NCBI GenBank assembly: GCA_030429235.1
Contig: JAUIDB010000017.1
Coordinates: 1 to 64,000 of the forward strand
Direction of reading: 5' to 3'
From: Thermoanaerobaculia bacterium
GTDB taxonomy: Bacteria; Acidobacteriota; Thermoanaerobaculia; Multivoradales; JAIOJS01
DNA: 64,000 nt
The translations under genes and the position numbers were made by a program. Position 1 is the first letter of the stretch, and each line of letters starts with the position of its first letter. The notes beneath the pieces are model-generated. The model saw nothing but the letters and a program-made list of their open reading frames with translations, searched no databases and was not told the origin of the DNA. Of the stretch, positions 1 to 64,000 are shown piece by piece.

Positions 1-182
1 TCCGCCGACGGTCGGTAGTCGCTCGAGTCGAGAAGTGACGCTGAGACCCGTAGCCCCACGCTGATCGAGAGTACGGGTAGAGATTGACCGACGGGCCTTG
101 GTGTGCGAGCGGAGGGGAGTTCCAGCGGCGGGGCTCCTACCGCGAACGGTATCCCAGGGCTTACAGTGCTAGATTCGGCGGA

Positions 183-3100
183 ATGGAAGCCATGGCCATT
201 CTGCTGGGACTGCTCGGGCTCGCCCTGCTCTTTGGGCCGTCGATCTCTGCGGTCGTGCTCTCGGTCCGCATGCGTACCGCTCGACGGCGGATCGACGACC
301 TCGAGACCGAGTTGGAGCGTGTACGGCACCAACTCGAATTGCGCACCGGCTACCTGCGGCGCGAAGTCGAAACGCTGAAGGGTGGAGCAGGACTCGGCCC
401 TCCGGACGAGACCACGCATCCCGCAGACCCGTCGCTCGACGATACCGCTCCACGAGCGACTGACCGCGTAGCGGCCGTCCGCCGCGCGGCGCCCACCGTG
501 GAATCCGAGGTTGATCGTCATCTGGTGGCGAGTGAAGAAACCGCATCGGACCACGAACCGCCGGATGCGGTACCGAGCGACAGAGCGGGGACGAGCGACG
601 AGGAACCAGAGCTCGAGGCCCCGATGCCTCCGGTGGTACCTCCGGTGCCGACCGAGACGGAACCGCCGAAGCGTCCTGCGATCGATTGGGAGCACTGGGT
701 CGGGGTGCGTGGAGCCGCGGTGCTGGGAGGCATCGTCCTCGCCTTCGCGGCGCTGTTGCTCCTGAAACTGTCGATCGAACGCGGCCTGATACCGCCGCCG
801 GTGCGCGTCCTGATCGGGTATCTGGCGGGAATCGCCGCGCTGGTGGCCGGTCAGTGGCTCCGGCCTCGGGGGTACGCGGCGACGGCCAACGCCCTCGCCG
901 GGTCCGGCACCGTCATTCTCTACGGTGCGACCTGGGCCGGACATCGTCTCTTCGGTCTGTTCGGTGGCCCAGTAGCCTGGGGCATGATGGCGCTGGTGAC
1001 GGTGGCGGCCTGCTTATTGGCCTGGCGCACGCGCTCGAAGGTGGTGGCGGGACTGGGACTGGTGGGTGGTTTCGCATCGCCTCTCCTGCTCGGGGCTGGA
1101 TTCGAACATCCGATCGGCCTCTTCGGGTACCTCTTGTTGCTGGATCTGGGTCTGCTGCTCCTGGCGCGGAGCCAAGGATGGCGACGGTTCGGCACGGTGT
1201 GTCTCGGCCTGACGGCCCTCTACCAAGCGGCCTGGATTCTCGACACGCTCGACGCCGGCGACAGTGTCTGGTTGGTGCTCCTGGTTCTTGGGGCGACGGC
1301 ATTGCTTTTTGCCGGGGTCCTCGAGGGGTTTCGGCGCCGTTCCGGAGTGTCGATAGGATCGCGCGATGCTGCGCTGGGAATCCTGCTTCCCTTCTGTTTC
1401 GTGCTGTACCTCGCGAGTCGATCGGATCTCGGAACCCATCTCGCTCCGCTCGCCCTCCTGATGGCGCTGCTCAGCGCCGCCGCTTTGTGGTTGGCGCCCC
1501 GACTGGGTCCGCCCTGGGCGCCGGCCGCGGCCGGTCTGGCGGCGGCCGCAGTGGTCTGGGTCTGGTTGACGGAGACTCCTCTGGACGAGACGTTGGCCTG
1601 GGAGATGGCGGCGGTGGCGATCGGGCTGGGGGCCCTCTTTCATCTCGGTCTCGAGGCATGGCGAAGGCGGGGCCGGGAGCTGGCTCCCGCCACCGCCTGG
1701 GCCGCTCCGCTGACCACGGCTGCCCTGCTCGCGGCGACCATCCCTTACGGTTCCGAACTCCCGGCCCATCCCGCGGCCTGGTGGTGCGTGTGGCTCGGGC
1801 TGGGAGGGTTGCTCGTCCGTCAGTCGGTTCTACTGTCCGATGGCCGACCGATGCTGGCGGGTGCCTTCGGTGCCGGTCTCGCTCTGGTCGTCCAGCTGGA
1901 TTCGGCGGGGCGCTACTCCGAGTTTCCGCTGGTGCCCGCCTTCCTGGCGGTGGCGTTCCTCGCGGCGACCGGGCTTCAGTGGTTCGCGTCGCGGTTGGGA
2001 GGAGGCCCGCTCGCGGCACCGGCCCAGCGAGCCGCCCTTCTCTTCGCTGCTCTCTTCGGTTTGACCCTGGCCGGCGATGCCACTGGTTTCATGCCGCCGA
2101 CCGTGTTCTTCCCGGTCTGGCTGCTGTTCGCGGTGCTCGCCAACCTGGCGATCACTCGGTTGGCGGATGGTCGGCTGTACTGTGGCTCCTTGGCCCTGTT
2201 CGCCTTCGGTTTTTGGACCTGGACCTTTTTCGACGGTTCCCGTCCCGATTGGCCGGGCTTCGAGCTGCTCGCTCTCGGGGTTGGTTCCTTCGCGGTTCTC
2301 CTCTTCACGGCCTGGCCGTTTCTGACGCGCCAGGTCTTCTCGGAAGATCGATGGGCCTGGTACGGCTCAGCCTTGGCTGGTCCCCTCTACTTCCTGCCCT
2401 TGGCGGATCTCTGGGAACGACGGTTCGGCGATGCCGCCATCGGCGTTCTGCCAGTTCTCTTGGGCGGCGTGTCCTTGTTTGCCACGCTCTACGGACGGCG
2501 AGAGGAGGTCGGCGATCGCGCCCAGCGTCGCCGCAACCTGGTCTGGTACTCCGCCGTGGCTCTCTGTTTCGTGACCGTGGCGATCCCCCTACAGGTCGAA
2601 AAGGAGTGGGTGACCCTGGGTTGGGCGTTGAACGGCTGGGGACTGATCCAGCTGTGGCGGCGCCTCGATCATCCCGGACTGAAGTACCTCGGGTTGGGTT
2701 TGTTGACCGTAGTCAGCGTGCGCCTGGTGGCGAATCCCGAGGTTCTCGGCTACCACGTCGGCGACGGCCTGCCGATTCTGAACTGGCTGCTCTATACCTA
2801 CCTGATTCCGGCCGCAACCCTCGTGCTCTCGGCTCGGACGTTGTATCCATTGGAAGCGGAGCGGAGGAGGTCGTGGGAGCCGGGGCAGGGTTCGACCCGG
2901 GCCTGGGGTGCGGTCGGCTGTGGGCTGGCGGCGATCCTGGTGGTTTTCGCCTGGATCAACCTGACCATCGTGGATGCCTTCTCGGAGGGCGGACGACTCG
3001 TTCTGAGCTGGGAGCGAGAACCCGCCCGTGATCTCACGCTCTCCCTGGCCTGGGCGATCTATGCCCTGGCCCTGCTCGGACTCGGCCTGCGCCGCCGCAG

Positions 3101-3281
3101 CAGTGCCCTCCGCTGGCTCAGTCTAGTGTTCTTGCTGTTGACGATCGCCAAGGTGTTCCTGCACGACCTGGGTGCCCTGGAGGACCTCTACCGCGTAGCT
3201 TCTTTGGTCGGATTGGCCTTCTCGCTCATCGTCGTCTCCCTCTGCTACCAGCGGTTCGTCTTTCGGGAGAGAAGGCCCTGA
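183..3281 (+). CDS. DUF2339 polytopic membrane protein
   Basis: Predicted inner-membrane protein of the DUF2339 family, whose function is unknown. The chosen ATG at 183 (a second ATG follows at 192) gives 1032 residues: a membrane helix at about 4-27, a short charged coiled coil at 33-60, an acidic Pro/Glu-rich linker to about 175, then a run of hydrophobic helices to the C-terminus. That order and length are usual for the family. An upstream in-frame ATG at 84 would add 33 residues before the first helix and looks non-native. It is followed with overlap by a DUF3999 gene, its common partner in other Gram-negative bacteria, so the two probably act together in the envelope. Bases 1-182 hold nothing I can name. 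Confidence 0.88.
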   Translation: MEAMAILLGLLGLALLFGPSISAVVLSVRMRTARRRIDDLETELERVRHQLELRTGYLRREVETLKGGAGLGPPDETTHPADPSLDDTAPRATDRVAAVRRAAPTVESEVDRHLVASEETASDHEPPDAVPSDRAGTSDEEPELEAPMPPVVPPVPTETEPPKRPAIDWEHWVGVRGAAVLGGIVLAFAALLLLKLSIERGLIPPPVRVLIGYLAGIAALVAGQWLRPRGYAATANALAGSGTVILYGATWAGHRLFGLFGGPVAWGMMALVTVAACLLAWRTRSKVVAGLGLVGGFASPLLLGAGFEHPIGLFGYLLLLDLGLLLLARSQGWRRFGTVCLGLTALYQAAWILDTLDAGDSVWLVLLVLGATALLFAGVLEGFRRRSGVSIGSRDAALGILLPFCFVLYLASRSDLGTHLAPLALLMALLSAAALWLAPRLGPPWAPAAAGLAAAAVVWVWLTETPLDETLAWEMAAVAIGLGALFHLGLEAWRRRGRELAPATAWAAPLTTAALLAATIPYGSELPAHPAAWWCVWLGLGGLLVRQSVLLSDGRPMLAGAFGAGLALVVQLDSAGRYSEFPLVPAFLAVAFLAATGLQWFASRLGGGPLAAPAQRAALLFAALFGLTLAGDATGFMPPTVFFPVWLLFAVLANLAITRLADGRLYCGSLALFAFGFWTWTFFDGSRPDWPGFELLALGVGSFAVLLFTAWPFLTRQVFSEDRWAWYGSALAGPLYFLPLADLWERRFGDAAIGVLPVLLGGVSLFATLYGRREEVGDRAQRRRNLVWYSAVALCFVTVAIPLQVEKEWVTLGWALNGWGLIQLWRRLDHPGLKYLGLGLLTVVSVRLVANPEVLGYHVGDGLPILNWLLYTYLIPAATLVLSARTLYPLEAERRRSWEPGQGSTRAWGAVGCGLAAILVVFAWINLTIVDAFSEGGRLVLSWEREPARDLTLSLAWAIYALALLGLGLRRRSSALRWLSLVFLLLTIAKVFLHDLGALEDLYRVASLVGLAFSLIVVSLCYQRFVFRERRP

Positions 3282-5341
3282 GTTCCGCCCTGTTTCGCCC
3301 GTGGGTTCTGGCAGCCACCTGGCTGTTGGCATCGCTGACGACCGCGGCGTCGTTTGCCCAGTCGTCCCCTCGGCTCGAGACGCTCTTTCCCAACCAGGCC
3401 CCGATCGAAGCCGAGGCTGGGGTCCTGACCCGCGTTCCCTTGCCTCCTGAGGTGGTCGCGGAGTGCCGTCCCGACCTCTCCGATCTTCGAGTCTTCGATG
3501 GCGCTGGTCGAGAGGTACCGTTTCTGATCGACACCGCGCGCTCCCTGGAAGAGAGCCTGCACGTGTCGGAGACGTTCCGTCCCCGCGTCCTCGACGTCAA
3601 GGAGAGCGAGATGCGGCCCGAGACGGGGCCTTCGACGCGTCGGGAGCAGTACCGTCTGCAGCCACCGCCCGCCGGTACGGCCGGTACGGTCTGGAGCCTC
3701 GGCCTGGAGGGCGGACCCTCTCGCTTCGTGCTCCGGGTGGAGGTGACCGCGCTCCTCCGTGATGGTGGCGAAGAGCCGCTGGTCACCGCCGGCTCGGTCT
3801 GGCGCCTACCTCGGGGCCGCGAGCACCTCGAACTGACCCTGCCAGAGTTGCCCGAGGCTACGGCGGCTTTGCTCGTTCAACTGGAGGGAGAGCAGGACGG
3901 CTACGTGAATCCGAGGTTCCAGCTCGTCAGTCGACGGCGACTGGACAGCCGCCTACGCTCGGAGATCCCGTTGACCATCCTCGGCTTCCGGCACGAGGGG
4001 AGCAAGACCCTGGTCGACGTCGATCGCCCCCGCGGACTGCACCTCGATCGACTGCGGCTCTCGACGTCGACCGACAGCTACCACCGTGCGATCGAGGTCT
4101 GGGACGCGGGGCCGGGGCGGCAGGACGAGGTCCTGGGACAAGACGAAGTGCTGCGGCTTCCGGCCCTGGTGCCGGTGGTCGACGACGAGTTTCCGATCGG
4201 GCCGGCCACTGGCGATCGGCTGCGTCTGGTGATCGAGAACGGCGACAGTCCACCGCTGCACGATCTCGAGCTCTTCGCGGTGACCTCTTCGCCCCATCTG
4301 CTGGTGACCCTGCCGGCCGGGGGAGCCCAGGGTGCGCTGCTGCGATTCGGCGGAGGACGGGCGTTTCGCCCCCACTACGACCTGGCCGGTCTGACCACGG
4401 GGCTGCCCGCTACCGGGCACGAGGCCAACCTGGTGTTGAGCTATCGCGATCCCGCCCGATTCGCCCGCGGCCGCCTGGGAGAGATCAGCCGCAATCCTCT
4501 GTTCGATCCGACTCCGGCCTTGGCGTTTGCCCACCGGGCGGGAGCCGACCTCGCGACCTCGAGCTTCTCCCATCGCCGGACGTTGGTGGCCAATCCCTCG
4601 GCCGAGGGGTTGAACCGGATGGACCTCGGGCTGGCGGACCTGGCGGTGGCGCGCCCCGACCTCGCCGACCTCCGGATCGTCAACGGTGAAGCCCGGCAGT
4701 GGGCCTACCTTCTCGATACCCGGGCCGCGTTCACGGACCTGGAACTCGAGGTGGGCGAACCCTCGACCGAGGCGGGGCGCAGTCGCTATCCCCTGACCTT
4801 GCCGGCTTCACCCGCCACGATGACTCGGTTGACCCTCGAGAGCGACATTCCCTACTTCGATCGGTCCTATACCCTGATGGGGTGGTTTGACGGCGAAGAA
4901 CGGAGGCTGGCCGCGGGCCGCCTCGTCCGACGGATCGGAGACCCCCGGCCGTTGACTCTGCGGTTCTCGACATCGAGGATCGATCGCTTGGAGCTAGAGA
5001 TCGAGGATGGAGACGATGCCCGGCTGGACTTCAGCTCGGCAATCGGACGGTTCCCGGTGCCTCGGGTCTACTTCGCGGCGCCGGCTGGTCCGTACGTACT
5101 CTTGCTCGGCGATGGCGAAGCGTCGGCGCCGCAGTACGAACTCGAGCGAGTACGGGATGTGGTGCTGGCGGTCGAGGGCGGACCCGTCGCGGCCGGGGTC
5201 CTAGAGGGCAACCCGGATCAGGGAGTGGTCTCCCGGTGGTCGGCAGCGGAGTGGCAGCGCATCCTGCTCTGGTTGGTGCTGGTCGGAGCCGTCCTGGTCC
5301 TCGCGGGGATGGTGTTTCGGCTGGCGAAGGCGGGGCCTTGA
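3278..5341 (+). CDS. DUF3999 membrane-anchored periplasmic protein
   Basis: DUF3999 family protein, partner of the upstream DUF2339 gene; molecular role unknown. It is mostly beta-rich and periplasmic, with one C-terminal membrane helix encoded at about 5255-5325 and a short basic tail. Two similar segments (3466-3540 and 4654-4725, each a 'PDL.DLR' stretch ending in a Leu-Asp/Ile-Asp-Thr motif) suggest an internally duplicated module. The first conventional start is TTG at 3326, which cuts a signal peptide in half. The reading frame is open upstream, and a CTG at 3278 forms a CTGA overlap with the DUF2339 stop, follows a purine-rich GGGAGAGAAGG, and gives a complete signal peptide ending Ser-Phe-Ala-Gln. 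I prefer 3278; the exact start is uncertain. Confidence 0.82.
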   Translation: MSSALFRPWVLAATWLLASLTTAASFAQSSPRLETLFPNQAPIEAEAGVLTRVPLPPEVVAECRPDLSDLRVFDGAGREVPFLIDTARSLEESLHVSETFRPRVLDVKESEMRPETGPSTRREQYRLQPPPAGTAGTVWSLGLEGGPSRFVLRVEVTALLRDGGEEPLVTAGSVWRLPRGREHLELTLPELPEATAALLVQLEGEQDGYVNPRFQLVSRRRLDSRLRSEIPLTILGFRHEGSKTLVDVDRPRGLHLDRLRLSTSTDSYHRAIEVWDAGPGRQDEVLGQDEVLRLPALVPVVDDEFPIGPATGDRLRLVIENGDSPPLHDLELFAVTSSPHLLVTLPAGGAQGALLRFGGGRAFRPHYDLAGLTTGLPATGHEANLVLSYRDPARFARGRLGEISRNPLFDPTPALAFAHRAGADLATSSFSHRRTLVANPSAEGLNRMDLGLADLAVARPDLADLRIVNGEARQWAYLLDTRAAFTDLELEVGEPSTEAGRSRYPLTLPASPATMTRLTLESDIPYFDRSYTLMGWFDGEERRLAAGRLVRRIGDPRPLTLRFSTSRIDRLELEIEDGDDARLDFSSAIGRFPVPRVYFAAPAGPYVLLLGDGEASAPQYELERVRDVVLAVEGGPVAAGVLEGNPDQGVVSRWSAAEWQRILLWLVLVGAVLVLAGMVFRLAKAGP

Positions 5342-5430
5342 CGCAAACCGCTCGGCCCCCGAGTCGGGAACCCAAGGGCTGGGCGTAGGCTCCACACCAT
5401 AGGGGAGGACGCTGGCGGTCGGGAACTCGA

Positions 5431-5994
5431 ATGCCGAGCCCCGAGTCTCAGGTACCGATGCTACGTTGGGTGGTACTCCTGGTGTCGGTTCTTCTGCTGC
5501 CGAGCGGTGGTGCGGCCGCCGAATCCGAGACGATTGGCTGGCGAATCGAGGTGCGCAAAGAAGAGCGCCGGCTACGGCTGTGGCGAGACGGTGTCCTCGA
5601 AGCGACCTATCCGGTCGGACTCGGCTTTTCGCCGCGGGGAGACAAGATCCGAGAAGGCGACGGGGCGACCCCCGAGGGCAGCTATCGGGTCTGCGTCAAG
5701 AACCCTCAGAGCCGGTACCATCTTTCGTTGGGGATCGACTATCCGAACCCTGACGACGCGAGGCAGGCGCTGGAGGAGGAGAGGATCAGCGCCGAGCAGG
5801 AGGCGGCCATTCGTCGGGCTCACCGCCAGGGGATCTGTCCGCCGTGGAACACCGACCTCGGCGGCGAGATCTTTCTGCACGGTCGAGGGGCCGGGGCGGA
5901 TTGGACGCTCGGTTGCGTGGCTCTAGAGGACGAGCACATCGAGGTTCTGTTCCGCCAGGTTCCGATCGGCACGCCGGTCGACATCGTCCCCTGA
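5431..5994 (+). CDS. L,D-transpeptidase (YkuD fold)
   Basis: Periplasmic L,D-transpeptidase family protein, expected to cross-link peptidoglycan or attach proteins to it through a cysteine acyl-enzyme. The catalytic signature is complete: His150-Gly, then Thr-Leu-Gly-Cys162 within the HG...GCVAL block, in a 187-residue protein of ordinary YkuD size. A signal peptide (Leu/Val-rich, ending Gly-Gly-Ala-Ala-Ala) follows. A second ATG at 5458 begins directly at the hydrophobic core and may be the true start. It lies 89 bp after the DUF3999 gene, and an MltA transglycosylase lies downstream, so this stretch is rich in wall enzymes. Confidence 0.9.
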   Translation: MPSPESQVPMLRWVVLLVSVLLLPSGGAAAESETIGWRIEVRKEERRLRLWRDGVLEATYPVGLGFSPRGDKIREGDGATPEGSYRVCVKNPQSRYHLSLGIDYPNPDDARQALEEERISAEQEAAIRRAHRQGICPPWNTDLGGEIFLHGRGAGADWTLGCVALEDEHIEVLFRQVPIGTPVDIVP

Positions 5995-6041
5995 GCGGAG
6001 CGCGAGGGGGGCCGAGACCGTCCTGGCGGTAGGATCGGCAG

Positions 6042-9035
6042 ATGACAGCCTGTTCCTTCCGGCGCTGCCTCTTCTGGGTCGCCGGGATCCTGACTGCGGT
6101 GCTCGCCGGGGCGCAGAGCCGCGACTACGAGCGAGGGTTTCGGCTCATCGACACCTTCGGCTCGGAGGACTTCGATGCGGCTTCGCAGAACTGGCAGGTC
6201 ATCGAAACCGAGCCGGGCCTGGTCTACGCCGGGAATCTCCACGGCCTGCTGGAGTTCGACGGAGAGACCTGGAGGCTGATCACACTACCGAACGGAGCCG
6301 CCGCTTTGTCGCTAGCGGCTGACGATCGTGGGCGGCTGGCGGTGGGCAGCCACGACGACTTTGCGGTGCTCGAGGCGGATGCGAGTGGAGTCGCCCGTTT
6401 GAGGTCCCTCGTGCCGCTCATCGAACCCGAACTGGAAGTGATCGGGGCCGTCGTGGCCGTACATGCCGTCGACGACGGCTTCCTGTTCGTGTCCACCGAA
6501 CACGTCTTCCACTGGTTGCGCGAACCGGATCAGGTCGTGGTCGATCCCGTGGGGCTGCCCGCCGATCCGAGACGACGGTTCGATCGCCCCTCCAGCTTCC
6601 AACTCGGGGCAGGGGTCGCGCTCTGGACCTCACGGGGTCTCGTGCAGTGGACGGATGGCGAGTTCGCACCGGTGGAGGAGTGGGATCCGCGTGTGGATCC
6701 GGATTTCGTAGTGGAGCGACCGGATGGCAGCTGGTTGGCCTACTCCGCGGACGCGGGATTGCTGCGATTCGTGCCCGGACACGGGCTCGCGGCGCTAGAG
6801 ACCGAGACCTCGAGCTGGCTGCGGGACGCGGCACCGACGCTCGCGGTCGCCCTCGACGACGGCCGAGTCGCGGTGGGTACGCGGGGAGCGGGCATCGCGA
6901 TTCTGGATGGTGACGGGGCGATTCTAGAGATCATCGACCCAGAGCTCGGACTGCCGGGCACGGTCGTGATGAACCTCTCCGTGGGACGGGACCGGGCGCT
7001 CTGGGTCGCTACCGATGTGGGTCTCGCACGAGTACCGCTGTCGAATCGCATCAGCTACTTCGACGAGCGGGCCGGGATTCAGGGGCACTGTCTGTCGTTC
7101 CATCGGTACCGGGGAGAGCTCTATCTTGGCACCATGGCCGGGGTCTTCAGGTTGCTCGCGACGCCCGCTAGCGAGTCCGGCGCCCGGGCCCACGCCGTGC
7201 CCCTGTCCAACGCTACGACGGGACCCACCTTCGTGATGATCACGGTCGCGGACGAGCTGCTCTTGGGGGGAGCCTACGGAATTGCGGTCGTGGGTCCGAC
7301 CGGGGATCCCAATCTGGTGGACGGCCTCGCTGGCCTGCGGGTCTACGGCTTACATCCCGATCGGTTCGAGCCCGATCTCGTATGGGTCGGCCTCCGCGAG
7401 GGAATGGGAGTTCTGCGGCGGGAGGCCGATCGATGGGTCTTCAGTGGCCTGCTCCCGGGTCCTCGCCTGGTGCGCGGATTCGCCCAGCCCCAGGCGGACG
7501 AGCTGTGGGCGGCGACCGTATTGGAGGGGGTTCTTCGCTGGCAGCGGGAACCCGCCGCGCCCGGTGACTGGCCCCGACTCACCTTGGTCGACAGTTATCT
7601 GACCGACCGGGGCGAGGTGGCGATCGCGGGTCTCGAGCGCGGTCCTCGAGTGATCGCAGCCGACGAGGTCTGGGAATGGGACGAGGCCGAGCAGGGCTTT
7701 CGGCGAGAACCCGAGTTGCTGAGCGCGCTGGCCGAGGAGTCGGCCGCCTTCTTTCGGATGGTGGATGGCGAGAACGACGATCTGTGGCTCAATACCGCAC
7801 CTCCTACCGTGCTGAGCCGGTCGTCAGTTGCTCCTGGCTCGTATCGCCTCGAACATCCCCTGGTCGGGCTTCCTGGCCGGGATCCACCGTACCTCTTTCG
7901 AGACGCCGGAACTCTATGGATCGGCAACGAAAAAGGGGTCTTCCGCTACGAGCTTGGCTCGCGGTCTCCCCAGTCGCCGCGGACGGCTCCCAGGATCCGT
8001 CGACTGACGGCAGACGACCAGGTGCTCTTTGGCGGGGCCGACGTGCCGGTTCAGCTCCAACTACCGGCCGAGCGTCGGCGGCGCTTTCGTTTCGAGTTCG
8101 CTTCGCTGGTGTACGGCGTTCCCTCGCGCTACCAGTACCGGCTCGATCCCGTCGACGGGGATTGGTCTGCCTGGACCGAGGCTTCGTCGGTCGAATTCAC
8201 CAACCTCGCCGCGGATGACTATGTCTTCCGAGTTCGCTCGCGATCCGTTGGCTCTGAGCCGAGCGCAGCCGCTCGGTTCTCTTTCGTGGTCAGGGCCCCC
8301 TGGTACGGCACTCCCACCGCCTGGTTGGCCTTCAGTGCCGTGGCCTGGCTGCTGCTGGCTCTGGTTGTGAGGTTGCGCCACCTGGCGTTGCGACGACGGG
8401 CCAGCCAGTTGGAGGGGATGGTCAGCGAGAAAACGGCAGAGCTCGCTGAGAGCATCGAGCGCTTGCGGCTGGCCAACGCCACCGTCGAAGAGAAAAACGC
8501 ACTCTTGGCCGAAGCGAACGACCGATTGCGGAATCTGTCGCGGCAGGATGGCCTGACCGGCATCGCGAACCGTCGCCGACTCGAGGAGGTGCTAGAGAGC
8601 GAGTGGAATCGAGCGATCCGCTCGCGCCAGCCCCTGGCCCTGATCCTGGTCGATCTCGATCACTTCAAGCGACTCAACGATTCGGCCGGTCATCAGGAGG
8701 GCGACGTGGCCCTCCAGCGGGTCGCTCGATTCCTGCACGAGAACCTTCGGCGGACCAGTGATCTGGTAGCTCGCTACGGTGGTGAGGAGTTCCTCATCGT
8801 CCTGCCGGCGACCGATCGCGAGGGCGCCCGGCAGTTTGCCGAGTTCCTTCGTGCCGGGATCGAAGGGTTGGCGTTGGTGCATCCAGGGGTCGATGCCGGA
8901 AGCCTGACCGCCAGCTTCGGGGTCGTGGCAGAGGTACCCGCGCTGGGGCAGGTACCCACCGATCTCGTGCAGCGCGCGGACCGCGCCCTCTATCGAGCCA
9001 AGGCCGCCGGCCGCAACCGGGTCGAGTTCGACTGA
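6042..9035 (+). CDS. Sensor diguanylate cyclase: beta-propeller, Y_Y_Y, GGDEF
   Basis: One-protein sensor predicted to make cyclic di-GMP in response to a periplasmic signal. The order is: signal peptide, two-component-regulator propeller repeats over about residues 30-640 (repeated 'W.AT..GL..', 'LYLGT..GV' strands), a Y_Y_Y domain at about 670-745, one membrane helix at about 760-783, a coiled coil, then a GGDEF domain from about 833. The active loop reads Gly-Gly-Glu-Glu-Phe at about 913-917. An Arg-Thr-Ser-Asp inhibitory I-site sits exactly five residues before it, so both catalysis and product inhibition look intact. This architecture is usually found on histidine kinases; here the output is c-di-GMP. 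The ligand is unknown. Confidence 0.93.
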   Translation: MTACSFRRCLFWVAGILTAVLAGAQSRDYERGFRLIDTFGSEDFDAASQNWQVIETEPGLVYAGNLHGLLEFDGETWRLITLPNGAAALSLAADDRGRLAVGSHDDFAVLEADASGVARLRSLVPLIEPELEVIGAVVAVHAVDDGFLFVSTEHVFHWLREPDQVVVDPVGLPADPRRRFDRPSSFQLGAGVALWTSRGLVQWTDGEFAPVEEWDPRVDPDFVVERPDGSWLAYSADAGLLRFVPGHGLAALETETSSWLRDAAPTLAVALDDGRVAVGTRGAGIAILDGDGAILEIIDPELGLPGTVVMNLSVGRDRALWVATDVGLARVPLSNRISYFDERAGIQGHCLSFHRYRGELYLGTMAGVFRLLATPASESGARAHAVPLSNATTGPTFVMITVADELLLGGAYGIAVVGPTGDPNLVDGLAGLRVYGLHPDRFEPDLVWVGLREGMGVLRREADRWVFSGLLPGPRLVRGFAQPQADELWAATVLEGVLRWQREPAAPGDWPRLTLVDSYLTDRGEVAIAGLERGPRVIAADEVWEWDEAEQGFRREPELLSALAEESAAFFRMVDGENDDLWLNTAPPTVLSRSSVAPGSYRLEHPLVGLPGRDPPYLFRDAGTLWIGNEKGVFRYELGSRSPQSPRTAPRIRRLTADDQVLFGGADVPVQLQLPAERRRRFRFEFASLVYGVPSRYQYRLDPVDGDWSAWTEASSVEFTNLAADDYVFRVRSRSVGSEPSAAARFSFVVRAPWYGTPTAWLAFSAVAWLLLALVVRLRHLALRRRASQLEGMVSEKTAELAESIERLRLANATVEEKNALLAEANDRLRNLSRQDGLTGIANRRRLEEVLESEWNRAIRSRQPLALILVDLDHFKRLNDSAGHQEGDVALQRVARFLHENLRRTSDLVARYGGEEFLIVLPATDREGARQFAEFLRAGIEGLALVHPGVDAGSLTASFGVVAEVPALGQVPTDLVQRADRALYRAKAAGRNRVEFD

Positions 9036-9081
9036 AGAACTCGGGGTGGTGACGGCCCCTCGGTGCCGTTAGGCTTCGTCG

Positions 9082-10401
9082 ATGCCGGACGAAGCCGATC
9101 GTAGCCGACCTGTGCAGTTGACCGGGTCCTCCGTACCCTGGCTCCGCCTGCTGCCGTTGTTGGTGGCCGTCGTGCTGCTGGCCGGGAGCCTCTCCCTCTT
9201 CGTGCGACGAGCGGACTACGAAATCGTTCCGATCCGAGGCACGGAACGGCCCTGGCCGTCGCCCGCCGAAGTCCTGCCGGATCGCCTGACCCTGGAGCCG
9301 GCTTCCTGGGAGGTGCTACCGGGATGGCCGGATGACGACGTCGCGTTGGCTCGATCCACCATGGCGGCGAGCTGTCGGGTCTGGCAGGCGCGGGGAGAGG
9401 ACGCGGTGTTCGGCGAGGGTCCACTGGCCTCGCGATGGCGCGACTGGCGAGAACTGTGTGCGGCTGCCGTTCGGCCCGAGGTCGACGGTCCGTCCTGGCG
9501 CGGCGAGATGGAGCGCTTTCTGCAACCGGTGTCGATTGGCAATCGGGGAGAGACCGAGGGGCTGTTCACCGGCTACTACGAGGCATCGCTGCGCGGTAGC
9601 CGTCGGCGTCACGGTCCGTACCAGACCCCTCTGCACGCCCGTCCTCCCGAACTGGTCAGTGTCGACCTGGGGGAGTTCCGCTCGGATCTGGCCGGCCGAA
9701 GGATCGCCGGACGCCTTCAGGCCGGTCGCCTGCTTCCCTACGAAGACCGGGCCAGCATCACCGACGGCTCTCTCGAGCGCCGCGGACTGGAGATCCTCTG
9801 GGTCGACGATCCGATCGACGCCTTCTTTCTCCACATCCAGGGCTCGGGAGTCGTGGAGATGGACGATGGCAGTCTAGTGCGGGTGGGATATGCGGCGCAG
9901 AATGGCCATCCCTACACGGCGATCGGCCGCGAGTTGATCGACCGAGGCGAAGTGCCCCGCGAGGAGATGTCGATGCAGGCAATCCGGCGTTGGTTGCGGG
10001 ACCACCCGCACGAGGCGACCGAGTTGATGAACTCGAACGCCTCGTACATCTTCTTGCGGGAAGTGGACCGACCGGGAGCGATCGGCTCGCTGGGAGTACC
10101 GCTGACTCCGGAGCGGTCGCTGGCCGTCGATCGTCGGTTCCTACCGCTGGGGGTTCCGCTCTGGTTGTCGGCTAGCGCTCCGACCGAGGGCGAGCCGACG
10201 ATCCAGCGTCTGGTGGTGGCCCAGGATACCGGTGGAGCGATCCGCGGACCGGTGCGCGGAGATCTCTTCTGGGGACATGGCGAGCGCGCGGCGGGCCTGG
10301 CCGGGCCGATGAAGAGCACGGGCAATCTGTGGGTCCTCTGGCCGCGACACCTGGTCGAAACGGCAGTGGAGGCCGCGGCAGTAGCCGAGATGCACGAATG
10401 A
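9082..10401 (+). CDS. mltA: Membrane-bound lytic murein transglycosylase A
   Basis: MltA-family lytic transglycosylase that cleaves the MurNAc-GlcNAc bond of peptidoglycan, forming 1,6-anhydro ends. It has an N-terminal membrane anchor at about residues 18-41 with no lipobox Cys, unlike the E. coli lipoprotein, then the MltA body and the C-terminal 3D domain. The catalytic Asp is Asp382 in the Asp-Thr-Gly-Gly-Ala-Ile motif, followed by the Gly-Asp-Leu-Phe-Trp-Gly segment typical of the family. At 439 residues it is slightly longer than E. coli MltA. Its stop overlaps the start of the NUDIX gene by four bases (ATGA). Confidence 0.93.
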   Translation: MPDEADRSRPVQLTGSSVPWLRLLPLLVAVVLLAGSLSLFVRRADYEIVPIRGTERPWPSPAEVLPDRLTLEPASWEVLPGWPDDDVALARSTMAASCRVWQARGEDAVFGEGPLASRWRDWRELCAAAVRPEVDGPSWRGEMERFLQPVSIGNRGETEGLFTGYYEASLRGSRRRHGPYQTPLHARPPELVSVDLGEFRSDLAGRRIAGRLQAGRLLPYEDRASITDGSLERRGLEILWVDDPIDAFFLHIQGSGVVEMDDGSLVRVGYAAQNGHPYTAIGRELIDRGEVPREEMSMQAIRRWLRDHPHEATELMNSNASYIFLREVDRPGAIGSLGVPLTPERSLAVDRRFLPLGVPLWLSASAPTEGEPTIQRLVVAQDTGGAIRGPVRGDLFWGHGERAAGLAGPMKSTGNLWVLWPRHLVETAVEAAAVAEMHE

Positions 10402-10985
10402 AGGACCGGGACCACGAAGGCGTGAAGGTGCTGGCGGAGGGACGCTTCCTGCGGCTCGTGGAGCGCCGGGGTTGGGAACTGGTGGACCGACCCGGGATCG
10501 AAGCGATCGTGGCGGTCGTCGCGCTGACCGAACGAGACGAGCTGATTCTGATCGAGCAGTACCGAGAGCCGGTGTCAGGGAGCGTGATCGAACTGCCCGC
10601 CGGTCTGGTCGGTGACGAGGACGCAAAAGAATCGCTCGATTCCGCGGCGCAGCGAGAACTCGTCGAAGAGACCGGATTTCGGGCAGGCTCGTTCGAACTG
10701 CTGACGGTGGGGCCACCCTCGGCCGGCCAGTCGTCGGAGGTCGTTTCGATTCTCAGAGCGCACGAGGTCCGCCGCTGTGGGCAAGGGGGCGGGGTGGGCG
10801 ACGAGCAGATCACGGTGCATCTCGTGCCCCGTTCCGAGGTTTCCTCCTGGCTCGCTCGACGCGAACGGAGCGGGCAGCTGATCGATCCGAAGGTCTGGGC
10901 GGCGTTGTACTTCTTGGGCGAGTCGAAGGACTCGTCTCCCGACGAGGGGTTGGCCTTTCGTGGCGGGCGAGCACCAGGCGCATAG
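10398..10985 (+). CDS. NUDIX hydrolase, ADP-ribose pyrophosphatase-like
   Basis: NUDIX pyrophosphohydrolase of 195 residues. The NUDIX box is complete: Gly, five residues, Glu, seven residues, then Arg-Glu-Leu-x-Glu-Glu-x-Gly-Phe. The preceding 'IEQYRE' and 'ELPAGLV' strands match ADP-ribose/nucleoside-diphosphate-sugar pyrophosphatases of the NudF type, which hydrolyse ADP-ribose to AMP and ribose-5-phosphate. The substrate cannot be settled from sequence. The start ATG at 10398 overlaps the mltA stop, which argues for translational coupling. A strong terminator follows 14 bp after the stop, so this is the last gene of the first transcription block. Confidence 0.88.
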   Translation: MKDRDHEGVKVLAEGRFLRLVERRGWELVDRPGIEAIVAVVALTERDELILIEQYREPVSGSVIELPAGLVGDEDAKESLDSAAQRELVEETGFRAGSFELLTVGPPSAGQSSEVVSILRAHEVRRCGQGGGVGDEQITVHLVPRSEVSSWLARRERSGQLIDPKVWAALYFLGESKDSSPDEGLAFRGGRAPGA

Positions 10986-10999
10986 GGAGAAAACAAAGG

Positions 11000-11032
11000 G
11001 GGGAGGCGACCCCAGCCACCTCCCCGATTTTT
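11000..11032 (+). terminator. Rho-independent terminator
   Basis: A GC-only 7-bp stem (GGGGAGG at 11000-11006 with CCTCCCC at 11019-11025) closes a 12-base loop and is followed by GATTTTT. It ends transcription from the mltA-NUDIX block and separates it from ffh. Confidence 0.85.
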
Positions 11033-11420
11033 CACCCTTTCCGTTTCTCTTTGAAACCCCAGAAGGCAGGGCCATGGTGCTAGGACCTGGGCTACCTTCG
11101 GACAGGACATCTATGAGCAATCGTCGTGCCACCACGCGGAGCGAAGGCGGTCCTGTGAATGCAACTGTCAATGATACAGAGGTTTACATGGGTTGGCGGA
11201 GTGTTTCGCAAGAGTGAGCTGCCCGATCCGAGGGGGCAAGTATTGACCCGCTAGGGGGTCGGACACATTTTGGGGGTCGATCTGCGACCCTCGGTGGCCG
11301 GTGCGTCGGTCCGACGAGGTGCGGCCCAGGGTCGGTTCCTCCCGAGGGGCGGTGGTAGGATGCCGCTCCCACCCGGGGCGCGCTCGAGCCCCGCCGACCA
11401 GTTCGTGTTCAGGAGTCATC
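11033..11420. other. Non-coding leader upstream of ffh
   Basis: About 390 bp without a convincing gene, between the NUDIX terminator and ffh. It contains two copies of an AGGGGGTCG/TGGGGGTCG element (about 11253 and 11271), a hairpin GGGTCG-ATCTG-CGACCC at 11274-11290, and a perfect inverted repeat CGTCGG-T-CCGACG at 11304-11316. The stretch around 11150-11200 is less GC-rich than its surroundings, as promoter regions often are. I looked for the conserved SRP RNA core here and did not see it. A 34-codon ORF at 11113-11217 exists but has no support. Confidence 0.5.
11243..11271 (+). promoter_or_regulatory. Weak candidate ffh promoter
   Basis: TTGACC at 11243-11248 matches the -35 consensus at five of six positions; 17 bp later CATTTT at 11266-11271 matches the -10 at only three. 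It lies 150 bp before the ffh start. This is a candidate only. Confidence 0.25.
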
Positions 11421-12737
11421 ATGTTCGACGGTTTACAGGGCAAGCTACAGGGGGTCTTCCGGACCCTCAAGGGCGAAGGCAAGGTCACGCCAGAGGTTCT
11501 CGAGGCGGGTTTGCGCCAGATTCGGATGGCCTTGCTCGAGGCTGATGTGCACTTCCGGGTGGTCAAGCCGTTCGTGCAGCGAATCCGCGAACGAGCTGCC
11601 GACGAGGACGTCCTGTCGAGTCTGACGCCGTCACAGCAGGTGATCAAGATCGTCCGCGACGAGTTGACTCTTCTGCTCGGGGAAGAGGGGAGCGATCTCC
11701 AGCTCACGGGTCGCCCATCGGTGGTCTTGCTGTGTGGTCTGCAGGGGTCGGGTAAGACGACGACCTCGGGAAAGATCGCCCGGCGACTGCGGGAGTCCGG
11801 ACGCCAGCCGCTGTTGGTGGCGGGAGATCTCCAGCGCGCCGCCGCCGTCGAGCAGCTGGTCCAGGTTGGTGAGGGGGTCGCGACACCGGTGCTCGAACCC
11901 GAGTCCGGCGAGACCGTGGCCTCGTTGGCTCGGCGGGCCAAGGATGCCGCGAGGAATCGGGGGCACGACGTCATCGTCTTCGATACCGCCGGACGACTGC
12001 ACGTCGACCAGGGGTTGATGGGCGAGATTCAGGAGCTCCAACGACTTCTCTCCCCGAGCGAGACACTGTTCGTGGCCGACTCGATGACGGGTCAGGACGC
12101 GGTGAAGAGCGCTGCCGCCTTCGCCGAGGCCCTCGATCTGACGGGGTGCATCCTGACCAAGCTCGACGGCGATACCCGAGGGGGTGCCGCGCTGTCGATC
12201 CGGACGGTGGCCAAGATCCCGATCCGTTTCGTCGGAACCGGCGAGAAACCAGAGGATCTGGAACTCTTCCGGCCGCAACGGATGGCGTCGCGGATTCTCG
12301 GCATGGGCGATGTCCTCAGTCTGATCGAGAAGGCGGAACAGGGCCTCGACAAGGACGAGGCGCAACGCCTCGCCGATCGCATCGCGCGCCGCGAGTTCAC
12401 ACTCGAGGACCTGCGAGACCAACTGCGCCAACTCCGCCGTATGGGGCCGCTCTCTTCGCTGCTGGAACTCTTGCCCAAGGCCGGTCCCTTGAAGGGGCTC
12501 GACATGAGCGCGGTCGACGACTCGCAGGTGAAGCGGATCGAGGCCATGTTGTCGTCGATGACTCCCCGCGAGCGACGCCATCCCCAGATCCTCAACGGCA
12601 GCCGCAAGAAGCGGGTAGCCAAGGGTTCGGGAACGCGGGTCCAGGACATCAACCAGCTGCTCAAGCAGTACGCTGCCATGCGCAAGATGCTCAAGGGAGC
12701 ACGAGGCAAGTGGTTGCGCAAAGCGATGCGGGGTTGA
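11421..12737 (+). CDS. ffh: Signal recognition particle GTPase Ffh
   Basis: SRP54 homologue that binds signal sequences with SRP RNA and delivers ribosomes to FtsY at the membrane. The 438-residue protein has the helical N domain, the G domain with P-loop (Gly-Leu-Gln-Gly-Ser-Gly-Lys-Thr-Thr), the Asp-Thr-Ala-Gly-Arg and Thr-Lys-Leu-Asp-Gly-Asp motifs, and a C-terminal M domain ending in Lys/Arg-rich helices. The G2-region 'GDxxRPAA' motif reads Gly-Asp-Leu-Gln-Arg-Ala-Ala-Ala, a Pro-to-Ala change. The ATG at 11421 has AGGAG six bases upstream. It opens the conserved ffh-rpsP-rimM-trmD-rplS order. Confidence 0.97.
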   Translation: MFDGLQGKLQGVFRTLKGEGKVTPEVLEAGLRQIRMALLEADVHFRVVKPFVQRIRERAADEDVLSSLTPSQQVIKIVRDELTLLLGEEGSDLQLTGRPSVVLLCGLQGSGKTTTSGKIARRLRESGRQPLLVAGDLQRAAAVEQLVQVGEGVATPVLEPESGETVASLARRAKDAARNRGHDVIVFDTAGRLHVDQGLMGEIQELQRLLSPSETLFVADSMTGQDAVKSAAAFAEALDLTGCILTKLDGDTRGGAALSIRTVAKIPIRFVGTGEKPEDLELFRPQRMASRILGMGDVLSLIEKAEQGLDKDEAQRLADRIARREFTLEDLRDQLRQLRRMGPLSSLLELLPKAGPLKGLDMSAVDDSQVKRIEAMLSSMTPRERRHPQILNGSRKKRVAKGSGTRVQDINQLLKQYAAMRKMLKGARGKWLRKAMRG

Positions 12738-12768
12738 TCCCCCCGGTACCTCGTGACGCTCTCCCCCT

Positions 12769-12796
12769 TGGCGAGGGAAGATGAAGGCTGTATACT
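12769..12796 (+). promoter_or_regulatory. Sigma70-type promoter for the rpsP operon
   Basis: TTGGCG at 12769-12774, a 16-bp spacer, and TATACT at 12791-12796 (five of six consensus bases). Transcription would begin near 12803 and leave a leader of about 140 bases before rpsP. Confidence 0.65.
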
Positions 12797-12802
12797 CTCC
12801 TT

Positions 12803-12943
12803 TCGCCGTGGCGGAGCTGCGTCCTCGAGGTTGCGCTCCCGGAACTCCATCCGGCCCGGGCCCGGCCCAATTTCACATCCAGAGTCTCACGGTAAGAACA
12901 CCGTACACCAGTGCGGTCAGATGTCCTTGGAGGTCAATCCAGA
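12803..12943 (+). other. Leader of the rpsP operon
   Basis: Roughly 140 non-coding bases between the predicted transcription start and the rpsP ATG. It has a GC-rich run of CCCGG repeats near 12855 and a short inverted repeat ACGGT...ACCGT near 12890-12905, then the GGAGGT ribosome site at 12929-12934. Ribosomal-protein leaders are often autoregulatory; no known motif is recognisable here. Confidence 0.4.
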
Positions 12944-13174
12944 ATGGTCAAGATCAGAATGCGTCGTATGGGAGCCCGCAACCATCCCTTCTATCGTCTC
13001 GTCGTTTCGGACTCTCGGGCGACGCCCACGGCGGCCGCGCTCGAAGAGATCGGCTTCTACGATCCGCGGCAGCAGCCGGCGGTGCTCGAAGTGAACCGCG
13101 AGCGGTACGACCACTGGGTCGCCAAGGGTGCTCAGGTCTCCGACAGCGTACGGACCCTGGTGGCCCGGGGCTAG
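12944..13174 (+). CDS. rpsP: 30S ribosomal protein S16
   Basis: Small-subunit protein S16, needed for 30S assembly. Its 76 residues show the hallmark N-terminus Val-Lys-Ile-Arg-Met-Arg-Arg-Met-Gly, then 'HPFYRLVVSDSR' and 'E.IGFYDP'. The ATG at 12944 has GGAGGT nine bases upstream; an in-frame ATG at 12911 would add a non-conserved extension and is rejected. It is followed five bases later by the KH-domain gene, as in many bacteria. Confidence 0.97.
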   Translation: MVKIRMRRMGARNHPFYRLVVSDSRATPTAAALEEIGFYDPRQQPAVLEVNRERYDHWVAKGAQVSDSVRTLVARG

Positions 13175-13179
13175 TCGCA

Positions 13180-13431
13180 GTGAGTGAAACAGCGGCAGCG
13201 GTCGAGGCTGTCATCCGCCAGTTGGTTTCGAACCCTGATTCGGTCGAGGTCGAAGAACGCAACGCCCGCGGACGACAGGTACTCGAGGTGTCGGTGGCTC
13301 CCGAGGACATGGGGGCGGTCATCGGCCGGGGCGGTCGCACCGCAGGCGCGCTGCGCAGTCTCCTCGATTCGCGTGGCGAGAGTTTCGACCAGGACTATGA
13401 ACTCAAAATCCTCGAACCGGAGGAGCGCTAG
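13180..13431 (+). CDS. khpA: KH-domain RNA-binding protein KhpA
   Basis: Small single-KH-domain protein (YlqC/KhpA family, 83 residues) that in other bacteria binds RNA with KhpB and affects cell division and growth. The GxxG RNA-binding loop reads Ile-Gly-Arg-Gly-Gly-Arg. The GTG at 13180 lies five bases after the rpsP stop and has no strong ribosome site, consistent with coupled translation. Its place between rpsP and rimM is the conserved one. Confidence 0.93.
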   Translation: MSETAAAVEAVIRQLVSNPDSVEVEERNARGRQVLEVSVAPEDMGAVIGRGGRTAGALRSLLDSRGESFDQDYELKILEPEER

Positions 13432-13462
13432 GCGCCCCACGGGATCCGCCGACCGCGAGTCG

Positions 13463-14020
13463 GTGGAGCGCATCGTGGTCGGGCGTGTTGGTCGCCCCCA
13501 CGGGTTGCGAGGCGAGGTTTTGGTCGACGTTCAGTCGGACAACCCGCTGCGGTTCGCGGTCGGTAGTGAACTCGAACTCAACTCCCGCACGGGGAAGCGA
13601 CGACGGCTCAAGATCCAGCGCACCCGACCGCAGGGTAAGCGGCTGGCCATCCAGTTCGAGGGTGTCGAGGATCGGGACGGGGCGGAGGCTCTAGTCCAGG
13701 GAGTTCTCGAGGTGGAGACTCCGACCGAGGCCACGGCTCCCGAAGGTCACTATTACTACTATCAGCTGGTCGGGTGCGAATGCCACGACCGCATGGAGGG
13801 GTTCCTCGGCGTGGTCGAGGACGTGGTCGAAGATGGAGGTGGCGTCCTCCTCGAGGTCCGCGACCCCCAGAGAGAACTACTGATTCCCTTTGTCGATCCG
13901 TTCCTGCACCGCATCGACCTGCCCAACCGGAGAATCGATCTCGAGCTTCCCGCCGGACTCATCGAAACATGCGCATCCAAGTCATCACCATCTTCCCCGA
14001 ACTCTTCGAACCCTGGTTGA
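13463..14020 (+). CDS. rimM: Ribosome maturation factor RimM
   Basis: 16S rRNA processing factor that binds S19 and helps mature the 30S head. The N-terminal barrel begins Val-Gly-Arg-Val-Gly-Arg-Pro-His-Gly-Leu-Arg-Gly-Glu, and the PRC-barrel part includes the Tyr-rich 'HYYYYQL' and 'IPFVDPFL' motifs. The start is ambiguous: GTG at 13463 fits the family length, while ATG at 13397 would overlap khpA and add 22 residues. The 3' end is unusual: the frame runs 52 bases into trmD, adding a Ser/Pro-rich tail beyond the usual 'LP.GL' end. Confidence 0.92.
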   Translation: MERIVVGRVGRPHGLRGEVLVDVQSDNPLRFAVGSELELNSRTGKRRRLKIQRTRPQGKRLAIQFEGVEDRDGAEALVQGVLEVETPTEATAPEGHYYYYQLVGCECHDRMEGFLGVVEDVVEDGGGVLLEVRDPQRELLIPFVDPFLHRIDLPNRRIDLELPAGLIETCASKSSPSSPNSSNPG

Positions 14021-14721
14021 GCACCAGTCTCGTCGGTCGGGCTCGCACCAGCGGACTGGTCGAGGTCGAGGTGCACGATCTTCGCTTCTTCACCGAGGGG
14101 CGCCATCGGGTGGTCGACGACGAGCCCTACGGCGGAGGCGCGGGAATGGTCATGACGGCTCCGCCCTGGCTGCGAGCCGTGCGCGAGGTCTCGGGGCCGG
14201 CGAGCCGAAGGATCGTTCTCTCGCCGCAGGGTCGTCGGCTGGACGACGACAAGGTGCAGGAGCTGGCGGAGTTGGAAGAGCTGGTACTGCTCTGCGGCCG
14301 CTACGAGGGTCTCGATCAGCGGGTGCTCGATCTGGTGGTGGACGAGGAACTGTCGATCGGAGACTTCGTGCTGTCGGGAGGGGAACTCCCGGCCATGGTG
14401 ACGATCGAGGCCGTTTCTCGCTACATTCCGGGAGTGGTCGGCCGCGCGACCAGCGTGGTGGAGGACAGCTTCCACCAGGGACTACTCGACTACCCTCACT
14501 ACACCCGGCCACCGGAGGTGGAGGGGCTGGAGGTACCGCCGGTCCTGTTGCAAGGAAACCACGCCGAGATCGAACGCTGGCGCCGAGAGCAAGCGTTGAT
14601 CGCTACCTACGACAAGCGTCCCGACCTCCTGGAGGGGGTCGAGCTGACGACGGAACAGAGAGAGGTTTTGGCTCGCCATGCCAGCGCAATCGCTTGCGCG
14701 GCAGGCGAACGTGCCCAATAA
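13969..14721 (+). CDS. trmD: tRNA (guanine-N1-)-methyltransferase TrmD
   Basis: SAM-dependent SPOUT methyltransferase that makes m1G37 in tRNAs and prevents frameshifting. The 250-residue protein carries the knot motifs: 'YGGGAGMV', 'LSPQGR', 'LLCGRYEG.DQR' and 'SIGDFVLSGGE'. The ATG at 13969 lies inside the end of rimM in another frame, so translation is likely coupled. rplS follows 61 bases after the stop. Confidence 0.96.
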   Translation: MRIQVITIFPELFEPWLSTSLVGRARTSGLVEVEVHDLRFFTEGRHRVVDDEPYGGGAGMVMTAPPWLRAVREVSGPASRRIVLSPQGRRLDDDKVQELAELEELVLLCGRYEGLDQRVLDLVVDEELSIGDFVLSGGELPAMVTIEAVSRYIPGVVGRATSVVEDSFHQGLLDYPHYTRPPEVEGLEVPPVLLQGNHAEIERWRREQALIATYDKRPDLLEGVELTTEQREVLARHASAIACAAGERAQ

Positions 14722-14782
14722 TAGACACCCGCGGACAACTCGTGGGCAGGACTGTCAGCTGCGGCTGACCGAGGATGAGTAG

Positions 14783-15148
14783 ATGGAACAGTTACAGCAG
14801 ATCGAAGCTCCCTTCTGCAAGGATGGGATTCCAGATTTCCGGGCCGGCGATACGCTCCGGGTTCACGTTCGCGTTACCGAGGGAAGCAAGGAGCGCATCC
14901 AGGTCTTTCAAGGCGTCGTGATCGCCCGCCGCGGTGGTGGTACTCGCGAGACGTTCACCGTGCGCAAGGTCTCGGGTGGTATCGGAGTGGAGCGCGTTTT
15001 TCCGCTGCATTCGCCGGTGATCGACAAGATCGAGGTCCTGCGTCGGGGCCGGGTTCGCCGTGCCAAGCTCTACTATCTGCGGGAACTTCAGGGCAAGGCA
15101 GCGAGAATTCGTGAGCGTCGCGACGACGTGACGCGCAGCGCATCCTGA
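14783..15148 (+). CDS. rplS: 50S ribosomal protein L19
   Basis: Large-subunit protein L19, located at the 30S-50S interface. It has 121 residues with the family blocks 'FRAGDT..V.V', 'ER.Q.F.GVVI', 'TFTVRK.S.G.GVER.FPL' and 'RR.KLYYLR'. Gene order after trmD is the conserved one. Confidence 0.97.
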
Positions 15149-15233
15149 TCGTCGATCGGCGGGAGGCACGGGTTCTGAAGGAGGGAACACCCTGAATCGA
15201 ACGTGGGGTCGGGCGGAGGAGTAAAGGTACGGG

Positions 15234-15893
15234 ATGACACTCGAGCCCCTGTTGGCCGAAGCTTGCAGGCTTCACTTGATGCGCGGCTTGGAGGGGCTCC
15301 TCTTCCAAGGTGGATACGGCCGCGTGGCTGGCGTCGATGAAGCCGGTCGCGGTGCTCTCGCCGGGCCGGTGGTCGTGGCTGCCGTCATCATGCCTCCCGA
15401 GGGCCTGATTCCGGGGATCGACGACAGCAAGGCTCTGGCACCGCCGGCCCGTGAAGCACTGGCCGATCTCGTACGCTCCCAGGCGCTCGCCTATTCGATC
15501 GCGGCCGCCTCGGCTGATCTCGTCGATCGGATCAACGTGCTGGCCGCCACCCGGTCCGCGATGCGTCAATCCCTGCTCGAGTTGGATCCTGCGCCCGATA
15601 TCGCGCTGATCGATGCCGTGGCCTTGCCCGGCCTACCCTTCCCCTCGCTGCCCCTGATCCGGGGAGATGCGATCAGCTATGCCGTGGCGTGCGCTTCGCT
15701 GCTGGCCAAGGTGGAGAGGGATCGGCTTCTCACCGAACTCGCGGCGAGCTTTCCGCAGTTCGGGTTCGACCGCCACAAAGGGTACGGCGCCGCTGAACAT
15801 CTGGCGGCGTTGAGGGAGTATGGTCCGACCCCCCACCATCGCCTGACGTTCCGGTCGGTGCTACCTCGGCGAGCCATCGCGGGGGAGGCCTGA
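15234..15893 (+). CDS. rnhB: Ribonuclease HII
   Basis: RNase HII, which cuts the RNA strand of RNA-DNA hybrids and removes misincorporated ribonucleotides. The active-site Asp-Glu-Ala-Gly-Arg-Gly motif is present, with later acidic residues in 'IDDSKAL' and 'ALIDAVAL', and the C-terminal 'DRHKGYG...H' block. It has 219 residues. The ATG at 15234 has AAGGT about seven bases upstream; an internal ATG near 15278 would still keep the catalytic core. Its stop overlaps the next start by one base (TGATG). Confidence 0.95.
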
Positions 15894-18628
15894 TGGCGTT
15901 CAAGCGCGAGAAGGTCGTTCGGAACGCCGAGAAGTACGTCTCGAGGGGGAAGATCGAGGCGGCCATCAAAGAGTACATGAAGGTACTCAAAGAGTTCCCG
16001 AACGAAGCCGGCACCCTGAACCGTGTGGGAGACCTCTACGCGCGGATCGACAAGGATGACGATGCGATTCGCCTCTTCACGCAGATCGCCGAGCAGTATT
16101 CCTCGGAGGGATTCCTGGTCAAGGCGATCGCCATCTACAAGAAGATCCTGCGCCTGGATCCCGCCCGCCTGGCGGTGTACGAACGTTTGGGGGGTCTCTA
16201 CTACCACCAGGGCCTGATCAACGAGGCGCGGGGGCAGTACCAGGTTCTGGCCGACCACTACCTGAAGAACAACGACTCCGCGTCTGCGATCAACATCTAC
16301 CAACGGATGTCCGAGATCGAGCCGGAGAATCCGTCGCACCATCTCAAACTGGCCGAGCTCTACCAGCAGATGCAGCTCTGGGACCAGGCGATGGAGTCCT
16401 ACGACGCAATCGCGGTGCTGATGCTGCAGCACGATCGCATCGAAGAGGCGTCGAGGGTCTATCAGCGGGCACTCGAGGTCCACTCCTCGGACCTCGAGTT
16501 CATCCAGACCGCGGTACGCCGGCTGCGAACCGCAGGAGGACCCGGTCCGGCGGCTCGACTGCTGGCCATGGCCACCGAACTGAACCCACGCGCGCAGTCG
16601 ATCGCGGAAACGATGCGACCCGATACCGGGCAGTTCGACCTGCCGACGGCGGAGGAGATCGATCAGGCCGGCGTCGAATCCGCCGAGCTCCAGGTCGTCG
16701 AAGTGACCGATTCGTCGGACGAACTGCAGTCCCTCGAAGCCGTGGCCATCGTCGAGCCCACGGCTGAGGATGGCGGGATCGACGACAGTGCGGTGCTCGA
16801 ACTCGACCTCGATGCGCCGGACCTCGGAGACCTCCAGGGGGTGGAGATCGAGGGAATCGCGGCCGGTGGGCCCGAGGTGGAGGTCTCGATCGAGGAGGTT
16901 GACCTGGTCTCCGTGGACTCGCCCGCGGAGCCCGAGCTTTCCCGTGACGAAGCCACCGCGCAGGAAGAGGCCATCGAAGGGGTGGCGTTCGCCATGGACA
17001 CGGCGGACGATCTGGCGGTTCCGGCCGAGTCCGAGCCGGCGGACGATGACTTCGGCTCGAGCGACGAACTGGAGTTCGACCTCGAGTTGGACCTCGACCT
17101 CGAGATCGACGAGGACGAACCGGCCCTCGCCTCGTCCGAACCCCCAGCGACTCCGGTCGAACCCGAACCCGAGCCCGAGCCGGAACCCGCTCCGCCCAGC
17201 GTCAGCCCGGACGACCTGGTGGCCGAGGCCGAGGTGTTCGCCAAGTACGGCCTCACCGCCAAGGCGGAGGAGCGCGTCGCTTCGGTACTCGCGGACTACC
17301 CGGACCTTCTGTCGGCGCGCCAACTGCAGATCCAACTGCGATTGCAGGAAGGCGACCGCGAAGAGCTGCGAGACCTCGCGACTGCGTTCCGGGAGTTGGT
17401 AAACCGGGAGGGGCAGTCCGAACTGTGGGAGGCGGTCGCTCCTGATCTGGCCGCGGTCGGAATCGTGCTGGCGACCGAGGAGGCCGCCGAGGTCGAGATC
17501 GAGGTTCCGCCTCCGCCGCCGCCCGAACCGAAGAAGGAGCGAGTTTCCAAGCTCCTCGAAGCCCTCGAAGAACCGGTGGTGCCGCGCCGCCGTGGTGCCA
17601 CGCTCGACATCGATGCCGCGCTCGCCGAACTGGCGACCGGGGTAACCTCGAAGAAACGGAAGCCGAAGAAGTCGGCGGTGGACGATCTAATGGCCGAGGC
17701 TGGCCTACTCGGCGAGAAAGCGGCGGAAGCGACGACCGCGCCACCCACGGCCGAGTCGTCTCCGACGGCGGCGGGCGACGTACCGCCCTCCGAGCTTCCG
17801 ACGCAGCAACTCGAACCGGTCGAGCCGCCGGTCAGCGAACCCGAGCCACTCGCTGCGGCAGCGACCGCAGAAGAGACGGCGGCGCCGCTCGGAGTCGACG
17901 CCGGGGCTCCTCCCGAGGCTCCCTGGGTGGACGGAGAACTCCCCAGTCTCGAAGACGACGATCTCGACCTGGAGTTGGATGGCTTCAAGCTTCCGGAGGA
18001 GCGACCGCTCGAGGCACCGGCACTCGATGACAGCGCCATGAACTGGCTCGACGAGATCCCGCCGCAACCCGCGGTAGAGGCCGCCGAGTCGTCGCTGTTC
18101 GATGGCGAGGACGAGTTCTTCGACCTGGCGGCAGAACTCGAACAGGAACTGGGACAAGAGGACGCCGAGTCCCTCGCTGGTGACATCGTGACGCAGCCCG
18201 AGGAGCCCTCGTTGGAGGACATCGTCGAGGGCTTCAAGCGTGGGGTGGCCGAGAACCTCTCGGCCGAGGACTACGGAACGCACTACAACCTCGGCATCGC
18301 CTATCGGGAGATGGGTCTGCTCGACGAAGCGATCGGTGAATTCCAACTCGCCTCCAAGGACCCGGCGCATCTGGTGGAGTGCTGTTCGATGCTCGGCATC
18401 TGCTTCTCCGAGAAGGGTCTCTACGATCTGGCGGTGAAGTGGTACAAGCGCGGACTCGAGGCCCCGGACCTGGCGGAAGACACCATGCTCAGCTTGCTCT
18501 ACGACATGGGCGACGCCTACCAGTCGCTGGGCGACGAAGCTGCGGCTCGCAAGACGTTCAACGAACTCTCGGGTTTCAACATCGGCTTTCGCGACGTGGT
18601 CGATCGGATCGAGGCGCTGGGCGGCTGA
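15893..18628 (+). CDS. Large tetratricopeptide-repeat protein with acidic linkers
   Basis: Protein of 911 residues with no catalytic domain, likely a scaffold. TPR helices fill residues 1-220 ('AIKEYMKVLKEFPNEAGTLNRVGDLY' type repeats). A low-complexity Glu/Asp-rich linker follows to about 430, then a helical TPR-like block at about 437-510, a second Ala/Pro/Glu-rich linker, and more TPRs at about 775-905. No signal peptide or membrane helix is visible, so it is probably cytoplasmic. GGGGGAGG lies just before the ATG at 15893, which overlaps the rnhB stop. Similar TPR proteins occur in Acidobacteria and Myxococcota; the partner is unknown. Confidence 0.88.
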   Translation: MAFKREKVVRNAEKYVSRGKIEAAIKEYMKVLKEFPNEAGTLNRVGDLYARIDKDDDAIRLFTQIAEQYSSEGFLVKAIAIYKKILRLDPARLAVYERLGGLYYHQGLINEARGQYQVLADHYLKNNDSASAINIYQRMSEIEPENPSHHLKLAELYQQMQLWDQAMESYDAIAVLMLQHDRIEEASRVYQRALEVHSSDLEFIQTAVRRLRTAGGPGPAARLLAMATELNPRAQSIAETMRPDTGQFDLPTAEEIDQAGVESAELQVVEVTDSSDELQSLEAVAIVEPTAEDGGIDDSAVLELDLDAPDLGDLQGVEIEGIAAGGPEVEVSIEEVDLVSVDSPAEPELSRDEATAQEEAIEGVAFAMDTADDLAVPAESEPADDDFGSSDELEFDLELDLDLEIDEDEPALASSEPPATPVEPEPEPEPEPAPPSVSPDDLVAEAEVFAKYGLTAKAEERVASVLADYPDLLSARQLQIQLRLQEGDREELRDLATAFRELVNREGQSELWEAVAPDLAAVGIVLATEEAAEVEIEVPPPPPPEPKKERVSKLLEALEEPVVPRRRGATLDIDAALAELATGVTSKKRKPKKSAVDDLMAEAGLLGEKAAEATTAPPTAESSPTAAGDVPPSELPTQQLEPVEPPVSEPEPLAAAATAEETAAPLGVDAGAPPEAPWVDGELPSLEDDDLDLELDGFKLPEERPLEAPALDDSAMNWLDEIPPQPAVEAAESSLFDGEDEFFDLAAELEQELGQEDAESLAGDIVTQPEEPSLEDIVEGFKRGVAENLSAEDYGTHYNLGIAYREMGLLDEAIGEFQLASKDPAHLVECCSMLGICFSEKGLYDLAVKWYKRGLEAPDLAEDTMLSLLYDMGDAYQSLGDEAAARKTFNELSGFNIGFRDVVDRIEALGG

Positions 18629-18747
18629 GCGGATCCCTCGTAGGGTTTCGGGCCCCACTGGCTTCGACGGGAACCAGACCGCTTGCCGCCGAGGTCGAAC
18701 GGTTCGTGGTCTGATGCTCGCATCGCCGTCTCTGGAGTACCTGATTC

Positions 18748-19821
18748 GTGAGTGAAACGCAGTCCAACCGCGCCTTCTGGGTCGGCGTTGCCGTGGCGGT
18801 GGCCGCGACGCTGCTGCTCTTCTTCTGGCCGCGGGTGGCGGAGGAGCTACGACCTCAGCCGCGGCGGGCGCACGTCGCAATCGAGGGCGACGATGGTGTC
18901 GCGCGGAGTGCGAGTATCAACGTCGAGTACGGCACCGAGGTCACCTTGCACGCGGTGCTCGAGGCCGAGACGGCTGGCGGCGAGTCGATCTACTACACCG
19001 AGGCGGCCGCGCTCGAAATCGACGGTCAGAGGATTTCACCCGAGCGGTTACGACCGTGGGACCGTCCCGAGGGCCTGGCCGTGCTCTGGTTCACGGTCGA
19101 AGGTAAGGTCCCCTACGTACCGATCTCGGACGAGGGCTCCCTCGACGAGTGGCAGTTCGAGGAGTTCTTCCGGGCCGATTGGCCTCGGACGTGGAGTATC
19201 CGAGCCGACGTCACCTCGCGCCATGGAGTGCACCTGCCGCGGAGCGAGGCCGATCGTGAGCGTTCGTTCGGTGTGCAGCGCTACCACGTCCGGCTCGAGT
19301 TGCGACAACCCGACCGCCCGGCCTACGTGCAGGAACGGTACCGTTCGGTGGGTGCCGACTCGGTGTTCGAACTCGGGGACCGGTTCCCGACTCTGAGCGT
19401 CGAACTCCCGGGGCCACTGGCTCGTGCTTCGTCGGTGTTCGGGCTCTCTCAGCTCGAACCGGTCGGCGATCTACCCCCGTCGGCACTGGAGCGACTCGTC
19501 GCCCTTTCGGCGAATCACTTCGCCTTCTCGCGTGCGACGCTGTTTCGCGATATCCTGCGCGATCGCGGTCCGACCCTCGACCAGTTGCCCTGGCAGATCG
19601 TCACGCTCGGCGCCGACGCTCTGAGTTGGTCCGACGAGGTCTCGGCTGGAGACTTCGTACGGGTTGGGGGTCGAGTCACCGTCCTGTTTCAGGATCGCGG
19701 TCTCCCCGACCAACTCGACGATCAGGATCTGTGCTTCGATTTCGAGCGTGGGACGAGGATTCGCTCCCTGGCCGAGGTCTTCACCGAGGGAGCGCGGGTC
19801 GAGTGGGCGGGACAGCGCTGA
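18748..19821 (+). CDS. Membrane-anchored protein of unknown function
   Basis: I do not recognise a family. The 357-residue product begins at a GTG and has one N-terminal membrane helix at about 10-28; the rest looks like a beta-rich soluble domain on the periplasmic side, ending with a small helical region. It has many Glu/Arg residues and no obvious catalytic motif. It lies 119 bp after the TPR gene and 28 bp before the isocitrate dehydrogenase gene, so it may share their transcript. Confidence 0.8.
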   Translation: MSETQSNRAFWVGVAVAVAATLLLFFWPRVAEELRPQPRRAHVAIEGDDGVARSASINVEYGTEVTLHAVLEAETAGGESIYYTEAAALEIDGQRISPERLRPWDRPEGLAVLWFTVEGKVPYVPISDEGSLDEWQFEEFFRADWPRTWSIRADVTSRHGVHLPRSEADRERSFGVQRYHVRLELRQPDRPAYVQERYRSVGADSVFELGDRFPTLSVELPGPLARASSVFGLSQLEPVGDLPPSALERLVALSANHFAFSRATLFRDILRDRGPTLDQLPWQIVTLGADALSWSDEVSAGDFVRVGGRVTVLFQDRGLPDQLDDQDLCFDFERGTRIRSLAEVFTEGARVEWAGQR

Positions 19822-19849
19822 ACGAGTCGAAGAACAAGGAGTATCGAAT

Positions 19850-20854
19850 ATGAGTCGAACGATCACCCTACTCCCGGGAGACGGGATTGGACCAGAGGTC
19901 ACCGCCGCCACCCTGCGGGTCCTCACGGCGGCCGGCGCCGATTTCGAATACGAGTCGATGATCGCCGGGGCCGAGGCGGTGGCCCAGGGCGGGGATCCCC
20001 TGCCGGATGCCGTCATCGAATCCGTTCGGCGAAACCGGATCGCGCTGAAAGGACCAGTGACCACCCCGGTAGGCCGGGGATTCCAGTCGGTCAACGTGCG
20101 GTTGCGAAAAGCACTCGAGCTCTACGCCAACCTCCGTCCGCTGCGTACTCTCGAGGGGGTGCCGTCCCGGTTCGAGGACGTCGATCTGGTGGTGGTGCGC
20201 GAGAACACCGAGGGTCTCTACAGCGGGCTCGAGCACGAGGTGGTTCCCGGGGTCGTCGAGAGCCTCAAGATCATCACCGAGAAGGCCTCCACTCGGATCG
20301 CTCGCTTCGCCTTCGAGTACGCTCGGCGCCAGGGTCGGAGCCGGGTGACCGCAGTGCACAAGGCCAACATCATGAAACTCTCGGACGGTCTGTTTCTCGA
20401 CTGTTTCCGCCAGGTGGCGGAGGAGTATCCCGACATCCAGGCCGACGATCGGATCATCGACAACATGTGCATGCAGTTGGTGACGCATCCGGAACGGTTC
20501 GACGTCCTGGTGCTCGAGAATCTCTACGGTGACATCGTGTCGGATCTCGGGGCGGGCCTGGTCGGGGGGCTCGGAGTGGTCCCTGGGGCCAACATCGGAG
20601 AGTCGATGGCGGTTTTCGAGGCCGTGCACGGCAGCGCTCCCGATATCGCGGGCCAGGATCTCGCTAATCCGTTGGCCCTCATCCACAGTGCCGTCCTGAT
20701 GCTGCGGTACCTCAAAGAAGATGCCATCGCCGCCCGCATCGATGCCGCCATCCAAACGGTGCTGGGCGCTGGGCAGCGCACCCGGGACCTCGGCGGTGAC
20801 CTGGGCACCAGTGCCTTCACCGATGCCCTGGTAGCGGCGATCGAGGCCGACTGA
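19850..20854 (+). CDS. NAD-dependent isocitrate dehydrogenase
   Basis: Beta-decarboxylating dehydrogenase of the isocitrate/isopropylmalate family, 334 residues. The substrate loop Ser-Val-Asn-Val-Arg-Leu-Arg-Lys and 'LYANLRP' fit short NAD-type isocitrate dehydrogenases (isocitrate to 2-oxoglutarate); isopropylmalate dehydrogenases usually have a different loop there. 'VRENTEGLYSGLEH', 'HKANIMK' and the 'LYGDI.SDL.AGLVGG' metal/cofactor region are intact. The ATG at 19850 has AAGGAG eight bases upstream. Homoisocitrate dehydrogenase remains a less likely alternative. Confidence 0.88.
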   Translation: MSRTITLLPGDGIGPEVTAATLRVLTAAGADFEYESMIAGAEAVAQGGDPLPDAVIESVRRNRIALKGPVTTPVGRGFQSVNVRLRKALELYANLRPLRTLEGVPSRFEDVDLVVVRENTEGLYSGLEHEVVPGVVESLKIITEKASTRIARFAFEYARRQGRSRVTAVHKANIMKLSDGLFLDCFRQVAEEYPDIQADDRIIDNMCMQLVTHPERFDVLVLENLYGDIVSDLGAGLVGGLGVVPGANIGESMAVFEAVHGSAPDIAGQDLANPLALIHSAVLMLRYLKEDAIAARIDAAIQTVLGAGQRTRDLGGDLGTSAFTDALVAAIEAD

Positions 20855-20863
20855 GGAGGGGTC

Positions 20864-22210
20864 GTGGGCTCGCTCTTCGACGGCCTGCCCGATCCGCCGT
20901 CGGCGCCAGCGGCGGATCGCAGTTTCCCTCCGGGGACTCCGTTGGCCGAGAGGATGCGTCCCGCCAACCTCGACGAGGTGGCCGGACACCGCGAGCTGGT
21001 CGGAAAGGACGGATTCCTGCGGCTCGCGATCGCTTCAGGTCGGGTGCCTTCGATCGTCTTCTGGGGACCTCCGGGGTGTGGCAAGACGACTCTGGCCCGT
21101 CTCCTCTCGGCGGCCGGAGACCTTCGGTTCGTGGCCTTCTCGGCGGTCACTTCGGGGGTACGGGAGGCTCGGGCGATTCTCTCCGAGGCTGCCAACCTCC
21201 GTCGCGTCCAGTCCCTCAGGACCCTGTTGTTCATCGACGAGATCCATCGCTTCAACAAAGCCCAGCAGGATGCCTTCCTGCCGGCGATGGAGTCCGGTGA
21301 CATCCTGTTGGTGGGGGCGACGACCGAAAACCCGGCCTTCGAGTTGAACGCGGCGTTGCTGAGTCGCTGCCGGGTGGTACCGCTGCAGGCCGTTTCGGGG
21401 GAGGAGATTCGTGGCCTCCTCGAACGGGCCCTCGGCGATGCCCAGCGCGGGCTCGGCGGCACCGCGGTGCAGTGTGAACCCGCCGTGCTGGACGCGTTGG
21501 CCGAGGCGGCCGACGGCGACGTTCGCCGGGCTTTGACCCAACTCGAGTCGGTCGTCGACGACGCTCGATCAAGGCAATCGGGCGTCGTCACGACGTCCGA
21601 TCTCGAGCGCCACCTGCGCCAGCCACTACGCTACGACAAAGCCGGCTCGAGCCACTACGACCAGTTGTCTGCCTTTCACAAGTCCCTACGCGACAGCGAT
21701 GCCGACGCGGCCGTCTACTGGCTCGAGCGGATGCTGGCCGCCGGCGAAGATCCGCTGACCCTGGCTCGCCGCATGGTGCGGGTGGCGAGCGAAGACGTGG
21801 GCCTGGCGGACCCGCAGGCGTTGGGGGTGGCGCTGGCCGCGTGGCAGGCCTACGAACGGCTGGGGTCGCCGGAGGGCGAACTGGCCCTGGCTCAGGCTGC
21901 GATTTATCTGGCCCTGGCGCCGGCGAGTGACGCCGTATATCGGGCTTCGAAGAGGGCCCGCACTCTGGTGGAGGAGCGCGGCTCGCTCCCGGTGCCCCTG
22001 GCCTTGCGTAACGCTCCCACCCAGGTGCAACGGGATGCTGGCTACGGCAAGGGCTACCGGCACGCCCACGAAGACCCGCAGGGGACGGGGGGCATGGTCT
22101 GTCTCCCCGAGGCCCTGCGGGCAGAAGAGATCTACCAACCTACGGAACGAGGTCGGGAGGGCGAACTAGCCCAGCGACTGGAAAAGCTCCGGCGCACGCG
22201 ACGCCAGTAG
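20864..22210 (+). CDS. rarA: Replication-associated recombination protein A
   Basis: AAA+ ATPase of the RarA/MgsA/WRNIP1 family that acts at stalled replication forks. Walker A is Gly-Pro-Pro-Gly-Cys-Gly-Lys74-Thr, Walker B is Leu-Leu-Phe-Ile-Asp125-Glu-Ile-His-Arg-Phe, and sensor 1 follows at 'LVGATTENPAF'. The C-terminal region with 'KSLRDSDADAAVYWL.RML' and the final 'YQPTERGRE' block is family-specific. The GTG start at 20864 is preceded by GAGGAGGGG. It is convergent with dsbD, with only five bases between stops. Confidence 0.96.
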   Translation: MGSLFDGLPDPPSAPAADRSFPPGTPLAERMRPANLDEVAGHRELVGKDGFLRLAIASGRVPSIVFWGPPGCGKTTLARLLSAAGDLRFVAFSAVTSGVREARAILSEAANLRRVQSLRTLLFIDEIHRFNKAQQDAFLPAMESGDILLVGATTENPAFELNAALLSRCRVVPLQAVSGEEIRGLLERALGDAQRGLGGTAVQCEPAVLDALAEAADGDVRRALTQLESVVDDARSRQSGVVTTSDLERHLRQPLRYDKAGSSHYDQLSAFHKSLRDSDADAAVYWLERMLAAGEDPLTLARRMVRVASEDVGLADPQALGVALAAWQAYERLGSPEGELALAQAAIYLALAPASDAVYRASKRARTLVEERGSLPVPLALRNAPTQVQRDAGYGKGYRHAHEDPQGTGGMVCLPEALRAEEIYQPTERGREGELAQRLEKLRRTRRQ

Positions 22211-22215
22211 ACCGT

Positions 22216-24048
22216 CTACAGCGTGTCGAGCGCGTCGAGGATCCCCTGTTGCGTCAGCAACTCGCCGAAGACATAAGGCTCGGCTCCCGGGCGATAGAGC
22301 AGGTAGAAGGGGATTCCGTAGCGACCGTAGTCGGCGAGGAAGGCGCCGATCTCGGCATTGCGGTTGGTCCAGTCCGCCTGCATGGGGACGACGTCGCGGG
22401 CCGCGAACGCGGCGGCGATCTCCGGAGTGTCCAGGACGAACCGCTCGTTGACCTTGCAGGTGAAACACCAGTCGGCCGTCACGTCGACGAAGACCGGGGT
22501 TCCCGCCGCCGTCAGTTCGGTGGCCCGTTCTCGGTCGAACGGGGTCCAAGCGATGTGTCCCCCGGTGCTCTCGAGGGTACTGGCCTCGAGGGGAGGGGCG
22601 GTGGCGGCCAGCCAGAGAGTCCCGCCGACGGTGGCCGCGATGGCCAGCGTCCCGAGGCGTTGCCCCCAGACGCCCCCAAAGGCGTGCCGCGTCCAGACGG
22701 CCAGAGCCAGGAGCAGCAGGGCCAACTCCACGAACGCGAGGCGCTCGGCGCTGATCTGACCGGCGAGAACGTAGAACAGCCAGATCGCGGCGGCGGCGAG
22801 AAAGAACCCCATCACCTCCCGCAGTCGGACCATCCAGGCGCCTGGTTTGGGAAGAAAGCGAGCCGCTCCGGGCCAGGCGGCGAGGAGCAGATAGGGGCTC
22901 GCCATGCCGACGCCGACGGCCGTGAAGATCGCGAAGATCGTCACCGGGGCCTGGGCCAACGCGAAACTGACCGCCGTGCCGAGAAACGGCGCCGAGCACG
23001 GGGTGGCCATCAGGGTCGCGAAGAGGCCGGATACGAAGTGTCCTGCCAGCCCCTCCTGCGGACCCGATCCTCCGAGGCGGGCCAGGCCACCCGGCAGTTG
23101 GATCTCGAAGAGACCCCACATGTTCAGGGTGAAGAGCAGGACCACGACCGCCAGGAACGCGACGAAGAGGGGCTCCTGGAACTGTACCCCCCAACCGACG
23201 GCGCGGCCCGCCGAACGAGCTGCGATCGCCGCTCCCGCCAGCGCCCAGAACGAGACGAGGATGCCGAGCGCGGTGGCGAGTCCGCTCCGGATCACCTCGC
23301 CTCGCGACAGCGAAGCGCTCTTCACGAGAGAGAAGACCTTGATCGACAGCACGGGCAGCACGCAGGGCATCGCGTTGAGGATCAGGCCGCCGAGCAGGCC
23401 CAGCAGCAGGAAGGTCCAGAGCGGTGTGGTCGGCGGAGCTCCGCTCGAGGTGCCGGTCGCGCTCGCGGTCGCCGATCGCCCGGTCGCCTGGGTCGAGGCC
23501 TCGGCGAACAGATCTGGGGCGTGGGCCTCTCCGAGACCTCCGAGATCGAGCGTCAGGCTGGACATCGTGCTGATCGGCGGCAGGCACTGGGTGTCGTTGC
23601 AGGCCTGGTAGGTGAGGACAGCTTCGATCGTGCTCTCGGTGGCCTCGGTCGGGATCTCGAGATGCGCCAGGATCACCGTCGTTCCCTCGTAGACCGACAG
23701 GGGCTCTTCGGCGAACGTGAAGGTCCCGAGAACGCCTTCCGGGTAGGTGATGCGCGGCTCAGGCCAGCCCTCCGGCACCGCCACGGCGAGTTCCGTTGGG
23801 ATCAGGTAGTCGTAGGTCGGCTGGTTGCTGTTGGTGTGCCAGTGGTCCTCGATCTCGACCACGGCGGCCACCACCGCCTCGGTCGGCGGAGCGTAGGAGG
23901 TCAGGTCGGACTGCAGGTGGAAGCTCGCTCTCTCGGCTCCAGGCAGGGCAAGCAACGGACCTGCTCCGAGCAGGAGCCAGGCGAGCAGGATTCGGTGCGA
24001 CGTTCGGGTCACGGGAACGCGCTTGGGGCGCGGTGGCTTCGGGGGCAT
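22216..24048 (-). CDS. dsbD: Thiol:disulfide interchange protein DsbD
   Basis: Inner-membrane reductase that passes electrons from cytoplasmic thioredoxin to periplasmic disulfide isomerases and cytochrome c maturation. All three cysteine pairs of the relay are visible: N-terminal domain Cys-Asn-Asp-Thr-Gln-Cys, the membrane domain Cys residues in 'NAMPCVLPV' and 'MATPCSAPF', and the C-terminal thioredoxin-like Cys528-Phe-Thr-Cys531. It has 610 residues with a signal peptide and about eight membrane helices. The ATG at 24048 has GAGG seven bases upstream. The reading frame is open far upstream, but that part is antisense to the aminotransferase gene. Confidence 0.94.
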   Translation of the reverse strand: MPPKPPRPKRVPVTRTSHRILLAWLLLGAGPLLALPGAERASFHLQSDLTSYAPPTEAVVAAVVEIEDHWHTNSNQPTYDYLIPTELAVAVPEGWPEPRITYPEGVLGTFTFAEEPLSVYEGTTVILAHLEIPTEATESTIEAVLTYQACNDTQCLPPISTMSSLTLDLGGLGEAHAPDLFAEASTQATGRSATASATGTSSGAPPTTPLWTFLLLGLLGGLILNAMPCVLPVLSIKVFSLVKSASLSRGEVIRSGLATALGILVSFWALAGAAIAARSAGRAVGWGVQFQEPLFVAFLAVVVLLFTLNMWGLFEIQLPGGLARLGGSGPQEGLAGHFVSGLFATLMATPCSAPFLGTAVSFALAQAPVTIFAIFTAVGVGMASPYLLLAAWPGAARFLPKPGAWMVRLREVMGFFLAAAAIWLFYVLAGQISAERLAFVELALLLLALAVWTRHAFGGVWGQRLGTLAIAATVGGTLWLAATAPPLEASTLESTGGHIAWTPFDRERATELTAAGTPVFVDVTADWCFTCKVNERFVLDTPEIAAAFAARDVVPMQADWTNRNAEIGAFLADYGRYGIPFYLLYRPGAEPYVFGELLTQQGILDALDTL

Positions 24049-24186
24049 CGATGAACCTCGGGCGGGGCAGAGAGCGCTGATCGGAGGCGCTGCGTTCGGT
24101 GGCGCTGTGGTCGGGGAGGGTGGCAGGGTGGGGTTCTGCCATCCGAGAGGCGCAGAGCCTCCCTCCAATGATAGCATCGGCGCCCC

Positions 24187-25368
24187 ATGCGCCTCGCCTC
24201 TCGCCTCGCCCATGTCGAGGAGTCCGCTACCCTCAAGGTAACCCGCCGTGCCGCCGAACTGCGTGCGGCCGGACGGGAGATTCTCAGTTTCGGTGCGGGG
24301 GAGCCCGACTTCGATTCCCCGGCCGTCGCGGTGCGAGCCGCGCAACGCGCCCTCGACGACGGCTTCACCCGCTACACGCCGGCCTCGGGCATTCCCGAGC
24401 TGCGGCGAAGCCTGGCGGATCGCTACGCGGCGGACCACGGCGCGCCCTGGGCCGCCGAGCAGTTTCTCATTACGGTCGGGGGCAAGGCGGCGCTCTTCGA
24501 ACTCGCCATCGCGCTGTTCGAACCCGGCGACGAGGTCATCATTCCGACCCCTTGCTGGGTGAGCTTTCCGGATCAGATTCGGCTCGCCGGTGCGGAGCCG
24601 ATCCTCGTCCCGACGCAAGCCGAAGGTGGATTCGAACTCAAGGCCGATCCGATCCTCGAGGCGATCTCGCCCCGCACGCGAGCGATCCTCGTCAACTCGC
24701 CCTCCAATCCGACCGGTGGCATCCTGCCAGCGGCCGAGTTGGAGAAGTTGGTGCGGGGAGCCGCGGCGGCCGGGATCTACCTGATCTCGGACGAGACCTA
24801 CGAGTTCTTTCTCTACGACGACCGCAGCTACGCCAGCGCCGCCGCCTGGGCGAAGCGATTTCCGGAGACCGTGGTGTTGGTCGGTTCCTTCTCCAAGACC
24901 TACGCCATGACCGGTTGGCGCGTCGGCTACGCCGCCGGACCGAGTGAGGTGATCGGCGGAGCGGCCCGCGTGCAGGGGCATGCGACCTCGAATCCAACCT
25001 CCTTTGCCATGGTCGGGGCGCTGGCTGCCCTCGAAGGAGCCGCTCCGCAGGTCGCAGAGATGGTCGGTGAGTTCGCGGCGCGGCGCGACCTTCTGGTCGC
25101 CGGTCTGAACGAACTTCCCGGTTTCCGGTGCGATCCGCCCGCCGGAGCCTTCTACACCTTCCCCGATATCTCGGGGCTCAAGTCGCATGGCCTCGAGTCT
25201 TCGCTCGAGGTGACCGAGTTCTTTCTCGAGGAAGCGAGCGTGGCCGTGGTGCCCGGCGTCGCTTTCGGTACTGATGATCACTTGCGTCTTTCGTTCGCCT
25301 GTTCCCGAGCGAACATCGAGCAGGGACTGCAAGCGATGCGGTGCGCCCTCGTCCGACGGATCGGCTGA
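24187..25368 (+). CDS. PLP-dependent aminotransferase, aspartate type (class I)
   Basis: Fold-type I aminotransferase of 393 residues, closest by motif to bacterial aspartate aminotransferases of subgroup Ib. The PLP lysine is Lys237 in Ser-Phe-Ser-Lys-Thr-Tyr-Ala-Met-Thr-Gly-Trp-Arg. The 'SPSNPTGG' and 'SDETYE' cofactor-binding motifs and a C-terminal substrate-binding Arg region ('LRLSFACS') are present. It would interconvert aspartate and oxaloacetate, though prephenate or other amino donors are possible. It diverges from dsbD across 138 bp. Confidence 0.92.
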   Translation: MRLASRLAHVEESATLKVTRRAAELRAAGREILSFGAGEPDFDSPAVAVRAAQRALDDGFTRYTPASGIPELRRSLADRYAADHGAPWAAEQFLITVGGKAALFELAIALFEPGDEVIIPTPCWVSFPDQIRLAGAEPILVPTQAEGGFELKADPILEAISPRTRAILVNSPSNPTGGILPAAELEKLVRGAAAAGIYLISDETYEFFLYDDRSYASAAAWAKRFPETVVLVGSFSKTYAMTGWRVGYAAGPSEVIGGAARVQGHATSNPTSFAMVGALAALEGAAPQVAEMVGEFAARRDLLVAGLNELPGFRCDPPAGAFYTFPDISGLKSHGLESSLEVTEFFLEEASVAVVPGVAFGTDDHLRLSFACSRANIEQGLQAMRCALVRRIG

Positions 25369-25424
25369 CGATACTGCCGGCGACGCCGTGCGACCGCTCG
25401 CAATCAAGCAACAAAGGAGAGACG

Positions 25425-27233
25425 ATGAAGCAGAGAATGTTGTGTGCCGGGGTCCTCGCGGTCTGGCTGATCGGCTCGGTGCCGTCGCTGGCGGCAGAGG
25501 AGATGGCCGCTCCCACCGTGGCGGAAGCTCGTGAGTTCCTGGAACAGGCCGAGGAGCGCCTGCGGGATCTGTGGATCATCTCCGGCCGGGCCCAGTGGAT
25601 CGCGTCGACCTACATCAACGAAGACAGCCAGATTCTGGCGGCCAAGATGGATGAAGACGTCATCCGCGCCGTCATCGAACTCGCCAACGAAGCGGCTCGA
25701 TTCGATGGACTCGACCTGCCCGACGATCAGGCTCGGATGATGAAGAAGCTGAAGCTGGCTCTGGTGCTGCCGGCTCCCAACGACGCCGAACTCACGGCGG
25801 AGTTGACCCGGATCAAGGCCCGTATGGAGGCGACGTACGGCTCGGGCAAGTACTGCCAAGGGGACGACTGTCGCGACCTGACCGAACTGAGTCGCCTGAT
25901 GGCGGAGAGTCGCGACCCTGAAGCCCTGCAGGATGCCTGGAGTGGCTGGCGGACGATCTCTCCCGTGATGCGTGAGGACTTCGCCCGCTACGTGGAACTC
26001 GGCAACCAGGGGGCCCGGGAACTCGGCTACGACGACCTGGGCAACATGTGGCGTTCGAACTACGACATGGATCCCGATGCCTTTGCGGCCGAGGTCGATC
26101 GCCTCTGGAACCAGGTTCGGCCCTTCTACGAAGCGTTGCACTGCTACGTCCGGGCGCAACTCAACGAGAAGTACGGCGACGAGGTACAGCCGGCCAGTGG
26201 TCCGATCCGAGCCGATCTACTCGGCAACATGTGGGCCCAGGAGTGGGGCAACATCTATCCCCTGGTGGCCCCTGAGGGGCAGGGCGAAGCGGTCGACGTG
26301 ACCGCGCTCCTGGTGGCGGCGGAAGCCGACGAGCGCGCGATGGTGCGTTACGGCGAGGCGTTCTTCAGCTCGCTCGGTTTCGAACCGCTCCCCGACTCGT
26401 TCTGGGAGAAGTCCCAGTTCTCGAAGCCCCGAGATCGTGAGGTCGTTTGCCACGCGTCGGCCTGGAGCCTCGACTTCCAGGACGATCTGCGGATCAAGAT
26501 GTGCATCCAGATCACCGAGGAGGAGTTCACCACCATCCACCACGAGTTGGGGCACAACTACTACCAGCGGGCGTACAACGAGCAGCCGATCCTGTTCCAG
26601 GACAGCGCCAACGACGGCTTCCACGAGGCGGTCGGGGACGCGATTGCCCTGTCGGTCACGCCCAACTACCTGGTGAAGATCGGCTTGCTCGATGAGGCGC
26701 CGCAGGGCGGCAGCGAGATTGCCCCCCTACTCAAGATGGCGATGGACAAGATCGCGTTCCTCCCCTTCGGTCTGTTGATCGACCAGTGGCGCTGGAAGGT
26801 GTTCTCGGGCGAGTTCGGTGAGGACGACTACAACGCTTCGTGGTGGGAGCTTCGTCAGAAGTATCAGGGAATCGAGCCGCCGGTGGCGCGGACCGAGGCG
26901 GACTTCGATCCGGGAGCCAAGTACCACGTACCGGCGAACGTGCCCTACACGCGCTACTTCCTGGCCCGGATTCTCCAGTTCCAGTTCCATCGGTCTCTCT
27001 GCGACGCCGCTGGCTACGAGGGGCCGCTGCACGAGTGCTCCATCTACGGGTCCCAGGAGGCGGGAGAGCGGCTGCACGAGATGCTGGCCATGGGGTCCAG
27101 CCGTCCCTGGCCCGAGGCGCTGGACGCGCTGACCGGTTCGTCGGAGATGGACGCGACCGCCATCCTCGACTACTTCGCGCCGCTCAAGGGGTGGCTGGAC
27201 GAGCAGAACGCCGGACAGTCCTGCGGCTGGTAG
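25425..27233 (+). CDS. M2-family peptidyl-dipeptidase, ACE-like
   Basis: Secreted zinc dipeptidyl carboxypeptidase homologous to angiotensin-converting enzyme, removing C-terminal dipeptides. A signal peptide ends at Ser-Leu-Ala-Ala. Zinc ligands are His373-Glu374-x-x-His377 and Glu401, with the same 24-residue spacing as in human ACE. The C-terminal block 'KYHVPANVPYTRYF' and 'LQFQFHRSLC' is close to the ACE substrate-carboxylate and chloride region. At 602 residues it is the single-domain form. The ATG at 25425 has AAGGAGAG upstream. Bacterial M2 enzymes are known but uncommon; a role in peptide scavenging is inferred. Confidence 0.93.
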   Translation: MKQRMLCAGVLAVWLIGSVPSLAAEEMAAPTVAEAREFLEQAEERLRDLWIISGRAQWIASTYINEDSQILAAKMDEDVIRAVIELANEAARFDGLDLPDDQARMMKKLKLALVLPAPNDAELTAELTRIKARMEATYGSGKYCQGDDCRDLTELSRLMAESRDPEALQDAWSGWRTISPVMREDFARYVELGNQGARELGYDDLGNMWRSNYDMDPDAFAAEVDRLWNQVRPFYEALHCYVRAQLNEKYGDEVQPASGPIRADLLGNMWAQEWGNIYPLVAPEGQGEAVDVTALLVAAEADERAMVRYGEAFFSSLGFEPLPDSFWEKSQFSKPRDREVVCHASAWSLDFQDDLRIKMCIQITEEEFTTIHHELGHNYYQRAYNEQPILFQDSANDGFHEAVGDAIALSVTPNYLVKIGLLDEAPQGGSEIAPLLKMAMDKIAFLPFGLLIDQWRWKVFSGEFGEDDYNASWWELRQKYQGIEPPVARTEADFDPGAKYHVPANVPYTRYFLARILQFQFHRSLCDAAGYEGPLHECSIYGSQEAGERLHEMLAMGSSRPWPEALDALTGSSEMDATAILDYFAPLKGWLDEQNAGQSCGW

Positions 27234-27354
27234 GGCTTGATCGATCGCAGCCAGACGGCTCTTCGCCCAGCCCCGCGGGACTGGTCGAAGGGCCGCTCTG
27301 CTTTCGACCGGCAGAACCGAGCGACGTTTCGATGGCCAGTAGCGGTGACAGATC

Positions 27355-28485
27355 ATGATCGATAGTCGAACCCCGGCCACACCGTGGGCCTTCCAGGTCG
27401 GCGTCATCCTGGGAATTCCGATCCGGGTCCACTGGACCTTCGTGCTCCTCGTGGTCTGGATGGGTGGCATCACCGCGAATCAGGGGGCCAGCTTTCTGGT
27501 GGGAGTGATCCTGACCCTGCTGCTCTTCGCGTGTCTGGCTTGCCACGAGGTGGGACACGCGGTGGTGGCTCGACGCTTCGGGGTGCAGACCCTGGAGATC
27601 GTTCTCTATCCAGTCGGTGGGATCTCTCGTACCGCTGCGATTCCGCCGGGCTGGCCCGAACTGGCGATCGCAGTGGCCGGTCCGATCGTCAACCTGCTCC
27701 TGGCTTTGCTGTTGATTCCGCTGCTTCCTCTCCTCGGAGCCACGAGTCCGAGCCTCGACCTCGAACCGGGGGCCATCGCCTACTTCCTGCTCTTCGCCAA
27801 CCTCGGCCTCTTCTTTCTGAATCTGATCCCCGCCTTCCCGATGGACGGCGGCCGGATCCTGCGGGCCGCCCTTTCGCTCGGCATGCCGGCAGACCGCGCG
27901 GCTCGTGCCACCGGGATGGTGGGGCAGGGCTTCGCGCTGATGCTGGGGATCCTCGGCATCGCGGCGGCTCAGTTCCTCATCGTTCTGATCGCCCTGCTCG
28001 TCTACTTCGGGGCGAGTCAGGAGGCCTCGCTCCACCGCCGCCAGGGAGCGCTGCAGGGGCGTCGCGTGCGGGAGGCGATGATGACCCGTTTCGAGCGGCT
28101 TGCGCCTCAGCAATCGATCCGGCGGGCCCTCCAACTGCTCCTCAACACTCCGCAAAACGACTTTCCGGTCGTCGACGCCTGGGGGCGAGCGGCTGGAGTC
28201 GTCACCCGCTCGGCGCTGCTCGCCGGGCTCGGACGTCTGGGTCCAGATGCCGCCGTCTTGGAGGTCATGCACCGTTCTCCTATCACCGTCAGTCCCGAGG
28301 CGGATCTGGCCGAGCTGATGGCGGGCCTGCAGGGCGCTCCGGCGGGACCGATTCTCGTGGCCGAAGAGGGCAAGGGAGTGGTGGGCATGCTCACCGCGGA
28401 GAGCGTCAGCCAGTTTGTCGCCGTACTCGGCCAGCTCCAAGAGGTGGCTCGCCCCCGGACTCCTCCCGCGCAGGGCGGGTCGTAG
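27355..28485 (+). CDS. Site-2-type M50 metalloprotease with CBS domains
   Basis: Intramembrane zinc protease of 376 residues. The membrane part holds His64-Glu-Val-Gly-His68 in the second helix region and the third ligand Asp164 in Asn-x-x-Pro-x-x-Pro-Met-Asp-Gly-Gly-Arg. After the last helix come two CBS domains (about residues 245-365), which usually bind adenine nucleotides and would tie proteolysis to energy state. This domain pairing is the common group III site-2 protease form. The substrate is unknown; anti-sigma factors are typical targets in the superfamily, and one is encoded at 55.4 kb, but no link is shown. Confidence 0.92.
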   Translation: MIDSRTPATPWAFQVGVILGIPIRVHWTFVLLVVWMGGITANQGASFLVGVILTLLLFACLACHEVGHAVVARRFGVQTLEIVLYPVGGISRTAAIPPGWPELAIAVAGPIVNLLLALLLIPLLPLLGATSPSLDLEPGAIAYFLLFANLGLFFLNLIPAFPMDGGRILRAALSLGMPADRAARATGMVGQGFALMLGILGIAAAQFLIVLIALLVYFGASQEASLHRRQGALQGRRVREAMMTRFERLAPQQSIRRALQLLLNTPQNDFPVVDAWGRAAGVVTRSALLAGLGRLGPDAAVLEVMHRSPITVSPEADLAELMAGLQGAPAGPILVAEEGKGVVGMLTAESVSQFVAVLGQLQEVARPRTPPAQGGS

Positions 28486-28531
28486 CCGTCGGGCAGTGCC
28501 CTCGCCGGGAGGTCTGAGATAATCGGCCTCG

Positions 28532-29662
28532 ATGCTGCGCTCTCTCTCGATCCTGGGTCTCGCGGTGGTCGTTCTGGCCGGCTCGGGGCCGCCCGTCCGC
28601 TCGCAGGACCCGGTCGATGAGCGGGCGCAGGCGTTGGAGCAGATTCGAGGTGAGATCGCACGTCTGCAGTCTCAGTTGAACCGGGTCCAGGCCGAGGCCT
28701 CGTCGCTGGCGGGCGAAGTCGAACAGACCCGCCTCGAACTGGCGATTCAGGAGAGTCGCGTGTCGGAGTCTCGGGCGGCGCAGGAGCTCGCCCGCGCCAA
28801 GGTCGTCGAACTGGAGGCCCGGGTCTCGGAGCTCGAAGATGCCCTGGCGACGGTGCGGGGCGATCTTCGAGGTCGTCTCGGAGCCCTCTACCGGTTGGGG
28901 AGAGGCGGCTATCTACGACTAGTTCTCTCGCTGCGCTCGAGCAGTGACGCCCTGCCGGCGATCCGCCAGCTGCGGTACTTCGCGCGACAGGACGGTCGGG
29001 CTCTCGATCGGTACATCGACACCAAGGCCAGTCTCGAGGTCGAACAGGACGAACTGGCCGAAGAGCGGACTCGAGTCGAGGCGTGGGTGGCGGAAGAGGA
29101 GGCGCGGCAGAGTCGGCTGGCCGAGATCGAAGCCCGCCAGTCACGCCTGTTGGCGCGTCTGGACGCCGAACGCCGCAGCCTGCAGACGGAACGGTCCGCT
29201 TTGGCCGACAAAGAGCGCAAGTTGTCGAACTTCCTCGGCCTCCTCTACGGCCGCCAGGACGAGTCGATGGGGGGCACGCCCATCCAGGAGTTCCGGGGAG
29301 TCCTCGACTGGCCGATTCGAGCGCCGGTCGAGGTTCCTTTTGGACCTCGAACGGATCCGCGGTACGGTACTCAGACACCGCACAACGGCGTGCAGCTGAC
29401 GACGCCGCCCGGCCGAGACGTGCAGGCGGTCTACCCCGGCCAGGTGCTCTTCGCGGCTCCATTCCGGGGTTACGGTCCGACCGTGATTCTGCGCCATCCC
29501 GACCGTACCTTCACCCTCTACGCGGGCCTCGCCCGGACGCGGGTGGCGGTCGACGATGTGGTATCTTTGGGTCAGGTCGTCGGTCAGTCGGCGGAGACTC
29601 TCTACTTCGAGATCCGTGTCGAGAACCGCCCCCAGGATCCCAGACTCTGGCTTCGGGAGTAG
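28532..29662 (+). CDS. EnvC-like murein hydrolase activator, degenerate LytM domain
   Basis: Periplasmic coiled-coil protein with a C-terminal M23/LytM domain, 376 residues. A signal peptide is followed by long Gln/Glu/Arg-rich coiled coils (about 30-110 and 160-235), then the LytM fold at about 262-375. Of the zinc ligands, His284 remains, but the Asp of HxxxD is Gln288 and the His of His-Leu-His-Phe-Glu is Tyr358, so it cannot be an active metallopeptidase. This matches E. coli EnvC, which activates amidases AmiA/B at division. An S41-type gene and a yibQ homologue follow directly, the usual neighbourhood. Confidence 0.9.
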   Translation: MLRSLSILGLAVVVLAGSGPPVRSQDPVDERAQALEQIRGEIARLQSQLNRVQAEASSLAGEVEQTRLELAIQESRVSESRAAQELARAKVVELEARVSELEDALATVRGDLRGRLGALYRLGRGGYLRLVLSLRSSSDALPAIRQLRYFARQDGRALDRYIDTKASLEVEQDELAEERTRVEAWVAEEEARQSRLAEIEARQSRLLARLDAERRSLQTERSALADKERKLSNFLGLLYGRQDESMGGTPIQEFRGVLDWPIRAPVEVPFGPRTDPRYGTQTPHNGVQLTTPPGRDVQAVYPGQVLFAAPFRGYGPTVILRHPDRTFTLYAGLARTRVAVDDVVSLGQVVGQSAETLYFEIRVENRPQDPRLWLRE

Positions 29663-29668
29663 CACTAC

Positions 29669-30847
29669 TTGATCAAGCATCGCGTTCGTTTTCTTCTCGT
29701 TTCGCTGACCGTCGGCGTGCTGTTGGCGGGCGGTTCGCTTCTGGCCGTAGTCGATCGGCAGGAGGAGCCGGAACCGGACTCGTTCTACAAGTACCTGTCG
29801 GTCTTCACCGAGGTCCTGGGCCTCGTCCGGCAGACCTACGTCGAGGAAACCGATGTCGATAGCCTGATGGAGGGAGCCTTCGAAGGCGCCGCCGACGCGC
29901 TCGATGCGTTCTCGGTCTACATTCCGCCGGCGGATGTGCCTCGCTACCAGGCGGCGCGGCAGGACCAGCCGCCCGATACCGGACTCTTTCTGATTCGGGA
30001 CCGCGGTTGGGTGTACGTCTCGTCCGTGACCGACGGCAGCACGGCGGAACAGGCCGGCATCGAAGCCGGCGACCTCGTCGCTCAGGTCGACGACGAACCG
30101 ACTCGCGAACTGCAGGTCTGGGAGATCGAAGCTCTTCTGGCCGCGAAGGCAGGTGGCGAAGTCCAGCTGGAGCTCCTGCGGCAAGGGGAAACCGTCGAAG
30201 TGACGCTCCCCGTCCAGGCCACCGACACCGCCCCAGCCTCGCTGCAGGAGATCGATGGTGTCTCCCTGCTCCGGATTACCCAGATCACTTCCGAAACCGA
30301 GGCGACGGTGCGAGACCTCTTGACCTCGCCCGAGGCACCAGCGGGCGAACTGTTGGTCGATCTGCGCGGAGTCGCCGGCGGGGATCCGCAGGCCGCCTAC
30401 GACGTGGCCGGCCTCTTCGCTTCGGGTCCCCTGGGCTCGCTCCAGAGTCAGGGGCGAGTCGAGCGCGAGTTCGTGGCCGACCAGCAGCCGATCTGGCAGG
30501 GCCGCCTGGTGGTCTTGGCCGATCGGACGACGCTCGGTGCCGCCGAATTGCTGGTCCTGGTCCTCAAGGAGGGGTCGGGGGCACGGTTGGTCGGGGAAGC
30601 GACCTACGGCTGGGCCGGTCGGTCCGATCTGATCCCGCTCTCGAGCGGTGGTCTGTTGGTGTTGACCGGCGCCTTCTACGCCGGCCCCGAAGGACAGATT
30701 CTCGACGGCGCGATCGAGCCCGATCTCCGGGTGACGATCCGCGATCGGACGCTGGCCGAGAAGGACTTGACCCTGGAAGAGCTGATGCTCCGGCGCGGAA
30801 TCGAGCTGCTGCTCGAGCCCGAGCTCCTCGACCGCGTCGCAGCCTGA
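29669..30847 (+). CDS. S41 CtpA-like protein lacking catalytic Ser and Lys
   Basis: C-terminal processing peptidase homologue of 392 residues: N-terminal membrane helix (about 7-28), PDZ domain at about 105-185, S41 core after it. Aligned to the E. coli Prc pattern, the Ser-Ala-Ser-Ala-Ser-Glu motif reads Thr288-Leu-Gly290-Ala-Ala-Glu293, and the catalytic Lys 25 residues later is Trp315. The dyad is therefore gone while the fold and PDZ appear intact, which suggests a binding or scaffolding pseudoprotease. The start is TTG at 29669, with GGGAG nine bases upstream and six bases after the EnvC gene. Confidence 0.88.
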   Translation: MIKHRVRFLLVSLTVGVLLAGGSLLAVVDRQEEPEPDSFYKYLSVFTEVLGLVRQTYVEETDVDSLMEGAFEGAADALDAFSVYIPPADVPRYQAARQDQPPDTGLFLIRDRGWVYVSSVTDGSTAEQAGIEAGDLVAQVDDEPTRELQVWEIEALLAAKAGGEVQLELLRQGETVEVTLPVQATDTAPASLQEIDGVSLLRITQITSETEATVRDLLTSPEAPAGELLVDLRGVAGGDPQAAYDVAGLFASGPLGSLQSQGRVEREFVADQQPIWQGRLVVLADRTTLGAAELLVLVLKEGSGARLVGEATYGWAGRSDLIPLSSGGLLVLTGAFYAGPEGQILDGAIEPDLRVTIRDRTLAEKDLTLEELMLRRGIELLLEPELLDRVAA

Positions 30848-30856
30848 CGTCTCGCC

Positions 30857-31876
30857 ATGGCTGATCGAAGGGGGGGGCGCCGCACCGGCGGCGGTGGATC
30901 TCCCCGCCGTCCCCCGAAACGTCCTCGCCGCTCGAGTCGCCCCAGTCGAGCCGCCTGGCTGAAGCTAGGCCTCGGCCTGGTCGCTCTGCTCGTCCTTGGC
31001 CTCTGGAGTTGGCATTGGCTGCAGCGGCCGGTAGAACGACCCGATCTGGGCTCGGGGTCGTCGCCAGGGGACCGAGGGCAAGAGGGCGACCGGGCTCCTT
31101 CGGTCGCACCGGGCGGGGAACCCAGCTCGCTCGAGCCGGTAGAGCCCCAGGTCGCCGAGCCTGCCGAGGTCCCGGCGATGGAGGGCGACGCGCCGGTCGA
31201 CCCGGTGGGTCATCTCTCCATCGTCATCGACGACCTGGGTCGCAGCCTGGGTGACATCGATCGCCTCGAAGCACTGGGGATTCCGCTGAGCTACGCCGTG
31301 TTACCGTTCGAGTCGAAGACGGCGGAGGTCGTGGCCCGGCTCCGCGAAGACGGGCAGGAGATCCTCTGCCATCTACCGATGGAGGCGATGGCTGGCAACA
31401 ACCCCGGTCCCGGAGCCCTGGTGCTCGGGATGACGCCGCGCCAGTTAGCGCGCGCGACCCGCAAGGCGATCTCGCAGATTCCCGGGGCCGTCGGCGTCAA
31501 CAACCACATGGGGTCGGGACTGACCCGGGACGCGGACTCGATGCGGGCCATTCTCGAGGTCCTGCGCAACCAAGAGCTCTTCTTCCTAGACTCTCGCACC
31601 AGTGCGGATACGGTGGCTTTCGGGATCGCCCGATCGCTGGAGATACCCACCGCCGAGCGCCAGGTCTTCCTCGACACCGATCCGTCGGCCGAAGCGATCC
31701 GAGCCCAATTCGAGCGCCTCCGCCGCCTGGGGGCAGAGCGCGGGGCCGCCATCGCCATCGGCCACCCCTACCCGTCGACCCTCGAGGTGCTGGAGGCCGA
31801 GGTCCCGGCCAGTCGGGCCCAGGGTTTCAACTTCGTGCCGGTCAGTTTTCTCCTCGAGCGAACCGGACTGCGATAG
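30857..31876 (+). CDS. Divergent polysaccharide deacetylase, YibQ family
   Basis: Member of the divergent polysaccharide deacetylase family (DUF610, E. coli YibQ), 339 residues. An Arg/Pro-rich N-terminus precedes one membrane helix at about 34-54 and a low-complexity linker; the deacetylase-like barrel starts at Leu-Ser-Ile-Val-Ile-Asp-Asp-Leu-Gly. 'CHLPMEA', 'NNHMGS' and 'FFLDSRTS' are characteristic. Catalytic activity of the family is unproven. In E. coli yibQ follows envC, and here it follows an envC/ctpA pair by nine bases, so a wall-remodelling role is likely. Confidence 0.91.
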   Translation: MADRRGGRRTGGGGSPRRPPKRPRRSSRPSRAAWLKLGLGLVALLVLGLWSWHWLQRPVERPDLGSGSSPGDRGQEGDRAPSVAPGGEPSSLEPVEPQVAEPAEVPAMEGDAPVDPVGHLSIVIDDLGRSLGDIDRLEALGIPLSYAVLPFESKTAEVVARLREDGQEILCHLPMEAMAGNNPGPGALVLGMTPRQLARATRKAISQIPGAVGVNNHMGSGLTRDADSMRAILEVLRNQELFFLDSRTSADTVAFGIARSLEIPTAERQVFLDTDPSAEAIRAQFERLRRLGAERGAAIAIGHPYPSTLEVLEAEVPASRAQGFNFVPVSFLLERTGLR

Positions 31877-31883
31877 CTACCGC

Positions 31884-32897
31884 TCAGGGGACCTGGCGAA
31901 TGCGCTCGACCCAGGGTCGGTGCTGTGGCGAGGTCAGGTCGGCGCTCGCGACGGCCTGCCGGAAGGCCGCCAGGTCCTCGATGGCATTGATCTCGACCCC
32001 GGCCGCTTCCAACTCGTTGCGGACCCGGGTCTCGAAGGCACTCCACCGCTCGCGCTGGGTTTGTGACGAGAGCCGAGCGAGGTTTCGTAGGGCGTTTTGA
32101 GCCTCGGGGTCGAGCGACTCCCAGGTCTGTTTCCCGACCAGCAACAGATCGGGTACCCGGGTGTGGCCGTCGAGCGAGTAGAAGCGCGCCACCTCGAAGT
32201 GGCGCTCCGAGAAGTAGCTCGGAAGGTTGTTCTCGGCGCCATCGATGTTGCCGGTGTGGAGGGAGGTGTAGACCTCGTTGAACCCCAGCGCGACCGGGTT
32301 GGCGCCCAGCGCCTCGACCGTACGTCGCATCATTTCGGAACGCTGGACCCGAATTTTCAGCCCGGCCAGATCGTCGAGCGATTCCACCGGGCGCTGGCGA
32401 TTGTAGAAGGAGCGCGCGCCGGCGTCGTACCACGCCAGCCCGACGAAACCGTTGGGCGCGATCGATGCCAGTAGTTCCTCGCCGATCGGTCCGTCGAGAA
32501 CCGACCAGTAGTGCTTCGCATCGCGGAACAGGTAGGGCTGGGTCAGTACCCCGATCGCCTCGGAGAACTCAGCCAGGGGAGCCACCGAGCCGGCGTAGAG
32601 TTGCACGGCTCCGAACTGTACCTTTTCCAGGACGTCCTTCTCGTTGCCGAGCACCCCGCCCAACTGGAGGTCGATCCGGTAGCGGGATCCCAGGGTGGGA
32701 TCGGCCTCCACCGCCGTGGCCAGTGACTGGAGGGCTTCGGCCGTCGGGTAGTCGGCGGCATGGACATTCGCCAGCACCCACTTGGCGGGGCCAGAGTGGC
32801 CGGGGGAGCCGTCACCTGAACAGCTCCACAGCAGGAGGTTCAGGAACAGGCACAGCAGCGCAGAGCTGATTCGGGAGGACGAGATACGACGGTGCAT
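31884..32897 (-). CDS. TRAP transporter substrate-binding protein, DctP type
   Basis: Periplasmic solute-binding component of a TRAP transporter, 337 residues. The core 'GLKIRVQRSEMMRRTVEALGANPV' contains the Arg that binds a substrate carboxylate in this family, so an organic acid or sugar acid is expected. The N-terminus from the ATG at 32897 ends in Leu-Leu-Trp-Ser-Cys26-Ser, a good lipobox, so it appears to be a lipoprotein; most Gram-negative DctP proteins are soluble. A TTG at 32936 is a weaker start. It is the last gene of the run mazG to dctP, 124 bp after dctM. Confidence 0.92.
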   Translation of the reverse strand: MHRRISSSRISSALLCLFLNLLLWSCSGDGSPGHSGPAKWVLANVHAADYPTAEALQSLATAVEADPTLGSRYRIDLQLGGVLGNEKDVLEKVQFGAVQLYAGSVAPLAEFSEAIGVLTQPYLFRDAKHYWSVLDGPIGEELLASIAPNGFVGLAWYDAGARSFYNRQRPVESLDDLAGLKIRVQRSEMMRRTVEALGANPVALGFNEVYTSLHTGNIDGAENNLPSYFSERHFEVARFYSLDGHTRVPDLLLVGKQTWESLDPEAQNALRNLARLSSQTQRERWSAFETRVRNELEAAGVEINAIEDLAAFRQAVASADLTSPQHRPWVERIRQVP

Positions 32898-33021
32898 GAA
32901 GTCGATTCTAGTGGCCCGAGGGGGCGTTGATGACAAGTCGCCGTGAGTCCTCTACCCGCGAGGGCTCTCCCCGCACGCCGGTTGGAGCCAGGGGAGTCGC
33001 GCCGCGTCGCGGGCTGGGCCT

Positions 33022-34314
33022 CTATCCGAACCAAGCGGGGACGACGAGCGAGATCGCCGGGATGAAGGTGACCAGGAGCAGAACCCCGATCATCACCCAG
33101 TAGAACGGCCAGAGGGCGCGGGTGGCGCTCTCGATCGAGACCTCGCCGACCGCGCAACCGACGAACAGCGTACTGCCGACGGGAGGCGTGCAGAGTCCGA
33201 TCCCGAGGTTCAGAAGGAGCACCACCCCGAACTGCACGGGATCGAGTCCCAACTCGGTCGCTACCGGCAGCAGGATCGGCGTCAGGATGACGATGAGCGG
33301 CGCCATATCCATGATCGTGCCCAGGCCTAGGATCAGTAGGTTCAGTAGGAGGATCTGTAGCCAGACGGGGCCGGGGACCGCGGTGAGGGCGGCGGTGAGG
33401 CGGCCCGGCACGTGCAGAAGCGTCATCGCCTCGCCGAAGGCCGCGGCCGTGCCGATCAGGATGAGGACCAGCGAACTGGTGCGAAGGGTACGCCGCAAGA
33501 CCTCGCCGTAGGCCCGTACGGCCAGTGACCGATAGAGGAAGGTCGAGACCAAAGCACTCCAAGCGACGGCGAGCGCGGCCGCCGCCTGGGCCGGAATCCA
33601 CCCGGCCGAGATCGGCACGATGATCAGCGCCGGGGTGATGAGCGCGGGGATGGCGCCGCGCGCGATCCGGAGCGCCGCGGGGACGGGTACCTTCGGCTCG
33701 GCGGGCAGACCGTCGCGGCGGGCGATGGCGTAGGCCAGGAGCATGAGCGACAACCCGATCAGCAGTCCGGGTAGATACCCCGCCAGGAAGAGGGATTGGA
33801 TCGACACCGCGCCGCCCGCCGCCAGACAGAAGAGGATCGCATTGTGTGAGGGCGGAATGATGATGCCTTGCGTCGACGAGGAGATGGTGACGGCGACCGA
33901 GAAATCGCGCCGATAGCCTCGAGAGCTCATCATTGGCACCATCAGCGAGCCGATCGAGGCGGTGTCGGCCACCGAGGACCCCGAGATGCCGCCGAAGAAC
34001 ATCGAGGCCAGGATGTTCACCATGGCGAGTCCGCCGCGGACGAACCCGATCAGCACCGAGGCGAGGTCGACCAGCCGACGAGCCATGCCTCCGGCGGTCA
34101 TGATCTCGCCGCAGAGGATGAAGAACGGAATGGCCAGAAGGGTCGGCTCGGAGAGTTGGCTACAGACCTTCTGGACCAGGGAGAGAGCGGGGACATCGGC
34201 GGCCAGAAAGTAGGTGAGGGCGGACAATCCCAGACTAAAGGCGACCGGCACCCGCAGGGCGAGGAGTCCGAGAAAGGTCAGAAAGAGCAGCAGCGTGAGG
34301 TGCAGATCGGTCAT
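33022..34314 (-). CDS. TRAP transporter large permease, DctM type
   Basis: Large membrane subunit of a TRAP transporter, 430 residues with about 12 hydrophobic helices. Family motifs include 'IPFFILCGEIM..GG', 'FFGGISGSSVADTASIGS' and 'GLCTPPVGSTLFV'. It catalyses sodium-coupled uptake together with the small permease and the binding protein. The ATG at 34314 overlaps the dctQ stop (ATGA). The frame is open far upstream through galK in the antisense sense, but homology begins here. Confidence 0.94.
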   Translation of the reverse strand: MTDLHLTLLLFLTFLGLLALRVPVAFSLGLSALTYFLAADVPALSLVQKVCSQLSEPTLLAIPFFILCGEIMTAGGMARRLVDLASVLIGFVRGGLAMVNILASMFFGGISGSSVADTASIGSLMVPMMSSRGYRRDFSVAVTISSSTQGIIIPPSHNAILFCLAAGGAVSIQSLFLAGYLPGLLIGLSLMLLAYAIARRDGLPAEPKVPVPAALRIARGAIPALITPALIIVPISAGWIPAQAAAALAVAWSALVSTFLYRSLAVRAYGEVLRRTLRTSSLVLILIGTAAAFGEAMTLLHVPGRLTAALTAVPGPVWLQILLLNLLILGLGTIMDMAPLIVILTPILLPVATELGLDPVQFGVVLLLNLGIGLCTPPVGSTLFVGCAVGEVSIESATRALWPFYWVMIGVLLLVTFIPAISLVVPAWFG

Positions 34315-34799
34315 GGCGGTGGGCTGGCCTCGGCCCTGGCGCGGGCGGCGGGCGTGACGGCCTGGTCCAGGGCGAAGAGGACGATCAGGGCTCCGGCGAA
34401 GACAGCGGGGAGGTACTGCAGTCGGGCGGGCCAGCCGGTGGCCGGCAGCGAGTTGGAGACGACCCGGACCAGTCCCCACCCGTAGACGGAGAGCGCTAGC
34501 CCGAAGGCCGCTACCGCGAGATCGGCAGTTCGGAGCAGCACCGGGCGCCAACCCGCCGGGGCTCGATCGACGAGGAGGCCGACGGCGAGGTGGCGTCGAT
34601 CGTGCACCGCCCAGGCCGCGGCCAGCAGTGCGAACCACACCAGTAGCAGACTCTGGATTTCGGCCAGTGCGGACCACGAGCGTTGCCAGCCGAGCCAGCC
34701 TACGATGTCGAACACCGCCAGACCAGCCAGAGCGGTCAGCAGCCACAGCAACAGATGCTCGAGCAGCCGAGCGAGGGACGAGCTGAGGCGTCTCAACAC
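34311..34799 (-). CDS. TRAP transporter small permease, DctQ type
   Basis: Small four-helix membrane subunit of the TRAP transporter, 162 residues. 'EIQSLLLVWFALLAAAWAV' followed by 'RRHLAVGLLVD' matches the conserved DctQ centre. It starts with GTG at 34799, overlapping the end of the kinase gene by seven bases and coupled to dctM by ATGA. Close packing ties transport to the sugar kinase. Confidence 0.9.
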   Translation of the reverse strand: MLRRLSSSLARLLEHLLLWLLTALAGLAVFDIVGWLGWQRSWSALAEIQSLLLVWFALLAAAWAVHDRRHLAVGLLVDRAPAGWRPVLLRTADLAVAAFGLALSVYGWGLVRVVSNSLPATGWPARLQYLPAVFAGALIVLFALDQAVTPAARARAEASPPP

Positions 34800-36025
34800 G
34801 TGCGCTGTCCCTCAGCCGGTGGCTGGTTCCCCGGTTCGACGGTGTCCACGATGGCCGCGCCGTCAGCGAAGCGGCACACCAGGGGCGGTGGCACCACTTC
34901 GCCGACGACGTCGAGCATCGCCTCGGCCGTGGCGGGTTCGCTCCCGACCTCCACCAACGCCGCGACGCAGCCGCCGAATCCGCCGCCCATGAAACGAGCT
35001 CCGAGACAACCCTCCGTGGCCCAGGCGGCCGCCGCCATGGCGTCGAGCCGAGGAAGGCTACATTCGAAGAGGTCCCGCGAACTCTCGTGGGAGGCTCGCA
35101 AGAGCTGGCCGAAGGTCTCGACCTCACCTCGTTCCAGCGCCTCGACCCCCTGCTGCACGCGAGCACACTCCTCGACCACGTGCTGCACGCGGCGGTCGAG
35201 GGGGGAGGGCAACTGTGGCAGCAGATCGGGTAGGTCCGCGACCGAGAGATCTCGCAGCGTCTCGACCGACGGGTAGAGTTCGCGAACTCGTTGGAGGGCG
35301 GCGGCACTTTCGGTGCGACGGGCGTTGAACTCCGATGCGGCGAGTTCACGCCGAGTTCCGCTGTCGACGACGACTACCGACACCGTGGTCGGTAGCGGTA
35401 CCGGGCGGGAGTCCAGGCTCCGACAGTCGAGCCACAGCAGGTGGTCGGACTGCCCGAACAGGCTGGCGAAGGGGTCCATAACGCCAGAGCGGACGCCGAC
35501 GTACTCCCTCTCCACTCGGGTCGCCAGCTCAGCGAGCGAGCGGCGGTCGAGCCGCAGGCCAGCGAGGGCGTTCCAGGCCAGCAGGAAGGCCACCTCGACG
35601 GCAGCGCTGGAACTCAGCCCCGCGCCCCGAGGGATGTCTCCGCCGAACACGACATCCAACGGGGGCAGGGGACCAACCCCAGAGTTGCCCAGGGTCCAGG
35701 CCACGCCTTGCGGATAGTCGGTCCAGCGCAGCGGGTCGCCGGGACGCTGGTGGCGGGGGGGAGCGAGACGGGCGGGATCGAGGCCGGACTCGTCGGTGAG
35801 ATCGCACGCCACCAGCGACCCCGATCGATCGGTCGCAAGCGAGGCGGCCAGCCAGATGGCTCGATCGATGGCGCCGGGAAGGACCCAACCCTGGGCGGTG
35901 TCGACGTGAGCTCCCAGGAGGCAGAGTCGCCCCGGGGCCCGCACCAGCAGCTGCGGCGATCGCCCGAAGCGCTGCACGAAACGGTCCACCACCCGGCGGC
36001 CGTGGGAGTTCTCGGGCCTGGTCAC
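34793..36025 (-). CDS. GHMP sugar kinase, galactokinase/galacturonokinase-like
   Basis: Sugar-1-kinase of the GHMP family, 410 residues from the GTG at 36025. The sugar-binding signature reads Pro-Gly-Arg-Leu-Cys-Leu-Leu-Gly-Ala39-His40-Val-Asp42, whereas galactokinases have Gly-Glu-His-Thr-Asp. The Glu-to-Ala form with 'R.C.LGAH.D' resembles plant galacturonokinase as I recall it. The ATP loop 'GLSSSAAVE' and the C-terminal 'GARFMGGGFGG' motif are intact. Being packed against a nucleotidyltransferase and a TRAP transporter supports a sugar-acid substrate. A GTG at 36067 is an alternative start. True galactokinase activity is not excluded. Confidence 0.85.
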   Translation of the reverse strand: MTRPENSHGRRVVDRFVQRFGRSPQLLVRAPGRLCLLGAHVDTAQGWVLPGAIDRAIWLAASLATDRSGSLVACDLTDESGLDPARLAPPRHQRPGDPLRWTDYPQGVAWTLGNSGVGPLPPLDVVFGGDIPRGAGLSSSAAVEVAFLLAWNALAGLRLDRRSLAELATRVEREYVGVRSGVMDPFASLFGQSDHLLWLDCRSLDSRPVPLPTTVSVVVVDSGTRRELAASEFNARRTESAAALQRVRELYPSVETLRDLSVADLPDLLPQLPSPLDRRVQHVVEECARVQQGVEALERGEVETFGQLLRASHESSRDLFECSLPRLDAMAAAAWATEGCLGARFMGGGFGGCVAALVEVGSEPATAEAMLDVVGEVVPPPLVCRFADGAAIVDTVEPGNQPPAEGQRTC

Positions 36026-36056
36026 GTCGCTAATTCGCGGCGGACGAAGTACGAGG

Positions 36057-36902
36057 TCATGACGCACCGCCCTTGGCCTGTTCGGCCAGGTACTTCGAGG
36101 CGGCCAGGACGCCACTGGGGTGGCCGGTATCGAAGAGGGCGGCGGGAAGGACCAGGCCCCAGGCACCACGCTGGCCAACCAGCCTCTGACAGGCCGCAAC
36201 CTCGTCCAGTTCGGCGTCGGTTGCGGTTCGACTGGCCTCGATCTCCTCGATCAGGTCGGCGTTGGCGACGATCCGACCGGTGGTCCTCAGGAGAGTGTCA
36301 CCGGGCGGGATCTCGAGGCGACCTGGTCGTTTGTCGAAGAGTTCGAGAATCCGGACCCGTCGGCGCGACTCCCAGTCCTCCTCCTCCTGGTGGCGGAAAC
36401 GGCCCGCGTGGGAGAAGCGGCCGGAATCCTGGGACGTCAACTCCAAGACGCCGTAGACCTCGAGACCAGTGGTTTCGTGCAGGCGCACCAGCGAACCGAG
36501 TTCGTGCTGCGGCGAGAGGGCGACGTTGTCCGGCCACAGCAGGGCGAAGGGCTCACCGCCGACGAAGTCGCGACAGCAGGTGATCGCATCGCCGAGTCCG
36601 AGGGGTTGCGGCTGTTCGATCCAGTCGATCTCCAAGTCGGCGAACAAACCCTCCTGGCGAGCGCGCCGCAGGTGCTCGACCAGCAGTCCTTTGCCGGGGC
36701 GCGTCACGATCGCGACCTCTCGGAGTCCAGCGCGAGCAACCTCCTCGAGGACGAAGTGGAGCGCGGGAGTGTTGCCGAGCGGAACGAGCTCTTTGGGCAG
36801 GACCCAGCTGAACGGGTGCATGCGGGTGCCGAATCCAGCCGAGGGCAGGATCGCCTTGCGCACCCGTCGCGTCGAGGTGGAGGTCGGACCAGGGTCGGAC
36901 AC
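36057..36902 (-). CDS. GalU-like UTP-sugar-1-phosphate uridylyltransferase
   Basis: Nucleotidyltransferase of 281 residues expected to join UTP and a sugar 1-phosphate. The N-terminal loop 'KAILPSAGFGTRMHP' with 'LPKELVPLG' is the GalU/RmlA nucleotide-binding signature, and 'ALLWPDN' holds the metal-binding Asp. The usual GalU 'DKP' is replaced by Asn-Thr-Pro, and the active-site region differs enough that the sugar may not be glucose. The start is uncertain: GTG at 36902 has no ribosome site. It precedes the GHMP kinase by 31 bases, so the two probably act in sequence. Confidence 0.85.
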   Translation of the reverse strand: MSDPGPTSTSTRRVRKAILPSAGFGTRMHPFSWVLPKELVPLGNTPALHFVLEEVARAGLREVAIVTRPGKGLLVEHLRRARQEGLFADLEIDWIEQPQPLGLGDAITCCRDFVGGEPFALLWPDNVALSPQHELGSLVRLHETTGLEVYGVLELTSQDSGRFSHAGRFRHQEEEDWESRRRVRILELFDKRPGRLEIPPGDTLLRTTGRIVANADLIEEIEASRTATDAELDEVAACQRLVGQRGAWGLVLPAALFDTGHPSGVLAASKYLAEQAKGGAS

Positions 36903-36943
36903 GGCAGGAGAATAGCAGGCGGTCGGGGCAGGTCGGCTCCACC

Positions 36944-37735
36944 TCAGTCTGCTTCCAGCTCCTTGGCTTGGTTCCAGAGGGCTTCCATCGTCTCCAGATC
37001 GGCCTGGCCGGGCGCCGTCCCGCGAGCCCGCAGCCCGTCCTCGACGGCGGCGAACCGCCGCCGGAACTTCTGGTTGGTCGAGGCGAGCGCGGCTTCGGGA
37101 TCGATGCCGCGGTGCCGCGCCAGATTGGCGACGGCGAAGAGGAGATCTCCGATCTCCGCCCGGAGCCGATCGCTGGGGCCCGACTGCAGTTCGGTTTCGA
37201 CTTCTGCGAGCTCTTCCCGGATCTTGTCCACCACGCCGTCCGTGTCCGGCCAGTCGAAGCCGATCCCAGCGGCTTTCTGACTCATGCGGTAGGCCCCCAC
37301 GAGGGCGGGCAAGGACTCGGGGACACCGTCGAGTAGGCCGCCGGCGGAGCGTTCCAGCTTGCGCCGCTCCCAGGCCTGGCGCACGGCCTGGGCATCGGCC
37401 AGCGTCTCGTCTCCGAAGACGTGGGGGTGGCGCGCCACCATCTTCTGGTGGATTCCCCGGAGCAGCTCCTCGAGGTCCAGTGCTTCCGCCTCTTCTCCCA
37501 GGCAGACCACGAAGGCCGCCTGAAACAGCAGGTCGCCGAGTTCCTCCGCGATGCGGTCCCAGTCCTGGCTGTCGATCGCCGCCGCGGTCTCGTGCGCCTC
37601 CTCGACCAGATAGGCCCGCAGGTCGGGCAGAGTCTGTTCGCGATCCCAGGGACATCCTTCGGGGGCACGCAGGGTCTGGACCAGCTCGATCAGTTGGCGC
37701 AGGGTGTAGGCCGAGGAATCGGAGGGAGCCGCCAT
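36944..37735 (-). CDS. mazG: Nucleoside triphosphate pyrophosphohydrolase MazG
   Basis: House-cleaning NTP pyrophosphatase of 263 residues with the tandem MazG folds. Each repeat carries the metal-binding Glu-Glu-x-x-Glu...Glu-x-x-Asp helix pattern: 'LVEEAHETAAAI...EELGDLLFQ' and 'IREELAEVETEL...EIGDLLFAV'. 'CPWDREQT' near the N-terminus is the family hallmark. It is first in the minus-strand run leading to the sugar-activation and TRAP genes, though its role is probably independent. Confidence 0.94.
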   Translation of the reverse strand: MAAPSDSSAYTLRQLIELVQTLRAPEGCPWDREQTLPDLRAYLVEEAHETAAAIDSQDWDRIAEELGDLLFQAAFVVCLGEEAEALDLEELLRGIHQKMVARHPHVFGDETLADAQAVRQAWERRKLERSAGGLLDGVPESLPALVGAYRMSQKAAGIGFDWPDTDGVVDKIREELAEVETELQSGPSDRLRAEIGDLLFAVANLARHRGIDPEAALASTNQKFRRRFAAVEDGLRARGTAPGQADLETMEALWNQAKELEAD

Positions 37736-37813
37736 GGACGGAGTCTACTGTGCTCGAGGTGGGAACGAGCCCCTCGACATTTTGGGTTGCCGTGCCCCGA
37801 ACCGCTTGCTACC

Positions 37814-37827
37814 ATTCGACATCGAAT
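37814..37827. promoter_or_regulatory. Operator-like palindrome
   Basis: ATTCGA-CA-TCGAAT, a perfect 6-bp inverted repeat with a 2-bp centre, in the 230-bp divergent region between mazG and the TPR membrane gene. It has the size of a dimeric regulator site; no regulator is identified. Confidence 0.35.
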
Positions 37828-37965
37828 TCATCTGCATCAGTAGGGATCGTGGAGTCGACGTGATCGGGACAGTACGGGGAGAGACATCCGACAGAATGTT
37901 TGAACCGGGTACCCCGAGGACGACTCCATGCGGACCTTGCGGTCCCTTCGCCGAGAACCATCCTG

Positions 37966-39711
37966 ATGGCAAGTAACCTCCGCCAACTGGCGTTGGTCCT
38001 ACTCCTGATCGGTGGTGGCTTCGGGGTGGCGGGAGCCCAGGAGGTGCCGGCGCCGACCGACCCATCGCTCGCGAGTCTCGGCGGACAGACCATGGAGGTC
38101 GTGCTCGACCGCTCGGCCAGCCGCTCTCTGCTCCATCTCCAGGAGGGCTGGATCCAGTGGATGAGCTTCTTCTACCAGGACCGAGGCGAAGACGCCGAAC
38201 GCCAGGTCGAGGAGCTGATGGCGTCGCTGGAGAGCGTCGGGATGGAGCGCCTACCCGAACTCGCCCTCGGGGCCGTGGCGCGAGGGGTGGAGGCGGCGCA
38301 TCAGGGCAACTTCGAACGCGCCGAACTGGCCTTCGCCGCGGCCGAACGGCTCGACCCGGGGCGCCCCGAGACTTCGTTCGGCCGCGCCGTTCTGGCCGAG
38401 GAGCGGGGCCAGACCCTGACCTCCTTTCGCCTTCGCAACCAGGGACTGAGTCGGGTCTTCGACAACAACGACTATCGGAACCTGTGGTTCAAGAACCTGG
38501 TTCAGGTCCTGCTCACCGCGGCGCTGCTGGCTTCGGCCGCCTTCGTCTTGCTGCTGATGGCCCGATTTGGTGGGGGTCTCTTCGCGGCGCTGGCTCGCGC
38601 CCTGTCGCCGCCGCTACCGGCGGGGCTGCACTGGCTGGCGGCGACCGCGCTCCTGCTCTGGCCCCTGGCAGTGCCGGCCGGTCTAGCGTGGTTGCTCCTC
38701 TATTGGTCGGTGCTCATCTGGCGCTACTCCTCGGTGTCGCAGCGCTTCGTGCTCGGACTGATCTGGACGCTGGCCGCCGTCACACCGATCTTGATCCACT
38801 ACCAGGAGCGCAGCGTCGAACTGCAGTTGGCGCCCCCGGTACGGGCGATGAACGCATTGGCCGAAGGGCGACTCTACGGCGGCCTCTTCTCTGACCTGGG
38901 CGTCCTCGGGTCACTACTACCGACCAGCCCCGCGGTGCAGCAGGTCTTCGGCGACGTGCATCGGATGCTGGGCCAGTTGGAGCGTTCTCGGGATCGGTAC
39001 GGCTGGGTGCTCGACCGCGAGCCCGAGAACGTCGCTGCCCTGGTCGGGGTGGGGAACTACTACTTCCGCAAGGAGAACTACGGGCGGGCGATCGAGCACT
39101 ACAAGCGGGCGATCGAGGGCGAGATCGAAAACGCCGCGGCCCACTTCAACCTCAGCCAGGCCTATTCGGAGTCCTACCTGTTCGACGATCACCGCCGAGC
39201 CCTGACCGCGGCTCGGACCGCTGACGACCAGCAGGTCGGCCGCTGGATCTCCGAAGGAGACATCGATCGCGTGGTCTCGATCAACGGCGGAGTCGAACGA
39301 CGGAGCGAGATTCTCGCCCTGCTCGAGGAACGGTTCTCGGAGGGCACGGCCGGCACCGTGAATCCCTACTGGTCGCTGGCCACGCCGTTCGTCGCCCTGG
39401 CCCTGGCCCTCGCTTTCGTGCGGCTGGGGCCACGGGAGGTGGCGGCGGCGGAATCCCGCGTCGACTCGCCGTGGCTCCGCATGCTGGTTCCGGGCCTCCG
39501 TTCGACCGAGAATGGCAATGGGTTCCTCGCCTTCGGTTCCTTGCTCTTGGTAGCGGGACTCCTGCAACTCCTGATGATCGGTCGAATCGGCTACGAGTTG
39601 CCTTGGGGACTCGATCCTGCGCTCACGCTGCCGTCGATGGTCGGGCTGCTCGGACTGCTAGGACTGCTCGCCGTGCGCGGCTGGCGGGCCCTTCGCATGG
39701 GGGCTCGCTAA
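37966..39711 (+). CDS. TPR membrane protein
   Basis: Envelope protein of 581 residues, family not named. It has a signal peptide (cleavage near Ala-Gly-Ala-Gln), a helical periplasmic region with TPR-like repeats to about 150, two or three membrane helices between about 165 and 265, a TPR block around 340-425 ('YYFRKENYGRAIEHYKRAIEG'), and two further helices before the C-terminus. The ATG at 37966 follows directly with the signal core; upstream in-frame starts add a non-signal extension. Its stop overlaps the next start by one base (TAATG), so it is tightly coupled to the DUF4388 gene and they probably work together. Confidence 0.85.
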   Translation: MASNLRQLALVLLLIGGGFGVAGAQEVPAPTDPSLASLGGQTMEVVLDRSASRSLLHLQEGWIQWMSFFYQDRGEDAERQVEELMASLESVGMERLPELALGAVARGVEAAHQGNFERAELAFAAAERLDPGRPETSFGRAVLAEERGQTLTSFRLRNQGLSRVFDNNDYRNLWFKNLVQVLLTAALLASAAFVLLLMARFGGGLFAALARALSPPLPAGLHWLAATALLLWPLAVPAGLAWLLLYWSVLIWRYSSVSQRFVLGLIWTLAAVTPILIHYQERSVELQLAPPVRAMNALAEGRLYGGLFSDLGVLGSLLPTSPAVQQVFGDVHRMLGQLERSRDRYGWVLDREPENVAALVGVGNYYFRKENYGRAIEHYKRAIEGEIENAAAHFNLSQAYSESYLFDDHRRALTAARTADDQQVGRWISEGDIDRVVSINGGVERRSEILALLEERFSEGTAGTVNPYWSLATPFVALALALAFVRLGPREVAAAESRVDSPWLRMLVPGLRSTENGNGFLAFGSLLLVAGLLQLLMIGRIGYELPWGLDPALTLPSMVGLLGLLGLLAVRGWRALRMGAR

Positions 39712-41207
39712 TGGCTATCGAAGGGAGTCTAGAGCTCTTCCAACTGCCCGAGATCCTCCAGGTCGTCGCGGCACAGAACAAGACCGGGATTCTTACCGTC
39801 CAGGGCGAAAACGACATCGTCGCGATCTCGTTCAAGGACGGACAGGTGGTGGCGGCGGATGCCCTGAACCAGACGGTGGAGGACGGCCTGGGGCAGGTGC
39901 TCGCCAGCCAGGGGTTGGTGAGTCCGTCCGACTTTGCCGCCGTCAGCGCCGAGTACGAATCGAGCGGTCAGCGCCTGTTGGACCTGCTCGTCGATCGCGG
40001 TCTCCTCGAGCGGGCCCAGTTGCTCGAGGCACTCCGGACCCAGACGTACCAGCTGATGCTGCAGCTCTTGCGTTGGGATCAGGGTGAGTTCAAGTTCTAT
40101 TCCGGTGACGAGGTGGCCTACGAAGAGGGGTTCTACGCCATCTCGATCGAGGAACTCCTCATTCGCTCCGTCACCGATCTCGGCGAGGATGGCCAGGCCG
40201 AGAATCCGCTGCCGGACCTCAAGGCCGTGTACGAACGGGTACCGGACGGCCCTATCCTCAAGGTCGTCGGCGTCGACGGGAATCCCGAACTGGGTCCCGA
40301 CGGCATCAAGGGCAACGAAATCTGGATGGAACCGGATGGTTGTGAGCTCTTCGACAGTCTCGACGGCGCCACCCCGGCGGGGGATCTGGCTCGCGACCGG
40401 GGATTGGACGACTACAAAGCGCTGTTCACCATCTACCAACTGCTCGGGGCGGGCGCGATCCGGCTGGCGCCGCGCACCGAGGTACCCGCGGCGCCGGAAG
40501 CCCAACTGACGCTGGATGCCGAACTGGCGGGCCTCGATGGCTGGGACGGGGCCGAGGACACCAGTGCTGGCGTCGCCCCGGGGGTGATCGAGGAGATCCC
40601 GGACTCCGAGGGTTCGGCACTGCCTCCCGTCATCATGCCCGATCCGGAGGAGTACGCTCCCTACGGCTACGGGCAGGAAGAGAAACGATCGCGCAAGAGT
40701 CGATCGTCGAAGTCGCGTCGGAGTCAGGAGCGCCGTTCGGCGGGTCGGGGCGCAGCCATGCCCTGGAGCCACTCCGTCGTGCAGTTGGGAGCCGCCGCGG
40801 CCATGGTGCTGCTGCTGGCTACCTGGTGGCAGGTTCCGCGCCGTCTGCTGTTACCCTTTTCCGGGGTTTCGGACGCCCGGCTCCTCGAGAACCAGAGGCA
40901 GGCACAGCTGCAGCGCATCGACGGCGCGGCGCGGACCTTCTTCCTCCTCGAAGGACACTATCCGGACGACCTGCGGGAACTCATCGATCTCGGGCTGCTC
41001 CCCCCGCGGTCGCTGGAGGACCCCGAGGGCCGGGTGCTGGCCTACATCTCCGAGGACACGAGCTATGAGCTCCAGCCGGTGGAGCGGGGCGAACCGATCG
41101 CCGAACTCGCGGTGCGCGAGGCGGTCACCGGGAACTTCCTGCTCGATGCCGAGTTCTTCGATCTACCGGACGAAGACGACCTGCCACCCCTGGTTCTGTT
41201 GGACTGA
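39711..41207 (+). CDS. DUF4388 protein with internal TM and pseudopilin-like tail
   Basis: Protein of 498 residues beginning with a DUF4388 domain (about 1-115, 'GSLELFQLPEILQVVAAQNKTGIL'), common in gliding and social bacteria and linked to signalling or motility. A second helical module follows, then a Ser/Arg/Lys-rich basic stretch (about 322-347) and one membrane helix near 352-372. The last part ('AARTFFLLEGHYPDDLRELIDLGLL...DPEGR') looks like the globular part of type II pseudopilins such as GspG, although there is no prepilin cleavage site. The stop codon lies in a tandem repeat that begins in the last codons. Confidence 0.85.
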   Translation: MAIEGSLELFQLPEILQVVAAQNKTGILTVQGENDIVAISFKDGQVVAADALNQTVEDGLGQVLASQGLVSPSDFAAVSAEYESSGQRLLDLLVDRGLLERAQLLEALRTQTYQLMLQLLRWDQGEFKFYSGDEVAYEEGFYAISIEELLIRSVTDLGEDGQAENPLPDLKAVYERVPDGPILKVVGVDGNPELGPDGIKGNEIWMEPDGCELFDSLDGATPAGDLARDRGLDDYKALFTIYQLLGAGAIRLAPRTEVPAAPEAQLTLDAELAGLDGWDGAEDTSAGVAPGVIEEIPDSEGSALPPVIMPDPEEYAPYGYGQEEKRSRKSRSSKSRRSQERRSAGRGAAMPWSHSVVQLGAAAAMVLLLATWWQVPRRLLLPFSGVSDARLLENQRQAQLQRIDGAARTFFLLEGHYPDDLRELIDLGLLPPRSLEDPEGRVLAYISEDTSYELQPVERGEPIAELAVREAVTGNFLLDAEFFDLPDEDDLPPLVLLD

Positions 41208-41285
41208 CCTGGTTCTGCTGGACTGACCGGGCTCTGTTGGACTGACCTGGTTCTGTCGGACTGATCTCGTTCGGTTGGACTGACC
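41191..41285. repeat. Five-copy 19-bp tandem repeat
   Basis: Five contiguous units of 19 bp with consensus TGGTTCTGTTGGACTGACC: 41191, 41210, 41229, 41248 and 41267. They differ by one to four bases. Copy 1 encodes the final Leu-Val-Leu-Leu-Asp and the TGA stop of the DUF4388 gene, so the array was probably amplified from the gene end. The remaining copies are in the space before the convergent secreted-protein gene. Confidence 0.92.
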
Positions 41286-41330
41286 TAGATCGGGCTCGCC
41301 CGGTTTCATCCGATCGGGGCCCGAGGGCTC

Positions 41331-42320
41331 CTAGGGGCAGGTGGCAAACGCCGCGGTATCGAGAATCGGGACGAACGGTCGACCCTGGGGGTTGCCGTAG
41401 AACCGGTCGATCCCGGCGAGGGTGTCCCGAACGTGGATCTGGACCTCGACGTTGGTCAGGCCGGATGCGAAGAACCAGTAGTTCTCGAACTCGGAGGTGC
41501 AGGCATCGTGCACCTTGACCAGCAGCTCGATGTTGTCGGGACCGAAGAACCAGAAGAACCCCGAATCGTCGCGCGCCATCTCCGCGGTGGCGAGTTCGGA
41601 GTCGCCGTTCGGGGTCGTCCAACGAGCCGTCACCTCGAAGCGGCCGGACAGGCAGAGGACGGTATCGGTGGACTCGCAGTTCGCGATCGGTTCGACTTCG
41701 TACTGTGTGGTCGCCACCACGTCCTCCCTCAGGAGCAGCTCGATCTCGTACGGTCCAGGCTCGAGGGGCCCGATCTGACCAACCCAGGTGAGCGGTTCGA
41801 TGGGGGGTGGTGGATCGCAGATCCCAGCGGGAATCAGGGGCCACCGAATCGTGGTTCCCTCCACGGTCGGCGGTTGATCGAAGACGCACGATCCGATCCC
41901 GGTGGCGGTCAGCTCGAGCCGATCCGGCTCTGGCAAGCGCCCCGTGACCTCGACGGTGAAGTCGGGGTCGAGGACGCGGAAGCTCGTGGTGGCCAACGGC
42001 TCGAGGTCAGGGTCGACGAGCTGGAGCTCGTAGGCACCGACCTCCAGGGGCGGGATCACGGCGTAGGCCAGCCAGGGGCCCGGGGGCGACGGACAATTTG
42101 TGACGAACGATCGGAGAGTGATCGAGTTGCCCTGGACCTGCTCGGGATAGATGTAGGTGCAGGAACCGGTGGCTTCGACGCGGACGATGGTCGATTGCCC
42201 GCGGCGGGGCGACTCGGGCTGCAGGGTGAGAGTAGGGTCGGTGATCTGGGCTCCCGAGGCGGAGCCGAAGGCGAGGGCCGACGCAAGAGTGAACAGAGTA
42301 GGACGCAGCGAGCGGAACAT
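41331..42320 (-). CDS. Secreted protein with C-terminal FWFF domain
   Basis: Exported protein of 329 residues with a signal peptide ending Ala-Ser-Gly-Ala-Gln. Two Ig-like repeats (about 25-115 and 116-205, each with one Cys pair and a closing 'L..G.YE.EL' strand) precede a C-terminal domain that contains 'DDSGFFWFFGPDN' and 'WFFASGLTNVEV' and ends in Asp-Thr-Ala-Ala-Phe-x-Thr-Cys-Pro. I recall this last domain from secreted proteins of Thermoanaerobaculia-type Acidobacteria; its function is unknown. An exceptionally strong ribosome site, AAGGAGGT (complement of 42325-42332), lies four bases before the ATG, so high expression is likely. Confidence 0.85.
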   Translation of the reverse strand: MFRSLRPTLFTLASALAFGSASGAQITDPTLTLQPESPRRGQSTIVRVEATGSCTYIYPEQVQGNSITLRSFVTNCPSPPGPWLAYAVIPPLEVGAYELQLVDPDLEPLATTSFRVLDPDFTVEVTGRLPEPDRLELTATGIGSCVFDQPPTVEGTTIRWPLIPAGICDPPPPIEPLTWVGQIGPLEPGPYEIELLLREDVVATTQYEVEPIANCESTDTVLCLSGRFEVTARWTTPNGDSELATAEMARDDSGFFWFFGPDNIELLVKVHDACTSEFENYWFFASGLTNVEVQIHVRDTLAGIDRFYGNPQGRPFVPILDTAAFATCP

Positions 42321-42376
42321 GGGGACCTCCTTGCCGGATGGTGGGTCTCCATTCTAGCAACGGTGGTCCGGTGAGT

Positions 42377-43423
42377 TCAGTTCGCGGGAACCACCGGCTC
42401 GACGATGCGGCGAAAAAGCTCCGCCGACAGGGGCTCGACCACGGCAGCCGAGCAGAACGCTTCGGTCACGCCGCGCAGATACCCGTAGCGAAAGAGAGGA
42501 GTGAGGAACTCCTCCGGGGCGAAACTCTGCTCCTCCGGAGGGATCGGGTCGAGCCGTTCGGCCTGCCTCAGCGCCTCGTCCAGCTTGCCGTCCAGCTCTC
42601 GTACCATCCGGTCGAAGCGGCGCCGCCGCCAGTGCAGGGCGAGTCGAACCCGCCGCTGCCGTCGGACCACCTCTTCGAGTCCGAGCAGGGGCCTCGACCC
42701 CGGGCACAGGGTGACCAGTCGGTGGGCCATGCGGCCGCACCGCACTTGCCGCGCGAAAAAACCGCGGGCGGTGTAGTGGTGGTAGTGGAACCCGACCGGA
42801 TCCTGGCGGTAGACGATGCGTAGGCCGTGGGGGACCAGGCGGTAGGCGAACTCCGCGTCTTCGAACGCCGCGGCGGGGAACTCGGTCGAGAAGTAGTTCG
42901 GTTCGCGGTCGAGCAGACTCCGACGCAGCGATACGTTCGAGGTGTAGAGATGCCGAAAGTCGTACTCGTCGCCGTCGGTCATGTAGTGGAAGCTGAACTG
43001 CTCGGCTCCCGGGCCCGTGATGTGCCGCATGGTCGTGGTCAACGCGAGATCGTCGGGCCACTCGATTCTGCCCAGAATGGCGATGCCAGGATCGTCGTAC
43101 TCCTCGTGGGCGGCCAGATGGGAAGCCAGCAGATCGGGAGCCGGGCAGATGTCGTCGCCGGTGAACAGCACCAGCTCGCCCGTGGCCCGGGTCAGAGCCC
43201 GGTTGCGGGCGGCCGCGGGTCCCTGATTCTGCTGTCGCTCTCGAATCAGTCGAAAGCGCTGTGGGGCGTAGGTGGAGAGGAACTCGGCCGTGTCGTCGGT
43301 CGACCCGTCGTCGACCACCACGACCTCCAACGGCACTCCATCGATCTGCTGCGCTTCGAACCCCTCCAAGGTGCGACGCAGGTCGGAGCAGCGGTTGTAG
43401 GTCGGAATGATGACGGAGATCAT
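42377..43423 (-). CDS. Family 2 glycosyltransferase
   Basis: GT-A inverting glycosyltransferase of 348 residues. 'VSVIIPTYNR'-type start, Val-Val-Asp-Asp-Gly-Ser nucleotide-binding loop, Gly-Asp-Asp metal-binding motif ('LFTGDDICP') and 'FEDAEFAYRL' acceptor region are present. There is no membrane helix, so it is probably a peripheral cytoplasmic enzyme. The ATG at 43423 overlaps the preceding gene by four bases (ATGA). Its 'FPAAAFED.E.AYR' block is shared with the second domain of that neighbour, a sign of duplication. Confidence 0.9.
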   Translation of the reverse strand: MISVIIPTYNRCSDLRRTLEGFEAQQIDGVPLEVVVVDDGSTDDTAEFLSTYAPQRFRLIRERQQNQGPAAARNRALTRATGELVLFTGDDICPAPDLLASHLAAHEEYDDPGIAILGRIEWPDDLALTTTMRHITGPGAEQFSFHYMTDGDEYDFRHLYTSNVSLRRSLLDREPNYFSTEFPAAAFEDAEFAYRLVPHGLRIVYRQDPVGFHYHHYTARGFFARQVRCGRMAHRLVTLCPGSRPLLGLEEVVRRQRRVRLALHWRRRRFDRMVRELDGKLDEALRQAERLDPIPPEEQSFAPEEFLTPLFRYGYLRGVTEAFCSAAVVEPLSAELFRRIVEPVVPAN

Positions 43424-45321
43424 GTGGGTCCTTGCGCGGAGGAAGGAGAAACTGGAGGGCGACGTCCCCGCAGGAAACCCTGTAGGAAGGCCAGGCGACA
43501 GGCGAGATCCCAGCTCTGTTCCCGAGTCTTTGGGCGTTTGAGCCAGCGCCACAGCGTGACGATAGCCGGTGCGACCGCGATCGTCCAGAGCATGCCCGGC
43601 GCGCGGTGCAGGACGGCGTAGCGGGCGGCGTGGCCGGCGCGCCGCTGGCGCTCGAGAAAGACCTCTAGCTGTTCGTAGTGGTGGCGATGCCAGGCGGCGG
43701 CCGCGTCGGAGAACAGCACCGACCAGCCCCGACGGGACCAACGGTAGGCCAGCTCCGTGTCCTCGAAGGCGGCAGCGGGGAACCCCTCGTCGAACGGTTC
43801 CAGGCGGAACCACTCGGTCGGCGCTGAGAGGTTGGAACCGAGCACCGCGGTATAGGGGATCGGTCGCCCGTTCTCGAGGCCTTCGAAGTAGAACTGAGGA
43901 CCCCGAGGGGCCAGGAAGTGCATCAGCGGTGTGACCTCCCGGGCAGGGTCCCAGTCGATCCGACCCTGCAGACCGCGATCGGACAGCGCGGCATCCAAGT
44001 GGTGGGCCAGGCTCCCTGGCACCGGGGGTGTGTCGTCGCCGAGCAGCAGGGTGCGAGCGGCGCGCGCTCGAGCGATGCCGAAGTTGCGAGCCGCGGCCGG
44101 CCCCAGCGGTGGCCGCGTCACGACGGAGAGCGAGAGGGCCTCGAAGCGCTTCTCGAGTTCGGTGGGCGGAGGTTGCGTCGACCCGTCGTCCACCACCAGG
44201 ACCTCGACCACCCTGCTTCGCTCGGCCGGCAAGGTGGCAACTTCTTCCTGTAGTCGCAGCAGGGTTTCCTCGAGGGTCGCCCAGCGATCCCGGGTGGGGA
44301 TGATGATCGACAACTCGGGAGCAGGGAGGCCGGCCGTGGCCTCAGGGGTGGAGGCCGCGGCGTGGAGTGGGTGGTCGGGATCGAGAAGCTCGCGGTAGAC
44401 CTTGGGGACGTCCGGGTTGGTGCCGCGAAGCTGCAGGAGCTGAGCGAAGGACCCCTCCGAGACGAACGGAGGCAGGCTGCGCCACTGGCGCCGTGCCAGA
44501 TCGAGATCGCGGTGACCGCTCTCGTCCCTCGCCACCTCGGCGCGCAGCGAGGCGGAGTGAGCCCCCAGGGTCCAGGCGATCTCGAACTCCATACGCCGTT
44601 GGCCGACGGCGGGGCCGGTGGCTTCCGCTCCCTCTTTGATGGTGTTGGAGGCGTGGACACGGTAGTCGATCAGCGGCTCTTCGACGATCTGCAGCGGCCC
44701 CGCAGTGGCGGCCGCGAGAGCGAAGTACCAATCGTGGGTGTAGCGCAGGGCGGGAAACCGAACGCGGGTGTCGTGCAGCAACTCGCGCCGGAACGCCAGG
44801 TTGGACGACGTCGAGACGTAGTTCGTCTCGAGCAGAGCCAGGCGTGGGTCGCCGAGGTCGGCGAGCCGCCCGCCCCGGTGCCGAGGAGGCCAGGGTTCGA
44901 GGTTCCGATACGCCTCCTTGACGCCGAGCTCCTGGCCCGCAGCGTCGATCAGTCGGATCCAAGAGGTGAGAGTGAGCAGTGTGGGGTCGGCCTCGAACCG
45001 GGCGACGAAGGCCCGGATCCGTTCGCGGTGGAAACGGTCGTCCGAGTTGAGCAGGAAGAGGTAGTCTCCGCTGGCGTGTTCCAAGCCGCGCTGGAGGGCC
45101 TGGTGGGCTCCCTGATTGCTCTGCGTCAGTACCACCACGCGACGGTCGGGGGCGTAGCCGGAGAGCACCTCGAGGCTGCGATCGGTCGAGCCGTCGTCGA
45201 CGACGATGAGTTCCAGCTCGCAGTCAGCCGGTAGGGAACAGGCCAGGACGCTGTCGATCGCTTCGCCCACGTAGTGTTCGTGGTTGTACGACGGGATGAT
45301 CACCGACACCAAGCTCGGCAT
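43420..45321 (-). CDS. Tandem GT2-GT2 glycosyltransferase
   Basis: Protein of 633 residues with two complete GT2 domains. Domain 1 (about 1-250) has 'VDDGSTDRSLEVL' and 'LNSDDRF'; domain 2 (from about 335) has 'VDDGSTQPPPTEL', 'LLGDDTPP' and 'FEDTELAYRW'. A short membrane-like segment ('PGMLWTIAVAPAIVTLW') is near the C-terminus. The two domains could add two sugars in turn. The start at 45321 overlaps the upstream stop by one base, and the stop overlaps the next ATG, so all are translationally coupled. Confidence 0.9.
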   Translation of the reverse strand: MPSLVSVIIPSYNHEHYVGEAIDSVLACSLPADCELELIVVDDGSTDRSLEVLSGYAPDRRVVVLTQSNQGAHQALQRGLEHASGDYLFLLNSDDRFHRERIRAFVARFEADPTLLTLTSWIRLIDAAGQELGVKEAYRNLEPWPPRHRGGRLADLGDPRLALLETNYVSTSSNLAFRRELLHDTRVRFPALRYTHDWYFALAAATAGPLQIVEEPLIDYRVHASNTIKEGAEATGPAVGQRRMEFEIAWTLGAHSASLRAEVARDESGHRDLDLARRQWRSLPPFVSEGSFAQLLQLRGTNPDVPKVYRELLDPDHPLHAAASTPEATAGLPAPELSIIIPTRDRWATLEETLLRLQEEVATLPAERSRVVEVLVVDDGSTQPPPTELEKRFEALSLSVVTRPPLGPAAARNFGIARARAARTLLLGDDTPPVPGSLAHHLDAALSDRGLQGRIDWDPAREVTPLMHFLAPRGPQFYFEGLENGRPIPYTAVLGSNLSAPTEWFRLEPFDEGFPAAAFEDTELAYRWSRRGWSVLFSDAAAAWHRHHYEQLEVFLERQRRAGHAARYAVLHRAPGMLWTIAVAPAIVTLWRWLKRPKTREQSWDLACRLAFLQGFLRGRRPPVSPSSAQGPT

Positions 45322-47051
45322 CAGGAGGAGCCTCCCTCGGATTCGGTGGGGCCGAAGATCGCTCGGCGGTAGCGATCGACGTAGCGCGGCAGCGAGAAGT
45401 CCTTCTCGATGCGCAGGCGCGCGACACGTCCGGCTGGATGGCGGACGGCCGGGTCGCGGTAGCTGCGGATGGCCTCGACGTAGTCGTCGATCACTCCAGG
45501 CCGCGGCACCACCGTACCCCCTCCGTCGGCCAGCAGGAGGGGGACATCGCCCACCGCGGGAGCCACCACCGGGAGCTCGCGGGCCATACCCTCGAGGAGG
45601 AACACCGGCAGCCCCTCGTACGCCGAGGTCATGAGGCAGAGATCGAGGGCGTCGAAGAGCGGTTCGGGGTCCTCCTGCATCGGCAGTCGGATCAGGTTGG
45701 GGAGGGGTTGGCGCTCGAGCTCCGCGTCCACCCGAGCACTCGAAGGACCATCCCCCGCCAGTAGGAAGTAGACGGTGCCGCTCTGGGAGTCGTCGGAGGC
45801 CGAGAACCGCCGCGCGACTGTCAGGATGTCCAGGGGACGTTTTTGCGGGTGGAGGCGCAGGAAGGAGCCGACGACCAGAGCCGATTCCGGGATTCCCAGC
45901 TGCTGGCGCCGCTCGCGGCGCCGTTCCAGGCGTTCAGGCTCCGCGAGCGGGGGTGGCAGGGAGACGGCGTGGTGGATGCAGGTGATTCGGTCGGCGGAGA
46001 TCTGAAAGCGCTCGGCCCACACCGCTTCGATCTGCCGATTGATGGCGACGTGCAGGTCGACGTCCGCCGCCAGCACCTGGGGGTAGTGGTCCATCCAACC
46101 GCCCTCGTGGTTGAACAGCTGGCTGAGCAGCCGGAGGCCGGGCACGTCACGCCTCAGCTCTGCCAGGCGATCGAAGAGGTCGGTGGTCGGGTTCCAACTG
46201 AACAGAGTCTCGACGCGGTAACGGCGCAGCAGGTGGCGCAGGGCGGGGATTCGGGCTTCGCGTGGTAGCCAATCGCCCAGAGGAAAGATCCAGGGTGAGG
46301 CCTTCCAGGCTTCGGACAGGGTCTGGCCCCGTTCGGCCGCGTGGGGTTCGAGGCAGACCACCAGAGCGCGCACCTCGTCCGGGGGAAAGCCTCGGATCAA
46401 GTCGAGGAGGAGCCGCTCAGCCCCCCCGATCGCCAGATAGGGCACCACGAACAACACCGTCGGCGGACCGTCGATCGGGGGCAACGCTCGCAGGGCCTGA
46501 TCGACGGGTTGCACTTCCAGCGGGATCAGGGCACCGGGAGGCTGATCGTCTCGCACCACGTAGCCGTCCCTGGCGAGTTCGGCGGCGCTTCGGTTGCGAT
46601 GGCCGGGGACGAGGGGGAGCCTCCGACCCACCACCCGCCGCGATGTCGCTTCGACGTCGCGCGCCAGGAGCGTCCAAGGTCCCGCCGTGGCCCAGGGTAG
46701 TGGCTCTGCGGCCAGGGCCAGCAGAAGTCCTTCGAGCCCGGAGGGAGGGGGTTCGATCGTGGTCTCGGAGTCGGTGGCCAGCACGAAGGGCGGGGGAGGT
46801 TGACGGGAATCCGCCGCCCACGAGCTTTCGGTCTGGGAACGAAGGGAGTCAGCGCTGCCGGGCGTCACCTGAATCGCCGGGTGTAGGATCAACCGGTCCG
46901 CCTGGGCTCGGGCCCGGGGAACCACGCGGGGCGGGAGTTGGCGGCCGAGGCGAGCCCGCCCGCGGTAGCGAAGCACCGACAGGGCTCGCCGCAATCGACG
47001 CAGACCCCGCCGTACCCGCGGTTTGCGCACCAGGACAGCGGGTACGTTCAC
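45321..47051 (-). CDS. Family 4 glycosyltransferase with extra N-terminal domain
   Basis: GT-B retaining glycosyltransferase of 576 residues. Residues from about 250 contain the typical GT4 order: 'FVVPYLAIGGAERLLLDL', 'NHEGGWMDHY' region, 'RLHPQKRPLDIL', and the sugar-nucleotide site 'SAYEGLPVFLLEGMA'. About 240 N-terminal residues are Arg-rich at first and match no family I know. The GTG start at 47051 forms a GTGA overlap with the upstream gene, which is a paralogue. The acceptor is unknown. Confidence 0.88.
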   Translation of the reverse strand: MNVPAVLVRKPRVRRGLRRLRRALSVLRYRGRARLGRQLPPRVVPRARAQADRLILHPAIQVTPGSADSLRSQTESSWAADSRQPPPPFVLATDSETTIEPPPSGLEGLLLALAAEPLPWATAGPWTLLARDVEATSRRVVGRRLPLVPGHRNRSAAELARDGYVVRDDQPPGALIPLEVQPVDQALRALPPIDGPPTVLFVVPYLAIGGAERLLLDLIRGFPPDEVRALVVCLEPHAAERGQTLSEAWKASPWIFPLGDWLPREARIPALRHLLRRYRVETLFSWNPTTDLFDRLAELRRDVPGLRLLSQLFNHEGGWMDHYPQVLAADVDLHVAINRQIEAVWAERFQISADRITCIHHAVSLPPPLAEPERLERRRERRQQLGIPESALVVGSFLRLHPQKRPLDILTVARRFSASDDSQSGTVYFLLAGDGPSSARVDAELERQPLPNLIRLPMQEDPEPLFDALDLCLMTSAYEGLPVFLLEGMARELPVVAPAVGDVPLLLADGGGTVVPRPGVIDDYVEAIRSYRDPAVRHPAGRVARLRIEKDFSLPRYVDRYRRAIFGPTESEGGSS

Positions 47052-48802
47052 GCCGTTGGGTCCGCCGCGAACACGGCCGCGTAGCGCTCGGCGCAGGCCG
47101 TGACACTGAACTGGCGAGCCGCCGCTGCGGTGGCGGCCGTCAGGTCCCGGTAGGTCTCGGGTTCCACCAGGCGCCGCACCGCGGCCTCGAGGGCGTCGAG
47201 ATCTCCGGGTTCGTCGACCACCAGACCGGCCCCGGTCTCGCGCAAGACCCGGCCGAGGTCTCCCACGTCGGTGCCCAGGAAGGGGCGACCCAGCTGGAAG
47301 CACTCCATCATGAACACCGGTAACCCTTCGTAAGCGGAGACGAGGAGCCCACAGTCCGCGGCCAGGACCAGGTCGGGGACGTCGGAGCGGAACCCGAGTC
47401 GACGGATCCGGGCCTCCGGGTGTCGCGCCACCGCGGCGTCGAAGTCGGCCTCCAGGGGACCGCCGCCGGCGACGAGAAACTGGACCTGCGACAGGTCGCT
47501 GACCCGCCGGGCCAGCTCGACGAGGTCGAGTGGACGCTTCTGTTCGTGCATGCGCGCGGCCGTGAGGAAGACCAGATCCCCCTCTTCGAGATCCAGGGAG
47601 CGCCGCAGCGTCTCGCGGATCGTCGGGCGCTCTGCCACCGGCGGCAGCTCGTCCTCGGCGCGTCCGCAGGGCCAGACCACCGGCACCCGGTTCGCCGGCC
47701 AGTCGAACTCCTCGCGCAGACGTCGGGCCACCAGGTGGTTCTCGGCGACGCAGGCGTCGATCGACTCGAGGAGTCCCGGCTCCGAATAGCGTTCGATGTA
47801 GCCGACCTCATGGTCGTACAGGTGGTCGAGGATCCTGAGCTGCGGATCGTGCTGTTTCAGCCCGGGAGCAAAGTCGTAGAACAGGGTCGTGCTGTTGGCG
47901 TTGTAGAGGACCCGGGCACCGGTCGAGGCGAGGATCGACCGCAGGATGCCCGGCATGGCGGCGGGATGCACGAGGTCGCCGAGGCAAAGCAGGCGCGGGG
48001 TGACGGCCAGGAAGTCCCGCCGTCGATCTCCGAGCTCGGGGCGGTGAGGAGCCAACGTGACCAGCGTGACCTCGAATCGGTCGAGGAGTGGCCGGAGCGA
48101 CTCGAGCAAGGTGTGCTCGGCGCCACCGCGGGCGAGGAAGGGAGTCAGCACCAACAAGGGCTGGTGAGTCCCGGCCGTGGGAACCAACCGTTCCGTCTGG
48201 CTGAGGTCGTCGATCGCGATCTCGCGACGAGGACCGAGGTAGGGCGACTGGGTCGTTCCGAGGGGCAGGGGCAAGATTTTGGCCGTCCAGTCGGAGCGCC
48301 GCGGGCGGATCTGCCCGTCGGGCTCGAGGTCGAAGGCCTGGCTCGACCAGAGGGTCAGCTGTCGCAGCTCCGGCTCGTTCAGGAGCTGTTCTCGACTCCC
48401 GATCGAGGGCGCGCCGGCCTCGAGATCGGGAGCCAGGTAGACCGCTTCGACGCTTTCGGCGGCCGCGACCAGTACCGCGGACTCGAGCCAGGCGGCATGG
48501 ACCTCGGGTAAGGGCGCGCCGGCCTTCGACCCGAGGGCGAGGAACCAATCGGCTTCTCGGTCGGATCGGAAGCCCTCGACGACCGGATGGGTGGGCGGTG
48601 ACACCACCTCCTGAATCTCTCGCAGCGTCTGCCGCTGGCACCACGCCCGGGCCTGCTCCGGGTCGATTCCAGCCGAGGTCGATCGGACCTCGACCCAGGG
48701 GCCACGAAGGGGCCGCGCGGAGCCCATCCGGAGCCGCGGAGGCTGCTGCGGGTCGGGGCGCCGGAAGCGGGCGAGAACGCGTTGTAGAAGGGGTTTTGCC
48801 AT
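47048..48802 (-). CDS. Family 4 glycosyltransferase, paralogue of next gene
   Basis: GT-B enzyme of 584 residues with the same plan as its downstream neighbour: basic amphipathic N-terminus, about 200 residues of unrecognised sequence, then GT4 domain with 'LTPFLARGGAEHTLLESL', 'ARMHEQKRPLDLVELA' and 'SAYEGLPVFMMECFQLG'. The ATG at 48802 is chosen because the upstream open frame is antisense to the divergent glycosyltransferase. It begins the four-gene coupled run and shares a 72-bp divergent region with the GT2-GT4 gene. Confidence 0.88.
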   Translation of the reverse strand: MAKPLLQRVLARFRRPDPQQPPRLRMGSARPLRGPWVEVRSTSAGIDPEQARAWCQRQTLREIQEVVSPPTHPVVEGFRSDREADWFLALGSKAGAPLPEVHAAWLESAVLVAAAESVEAVYLAPDLEAGAPSIGSREQLLNEPELRQLTLWSSQAFDLEPDGQIRPRRSDWTAKILPLPLGTTQSPYLGPRREIAIDDLSQTERLVPTAGTHQPLLVLTPFLARGGAEHTLLESLRPLLDRFEVTLVTLAPHRPELGDRRRDFLAVTPRLLCLGDLVHPAAMPGILRSILASTGARVLYNANSTTLFYDFAPGLKQHDPQLRILDHLYDHEVGYIERYSEPGLLESIDACVAENHLVARRLREEFDWPANRVPVVWPCGRAEDELPPVAERPTIRETLRRSLDLEEGDLVFLTAARMHEQKRPLDLVELARRVSDLSQVQFLVAGGGPLEADFDAAVARHPEARIRRLGFRSDVPDLVLAADCGLLVSAYEGLPVFMMECFQLGRPFLGTDVGDLGRVLRETGAGLVVDEPGDLDALEAAVRRLVEPETYRDLTAATAAAARQFSVTACAERYAAVFAADPTA

Positions 48803-48874
48803 GGTTTCCAGCCGCGCCGAGTCTACCAGTCGGGACCGCCCGGAGGGCCCTCGGTACGGTAGGATCCGCCCATC

Positions 48875-51460
48875 GTGCGCGTCGTCACCGTCATCGTCCA
48901 CCACCGGGGGGCGGACATGCTCAGGCTCTGCCTGGAGAGCCTCCTGGCCTCGGAGCGTATCGAGACCGAGATCGTCGTGGTCAACAACGGCTGCGAAGAG
49001 GAACTCCCCGAACTCGCCGCTCGCTCCCCTCGCGTCCACGAGGTGCGGTCGACCGTTCCCCTCGGCTTCTCGGCGGCCAACAACCTCGGAGTCCGCTGGG
49101 CGGACGAAGAGCTCGGACCGAGCGATCTCTACTACTTCGTCAACAACGACACCTGGTCCGAACCTGCGGCGTTGGCGGACCAGGTGGCGGTCCTGACGGC
49201 GCGGCCCGAGTGTGCCGTCGTTGGCCCCCGCCTGGTGATCTGGGGCGCCGAGGGCCACCTCAACAGCCTGGGCATCAACGTCACGCGGGACGCCTGGGGT
49301 TGGGACGAGGGGATCGGTCGGACCGAACGCGCCTACGGAGCCCTGCCGGGGGAGCGATCGGTCCTGGCTGTCACGGGATCGGCCCTGTTGATGCGAGCGC
49401 CCCTGTTCCACCAGGTGGCCGGCTGGTCCGAACTCTACGACTACTACTTCGAAGACATCGACCTCTGCTTGAAGGCGCGCCGGGCGGGACACAACGTGGT
49501 CCAGGTGCCCCAGGCGGTGGTACGCCACGGCATTTCGGCCACCATGACCGAGGGTTCCGACCGCAAAGACCGCCTGTTCTGGCGCAATCGGCTCCTCCTC
49601 GGCTTCGCTCACTGGCCGCTGGCGCTGTGGAGCGAACTCCTGGGCCGCGCGGTCGGACGCGACCTTCTGCTCTGTCCTCCGGAGTTCCGGGCCCGGCCGC
49701 GGGGCGCGCTGATCGCGGCGCTGCAGCGTTTTCCCCGCGCCTGGAAGCTCCGCTGTGACTCGCCGACGGGGCCTCGGGCTCGAGATTGGGTCCGATTCCT
49801 GCGACCGGTAGGGTCGGTTCCCCGCATCACCTTGCCCGAGGTGTGCTACCTGCCCCTCGAACAACGGATCTCGGCGGACGACCTGGCCCCGGCCTCCCAG
49901 TCGACCGAACTCGGCCGCGAGGCGGGGGAGTGGCGGGCTCGCACGGGCCGACGGATCCTCGTTTTGGGGTGGGCGCCTCTGCCCTTCGACGAGGCGCAGA
50001 TGAACTACGCACCCGGGGTGCGGGCCTGGCAGCTGGCCCGGTCCCTGGCCGAAGACGGCCACCGCGTCCTGCTCGCTACGGCCCTGATGCCCGGTGCCGG
50101 GGCCGGTGGAGAGGAGCCCAGCGGCGTCGAGTCCTACCACGAAGGGGTCCGGATCCAGACCTTCTCCTGGGATCGGTTCGAGGAACCGGGGGTCCTGGAG
50201 GCGATCGCCGATCGGTTCGCTCCCGAACTCCTGGTCGGAGCCACCCCTCTCCCCAGCCGGCGGGCGGTCGAACTGGCCGGGGGGCTGCCGCTCTGGATCG
50301 ACCTCTTCGGAGACCCGATGTCCGAGGCCCAGGCCAAGGCCGGGGTGTCCGACGGCGACCACATCGACGCCTACCGCCGCCTCCTGGCCCGGCTCCTGGC
50401 GCGGGGCGATGCCTTCTCAGCGGTTTCCGACCGGCAGAAGTGGTCGGCCGTCGGGCAACTCGGTCTCGCGGGTCGACTCAGCGGAGCCGTGGCCGGCCGG
50501 GAACTGGTCTTCACCATTCCCTGCAGCTCGCAGTCCGTCGTCTGGTCCGAGCCGACGGCTCTGCCCGCCGGCGTGGTCGAGCCGCACCACTTCGTCGTCC
50601 TGTGGAGCGGCGGATACAACACCTGGTGCGACGTCGAGACCCTGTGCGCCGGCCTCGAGGGGGCGATGGCAGAGGCTCCCGAGCTCCACTTCGTTTCGAC
50701 CGGCGGCGTCATCGAGGGGCACGACGAAGGGACCTACCCGCGCTTCCGGGAACTCGTAGCCACTTCGGACCACGCCGCCCGCTACCACTTGCTCGGCCGA
50801 CGCCCGAAGTCCGAAGCCGACGCCTGGGTACGACGAGCCGACCTCGGCGTCGTGACCGAAAAGTCGATCTACGAGCGCTCCCTCGGCTCCAGCCAGCGCC
50901 TGGCGGGTTGGTTGGGGGCCGGACTGCCCTTCGTGTGCACCCCGGCCACCGAACTCGCCGTGACGGCCGGCCGAGCCGGATGCTGCTTCCTCTACGAGCC
51001 AGGGGATGCCACCGGGCTGTCCGACCAGATCCTGCGACGGGTCCGCTCCCGGGACGACCTCGAGAGCGCGGCCCGCTCCTGCGCCGCCTGGATCGAATCC
51101 GAAGGCTCCGACCGCCGACAGACCGAACCCCTACGGCGCTGGGCCCACACCGCCCAGCCCACCCCAGCTGCGGCCGCCCCCGACGCGGTCGAGTCGCTGT
51201 CCCATCTGCTCGAAGAGCCGGAACAGCTACGGCGCGAGCTGAAAACGATGTACGAGCAACTCCGTGGCACCCACCGCGCCCTCGAAGCGACCCGTGAGCA
51301 CGAGGTCTGGCTGACCTCGGAACTCGAGAGGTTCCGCGAGTTCGAGCGGCTCTACCACGAGACCCGGTCCGAACTGGGGAGGATCCACGAGAGTCGGATG
51401 TGGGAGCTGTGGATGCGCTATCTCGATCTGCGAGCCAAGCTTCCGGTGGGACGCAAGTAG
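48875..51460 (+). CDS. GT2-GT4 fusion glycosyltransferase
   Basis: Protein of 861 residues joining two enzymes. The N-terminal GT2 (about 1-260) has rhamnosyltransferase-like motifs: 'VVNNG', 'FVNNDTW', and 'YFEDIDLCLKARRAG'. The GT4 half (about 360-750) begins 'ILVLGWAPLP' and contains 'VLWSGGYNTW.DVETL' and 'HFVSTGG...GHDE'. A coiled coil and the tail 'IHESRMWELWMRYLDLR' close the protein. The GT4 half and tail are clearly paralogous to the 480-residue protein encoded convergently downstream. It starts with GTG and would add two residues of a repeat unit in sequence, an inference. Confidence 0.88.
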   Translation: MRVVTVIVHHRGADMLRLCLESLLASERIETEIVVVNNGCEEELPELAARSPRVHEVRSTVPLGFSAANNLGVRWADEELGPSDLYYFVNNDTWSEPAALADQVAVLTARPECAVVGPRLVIWGAEGHLNSLGINVTRDAWGWDEGIGRTERAYGALPGERSVLAVTGSALLMRAPLFHQVAGWSELYDYYFEDIDLCLKARRAGHNVVQVPQAVVRHGISATMTEGSDRKDRLFWRNRLLLGFAHWPLALWSELLGRAVGRDLLLCPPEFRARPRGALIAALQRFPRAWKLRCDSPTGPRARDWVRFLRPVGSVPRITLPEVCYLPLEQRISADDLAPASQSTELGREAGEWRARTGRRILVLGWAPLPFDEAQMNYAPGVRAWQLARSLAEDGHRVLLATALMPGAGAGGEEPSGVESYHEGVRIQTFSWDRFEEPGVLEAIADRFAPELLVGATPLPSRRAVELAGGLPLWIDLFGDPMSEAQAKAGVSDGDHIDAYRRLLARLLARGDAFSAVSDRQKWSAVGQLGLAGRLSGAVAGRELVFTIPCSSQSVVWSEPTALPAGVVEPHHFVVLWSGGYNTWCDVETLCAGLEGAMAEAPELHFVSTGGVIEGHDEGTYPRFRELVATSDHAARYHLLGRRPKSEADAWVRRADLGVVTEKSIYERSLGSSQRLAGWLGAGLPFVCTPATELAVTAGRAGCCFLYEPGDATGLSDQILRRVRSRDDLESAARSCAAWIESEGSDRRQTEPLRRWAHTAQPTPAAAAPDAVESLSHLLEEPEQLRRELKTMYEQLRGTHRALEATREHEVWLTSELERFREFERLYHETRSELGRIHESRMWELWMRYLDLRAKLPVGRK

Positions 51461-51485
51461 CGACTCCCCGACCCAGGGTAGCGGT

Positions 51486-52928
51486 CTAGCTGCGGTTGCC
51501 GAGCCCGGGAATCAGGGAACGCAGCTTCAGGTAGGCCATCCAGAGACTCCACATCTTCGAGCTGTGGATCGAAGACAGTTCCGCTTCGAGTTCGGAACAG
51601 CGAGAAGCGAGCGCTGTCGCGTCGAGCTTTGGCTTGGGCTCCCGCCGGTCCGAGCGAGCGAAGAAGTCGATACCCGAGTCGAAGTGGACCCGCCGCCCCA
51701 GGTCAGGGGCTCGCTGTGGTCGTCGGGCCCAGTAGACCAGGGGCTCGGTGGTCCGAGAGTACGAGTACTCTCGGGCGCCGAAATCGGCGGCGGCTCGGCC
51801 TTTCGCCTGCAGTTGCTCGCGGTTGGTGTGCGCCCAGAGGATGCGCTCGGCGAAACCATCTGAGTCCCCGATCTCGACGGTCAGGGCCAGCTCACTGGCC
51901 GCGAGGTCGAGGCTGATCTCCGTTCCCAGCGTCGTCAAGATCGGGAGGCCCACCTTCAGCATGTCGTTCAGTCGGTTCCTCGCTCCAAAGAGCGTCTCGT
52001 AGTTGCGATTGTCGACGTTGATCCCCAGGTCGGCTTCGTGGTAATAGCTCGGAACATGCTCAGTGGGGACCCAGCCCACGAAGTGGACGCGGTCGCTGAT
52101 CGACGAGGTCTCGAGGAGGTCGACGAAACGCTGGAAGGTCAGGTCATCGTGTCCCTTGACAGCACCGCCCGTCGAAACGAAGTGAATGTCTTCCACTTGC
52201 GTCATCGTCGTCTCTAACGCACGGTAGAGAAGGTCGACATCGGTCCAGGTGTTGTAGCCTCCCACCCACAAAACGACGAAGGCATCGGGTGGTACCAGTT
52301 TCCCTCGAATGACCTCGAAGCGGTGGTCGTAGTTGCCTTCCGAAAGGGCGTTGGGGATGTGGTGGGTGAACTGGTAGCCCACCGTGGCTCGGTTCAGTCG
52401 ACCTCGGGTCGCGAGTTCACCCACTGTGGCGAGCTGTTGGGCGCGCGAAACGGTCGAGATCACGTCGGCTCGGTCGAGAACGGCTTGTTCCATATTCCAG
52501 AAGTGCGACAGGTACCTGTCGTCGCCGTAGGTGGCGGCTTTGGTCTGGGCTTCCGCCATCACCCAACCGTTCAGATCGCACCAGACCGGTCGATCGGTTT
52601 CGATCGTGACGGCCCGCGAAGCAGGGTAGGTGTTGATGCCGAGCACGGCGTCTGGCTGCTGCTCGTCGTGGTGCTCTTGAAGATAGGAGGAGTCGTGGAA
52701 CAGTTCCGGCTCGACCGAGAAGTAGTGGAGGTTGGCTTCGGTGCGCTCGAGTTGCGGATCGGTACCCTCCGGATAGCTGTCCTGGCTGCGGGCTCCGACC
52801 AGTCGCACTTCGTGGCCTTGATCCAGGAGTGGCTTCACCAGGTGCCAAGTACGGAGATTCCCGGCGTTTTGCAATCGCTGGGGTTCGGTCGGTAGAGGGG
52901 TGTGTCCCAGGACGAGCAGCTTGGTCAA
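51486..52928 (-). CDS. Family 4 glycosyltransferase
   Basis: GT-B enzyme of 480 residues. 'LLVLGHTPLP', 'VLWVGGYNTWTDVDLL', 'HFVSTGGAVKGHDD' and 'DMLKVGLPILTT' align with the C-terminal half of the adjacent fusion enzyme. The end 'IHSSKMWSLWMAYLKLRSLIPG' matches that enzyme's tail, an amphipathic Trp/Met-rich helix that may sit on a membrane or partner. No GT2 part is present. It is convergent with the fusion gene, 25 bases between stops. Confidence 0.88.
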   Translation of the reverse strand: MTKLLVLGHTPLPTEPQRLQNAGNLRTWHLVKPLLDQGHEVRLVGARSQDSYPEGTDPQLERTEANLHYFSVEPELFHDSSYLQEHHDEQQPDAVLGINTYPASRAVTIETDRPVWCDLNGWVMAEAQTKAATYGDDRYLSHFWNMEQAVLDRADVISTVSRAQQLATVGELATRGRLNRATVGYQFTHHIPNALSEGNYDHRFEVIRGKLVPPDAFVVLWVGGYNTWTDVDLLYRALETTMTQVEDIHFVSTGGAVKGHDDLTFQRFVDLLETSSISDRVHFVGWVPTEHVPSYYHEADLGINVDNRNYETLFGARNRLNDMLKVGLPILTTLGTEISLDLAASELALTVEIGDSDGFAERILWAHTNREQLQAKGRAAADFGAREYSYSRTTEPLVYWARRPQRAPDLGRRVHFDSGIDFFARSDRREPKPKLDATALASRCSELEAELSSIHSSKMWSLWMAYLKLRSLIPGLGNRS

Positions 52929-53037
52929 GCGGCGTTCCTCTCTGCGGTCTCGACGGTGCTCGGCCGAGAGCGAGACGCTTCGGTCTTCGGCGGTCGCCCT
53001 GAAAACAGTGGGAAGGTGGAAACCATGACGGTCCGAT

Positions 53038-54699
53038 CTACTGGAGGTATCCGAGGGAACGGAGCCTCTCTTCCAACTCGGGGCTCATCTTGCCTTCTTC
53101 GGCGTGAGCAACCGGTCGTGGTTCATGATCGCGAAGCCGCTGGACCAGTCGTCGCACCGCTTCGGGGTTCTGACGCGAGAGGTCTCGCTGCTCCTGCAGA
53201 TCTTCGTCGATCTCGTAGAGCTCGATCCGTTGACCGGTGGCGCCGCGGATGCGGAACGCGAGACAGCGTTGGTCGCGGCTGCCTGAGACATCACTGGGGG
53301 CGTCGCAGCTGTCGGCCGCGACGCGTACTCTGACCGGTCCCCCAGGGCGTGGGTTCTCGATCCGCGGTAGTGGAGTCCAGTCGACTCCGACTTCGAACAT
53401 CACTACCACCTCGTTGTCGACCGACACAGTGAGCTCTCGAGGCCGGTGGAATGCGATGGCGCTGAGGTCGATGTGCTCTTCGGCGGTGTCGAAAGAAAAC
53501 TCGTGAGCGATCCACTCTCCCTGAGCGGCCGGCTGGTCATCGACCCGAAGCAAGTGGTGGAGCCCGTCGGTCGCATCGATGACGCCCCGCTCGACGCCGC
53601 TGAAGTTGATCGAATAGGCAGGCCTCGGCTCCCAGTCTCCGCTACCCTCCAACAGTGGCCTCAGGCTTCGTCCCGACATTTCGATCTCCTGCTGCCCCAG
53701 GCCCAACAGATCGAGGATCGTCGGCGCCAGATCGATCGACTGCACGATCTCGGGCACGCTACGGCTTGCTCCGACGCCGAGCACGATGAGGGGAACGTGG
53801 AGGTGTTCTCGGTACAGCTGCTCGTGCACGAAACGACCGTGTTCCTGGAACTCCTCGCCATGGTCCGAGGTGATGATCACGACAGTGTCGTCGAGCACTC
53901 CGATGTCTTCTGCGGACGCGAAGAAGTCGCGGAGCTGATCGTCGAGATATCGGATCGAAGCATCGTAGAGGGCTTTGTAGTAGTTCGTCACGTCAGCTGG
54001 AACGGGGGCACCTACGCGGTTGAACTTGACGAGGTTCGGCCCAGTGGGTTCGACCTGCGTGGGCGCTGGCCGATCCCAGAACATGGTCTTGTAGGGCGGT
54101 GGTGGAAAGTACGGGTCGTGGACGGCGTAGGTGTGTAGGAAGAGGAAGTAGCGATCCTCCTTCTCGATCGACTCGAGAAAGGCCAGCCCCCGGTCGAGGG
54201 TATCGACGACCGAGTTGTACATCTTGTTGGACTCGTCGCTGAAACGGTCGAAGCCGCGAGCAAAACCGTAGCCTCCGTCGGCGTAACCACCCTCGGTGAA
54301 ACCCGCGGTGCGGAACCCCTGTTGCTGAAGGATCTCTTGGATCATGGGAATCGAGGGGGACAGCACACCGGTGGGAGGCATCACTCCATGTTCCTCTGGG
54401 TAGAGCCCGGTGAGCATCGACATATGGGAGGGTAGGGTTCCCGGCAACTGCACGAAGGAGTTCTCGAAACGGACGCCATCTTCTGCGAGGGAATCGAGGA
54501 ACGGACTCGTGGCTCTGGCGTAGCCATAGCTGCCCAGATGGTCCGCTCGCAGCGTGTCGATCGAGATGAGGATGACGTTGGACGGGACTTCCTCGCTGGG
54601 AGCACAGGACCAGGAGAGTCCGCACAGGATCGCGATGACAACGGTGTTCGAGACCACGCCAGTGGCGGTCCTCCGGATCATCTTCTCTGGTAACGACAT
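53038..54699 (-). CDS. Sulfatase-family lipoprotein 1, Thr-type active site
   Basis: Alkaline-phosphatase-superfamily hydrolase of 553 residues in the sulfatase clan. Lipobox Ser-Trp-Ser-Cys32 predicts a lipoprotein. The metal ligand motif is Ile-Asp48-Thr-Leu-Arg-Ala-Asp and the second is Ser-Asp-His-Gly-Glu-Glu. At the formylglycine site, where true sulfatases have Cys/Ser-x-Pro-Ser-Arg, it reads Thr88-Leu-Pro-Ser-His. Thr is the nucleophile in phosphoethanolamine and glycerol-phosphate transferases of this superfamily, so phospho-transfer or phosphodiester cleavage is as likely as sulfate ester hydrolysis. The C-terminus ends Ser-Leu-Gly-Tyr-Leu-Gln. It diverges from the ECF sigma gene. 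Confidence 0.9.
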   Translation of the reverse strand: MSLPEKMIRRTATGVVSNTVVIAILCGLSWSCAPSEEVPSNVILISIDTLRADHLGSYGYARATSPFLDSLAEDGVRFENSFVQLPGTLPSHMSMLTGLYPEEHGVMPPTGVLSPSIPMIQEILQQQGFRTAGFTEGGYADGGYGFARGFDRFSDESNKMYNSVVDTLDRGLAFLESIEKEDRYFLFLHTYAVHDPYFPPPPYKTMFWDRPAPTQVEPTGPNLVKFNRVGAPVPADVTNYYKALYDASIRYLDDQLRDFFASAEDIGVLDDTVVIITSDHGEEFQEHGRFVHEQLYREHLHVPLIVLGVGASRSVPEIVQSIDLAPTILDLLGLGQQEIEMSGRSLRPLLEGSGDWEPRPAYSINFSGVERGVIDATDGLHHLLRVDDQPAAQGEWIAHEFSFDTAEEHIDLSAIAFHRPRELTVSVDNEVVVMFEVGVDWTPLPRIENPRPGGPVRVRVAADSCDAPSDVSGSRDQRCLAFRIRGATGQRIELYEIDEDLQEQRDLSRQNPEAVRRLVQRLRDHEPRPVAHAEEGKMSPELEERLRSLGYLQ

Positions 54700-54744
54700 G
54701 GCGCAGTTGACTCTCGGTGCTGGAGATCTCTTTGGCAGGCGGCG

Positions 54745-55335
54745 ATGATAGCGTACCGTCGGTTCCCGGGGGATACTACGGACATGCGCGAGAGGTCAGA
54801 GATGGCGGTGGTTCCTCGGGTGACGATCGAGTCGATCGACGAGGTGACGACGGCGCGCATCACCGGCTGGATCGAGCGGGCACTGGTGCGCTATCGGGTG
54901 GATCTCGGGACCGACCTGGAGGACGTGGCTCAGGAGGCGTTCGTCGCCGTTTCGAAGGCGTTGGAGCGAGACGAGTTCCGGGGTGAGAGCCGGCTCGAGA
55001 CGTACGTTTGGCGGATCGCGCAGTTTCGAGCGATCGATCGCTTGCGGCGCAACCGTCGACGCACCTTCGTCGATGTCGACGACCTGGTCCTGGAGTCGGA
55101 GGAGCGATCTCCGATCGAGCGCGTGCTCTCGGCGGAGCGCCAGCGCCAGTTGCTCGAGGTCCTCCAGGAGATGCCAGAAGGATGCCGCACCCTCTGGGGA
55201 ATGATCGTCGAGGGCCTGTCCTATCGAGAGATGTCCGCCCGCATGGGAGTCAGCGAGGGGGCGCTGCGGGTTCGAGCCTCGAGGTGTCGCCGGATGGCGG
55301 TCGAGGCCCGTCGACGCGTGGAGAGTGGTGAGTAA
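54745..55335 (+). CDS. ECF RNA polymerase sigma factor
   Basis: Extracytoplasmic-function sigma factor of up to 196 residues with region 2 ('EDVAQEAFVAVSKAL...ETYVWRIAQFRAIDRLRRNRR') and region 4 ('YREMSARMGVSEGALRVRASRCRR'). Starts at ATG 54745, 54784 or 54802 are possible; the later two leave the domains whole. It diverges from sulfatase gene 1 and is followed after 34 bases by a zinc-finger anti-sigma, so it is probably held inactive at the membrane and released by an envelope signal. Confidence 0.92.
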   Translation: MIAYRRFPGDTTDMRERSEMAVVPRVTIESIDEVTTARITGWIERALVRYRVDLGTDLEDVAQEAFVAVSKALERDEFRGESRLETYVWRIAQFRAIDRLRRNRRRTFVDVDDLVLESEERSPIERVLSAERQRQLLEVLQEMPEGCRTLWGMIVEGLSYREMSARMGVSEGALRVRASRCRRMAVEARRRVESGE

Positions 55336-55369
55336 GTAACGAATTGGTACCCGCGACGACTATCCCAAC

Positions 55370-55972
55370 ATGAGCGGCACGAAGAGTCCCGACCCAGCGA
55401 CGCTCTGCGAGCACGTCGAACTCCAGCTACCTTGGCTGATCGGTGGTGGTCTCTCGCACTCGCAGCGGGAACTCATCCAACGGCACCTGCAAGGCTGTGG
55501 AGACTGTCGCTCGGAGTATGAGTCGACGATCGTTGCCCTCGAGGTCTACGACGCTCACCTTCCGGTCGAGGTTCTGCTCGACTACGCGCTCCACGGCGAG
55601 TCCGAGTATCCCGGAGAGTTGGTGCGATCGCATCTCGAGACGTGTGCTTCGTGCCAGCGAGAGTTCGACCGGGTTCGAGCGGCCTGGGAGAACCGGACGA
55701 CCGATGTTCCTCCGGCAACCCGGCACTGGGGGCGATCGGTTCTCGTCGCATCGGTAGCGGCAACCCTGCTCGTCGCGATCGGCAGCCTGAGCTGGCTGCA
55801 GTCGCCGACGGTAGCTCCAGCACCTTCCTCGGCCACGGTACTGCCGCAGCAGGACTCGAAAGAGGCCCAGCCCTCTCTCGACACGCTGTTCGTGGATGGA
55901 TTCGAGAACGCCTCGTTGAGTTCCTGGTCCTCTAGCACCGAGGTCACAAGTCGCGATTCGGGTTCGAGCTAG
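55370..55972 (+). CDS. Membrane anti-sigma factor with two zinc-binding motifs
   Basis: Anti-sigma factor of 200 residues. Two ZAS-type motifs, His-Leu-Gln-Gly-Cys-Gly-Asp-Cys and His-Leu-Glu-Thr-Cys-Ala-Ser-Cys, lie in the cytoplasmic half; canonical proteins have one. One membrane helix at about 125-145 separates them from a short outer tail. The tail ends with 'LFVDGFENASLSSW' followed by Ser/Thr-rich sequence, a form seen in many secreted proteins of such bacteria. It would bind the adjacent sigma factor. How the signal is sensed is unknown. Confidence 0.87.
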   Translation: MSGTKSPDPATLCEHVELQLPWLIGGGLSHSQRELIQRHLQGCGDCRSEYESTIVALEVYDAHLPVEVLLDYALHGESEYPGELVRSHLETCASCQREFDRVRAAWENRTTDVPPATRHWGRSVLVASVAATLLVAIGSLSWLQSPTVAPAPSSATVLPQQDSKEAQPSLDTLFVDGFENASLSSWSSSTEVTSRDSGSS

Positions 55973-56012
55973 CGTCGCCCAGCGGGCCGGCGCGGCTGCC
56001 CAGGGTCGTGGC

Positions 56013-57428
56013 CTATTGGATGTAGCCGAGCGAGCGTAGACTGTCGAGAGTCTCTTGATCCGGAGCGGCAACTTCGGAGTCAGGCGAGTTCTGTGAGGCA
56101 GCCGCTTCGAGAGTCACGGACAGCTCGCGAACCAGAGCGGGGTGCTGCTTTCGAGCGTTTTCGCGCTCGTCGGGGTCTTGTTCGAGGTCGAACAGCTGCA
56201 GCGGTCGGCCCCCTCCCCGCGTCATGAGTTTGTGCGGCCAGCGGATGGCCGCCGAACGGTCGGGTCCGTAGAGGGTCCGTTCGGCAACCAACGTACGTCG
56301 CTCGTCGCCGCGCAACGACAGCAAGGGCTGACCCGGTCCTGGCGTCGAGTCGGGGAGTCCCATGGCATCGAGGATCGTCGGTTCCAGATCGACCAGCGAA
56401 ACCGGCACCGTATTGCGACCGGACTTCCCATGGGGTACCCAGAGGATGAGTGGAACACGAAGCAGTTCGTCGTACATGGAGTGGCCGTGTTCGAACCCGC
56501 CGTGGTCGAGGAATTCCTCTCCGTGATCAGAGGTCAGGAGCACCAGGCTTCGACTCCACAGCTCGCGCTCGGTTAGCTGATCGAGAAACCGGCCGATCTG
56601 ATCATCGACGAATCGGATCTCCTCGTCGTAGCGGTCCACGAGATAGTCCATGTCGACCGTGCCCGAGGGCAGGGCCCGGCGGATGTCGCGGATGTCCTCG
56701 AGCCGTTGCAGGTCCTCGTTCCGCTCCTGCGAGGCGAACGAGTCGAAGAACGGAGCTGGCGCAGAGTAGCCGATGTGGGGGTCGAACAGGTGGAGGAGAA
56801 GGAAGAACGGCTGGGTCTGGTGCTGGTCCAACCAAGCGAGCGCGAGGTCGACGGCCTCTTCGGCGTTGCGGAGCCGATGTTGGTTGGCAGGGTCGAAGTC
56901 GTAGCGGTCGAAACCCCGGTCAAGGCCGAAATTCGGGCTGAGGAACGCGTTGTTCATGATGGCTGCCGTCTGCCATCCCGCCTCGGACAGGCGGGAGGAG
57001 AGGGTGGGAAGATTCGGGTCGAGTTGGAAGAACTCTTTGGCTCTCGCCTCCCCTTCGACTCGTGGCTTCAAGGTGCCAGCTCGATGACGGGAGGGAATTT
57101 CTCCGGTGAGGATGGTTCCGAACGCAGGCAGTGTCCAGGACGAACTGGAGAAGGCATTCTCGAACACCGCTCCGTGTTGCGAGTAGCGGTCGATGCAGGG
57201 GGACGTCTCGCGTTCGTAGCCATAGGTGCTCAGATGATCGGCTCGCAGGGTGTCGATCACGATCAGGATGACGGATTCTGCAGGCGGGGCCTTGGTGCAG
57301 CCAAACGAAGCGATAGCTACGCATAGGGCCACGATGGAGCGTAGGTACCACCGAAGCTCCCCTCGCCGCCGAACCGTTTGGTTCGCCAGCGTCGTGGCGG
57401 GCGGGGAAGTGAAGGCATACCTCGGCAT
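56013..57428 (-). CDS. Sulfatase-family lipoprotein 2, Thr-type active site
   Basis: Second member of the family, 471 residues. Lipobox Ser-Phe-Gly-Cys44 after an N-terminal helix; metal-binding Asp59 in 'VIDTLRADHLSTYGY'; active-site segment Thr99-Leu-Pro-Ala-Phe, so both the formylglycine residue and the following Arg are absent. 'TSDHGEEFLDHGG' supplies the other metal ligands. The C-terminus is Ser-Leu-Gly-Tyr-Ile-Gln. The ATG at 57428 has no clear ribosome site, and it lies 17 bases after gene 3, suggesting one transcript. Confidence 0.89.
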   Translation of the reverse strand: MPRYAFTSPPATTLANQTVRRRGELRWYLRSIVALCVAIASFGCTKAPPAESVILIVIDTLRADHLSTYGYERETSPCIDRYSQHGAVFENAFSSSSWTLPAFGTILTGEIPSRHRAGTLKPRVEGEARAKEFFQLDPNLPTLSSRLSEAGWQTAAIMNNAFLSPNFGLDRGFDRYDFDPANQHRLRNAEEAVDLALAWLDQHQTQPFFLLLHLFDPHIGYSAPAPFFDSFASQERNEDLQRLEDIRDIRRALPSGTVDMDYLVDRYDEEIRFVDDQIGRFLDQLTERELWSRSLVLLTSDHGEEFLDHGGFEHGHSMYDELLRVPLILWVPHGKSGRNTVPVSLVDLEPTILDAMGLPDSTPGPGQPLLSLRGDERRTLVAERTLYGPDRSAAIRWPHKLMTRGGGRPLQLFDLEQDPDERENARKQHPALVRELSVTLEAAASQNSPDSEVAAPDQETLDSLRSLGYIQ

Positions 57429-57445
57429 CGGTGCGGTTGCGTTGT

Positions 57446-58840
57446 CTACTGGACGTAGCCCAACGCCTTGAGGGTCTCCCGCTCTTCCTCGTCCACAGCT
57501 TTCCGGTCGATCGGCTCCGCCACCGGCGGGAGTCGCCTGAACTCGCGGAGTTGTCGCGTCAAGCGGCGGACACGATCGGGCTCATGCTCGGCCAGATTGG
57601 TGGTCTCGAGAGGGTCGGTCGTCAGGTGGTACAGCTCCGGGGGGGAGTTCTCGATTCGTGTCAACTTCCAGTCACCGACTCGAATCGACTGTTTGCGGTA
57701 GGCCTGACTCAGGACCCGTTCCACGTCCCGGTCCTGAAGCAGCGATTCCCCGTCGATCGGTGTCACGGTTGCGATACCCAGGAGTTCTAGCACCGTAGGG
57801 ACGATATCGAGGGTCGAGACCGGGTGCGTCAGCGCGCCAGGTTTCAGCCCAGGGGCTCGAACCATCAGGGGGACATGGGTTTGATCTTCGGTCAGCCCGT
57901 TGCCGTGGCTGAAGTAGTAGCCATGGTCGTCGACCATCGCTTCCCCGTGGTCGGCGGAGAAAGCAACCACGGTTCCCTCGAGCTGCCCGCTGAGTTCGAG
58001 GGCGTTGAGCAGACGTCCGACTTCGGAGTCCCAGTATCGAATCTCGGCTAGGTAGCGGGCCTGGTACTCGCGCGCGTCGTTCGATCCGGTGGGCAGCTGC
58101 TGGTACGAGGGGATCCCTCCCCGTCCGCTGGCGTCATTGGGCTCGAGCAGGGGCACGGGCGGAACGCTGGGGAACGATTCCACCGGGAAGAGCCTTCGGG
58201 TCTGCTTGGGCGGTTGGTAAGGGCCGTGGGGGTCCATGAAATGAACCCAGAGAAACCAACGTTCGGAGGGTGGGGTCTCGAACCACTCGAGCACGCGATC
58301 CACGACGGCGGCAGCCCGGGCCTTCCGGAGATGCCCGGTGCGTGGGATCAGCTCGTAGTGTTCGAAGCCGTCTTCGAAGCCGTAGCCTGGTCGTACGACC
58401 GGATTGGCGACGATACCGGCGGTCTCGAAGCCGTTCTCTAGCAGCAACTCGGCCAGTGTCGTTACCTGCGGTTGCAACGGGTTGGCATTGCCTATGACCC
58501 CTGAGCGGTACGGAGCGAGGCCTGTGAGGAGCCCGGCGAGCCCTGGGGCGGTGACGTTCGAGGCCGAGGTCGCACTCAGGAAGGTCAGCGACTCCTGGCC
58601 CCAACGGTCGAGTTCCGGGGTGAGTCGAATCCCACTGTGTTCGGTCAGGACGGAATCACCACGCAGCGTGTCCACGGTCACCAGGAGTAGGTTCTCGGCG
58701 ATGGGTACGTCACCGTAGAGGGTACGAACCCGAGGCGTCCTGTCGCAACTGAGGCCACAGACCGAAAGGACGAGCAGAACCCCAAGTCGGACCGTCCTGC
58801 CGCCCAAGCGGCGCCGGTTGAGTCGGGTCGGGGTTCGCAT
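57446..58840 (-). CDS. Sulfatase-family lipoprotein 3, Thr-type active site
   Basis: Third member, 464 residues from the ATG at 58840. Lipobox Gly-Leu-Ser-Cys32; metal Asp57 in 'VDTLRGD'; active-site segment Thr97-Ala-Pro-Gly-Leu, the most diverged of the four but with Thr kept in place. 'SADHGEAMVDD' gives the second metal site and 'HFMDPHGPY' the substrate His. It ends Ala-Leu-Gly-Tyr-Val-Gln. An upstream start at 58918 would place 26 basic residues before the signal and overlap the inverted repeat, so it is rejected. Confidence 0.88.
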   Translation of the reverse strand: MRTPTRLNRRRLGGRTVRLGVLLVLSVCGLSCDRTPRVRTLYGDVPIAENLLLVTVDTLRGDSVLTEHSGIRLTPELDRWGQESLTFLSATSASNVTAPGLAGLLTGLAPYRSGVIGNANPLQPQVTTLAELLLENGFETAGIVANPVVRPGYGFEDGFEHYELIPRTGHLRKARAAAVVDRVLEWFETPPSERWFLWVHFMDPHGPYQPPKQTRRLFPVESFPSVPPVPLLEPNDASGRGGIPSYQQLPTGSNDAREYQARYLAEIRYWDSEVGRLLNALELSGQLEGTVVAFSADHGEAMVDDHGYYFSHGNGLTEDQTHVPLMVRAPGLKPGALTHPVSTLDIVPTVLELLGIATVTPIDGESLLQDRDVERVLSQAYRKQSIRVGDWKLTRIENSPPELYHLTTDPLETTNLAEHEPDRVRRLTRQLREFRRLPPVAEPIDRKAVDEEERETLKALGYVQ

Positions 58841-58893
58841 TCGGCGGATTCTAGCAGTCAACCGCAGCCCGATTCGAAGCGTCTCGTTCCCCT

Positions 58894-58917
58894 TGGTACC
58901 GGGTTTTTGCGGTACCA
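58894..58917. promoter_or_regulatory. Inverted repeat in divergent sulfatase promoter region
   Basis: TGGTACCG-GGTTTTTG-CGGTACCA: a perfect 8-bp inverted repeat around an 8-base centre, in the 149-bp space between divergent genes 3 and 4. It could be a regulator site or an RNA hairpin. On the minus strand GGAAC (58890-58886) lies just downstream, like an ECF -35 element. Confidence 0.5.
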
Positions 58918-58989
58918 TGAGCGCCCGCTCGAGCCCGCAGATTCGATCGCGACACCGCCTGCTCCAGACCCACGATTCACCTTCGCCTG

Positions 58990-61590
58990 ATGAACCTCCG
59001 CCGACCCGGACCTCTGTCTCAGCTCGTTTGGTTCGTCCGGTGCCAGAGAGTCCGACTCCGGCGCCCGGCTGCCTTCCTCTGTCTGGTGCTAGGGACTTCG
59101 AGCCTGCTCGGCTGTCCCAGCCGACCTACCGGTGAGTTGACGACGGCACTGATTCCCAGCGGTTCCCTCCCGCGAGTCGAGCTGGTAGGGATGAGCCGGC
59201 ATGACCCGGTCGCTAGCTATCGCTTCCAGGCTATGGACTCGGCAGGCTGGACGATCGAACCACCTCCAAGGGAATCCGAACTCGAGCGCGGGATCCTGCT
59301 CGCGGCGGGGGCGGGTGGCAGGATCCGATTGGATGGGCGAATCGGAGTCGAGGCCGACGAGGTGCATCTCGTCGAGATCGAACTCAAACATGGAGTTCGC
59401 GGCCAGCTCCACCTCTTCTGGAGATCTCCCGACCAGAAGTACAGTGCTCGCCGGAAGGTGACCGCGGCCCTGGAACCGGCTACCCGTACGATTCGACTTC
59501 CGATGTTCGGCCGTCAGTTGTGGGATGGTCAGATCCGGTCGGTACGCATCGACCTCGTGACCCAAGACGAGGTCATCCTCCGCGAGGTACGACTGCTCTC
59601 GCTCCGATTGGAGGGTGAGACCATGGCGAGCTCGCCCGCCTGGCGGGCGGCACTGCAGGCTGACTCGCGGCGTTCGGTCCTGGTGGGATCCGGGGAGACG
59701 TCGCACTTCGCCGTTCCTCCGCACCAGGCAACCCACGTTTCGTTCTCTCTGGGTGCACCTCTCGGGCGGTGCCGCGTAGGCGTTTCGGAGGGTGGTGCGG
59801 TTCTCGGCGAATGGGTCGCCGGCCCCGCCTGGCGGCAGCGGGAGTTCGACCTGCCGGAACGAGCCGAAGGGTACCGGTTGCAGTTCGAGGCCGAAGAGCA
59901 CTGCGTTGCCTACGTGGCGAATCCCCGGCTGACGGCGTCGGGTCGGCCCACGGCGCACGACGGGCCAAGACGCAACGTGCTTCTGATCATCGTCGACACG
60001 CTGAGGGCTGACCGGTTCGATCGCGAGAAGATGCCGAAGTTGTTCGAGTGGTTCGAGACGCGCGGCCGTCACTTCGAACGAGCCTTTGCCCCAGCGCCTT
60101 GGACTCTGCCGTCGCATATTTCCATGTTCACGGGAGTGGGCACGTTGGGGCACGGGCTGAACTACGGTGAGCCGCTGAGCGATCCCTTGGTCTCTGTGGT
60201 GGAGCGGTTCCACGAAGCGGGGTACAGGACTTTGGCCAGCGCCGGAGGTGGCTACCTGAGCCCATCCTTCGGGCTCGATCGAGGCTTCGAACGCTTCGGC
60301 TTTTGGAGCGACCCGGTCCAGAACGAGAAGGAGCTCGAAACGGGGGTACAGCGGCTGGAGAGTTGGCTGTCGGAGTCCGATCCTCGGCCGTACTTCGCGC
60401 TGCTTCATACCTACGAGGTTCATCGGCCCTATCGGAAGCGGGAACCCTGGTACCCGGCCGAAACCGAAGGTGAGCTTCCCGTGGTACGTCGAGAGCCCGC
60501 CGGCGACTCTCTCCAAGAGGTTCGCCGCTTCTACACCCGGACTGCCGACGGACTCCGAGACCCGACCGACGAAGAGATGGCGAACCTCCGACTCGCCTAC
60601 GACAGTGGTGTGGCCTATACCGACGATCGGATCGCGGCTCTCTTGGCACGTCTCGAGGAACAGGGAACGCTCGACAATACCCTGGTGGTTCTGACCTCCG
60701 ACCACGGAGAGGCACTGGGAGAACTGGGCTACGCGGCGCACTCCTATCCGCACGACTTCAACCTGGCTATTCCTTTGGCGATGACCGTTCCGGGGGGGAG
60801 TGGCGAGTCGGGCGGTGTGTCCTCCGTAGTTTCCTTGATCGATCTACCGGCTACTCTGACGACGATGGCGCTCGGTGAACCGTGGAACCAGGGCGAAGGG
60901 CTCTCTCTAGAACCTCTGCTGCATGGTCAGACCCTCGACCGACGAGAGATCGTTTCCTATTCGGGCTCTTCCAACTTCGGCATGACACTGCGCTACCGAG
61001 ATCGATTGCGGTTGATTCTGATGGACACCGTGATCGGACCCCGCCGTGGCTGGTACGAACTCTCCGAGGCCTATAGCGAAGTCGAGGGAGTATCCAACGA
61101 GATCGAATCGATACCTCCATCCCTGTTGGCACACGCCCACGATCTGTTGCGTGCGGCGGCCGGCGACCATCTGACGGTGCGCAACGAGAGCGCGATGGAG
61201 ATCCAGGCGACGCTGCGCAACTTGGGAGCCCGCCATGTCAAAGCGGTCTCCCTACCGCCCACGGTGGTGAGTTCTCATCGCGCTGGGCAGGTCGACTTTC
61301 GGATCCCTCCTGGCACCACGCTAGAACTCCGACTAGAGCGTCCCGCGGCCCAGCGGAACATCGAGCTGCACTTTCGATGGTCCGGCGGAGAGTGTCGTGT
61401 CGAGGAGATCCTCGACGGTCGAGATCTCGCTTGGAGCGTAGACCTGGAGACTGGCGATTGCAGCTCGGGCTCGGGGAAAGGGCTCCTCGTGAATCTGCGG
61501 CGCGTCGGCACCGGGAGCGACGCCCCAGTCGAGGTAGCGATCGAAGGAGAACTCGCCGAACAGCTGAAGAGCCTGGGGTATCTCGATTGA
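58990..61590 (+). CDS. Sulfatase-family lipoprotein 4 with N-terminal beta domains
   Basis: Largest member, 866 residues. Lipobox Leu-Leu-Gly-Cys42, then about 290 residues of beta-rich sequence that resembles carbohydrate-binding sandwiches but matches no family I can name. The catalytic domain starts near 325: metal Asp336 in 'IVDTLRAD', active-site Thr372-Leu-Pro-Ser-His, 'TSDHGEALGELG'. A further beta segment follows, and the end reads Ser-Leu-Gly-Tyr-Leu-Asp. It is the head of an operon with the GT39 gene (TTGA overlap), which directly ties this enzyme family to glycan assembly. Confidence 0.88.
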   Translation: MNLRRPGPLSQLVWFVRCQRVRLRRPAAFLCLVLGTSSLLGCPSRPTGELTTALIPSGSLPRVELVGMSRHDPVASYRFQAMDSAGWTIEPPPRESELERGILLAAGAGGRIRLDGRIGVEADEVHLVEIELKHGVRGQLHLFWRSPDQKYSARRKVTAALEPATRTIRLPMFGRQLWDGQIRSVRIDLVTQDEVILREVRLLSLRLEGETMASSPAWRAALQADSRRSVLVGSGETSHFAVPPHQATHVSFSLGAPLGRCRVGVSEGGAVLGEWVAGPAWRQREFDLPERAEGYRLQFEAEEHCVAYVANPRLTASGRPTAHDGPRRNVLLIIVDTLRADRFDREKMPKLFEWFETRGRHFERAFAPAPWTLPSHISMFTGVGTLGHGLNYGEPLSDPLVSVVERFHEAGYRTLASAGGGYLSPSFGLDRGFERFGFWSDPVQNEKELETGVQRLESWLSESDPRPYFALLHTYEVHRPYRKREPWYPAETEGELPVVRREPAGDSLQEVRRFYTRTADGLRDPTDEEMANLRLAYDSGVAYTDDRIAALLARLEEQGTLDNTLVVLTSDHGEALGELGYAAHSYPHDFNLAIPLAMTVPGGSGESGGVSSVVSLIDLPATLTTMALGEPWNQGEGLSLEPLLHGQTLDRREIVSYSGSSNFGMTLRYRDRLRLILMDTVIGPRRGWYELSEAYSEVEGVSNEIESIPPSLLAHAHDLLRAAAGDHLTVRNESAMEIQATLRNLGARHVKAVSLPPTVVSSHRAGQVDFRIPPGTTLELRLERPAAQRNIELHFRWSGGECRVEEILDGRDLAWSVDLETGDCSSGSGKGLLVNLRRVGTGSDAPVEVAIEGELAEQLKSLGYLD

Positions 61591-63248
61591 ACGAGCCGAC
61601 GATCCCCGACTCGACTGGTATCCGGCGGGAGGCGTTCCTGGGACTGCTGGCCGCAACTGGTATCGGAATCCTGATTCGCCTGTGGGGTCTAGCAGGACAG
61701 GTCATCGGAGGTGACGAGATGCACGCGGTGCACGCAGCTCTCGACTCCTCCTTTCCCGAGGTGCTCTACACCTACCGTCCCAGCGACCACTGCATTCCGC
61801 TGACGAGTTTCTTCCGCTTTCTCCTGGATTGTGGTTTCACGCTGACCGAGTGGTTGTTGCGCCTCCCCAGTCTGATGGCCTCCGCTCTCGTGATCTATTG
61901 CCTTCCACGACTCCTGGTGCCGATCCTGGGAGGACCAGCTGCCGTGGGTCTTGCCTGGTGGCTAGCGCTTTCACCCACCTTCATCTACTACTCGAGGATC
62001 GTCCGGTCCTACGCGATCATCATCCTGTTAGGCAACCTGGCCATGATTGCGTTCTATGCCTACCTCGAACGACGAGTCCGTGGCTCTCGACCCCTGTTCG
62101 TGTTGGCGGCCGCACTCACGGTCTACTTCCACCCGGTCGCCGGACCGTACATCGTGGGTATGTTCGTTTTCGCCCTCGCCGAGTGGCTCGTGTCGTATCG
62201 CACCAAGAGCCGCCTCCTGCCGATCGTCTGGGCCGGGCTGGGCTTCGCCGGCGGCGTGGCGCTCTTCCTGTTGCCAGGTTGGTCCAGTCTGCACAGCGTC
62301 CTCGGGATGAAACAGAACAGCGGCATGATCAGTTGGGCGACTCTCCAGGGGGTCATGACACTCCAAGCCGGAGGCGAGAGCGGCTGGTTGACGTGGTTCT
62401 TCTGGCTGTTCGCACTCCTCGGGGTTGTTGCATTGGGACTGCGCCGTCCGCGAGTCGTGCTGTATGCGCTCACCGTCGTGGCCTGCCTGGTGCTGGGGGT
62501 GTGGTGGGTGTCACCGCTCGGCTCCAATCAACCCATCATCTTGAATCGCTACTTGATTATCGGATTGCCGGTCGTCCTCACGCTGGTAGCTACCGGTGGT
62601 GACTGGCTCGTCTCCTCCTGGAGGTCGCAAGGGGGCCGCTGCCTGGTAGCTATTGGTCTACCCCTGTTTTGGGTGCTCCTGGGCCCGCTCGGACCCGGGA
62701 AAGAGAACCTGCTCGGCGGCTCCTTCGCGCAACAGGCGCATCGAGCGACGCTCGAGTTCCGCAAGACTGCGGCGCTCGAGGTGCCAGCGGCCTACGAATG
62801 GGTCGCGAGTCGTGGCCCGAACCAGGTGGTGGCAGAGATGCCCTGGCAGTTCATGTGGCGCTACTCCAGGGTCTACGCTGAGTACCAGAGGTCGCACGGG
62901 GCCGAAATCGTGGTCGTTACGGTCGACCCCAAGGAGTCGACTCCGTTGCTCGAGTTTCGCAATCTGTCGGGTCCGGATCCGCTCGACGTGCTCTCGAGTC
63001 GAGCGACGGTCCTCCTGGTTCATCTCGATATCGCTGCCGAGGAGCGAGCCCTGGATCTGGCCATGGGCCGCAAACGTCGCAACGCGGATGTCGAACGCCG
63101 AGATCGGCGACTCGGCAAAGCCCAGCGTCAAACCGATCGGCGGCTCGGCCGGTTCGAGGAGGTCTGGGGACCACCGGACTACCGGTCCAGTGATATCGTC
63201 GGCTGGGATCTGGAGCGCGTGCGTCGCCTCATGAGGGGAGAACTGTGA
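61587..63248 (+). CDS. GT39/ArnT-like polytopic glycosyltransferase
   Basis: Membrane protein of 553 residues with about ten helices in the first two-thirds and a soluble C-terminal domain of about 170 residues. The first outer loop has Gly-Asp-Glu-Met-His, the acidic motif used by polyprenyl-phosphate-sugar-dependent transferases (GT39, GT83). It would transfer a sugar from a lipid carrier on the periplasmic side. TTG at 61587 overlaps the previous stop (TTGA), which is the most likely start. The following GT2 gene may make the lipid-linked donor. Confidence 0.83.
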   Translation: MNEPTIPDSTGIRREAFLGLLAATGIGILIRLWGLAGQVIGGDEMHAVHAALDSSFPEVLYTYRPSDHCIPLTSFFRFLLDCGFTLTEWLLRLPSLMASALVIYCLPRLLVPILGGPAAVGLAWWLALSPTFIYYSRIVRSYAIIILLGNLAMIAFYAYLERRVRGSRPLFVLAAALTVYFHPVAGPYIVGMFVFALAEWLVSYRTKSRLLPIVWAGLGFAGGVALFLLPGWSSLHSVLGMKQNSGMISWATLQGVMTLQAGGESGWLTWFFWLFALLGVVALGLRRPRVVLYALTVVACLVLGVWWVSPLGSNQPIILNRYLIIGLPVVLTLVATGGDWLVSSWRSQGGRCLVAIGLPLFWVLLGPLGPGKENLLGGSFAQQAHRATLEFRKTAALEVPAAYEWVASRGPNQVVAEMPWQFMWRYSRVYAEYQRSHGAEIVVVTVDPKESTPLLEFRNLSGPDPLDVLSSRATVLLVHLDIAAEERALDLAMGRKRRNADVERRDRRLGKAQRQTDRRLGRFEEVWGPPDYRSSDIVGWDLERVRRLMRGEL

Positions 63249-63290
63249 AGAAGAGCTGTCGACGATTCTCAACAGCTTTGTGGCCGAAGG

Positions 63291-64000
63291 ATGTTTGAAG
63301 ACAAACGGGTCGCCGTGGTCATGCCGGCCTACGAGGCTGAGAAGACTCTCGGCATGACGTACCAAGAGATCCCGATGGATCTGGTCGACGATGTAATTCT
63401 GGTCGACGATGCGAGCACCGACGCAACCTCCGCCATGGCGAAGAGCCTCGGAATCACGGTCTATACCCACCCTACGAACCAGGGTTACGGAGCGAACCAG
63501 AAGACCTGCTATCGCGCTGCCCTGGAACGCGATGCCGATGTGGTGGTCATGCTGCACCCCGATTACCAGTACTCACCCAGGCTGTTACCGGCGATGGTTG
63601 CCATGGTGGGTAGTGGACACTTCGATGTAGTGCTGGGTTCGAGGATTCTGGGGCGGGGAGCACTCGAGGGCGGTATGCCACTCTACAAGTACATCTCCAA
63701 CCGTTTCCTCACCTACTTCGAGAATCTTCTGGTCGGGGTGAAACTGAGCGAGTACCACACTGGATACCGTGCCTTTAGCCGCGAGGTTCTCGAGTCGCTT
63801 CCCCTGGACGAGAACTCCGACGACTTCGTCTTCGACAATCAGATGCTCGTGCAGGCGATCGGTCAGGGCTACTCGATCGGTGAGATCAGTTGTCCGACAC
63901 TGTATTTTCCGGAGGCCTCGAGCATCAACTTCCGACGTTCCTGTATCTATGGATTCGGGGTGCTTTGGACCGCGATCAGCTACCGTCTGCACCAATGGGG
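63291..64000 (+). CDS. Family 2 glycosyltransferase, DPM1-like, truncated by window
   Basis: The gene runs off the right edge; 236 codons are visible from ATG 63291. '[13 protein letters not shown]', '[11 protein letters not shown]', '[13 protein letters not shown]' and '[12 protein letters not shown]' fit the dolichyl- or polyprenyl-phosphate sugar synthase branch of GT2. '[15 protein letters not shown]' and '[13 protein letters not shown]' are also typical. It follows the GT39 gene by 42 bases and could produce its donor. The ribosome site is poor (GAAGG directly next to the ATG). Confidence 0.87.

Follow-up and report, generated by a model that had tools for sequence, protein, structure and literature searches.

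CtpA-type proteases are known to degrade cell-wall hydrolases. In Pseudomonas aeruginosa, an active CtpA with this function is encoded in the operon envC-ctpA-PA5135 (PMC12569750). Its catalytic residues are Ser302, Lys327, and Gln331; the substitutions S302A and K327A each abolish activity, and the effect of Q331A is only minor (PMC11021448). In Escherichia coli, envC adjoins yibQ (sddA), and the SddA protein modulates daughter cell separation and has been modelled to bind EnvC (PMC12440217). CtpA, EnvC, SddA, the envC-ctpA-sddA operon, and pseudoproteases as a kind are already known. The literature on bacterial S41 pseudoproteases, as far as our partial coverage of it extends, describes neither a catalytically dead CtpA in an envC-ctpA-sddA operon nor repeated loss of the catalytic dyad at one locus across a phylum.

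The window analysed here is a stretch of 64,000 nucleotides from a Thermoanaerobaculia bacterium (Acidobacteriota), and its relevant features are collected in Table 1. A preliminary description of this DNA had proposed an S41 homologue that retains the family fold and its PDZ domain, and the profile matches and the predicted structure bear this out. Pfam Peptidase_S41 (2.2e-18) and PDZ_6 (5e-10) both score above cut-off, and the NCBIfam profile prc (TIGR00225) is matched at 1.5e-30 and 106.4 bits, short of its cut-off of 218.6 bits. The best sequence relative in the PDB is P. aeruginosa CtpA (7rpq, 9e-30; phmmer). In structure comparisons the AlphaFold model (pLDDT 92, pTM 0.85) matches CtpA and CtpB over the full chain with Z 32-33, and it is closer to resting-state CtpB (Z 31.6-31.8) than to active-state CtpB (Z 22). 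Residues 101-186 of the model align with the PDZ domains of HtrA/DegS, and the domain is placed between the N-terminal helices and the S41 core, as in active S41A proteases. Within the predicted N-terminal helix, R5 and S12 are near-invariant in the alignment of the order.

Table 1. Coordinates of the S41 homologue, its sequence features, and neighbouring genes in the window.
Feature	Coordinates	Strand	Evidence
Bacterial angiotensin-converting-enzyme-like M2 peptidase, upstream of the operon	25416..27233	+	Pfam 2e-225
Site-2-type M50 protease with CBS domain, directly upstream of envC	27355..28485	+	
EnvC-like amidase activator (predicted), coiled coil and degenerate LytM/M23 domain, 376 aa	28532..29662	+	Pfam Peptidase_M23 1.8e-17
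CtpA/S41 pseudoprotease (predicted), 392 aa, TTG start, open frame	29669..30847	+	Pfam, NCBIfam, phmmer, AlphaFold model
Hydrophobic N-terminal helix (predicted), residues 2-29, as signal or membrane anchor	29672..29755	+	Model helix and hydrophobic sequence
PDZ domain, approx. residues 102-183	29972..30217	+	Pfam PDZ_2 108-181, PDZ_6 116-171
Gly290 at catalytic Ser position	30536..30538	+	phmmer alignment to 7rpq and order alignment
Trp315 at catalytic Lys position	30611..30613	+	phmmer alignment to 7rpq and order alignment
Ser319 at Gln position of proposed triad	30623..30625	+	phmmer alignment to 7rpq
YibQ/SddA-like divergent polysaccharide deacetylase, 339 aa	30857..31876	+	Pfam Polysacc_deac_2 1.4e-72

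The alignment to CtpA 7rpq sets Gly290, Trp315, and Ser319 of the window protein against Ser302, Lys327, and Gln331, which confirms the earlier reading that the S41 dyad is replaced by Gly290 and Trp315 at the spacing of 25 residues. That reading had also asked whether the two substitutes are conserved in relatives; this holds for the glycine and fails for the tryptophan. In all 36 copies with data from the same order the Ser position is Gly, and Lys is absent from the Lys position throughout, so that the replacement is due neither to chance nor to a local accident or assembly error. Trp is seen in the genus to which the window belongs and in a small number of relatives, and elsewhere in the order His, Tyr, Phe, or Leu is found (His 16, Tyr 7, Trp 6, Leu 5, and Phe 3 across these 36 copies). 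Since position 315 is variable, we rejected Trp as a selected residue. A search of the core for an alternative conserved nucleophile or base returned none in the aligned copies: the only polar positions conserved at 85% or more are D231, R233, E293, and T333, and the core is devoid of conserved Lys, His, and Cys. With the catalytic residues absent by alignment and the S41 fold kept, the protein qualifies as a pseudoenzyme, and we infer from these comparisons that it is very probably not a protease.

The envC-like, pseudoprotease, and yibQ-like genes lie on the same strand in the order of the envC-ctpA-sddA operon and are tightly spaced. The pseudoprotease start codon is 6 nt past the envC-like stop and the yibQ-like start is 9 nt past the pseudoprotease stop, in keeping with the position between these neighbours given in the preliminary description; the three genes are apparently co-transcribed. 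The EnvC-like protein matches the NCBIfam EnvC profile PRK11637 at 1e-16, far below its cut-off, and its best PDB match is a 'Peptidase M23' chain (8tzk, 5e-25), followed by E. coli EnvC (8hd0/6tpi). Most metal-ligand positions of its LytM domain are lost in the alignment, as had been claimed. The further suggestion that this loss is coupled to the dead S41 protein had to be dropped, because degeneracy is normal for EnvC: all EnvC copies examined are without most of these ligands, E. coli EnvC also aligns without most zinc ligands, and the EnvC proteins beside Ser-Lys copies are equally degenerate. The window's genome also encodes FtsEX and three Amidase_3 genes, which may constitute the machinery served by EnvC; FtsX binding and amidase activation by this EnvC are putative.

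Named relatives assign the window to Acidobacteriota, the nearest of them being a Thermoanaerobaculia MAG. A search of 59 genomes of the same order returned an S41 match in 55 and the orthologue proper in about 53, at 37-65% identity. Among about 84 Acidobacteriota copies beyond the order, Ser-Lys is kept only in one family of the same class, f14, in 8 of 14 copies; the others are Ser-Arg, Ala-Lys (2), Gly-Lys, and Gly-Arg (2). Some 70 copies come from outside both the order and f14, and in these the two residues never coincide: there is a single Ser, paired with Thr, and there are two Lys, one paired with Gly and the other with Asn. Among the remaining families of the class, as well as in 50 copies from families elsewhere in the phylum, Gly is again the dominant residue, with occasional Ala, Gln, Arg, Asn, His, Trp, and Lys. 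Loss of the dyad spans the phylum, a scale that the preliminary description had missed, and most likely reflects many separate losses. The f14 loci (L104-L107, L128, L129, and L200-L207) present a single operon gene in Ser-Lys, Ser-Arg, Ala-Lys, Gly-Lys, and Gly-Arg versions. In family f12 (L096-L099 and L199), insertions that differ in length separate the former Ser position from the former Lys position, and there the 25-residue spacing is lost too.

Linkage to envC and yibQ is widespread. In the order, envC lies upstream in 27/34 loci and yibQ downstream in 24/33; the corresponding counts are 18/18 loci with enough sequence and 18/19 in the other families of the class, and 13/13 and 7/11 in f14. 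Beyond the class, envC was found in at least 23 of 49 loci and yibQ in at least 10 of 47, both lower bounds because the envC and yibQ profiles were built mostly from the class. One order genus (f3/g3) has lost the linkage, its pseudoprotease gene lying outside the envC/yibQ operon at three loci (L115, L116, and L118, from G047, G011, and G058); at L115 it is flanked by an Hsp70 gene and an unidentified ORF. Outside the class, two loci where envC is missing have a class A PBP gene just downstream (L150, 892-3309, minus strand) or a YceG/MltG lytic transglycosylase gene just upstream (L158, 4696-5772, minus strand). A long open frame in L063 had hinted at a fusion with EnvC, and this candidate was rejected, the upstream part being without a Pfam match.

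Evolutionary rates were estimated by the Nei-Gojobori method, with YN00 for part of the pairs. Inactive pairs gave dN/dS of 0.07-0.27, Ser-Lys pairs 0.11-0.16, and one dyad-losing f14 pair 0.39, values that are approximate because dS is often near or above 1. The low ratios indicate that the pseudoprotease is under purifying selection.

The history of the dyad was examined on a tree of 63 rows from which three active-site columns had been dropped. Here f14 is nested deeply within the inactive copies, and its sister group is f15 (Gly-Lys; 100/100). If loss of the dyad is irreversible, the tree requires at least seven parallel losses of Ser (two phylum clades, a clade of the order plus other families, f15, the Gly-Arg pair, L105, and the L128/L129 pair); otherwise it requires one re-activation. 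A two-state likelihood test weakly favoured a reversible model, with borderline 2dlnL of 4.3 for the dyad, 3.3 for Ser, and 2.5 for Lys. The codons and accessory residues point the other way. All nine f14 serines are encoded by TCN, two steps from the GGN of Gly, and Ala GCC intermediates are present. All 14 f14 copies have the canonical residues Asn235, Gln319, and Gly305, and position 235, which is Asn in all canonical and f14 copies, is mostly Val, Leu, Thr, or Cys in the others. The equivalent of CtpA His84 is Phe in f14 too. On the strength of the TCN serines, the Ala intermediates, and the canonical Asn235, Gln319, and Gly305, we prefer repeated loss along the path Ser to Ala to Gly, and consider re-activation less likely. 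A combined reading, in which the dead CtpA is a dedicated non-cutting subunit of the FtsEX-EnvC-amidase/SddA system of cell separation in Acidobacteriota and f14, in addition, regained its dyad from an inactive ancestor, is improbable as a whole: the tree would allow the natural re-activation of a pseudoprotease, but the TCN codons of the f14 serines and the retention of Asn235 and Gln319 speak against that second part.

Because the dyad has been lost and the gene is yet selected beside two genes for splitting the cell wall in most of the Acidobacteriota sampled, its job in cell separation is probably binding, not cutting. We propose that a non-proteolytic member of the CtpA family keeps its PDZ domain and CtpA fold to bind a partner without cleaving it. 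The protein would be exported, with its N-terminal helix probably serving to hold it in place. Candidate partners are EnvC, SddA, an amidase, or another wall hydrolase; binding, presumably through the PDZ domain, may position, stabilise, or hold back cleavage of septal peptidoglycan, and the protein could in this way help to time and place the action of amidases and the deacetylase. Periplasmic degradation would be left to a separate S41 paralogue with intact catalytic residues. The ancestral operon protein was probably an active protease that also had a binding role, and Acidobacteriota would repeatedly have lost the cutting and kept the binding. A role as scaffold or regulator in EnvC/SddA-dependent cell separation is, on balance, the reading that we consider probable. 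Against it weigh the lost linkage in f3/g3 and the frequent failure to detect envC and yibQ beside copies from beyond the class. The preliminary description is thereby upheld in part; the complex that it proposed, and its control of wall hydrolases, are putative. Should most of a phylum have retained the protein and given up cleavage, the function for which the EnvC/SddA operon conserves this gene would probably be binding or scaffolding, and the residual function of a catalytic mutant could test this in active systems. In f14, whose Ser-Lys copies we assume to be active, copies that look active, intermediate, or dead occur at a single locus and form a natural series for the passage from enzyme to pseudoenzyme.

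The main rival to the scaffold reading is a mixed complex with intact S41. Nearly all genomes searched contain a second S41 gene, usually of 550-600 aa and about 25% identical to the pseudoprotease; its Asn-Ser-Lys-Gln set is intact in 20/20 genomes examined by HMM alignment, and two further genomes, as well as that of the window, were found to retain Ser-Lys. The pseudoprotease could be a regulatory subunit of this paralogue, lowering or redirecting its activity in mixed dimers or hexamers, comparable to the control that iRhom pseudoproteases exert over an active protease. CTPs do function as dimers or hexamers (PMC11021448, PMC8764530), and no genome checked lacks the intact paralogue. One genome of the order (G010) has an extra inactive S41 copy divergent beside the intact gene (L124:160-5130), in addition to its operon copy (L125), an arrangement that would suit such a complex. 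Against it, identity between the pair is only about 25%, and in most genomes the two genes are unlinked, whereas the pseudoprotease gene stays with envC. We regard the mixed complex as unlikely.

A second alternative is that the old substrate cleft carries or receives a small hydrophobic ligand, in the manner of IRBP. Modules of IRBP align to the core with Z 15-17, and most copies of the order have an aromatic or hydrophobic residue in place of Lys, but the gene neighbourhood indicates peptidoglycan and not lipid. IRBP modules are also not known to have the PDZ layout that the window protein keeps, and a ligand carrier seems distinctly improbable. Still less credible is an enzyme that works with a different nucleophile or base such as Thr/Ser288: position 288 is always Ser or Thr, but active CTPs carry the same Ser/Thr two residues before their nucleophile, the core has no conserved Lys, His, or Cys, and position 315 varies within the order. 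That the gene is decaying and will eventually be lost is the least likely reading of all, for although stepwise loss from Ser through Ala to Gly is ongoing in f14, including the pair at 0.39, matches in the genomes of the order have no internal stops, dN/dS is low, and invariant positions persist at 40% identity.

Among the described systems, P. aeruginosa CtpA (S41A) shares with the window protein its fold, PDZ domain, length, and gene order with EnvC and SddA; the window protein lacks Ser302, Lys327, and Gln331, and also the equivalent of His84, where it has Phe81. Helicobacter pylori CtpA and Bacillus CtpB (S41A) are its best structural matches, whole-chain at Z 32-33, but they carry the dyad that the window protein does not, and identity is only about 21%. 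IRBP/RBP3 modules have an S41-like core and no known proteolysis, and belong to an animal retinoid carrier with no cell-wall context. The E. coli envC-yibQ (sddA) pair places EnvC and SddA side by side as here, but with no S41 gene between them (PMC12569750).
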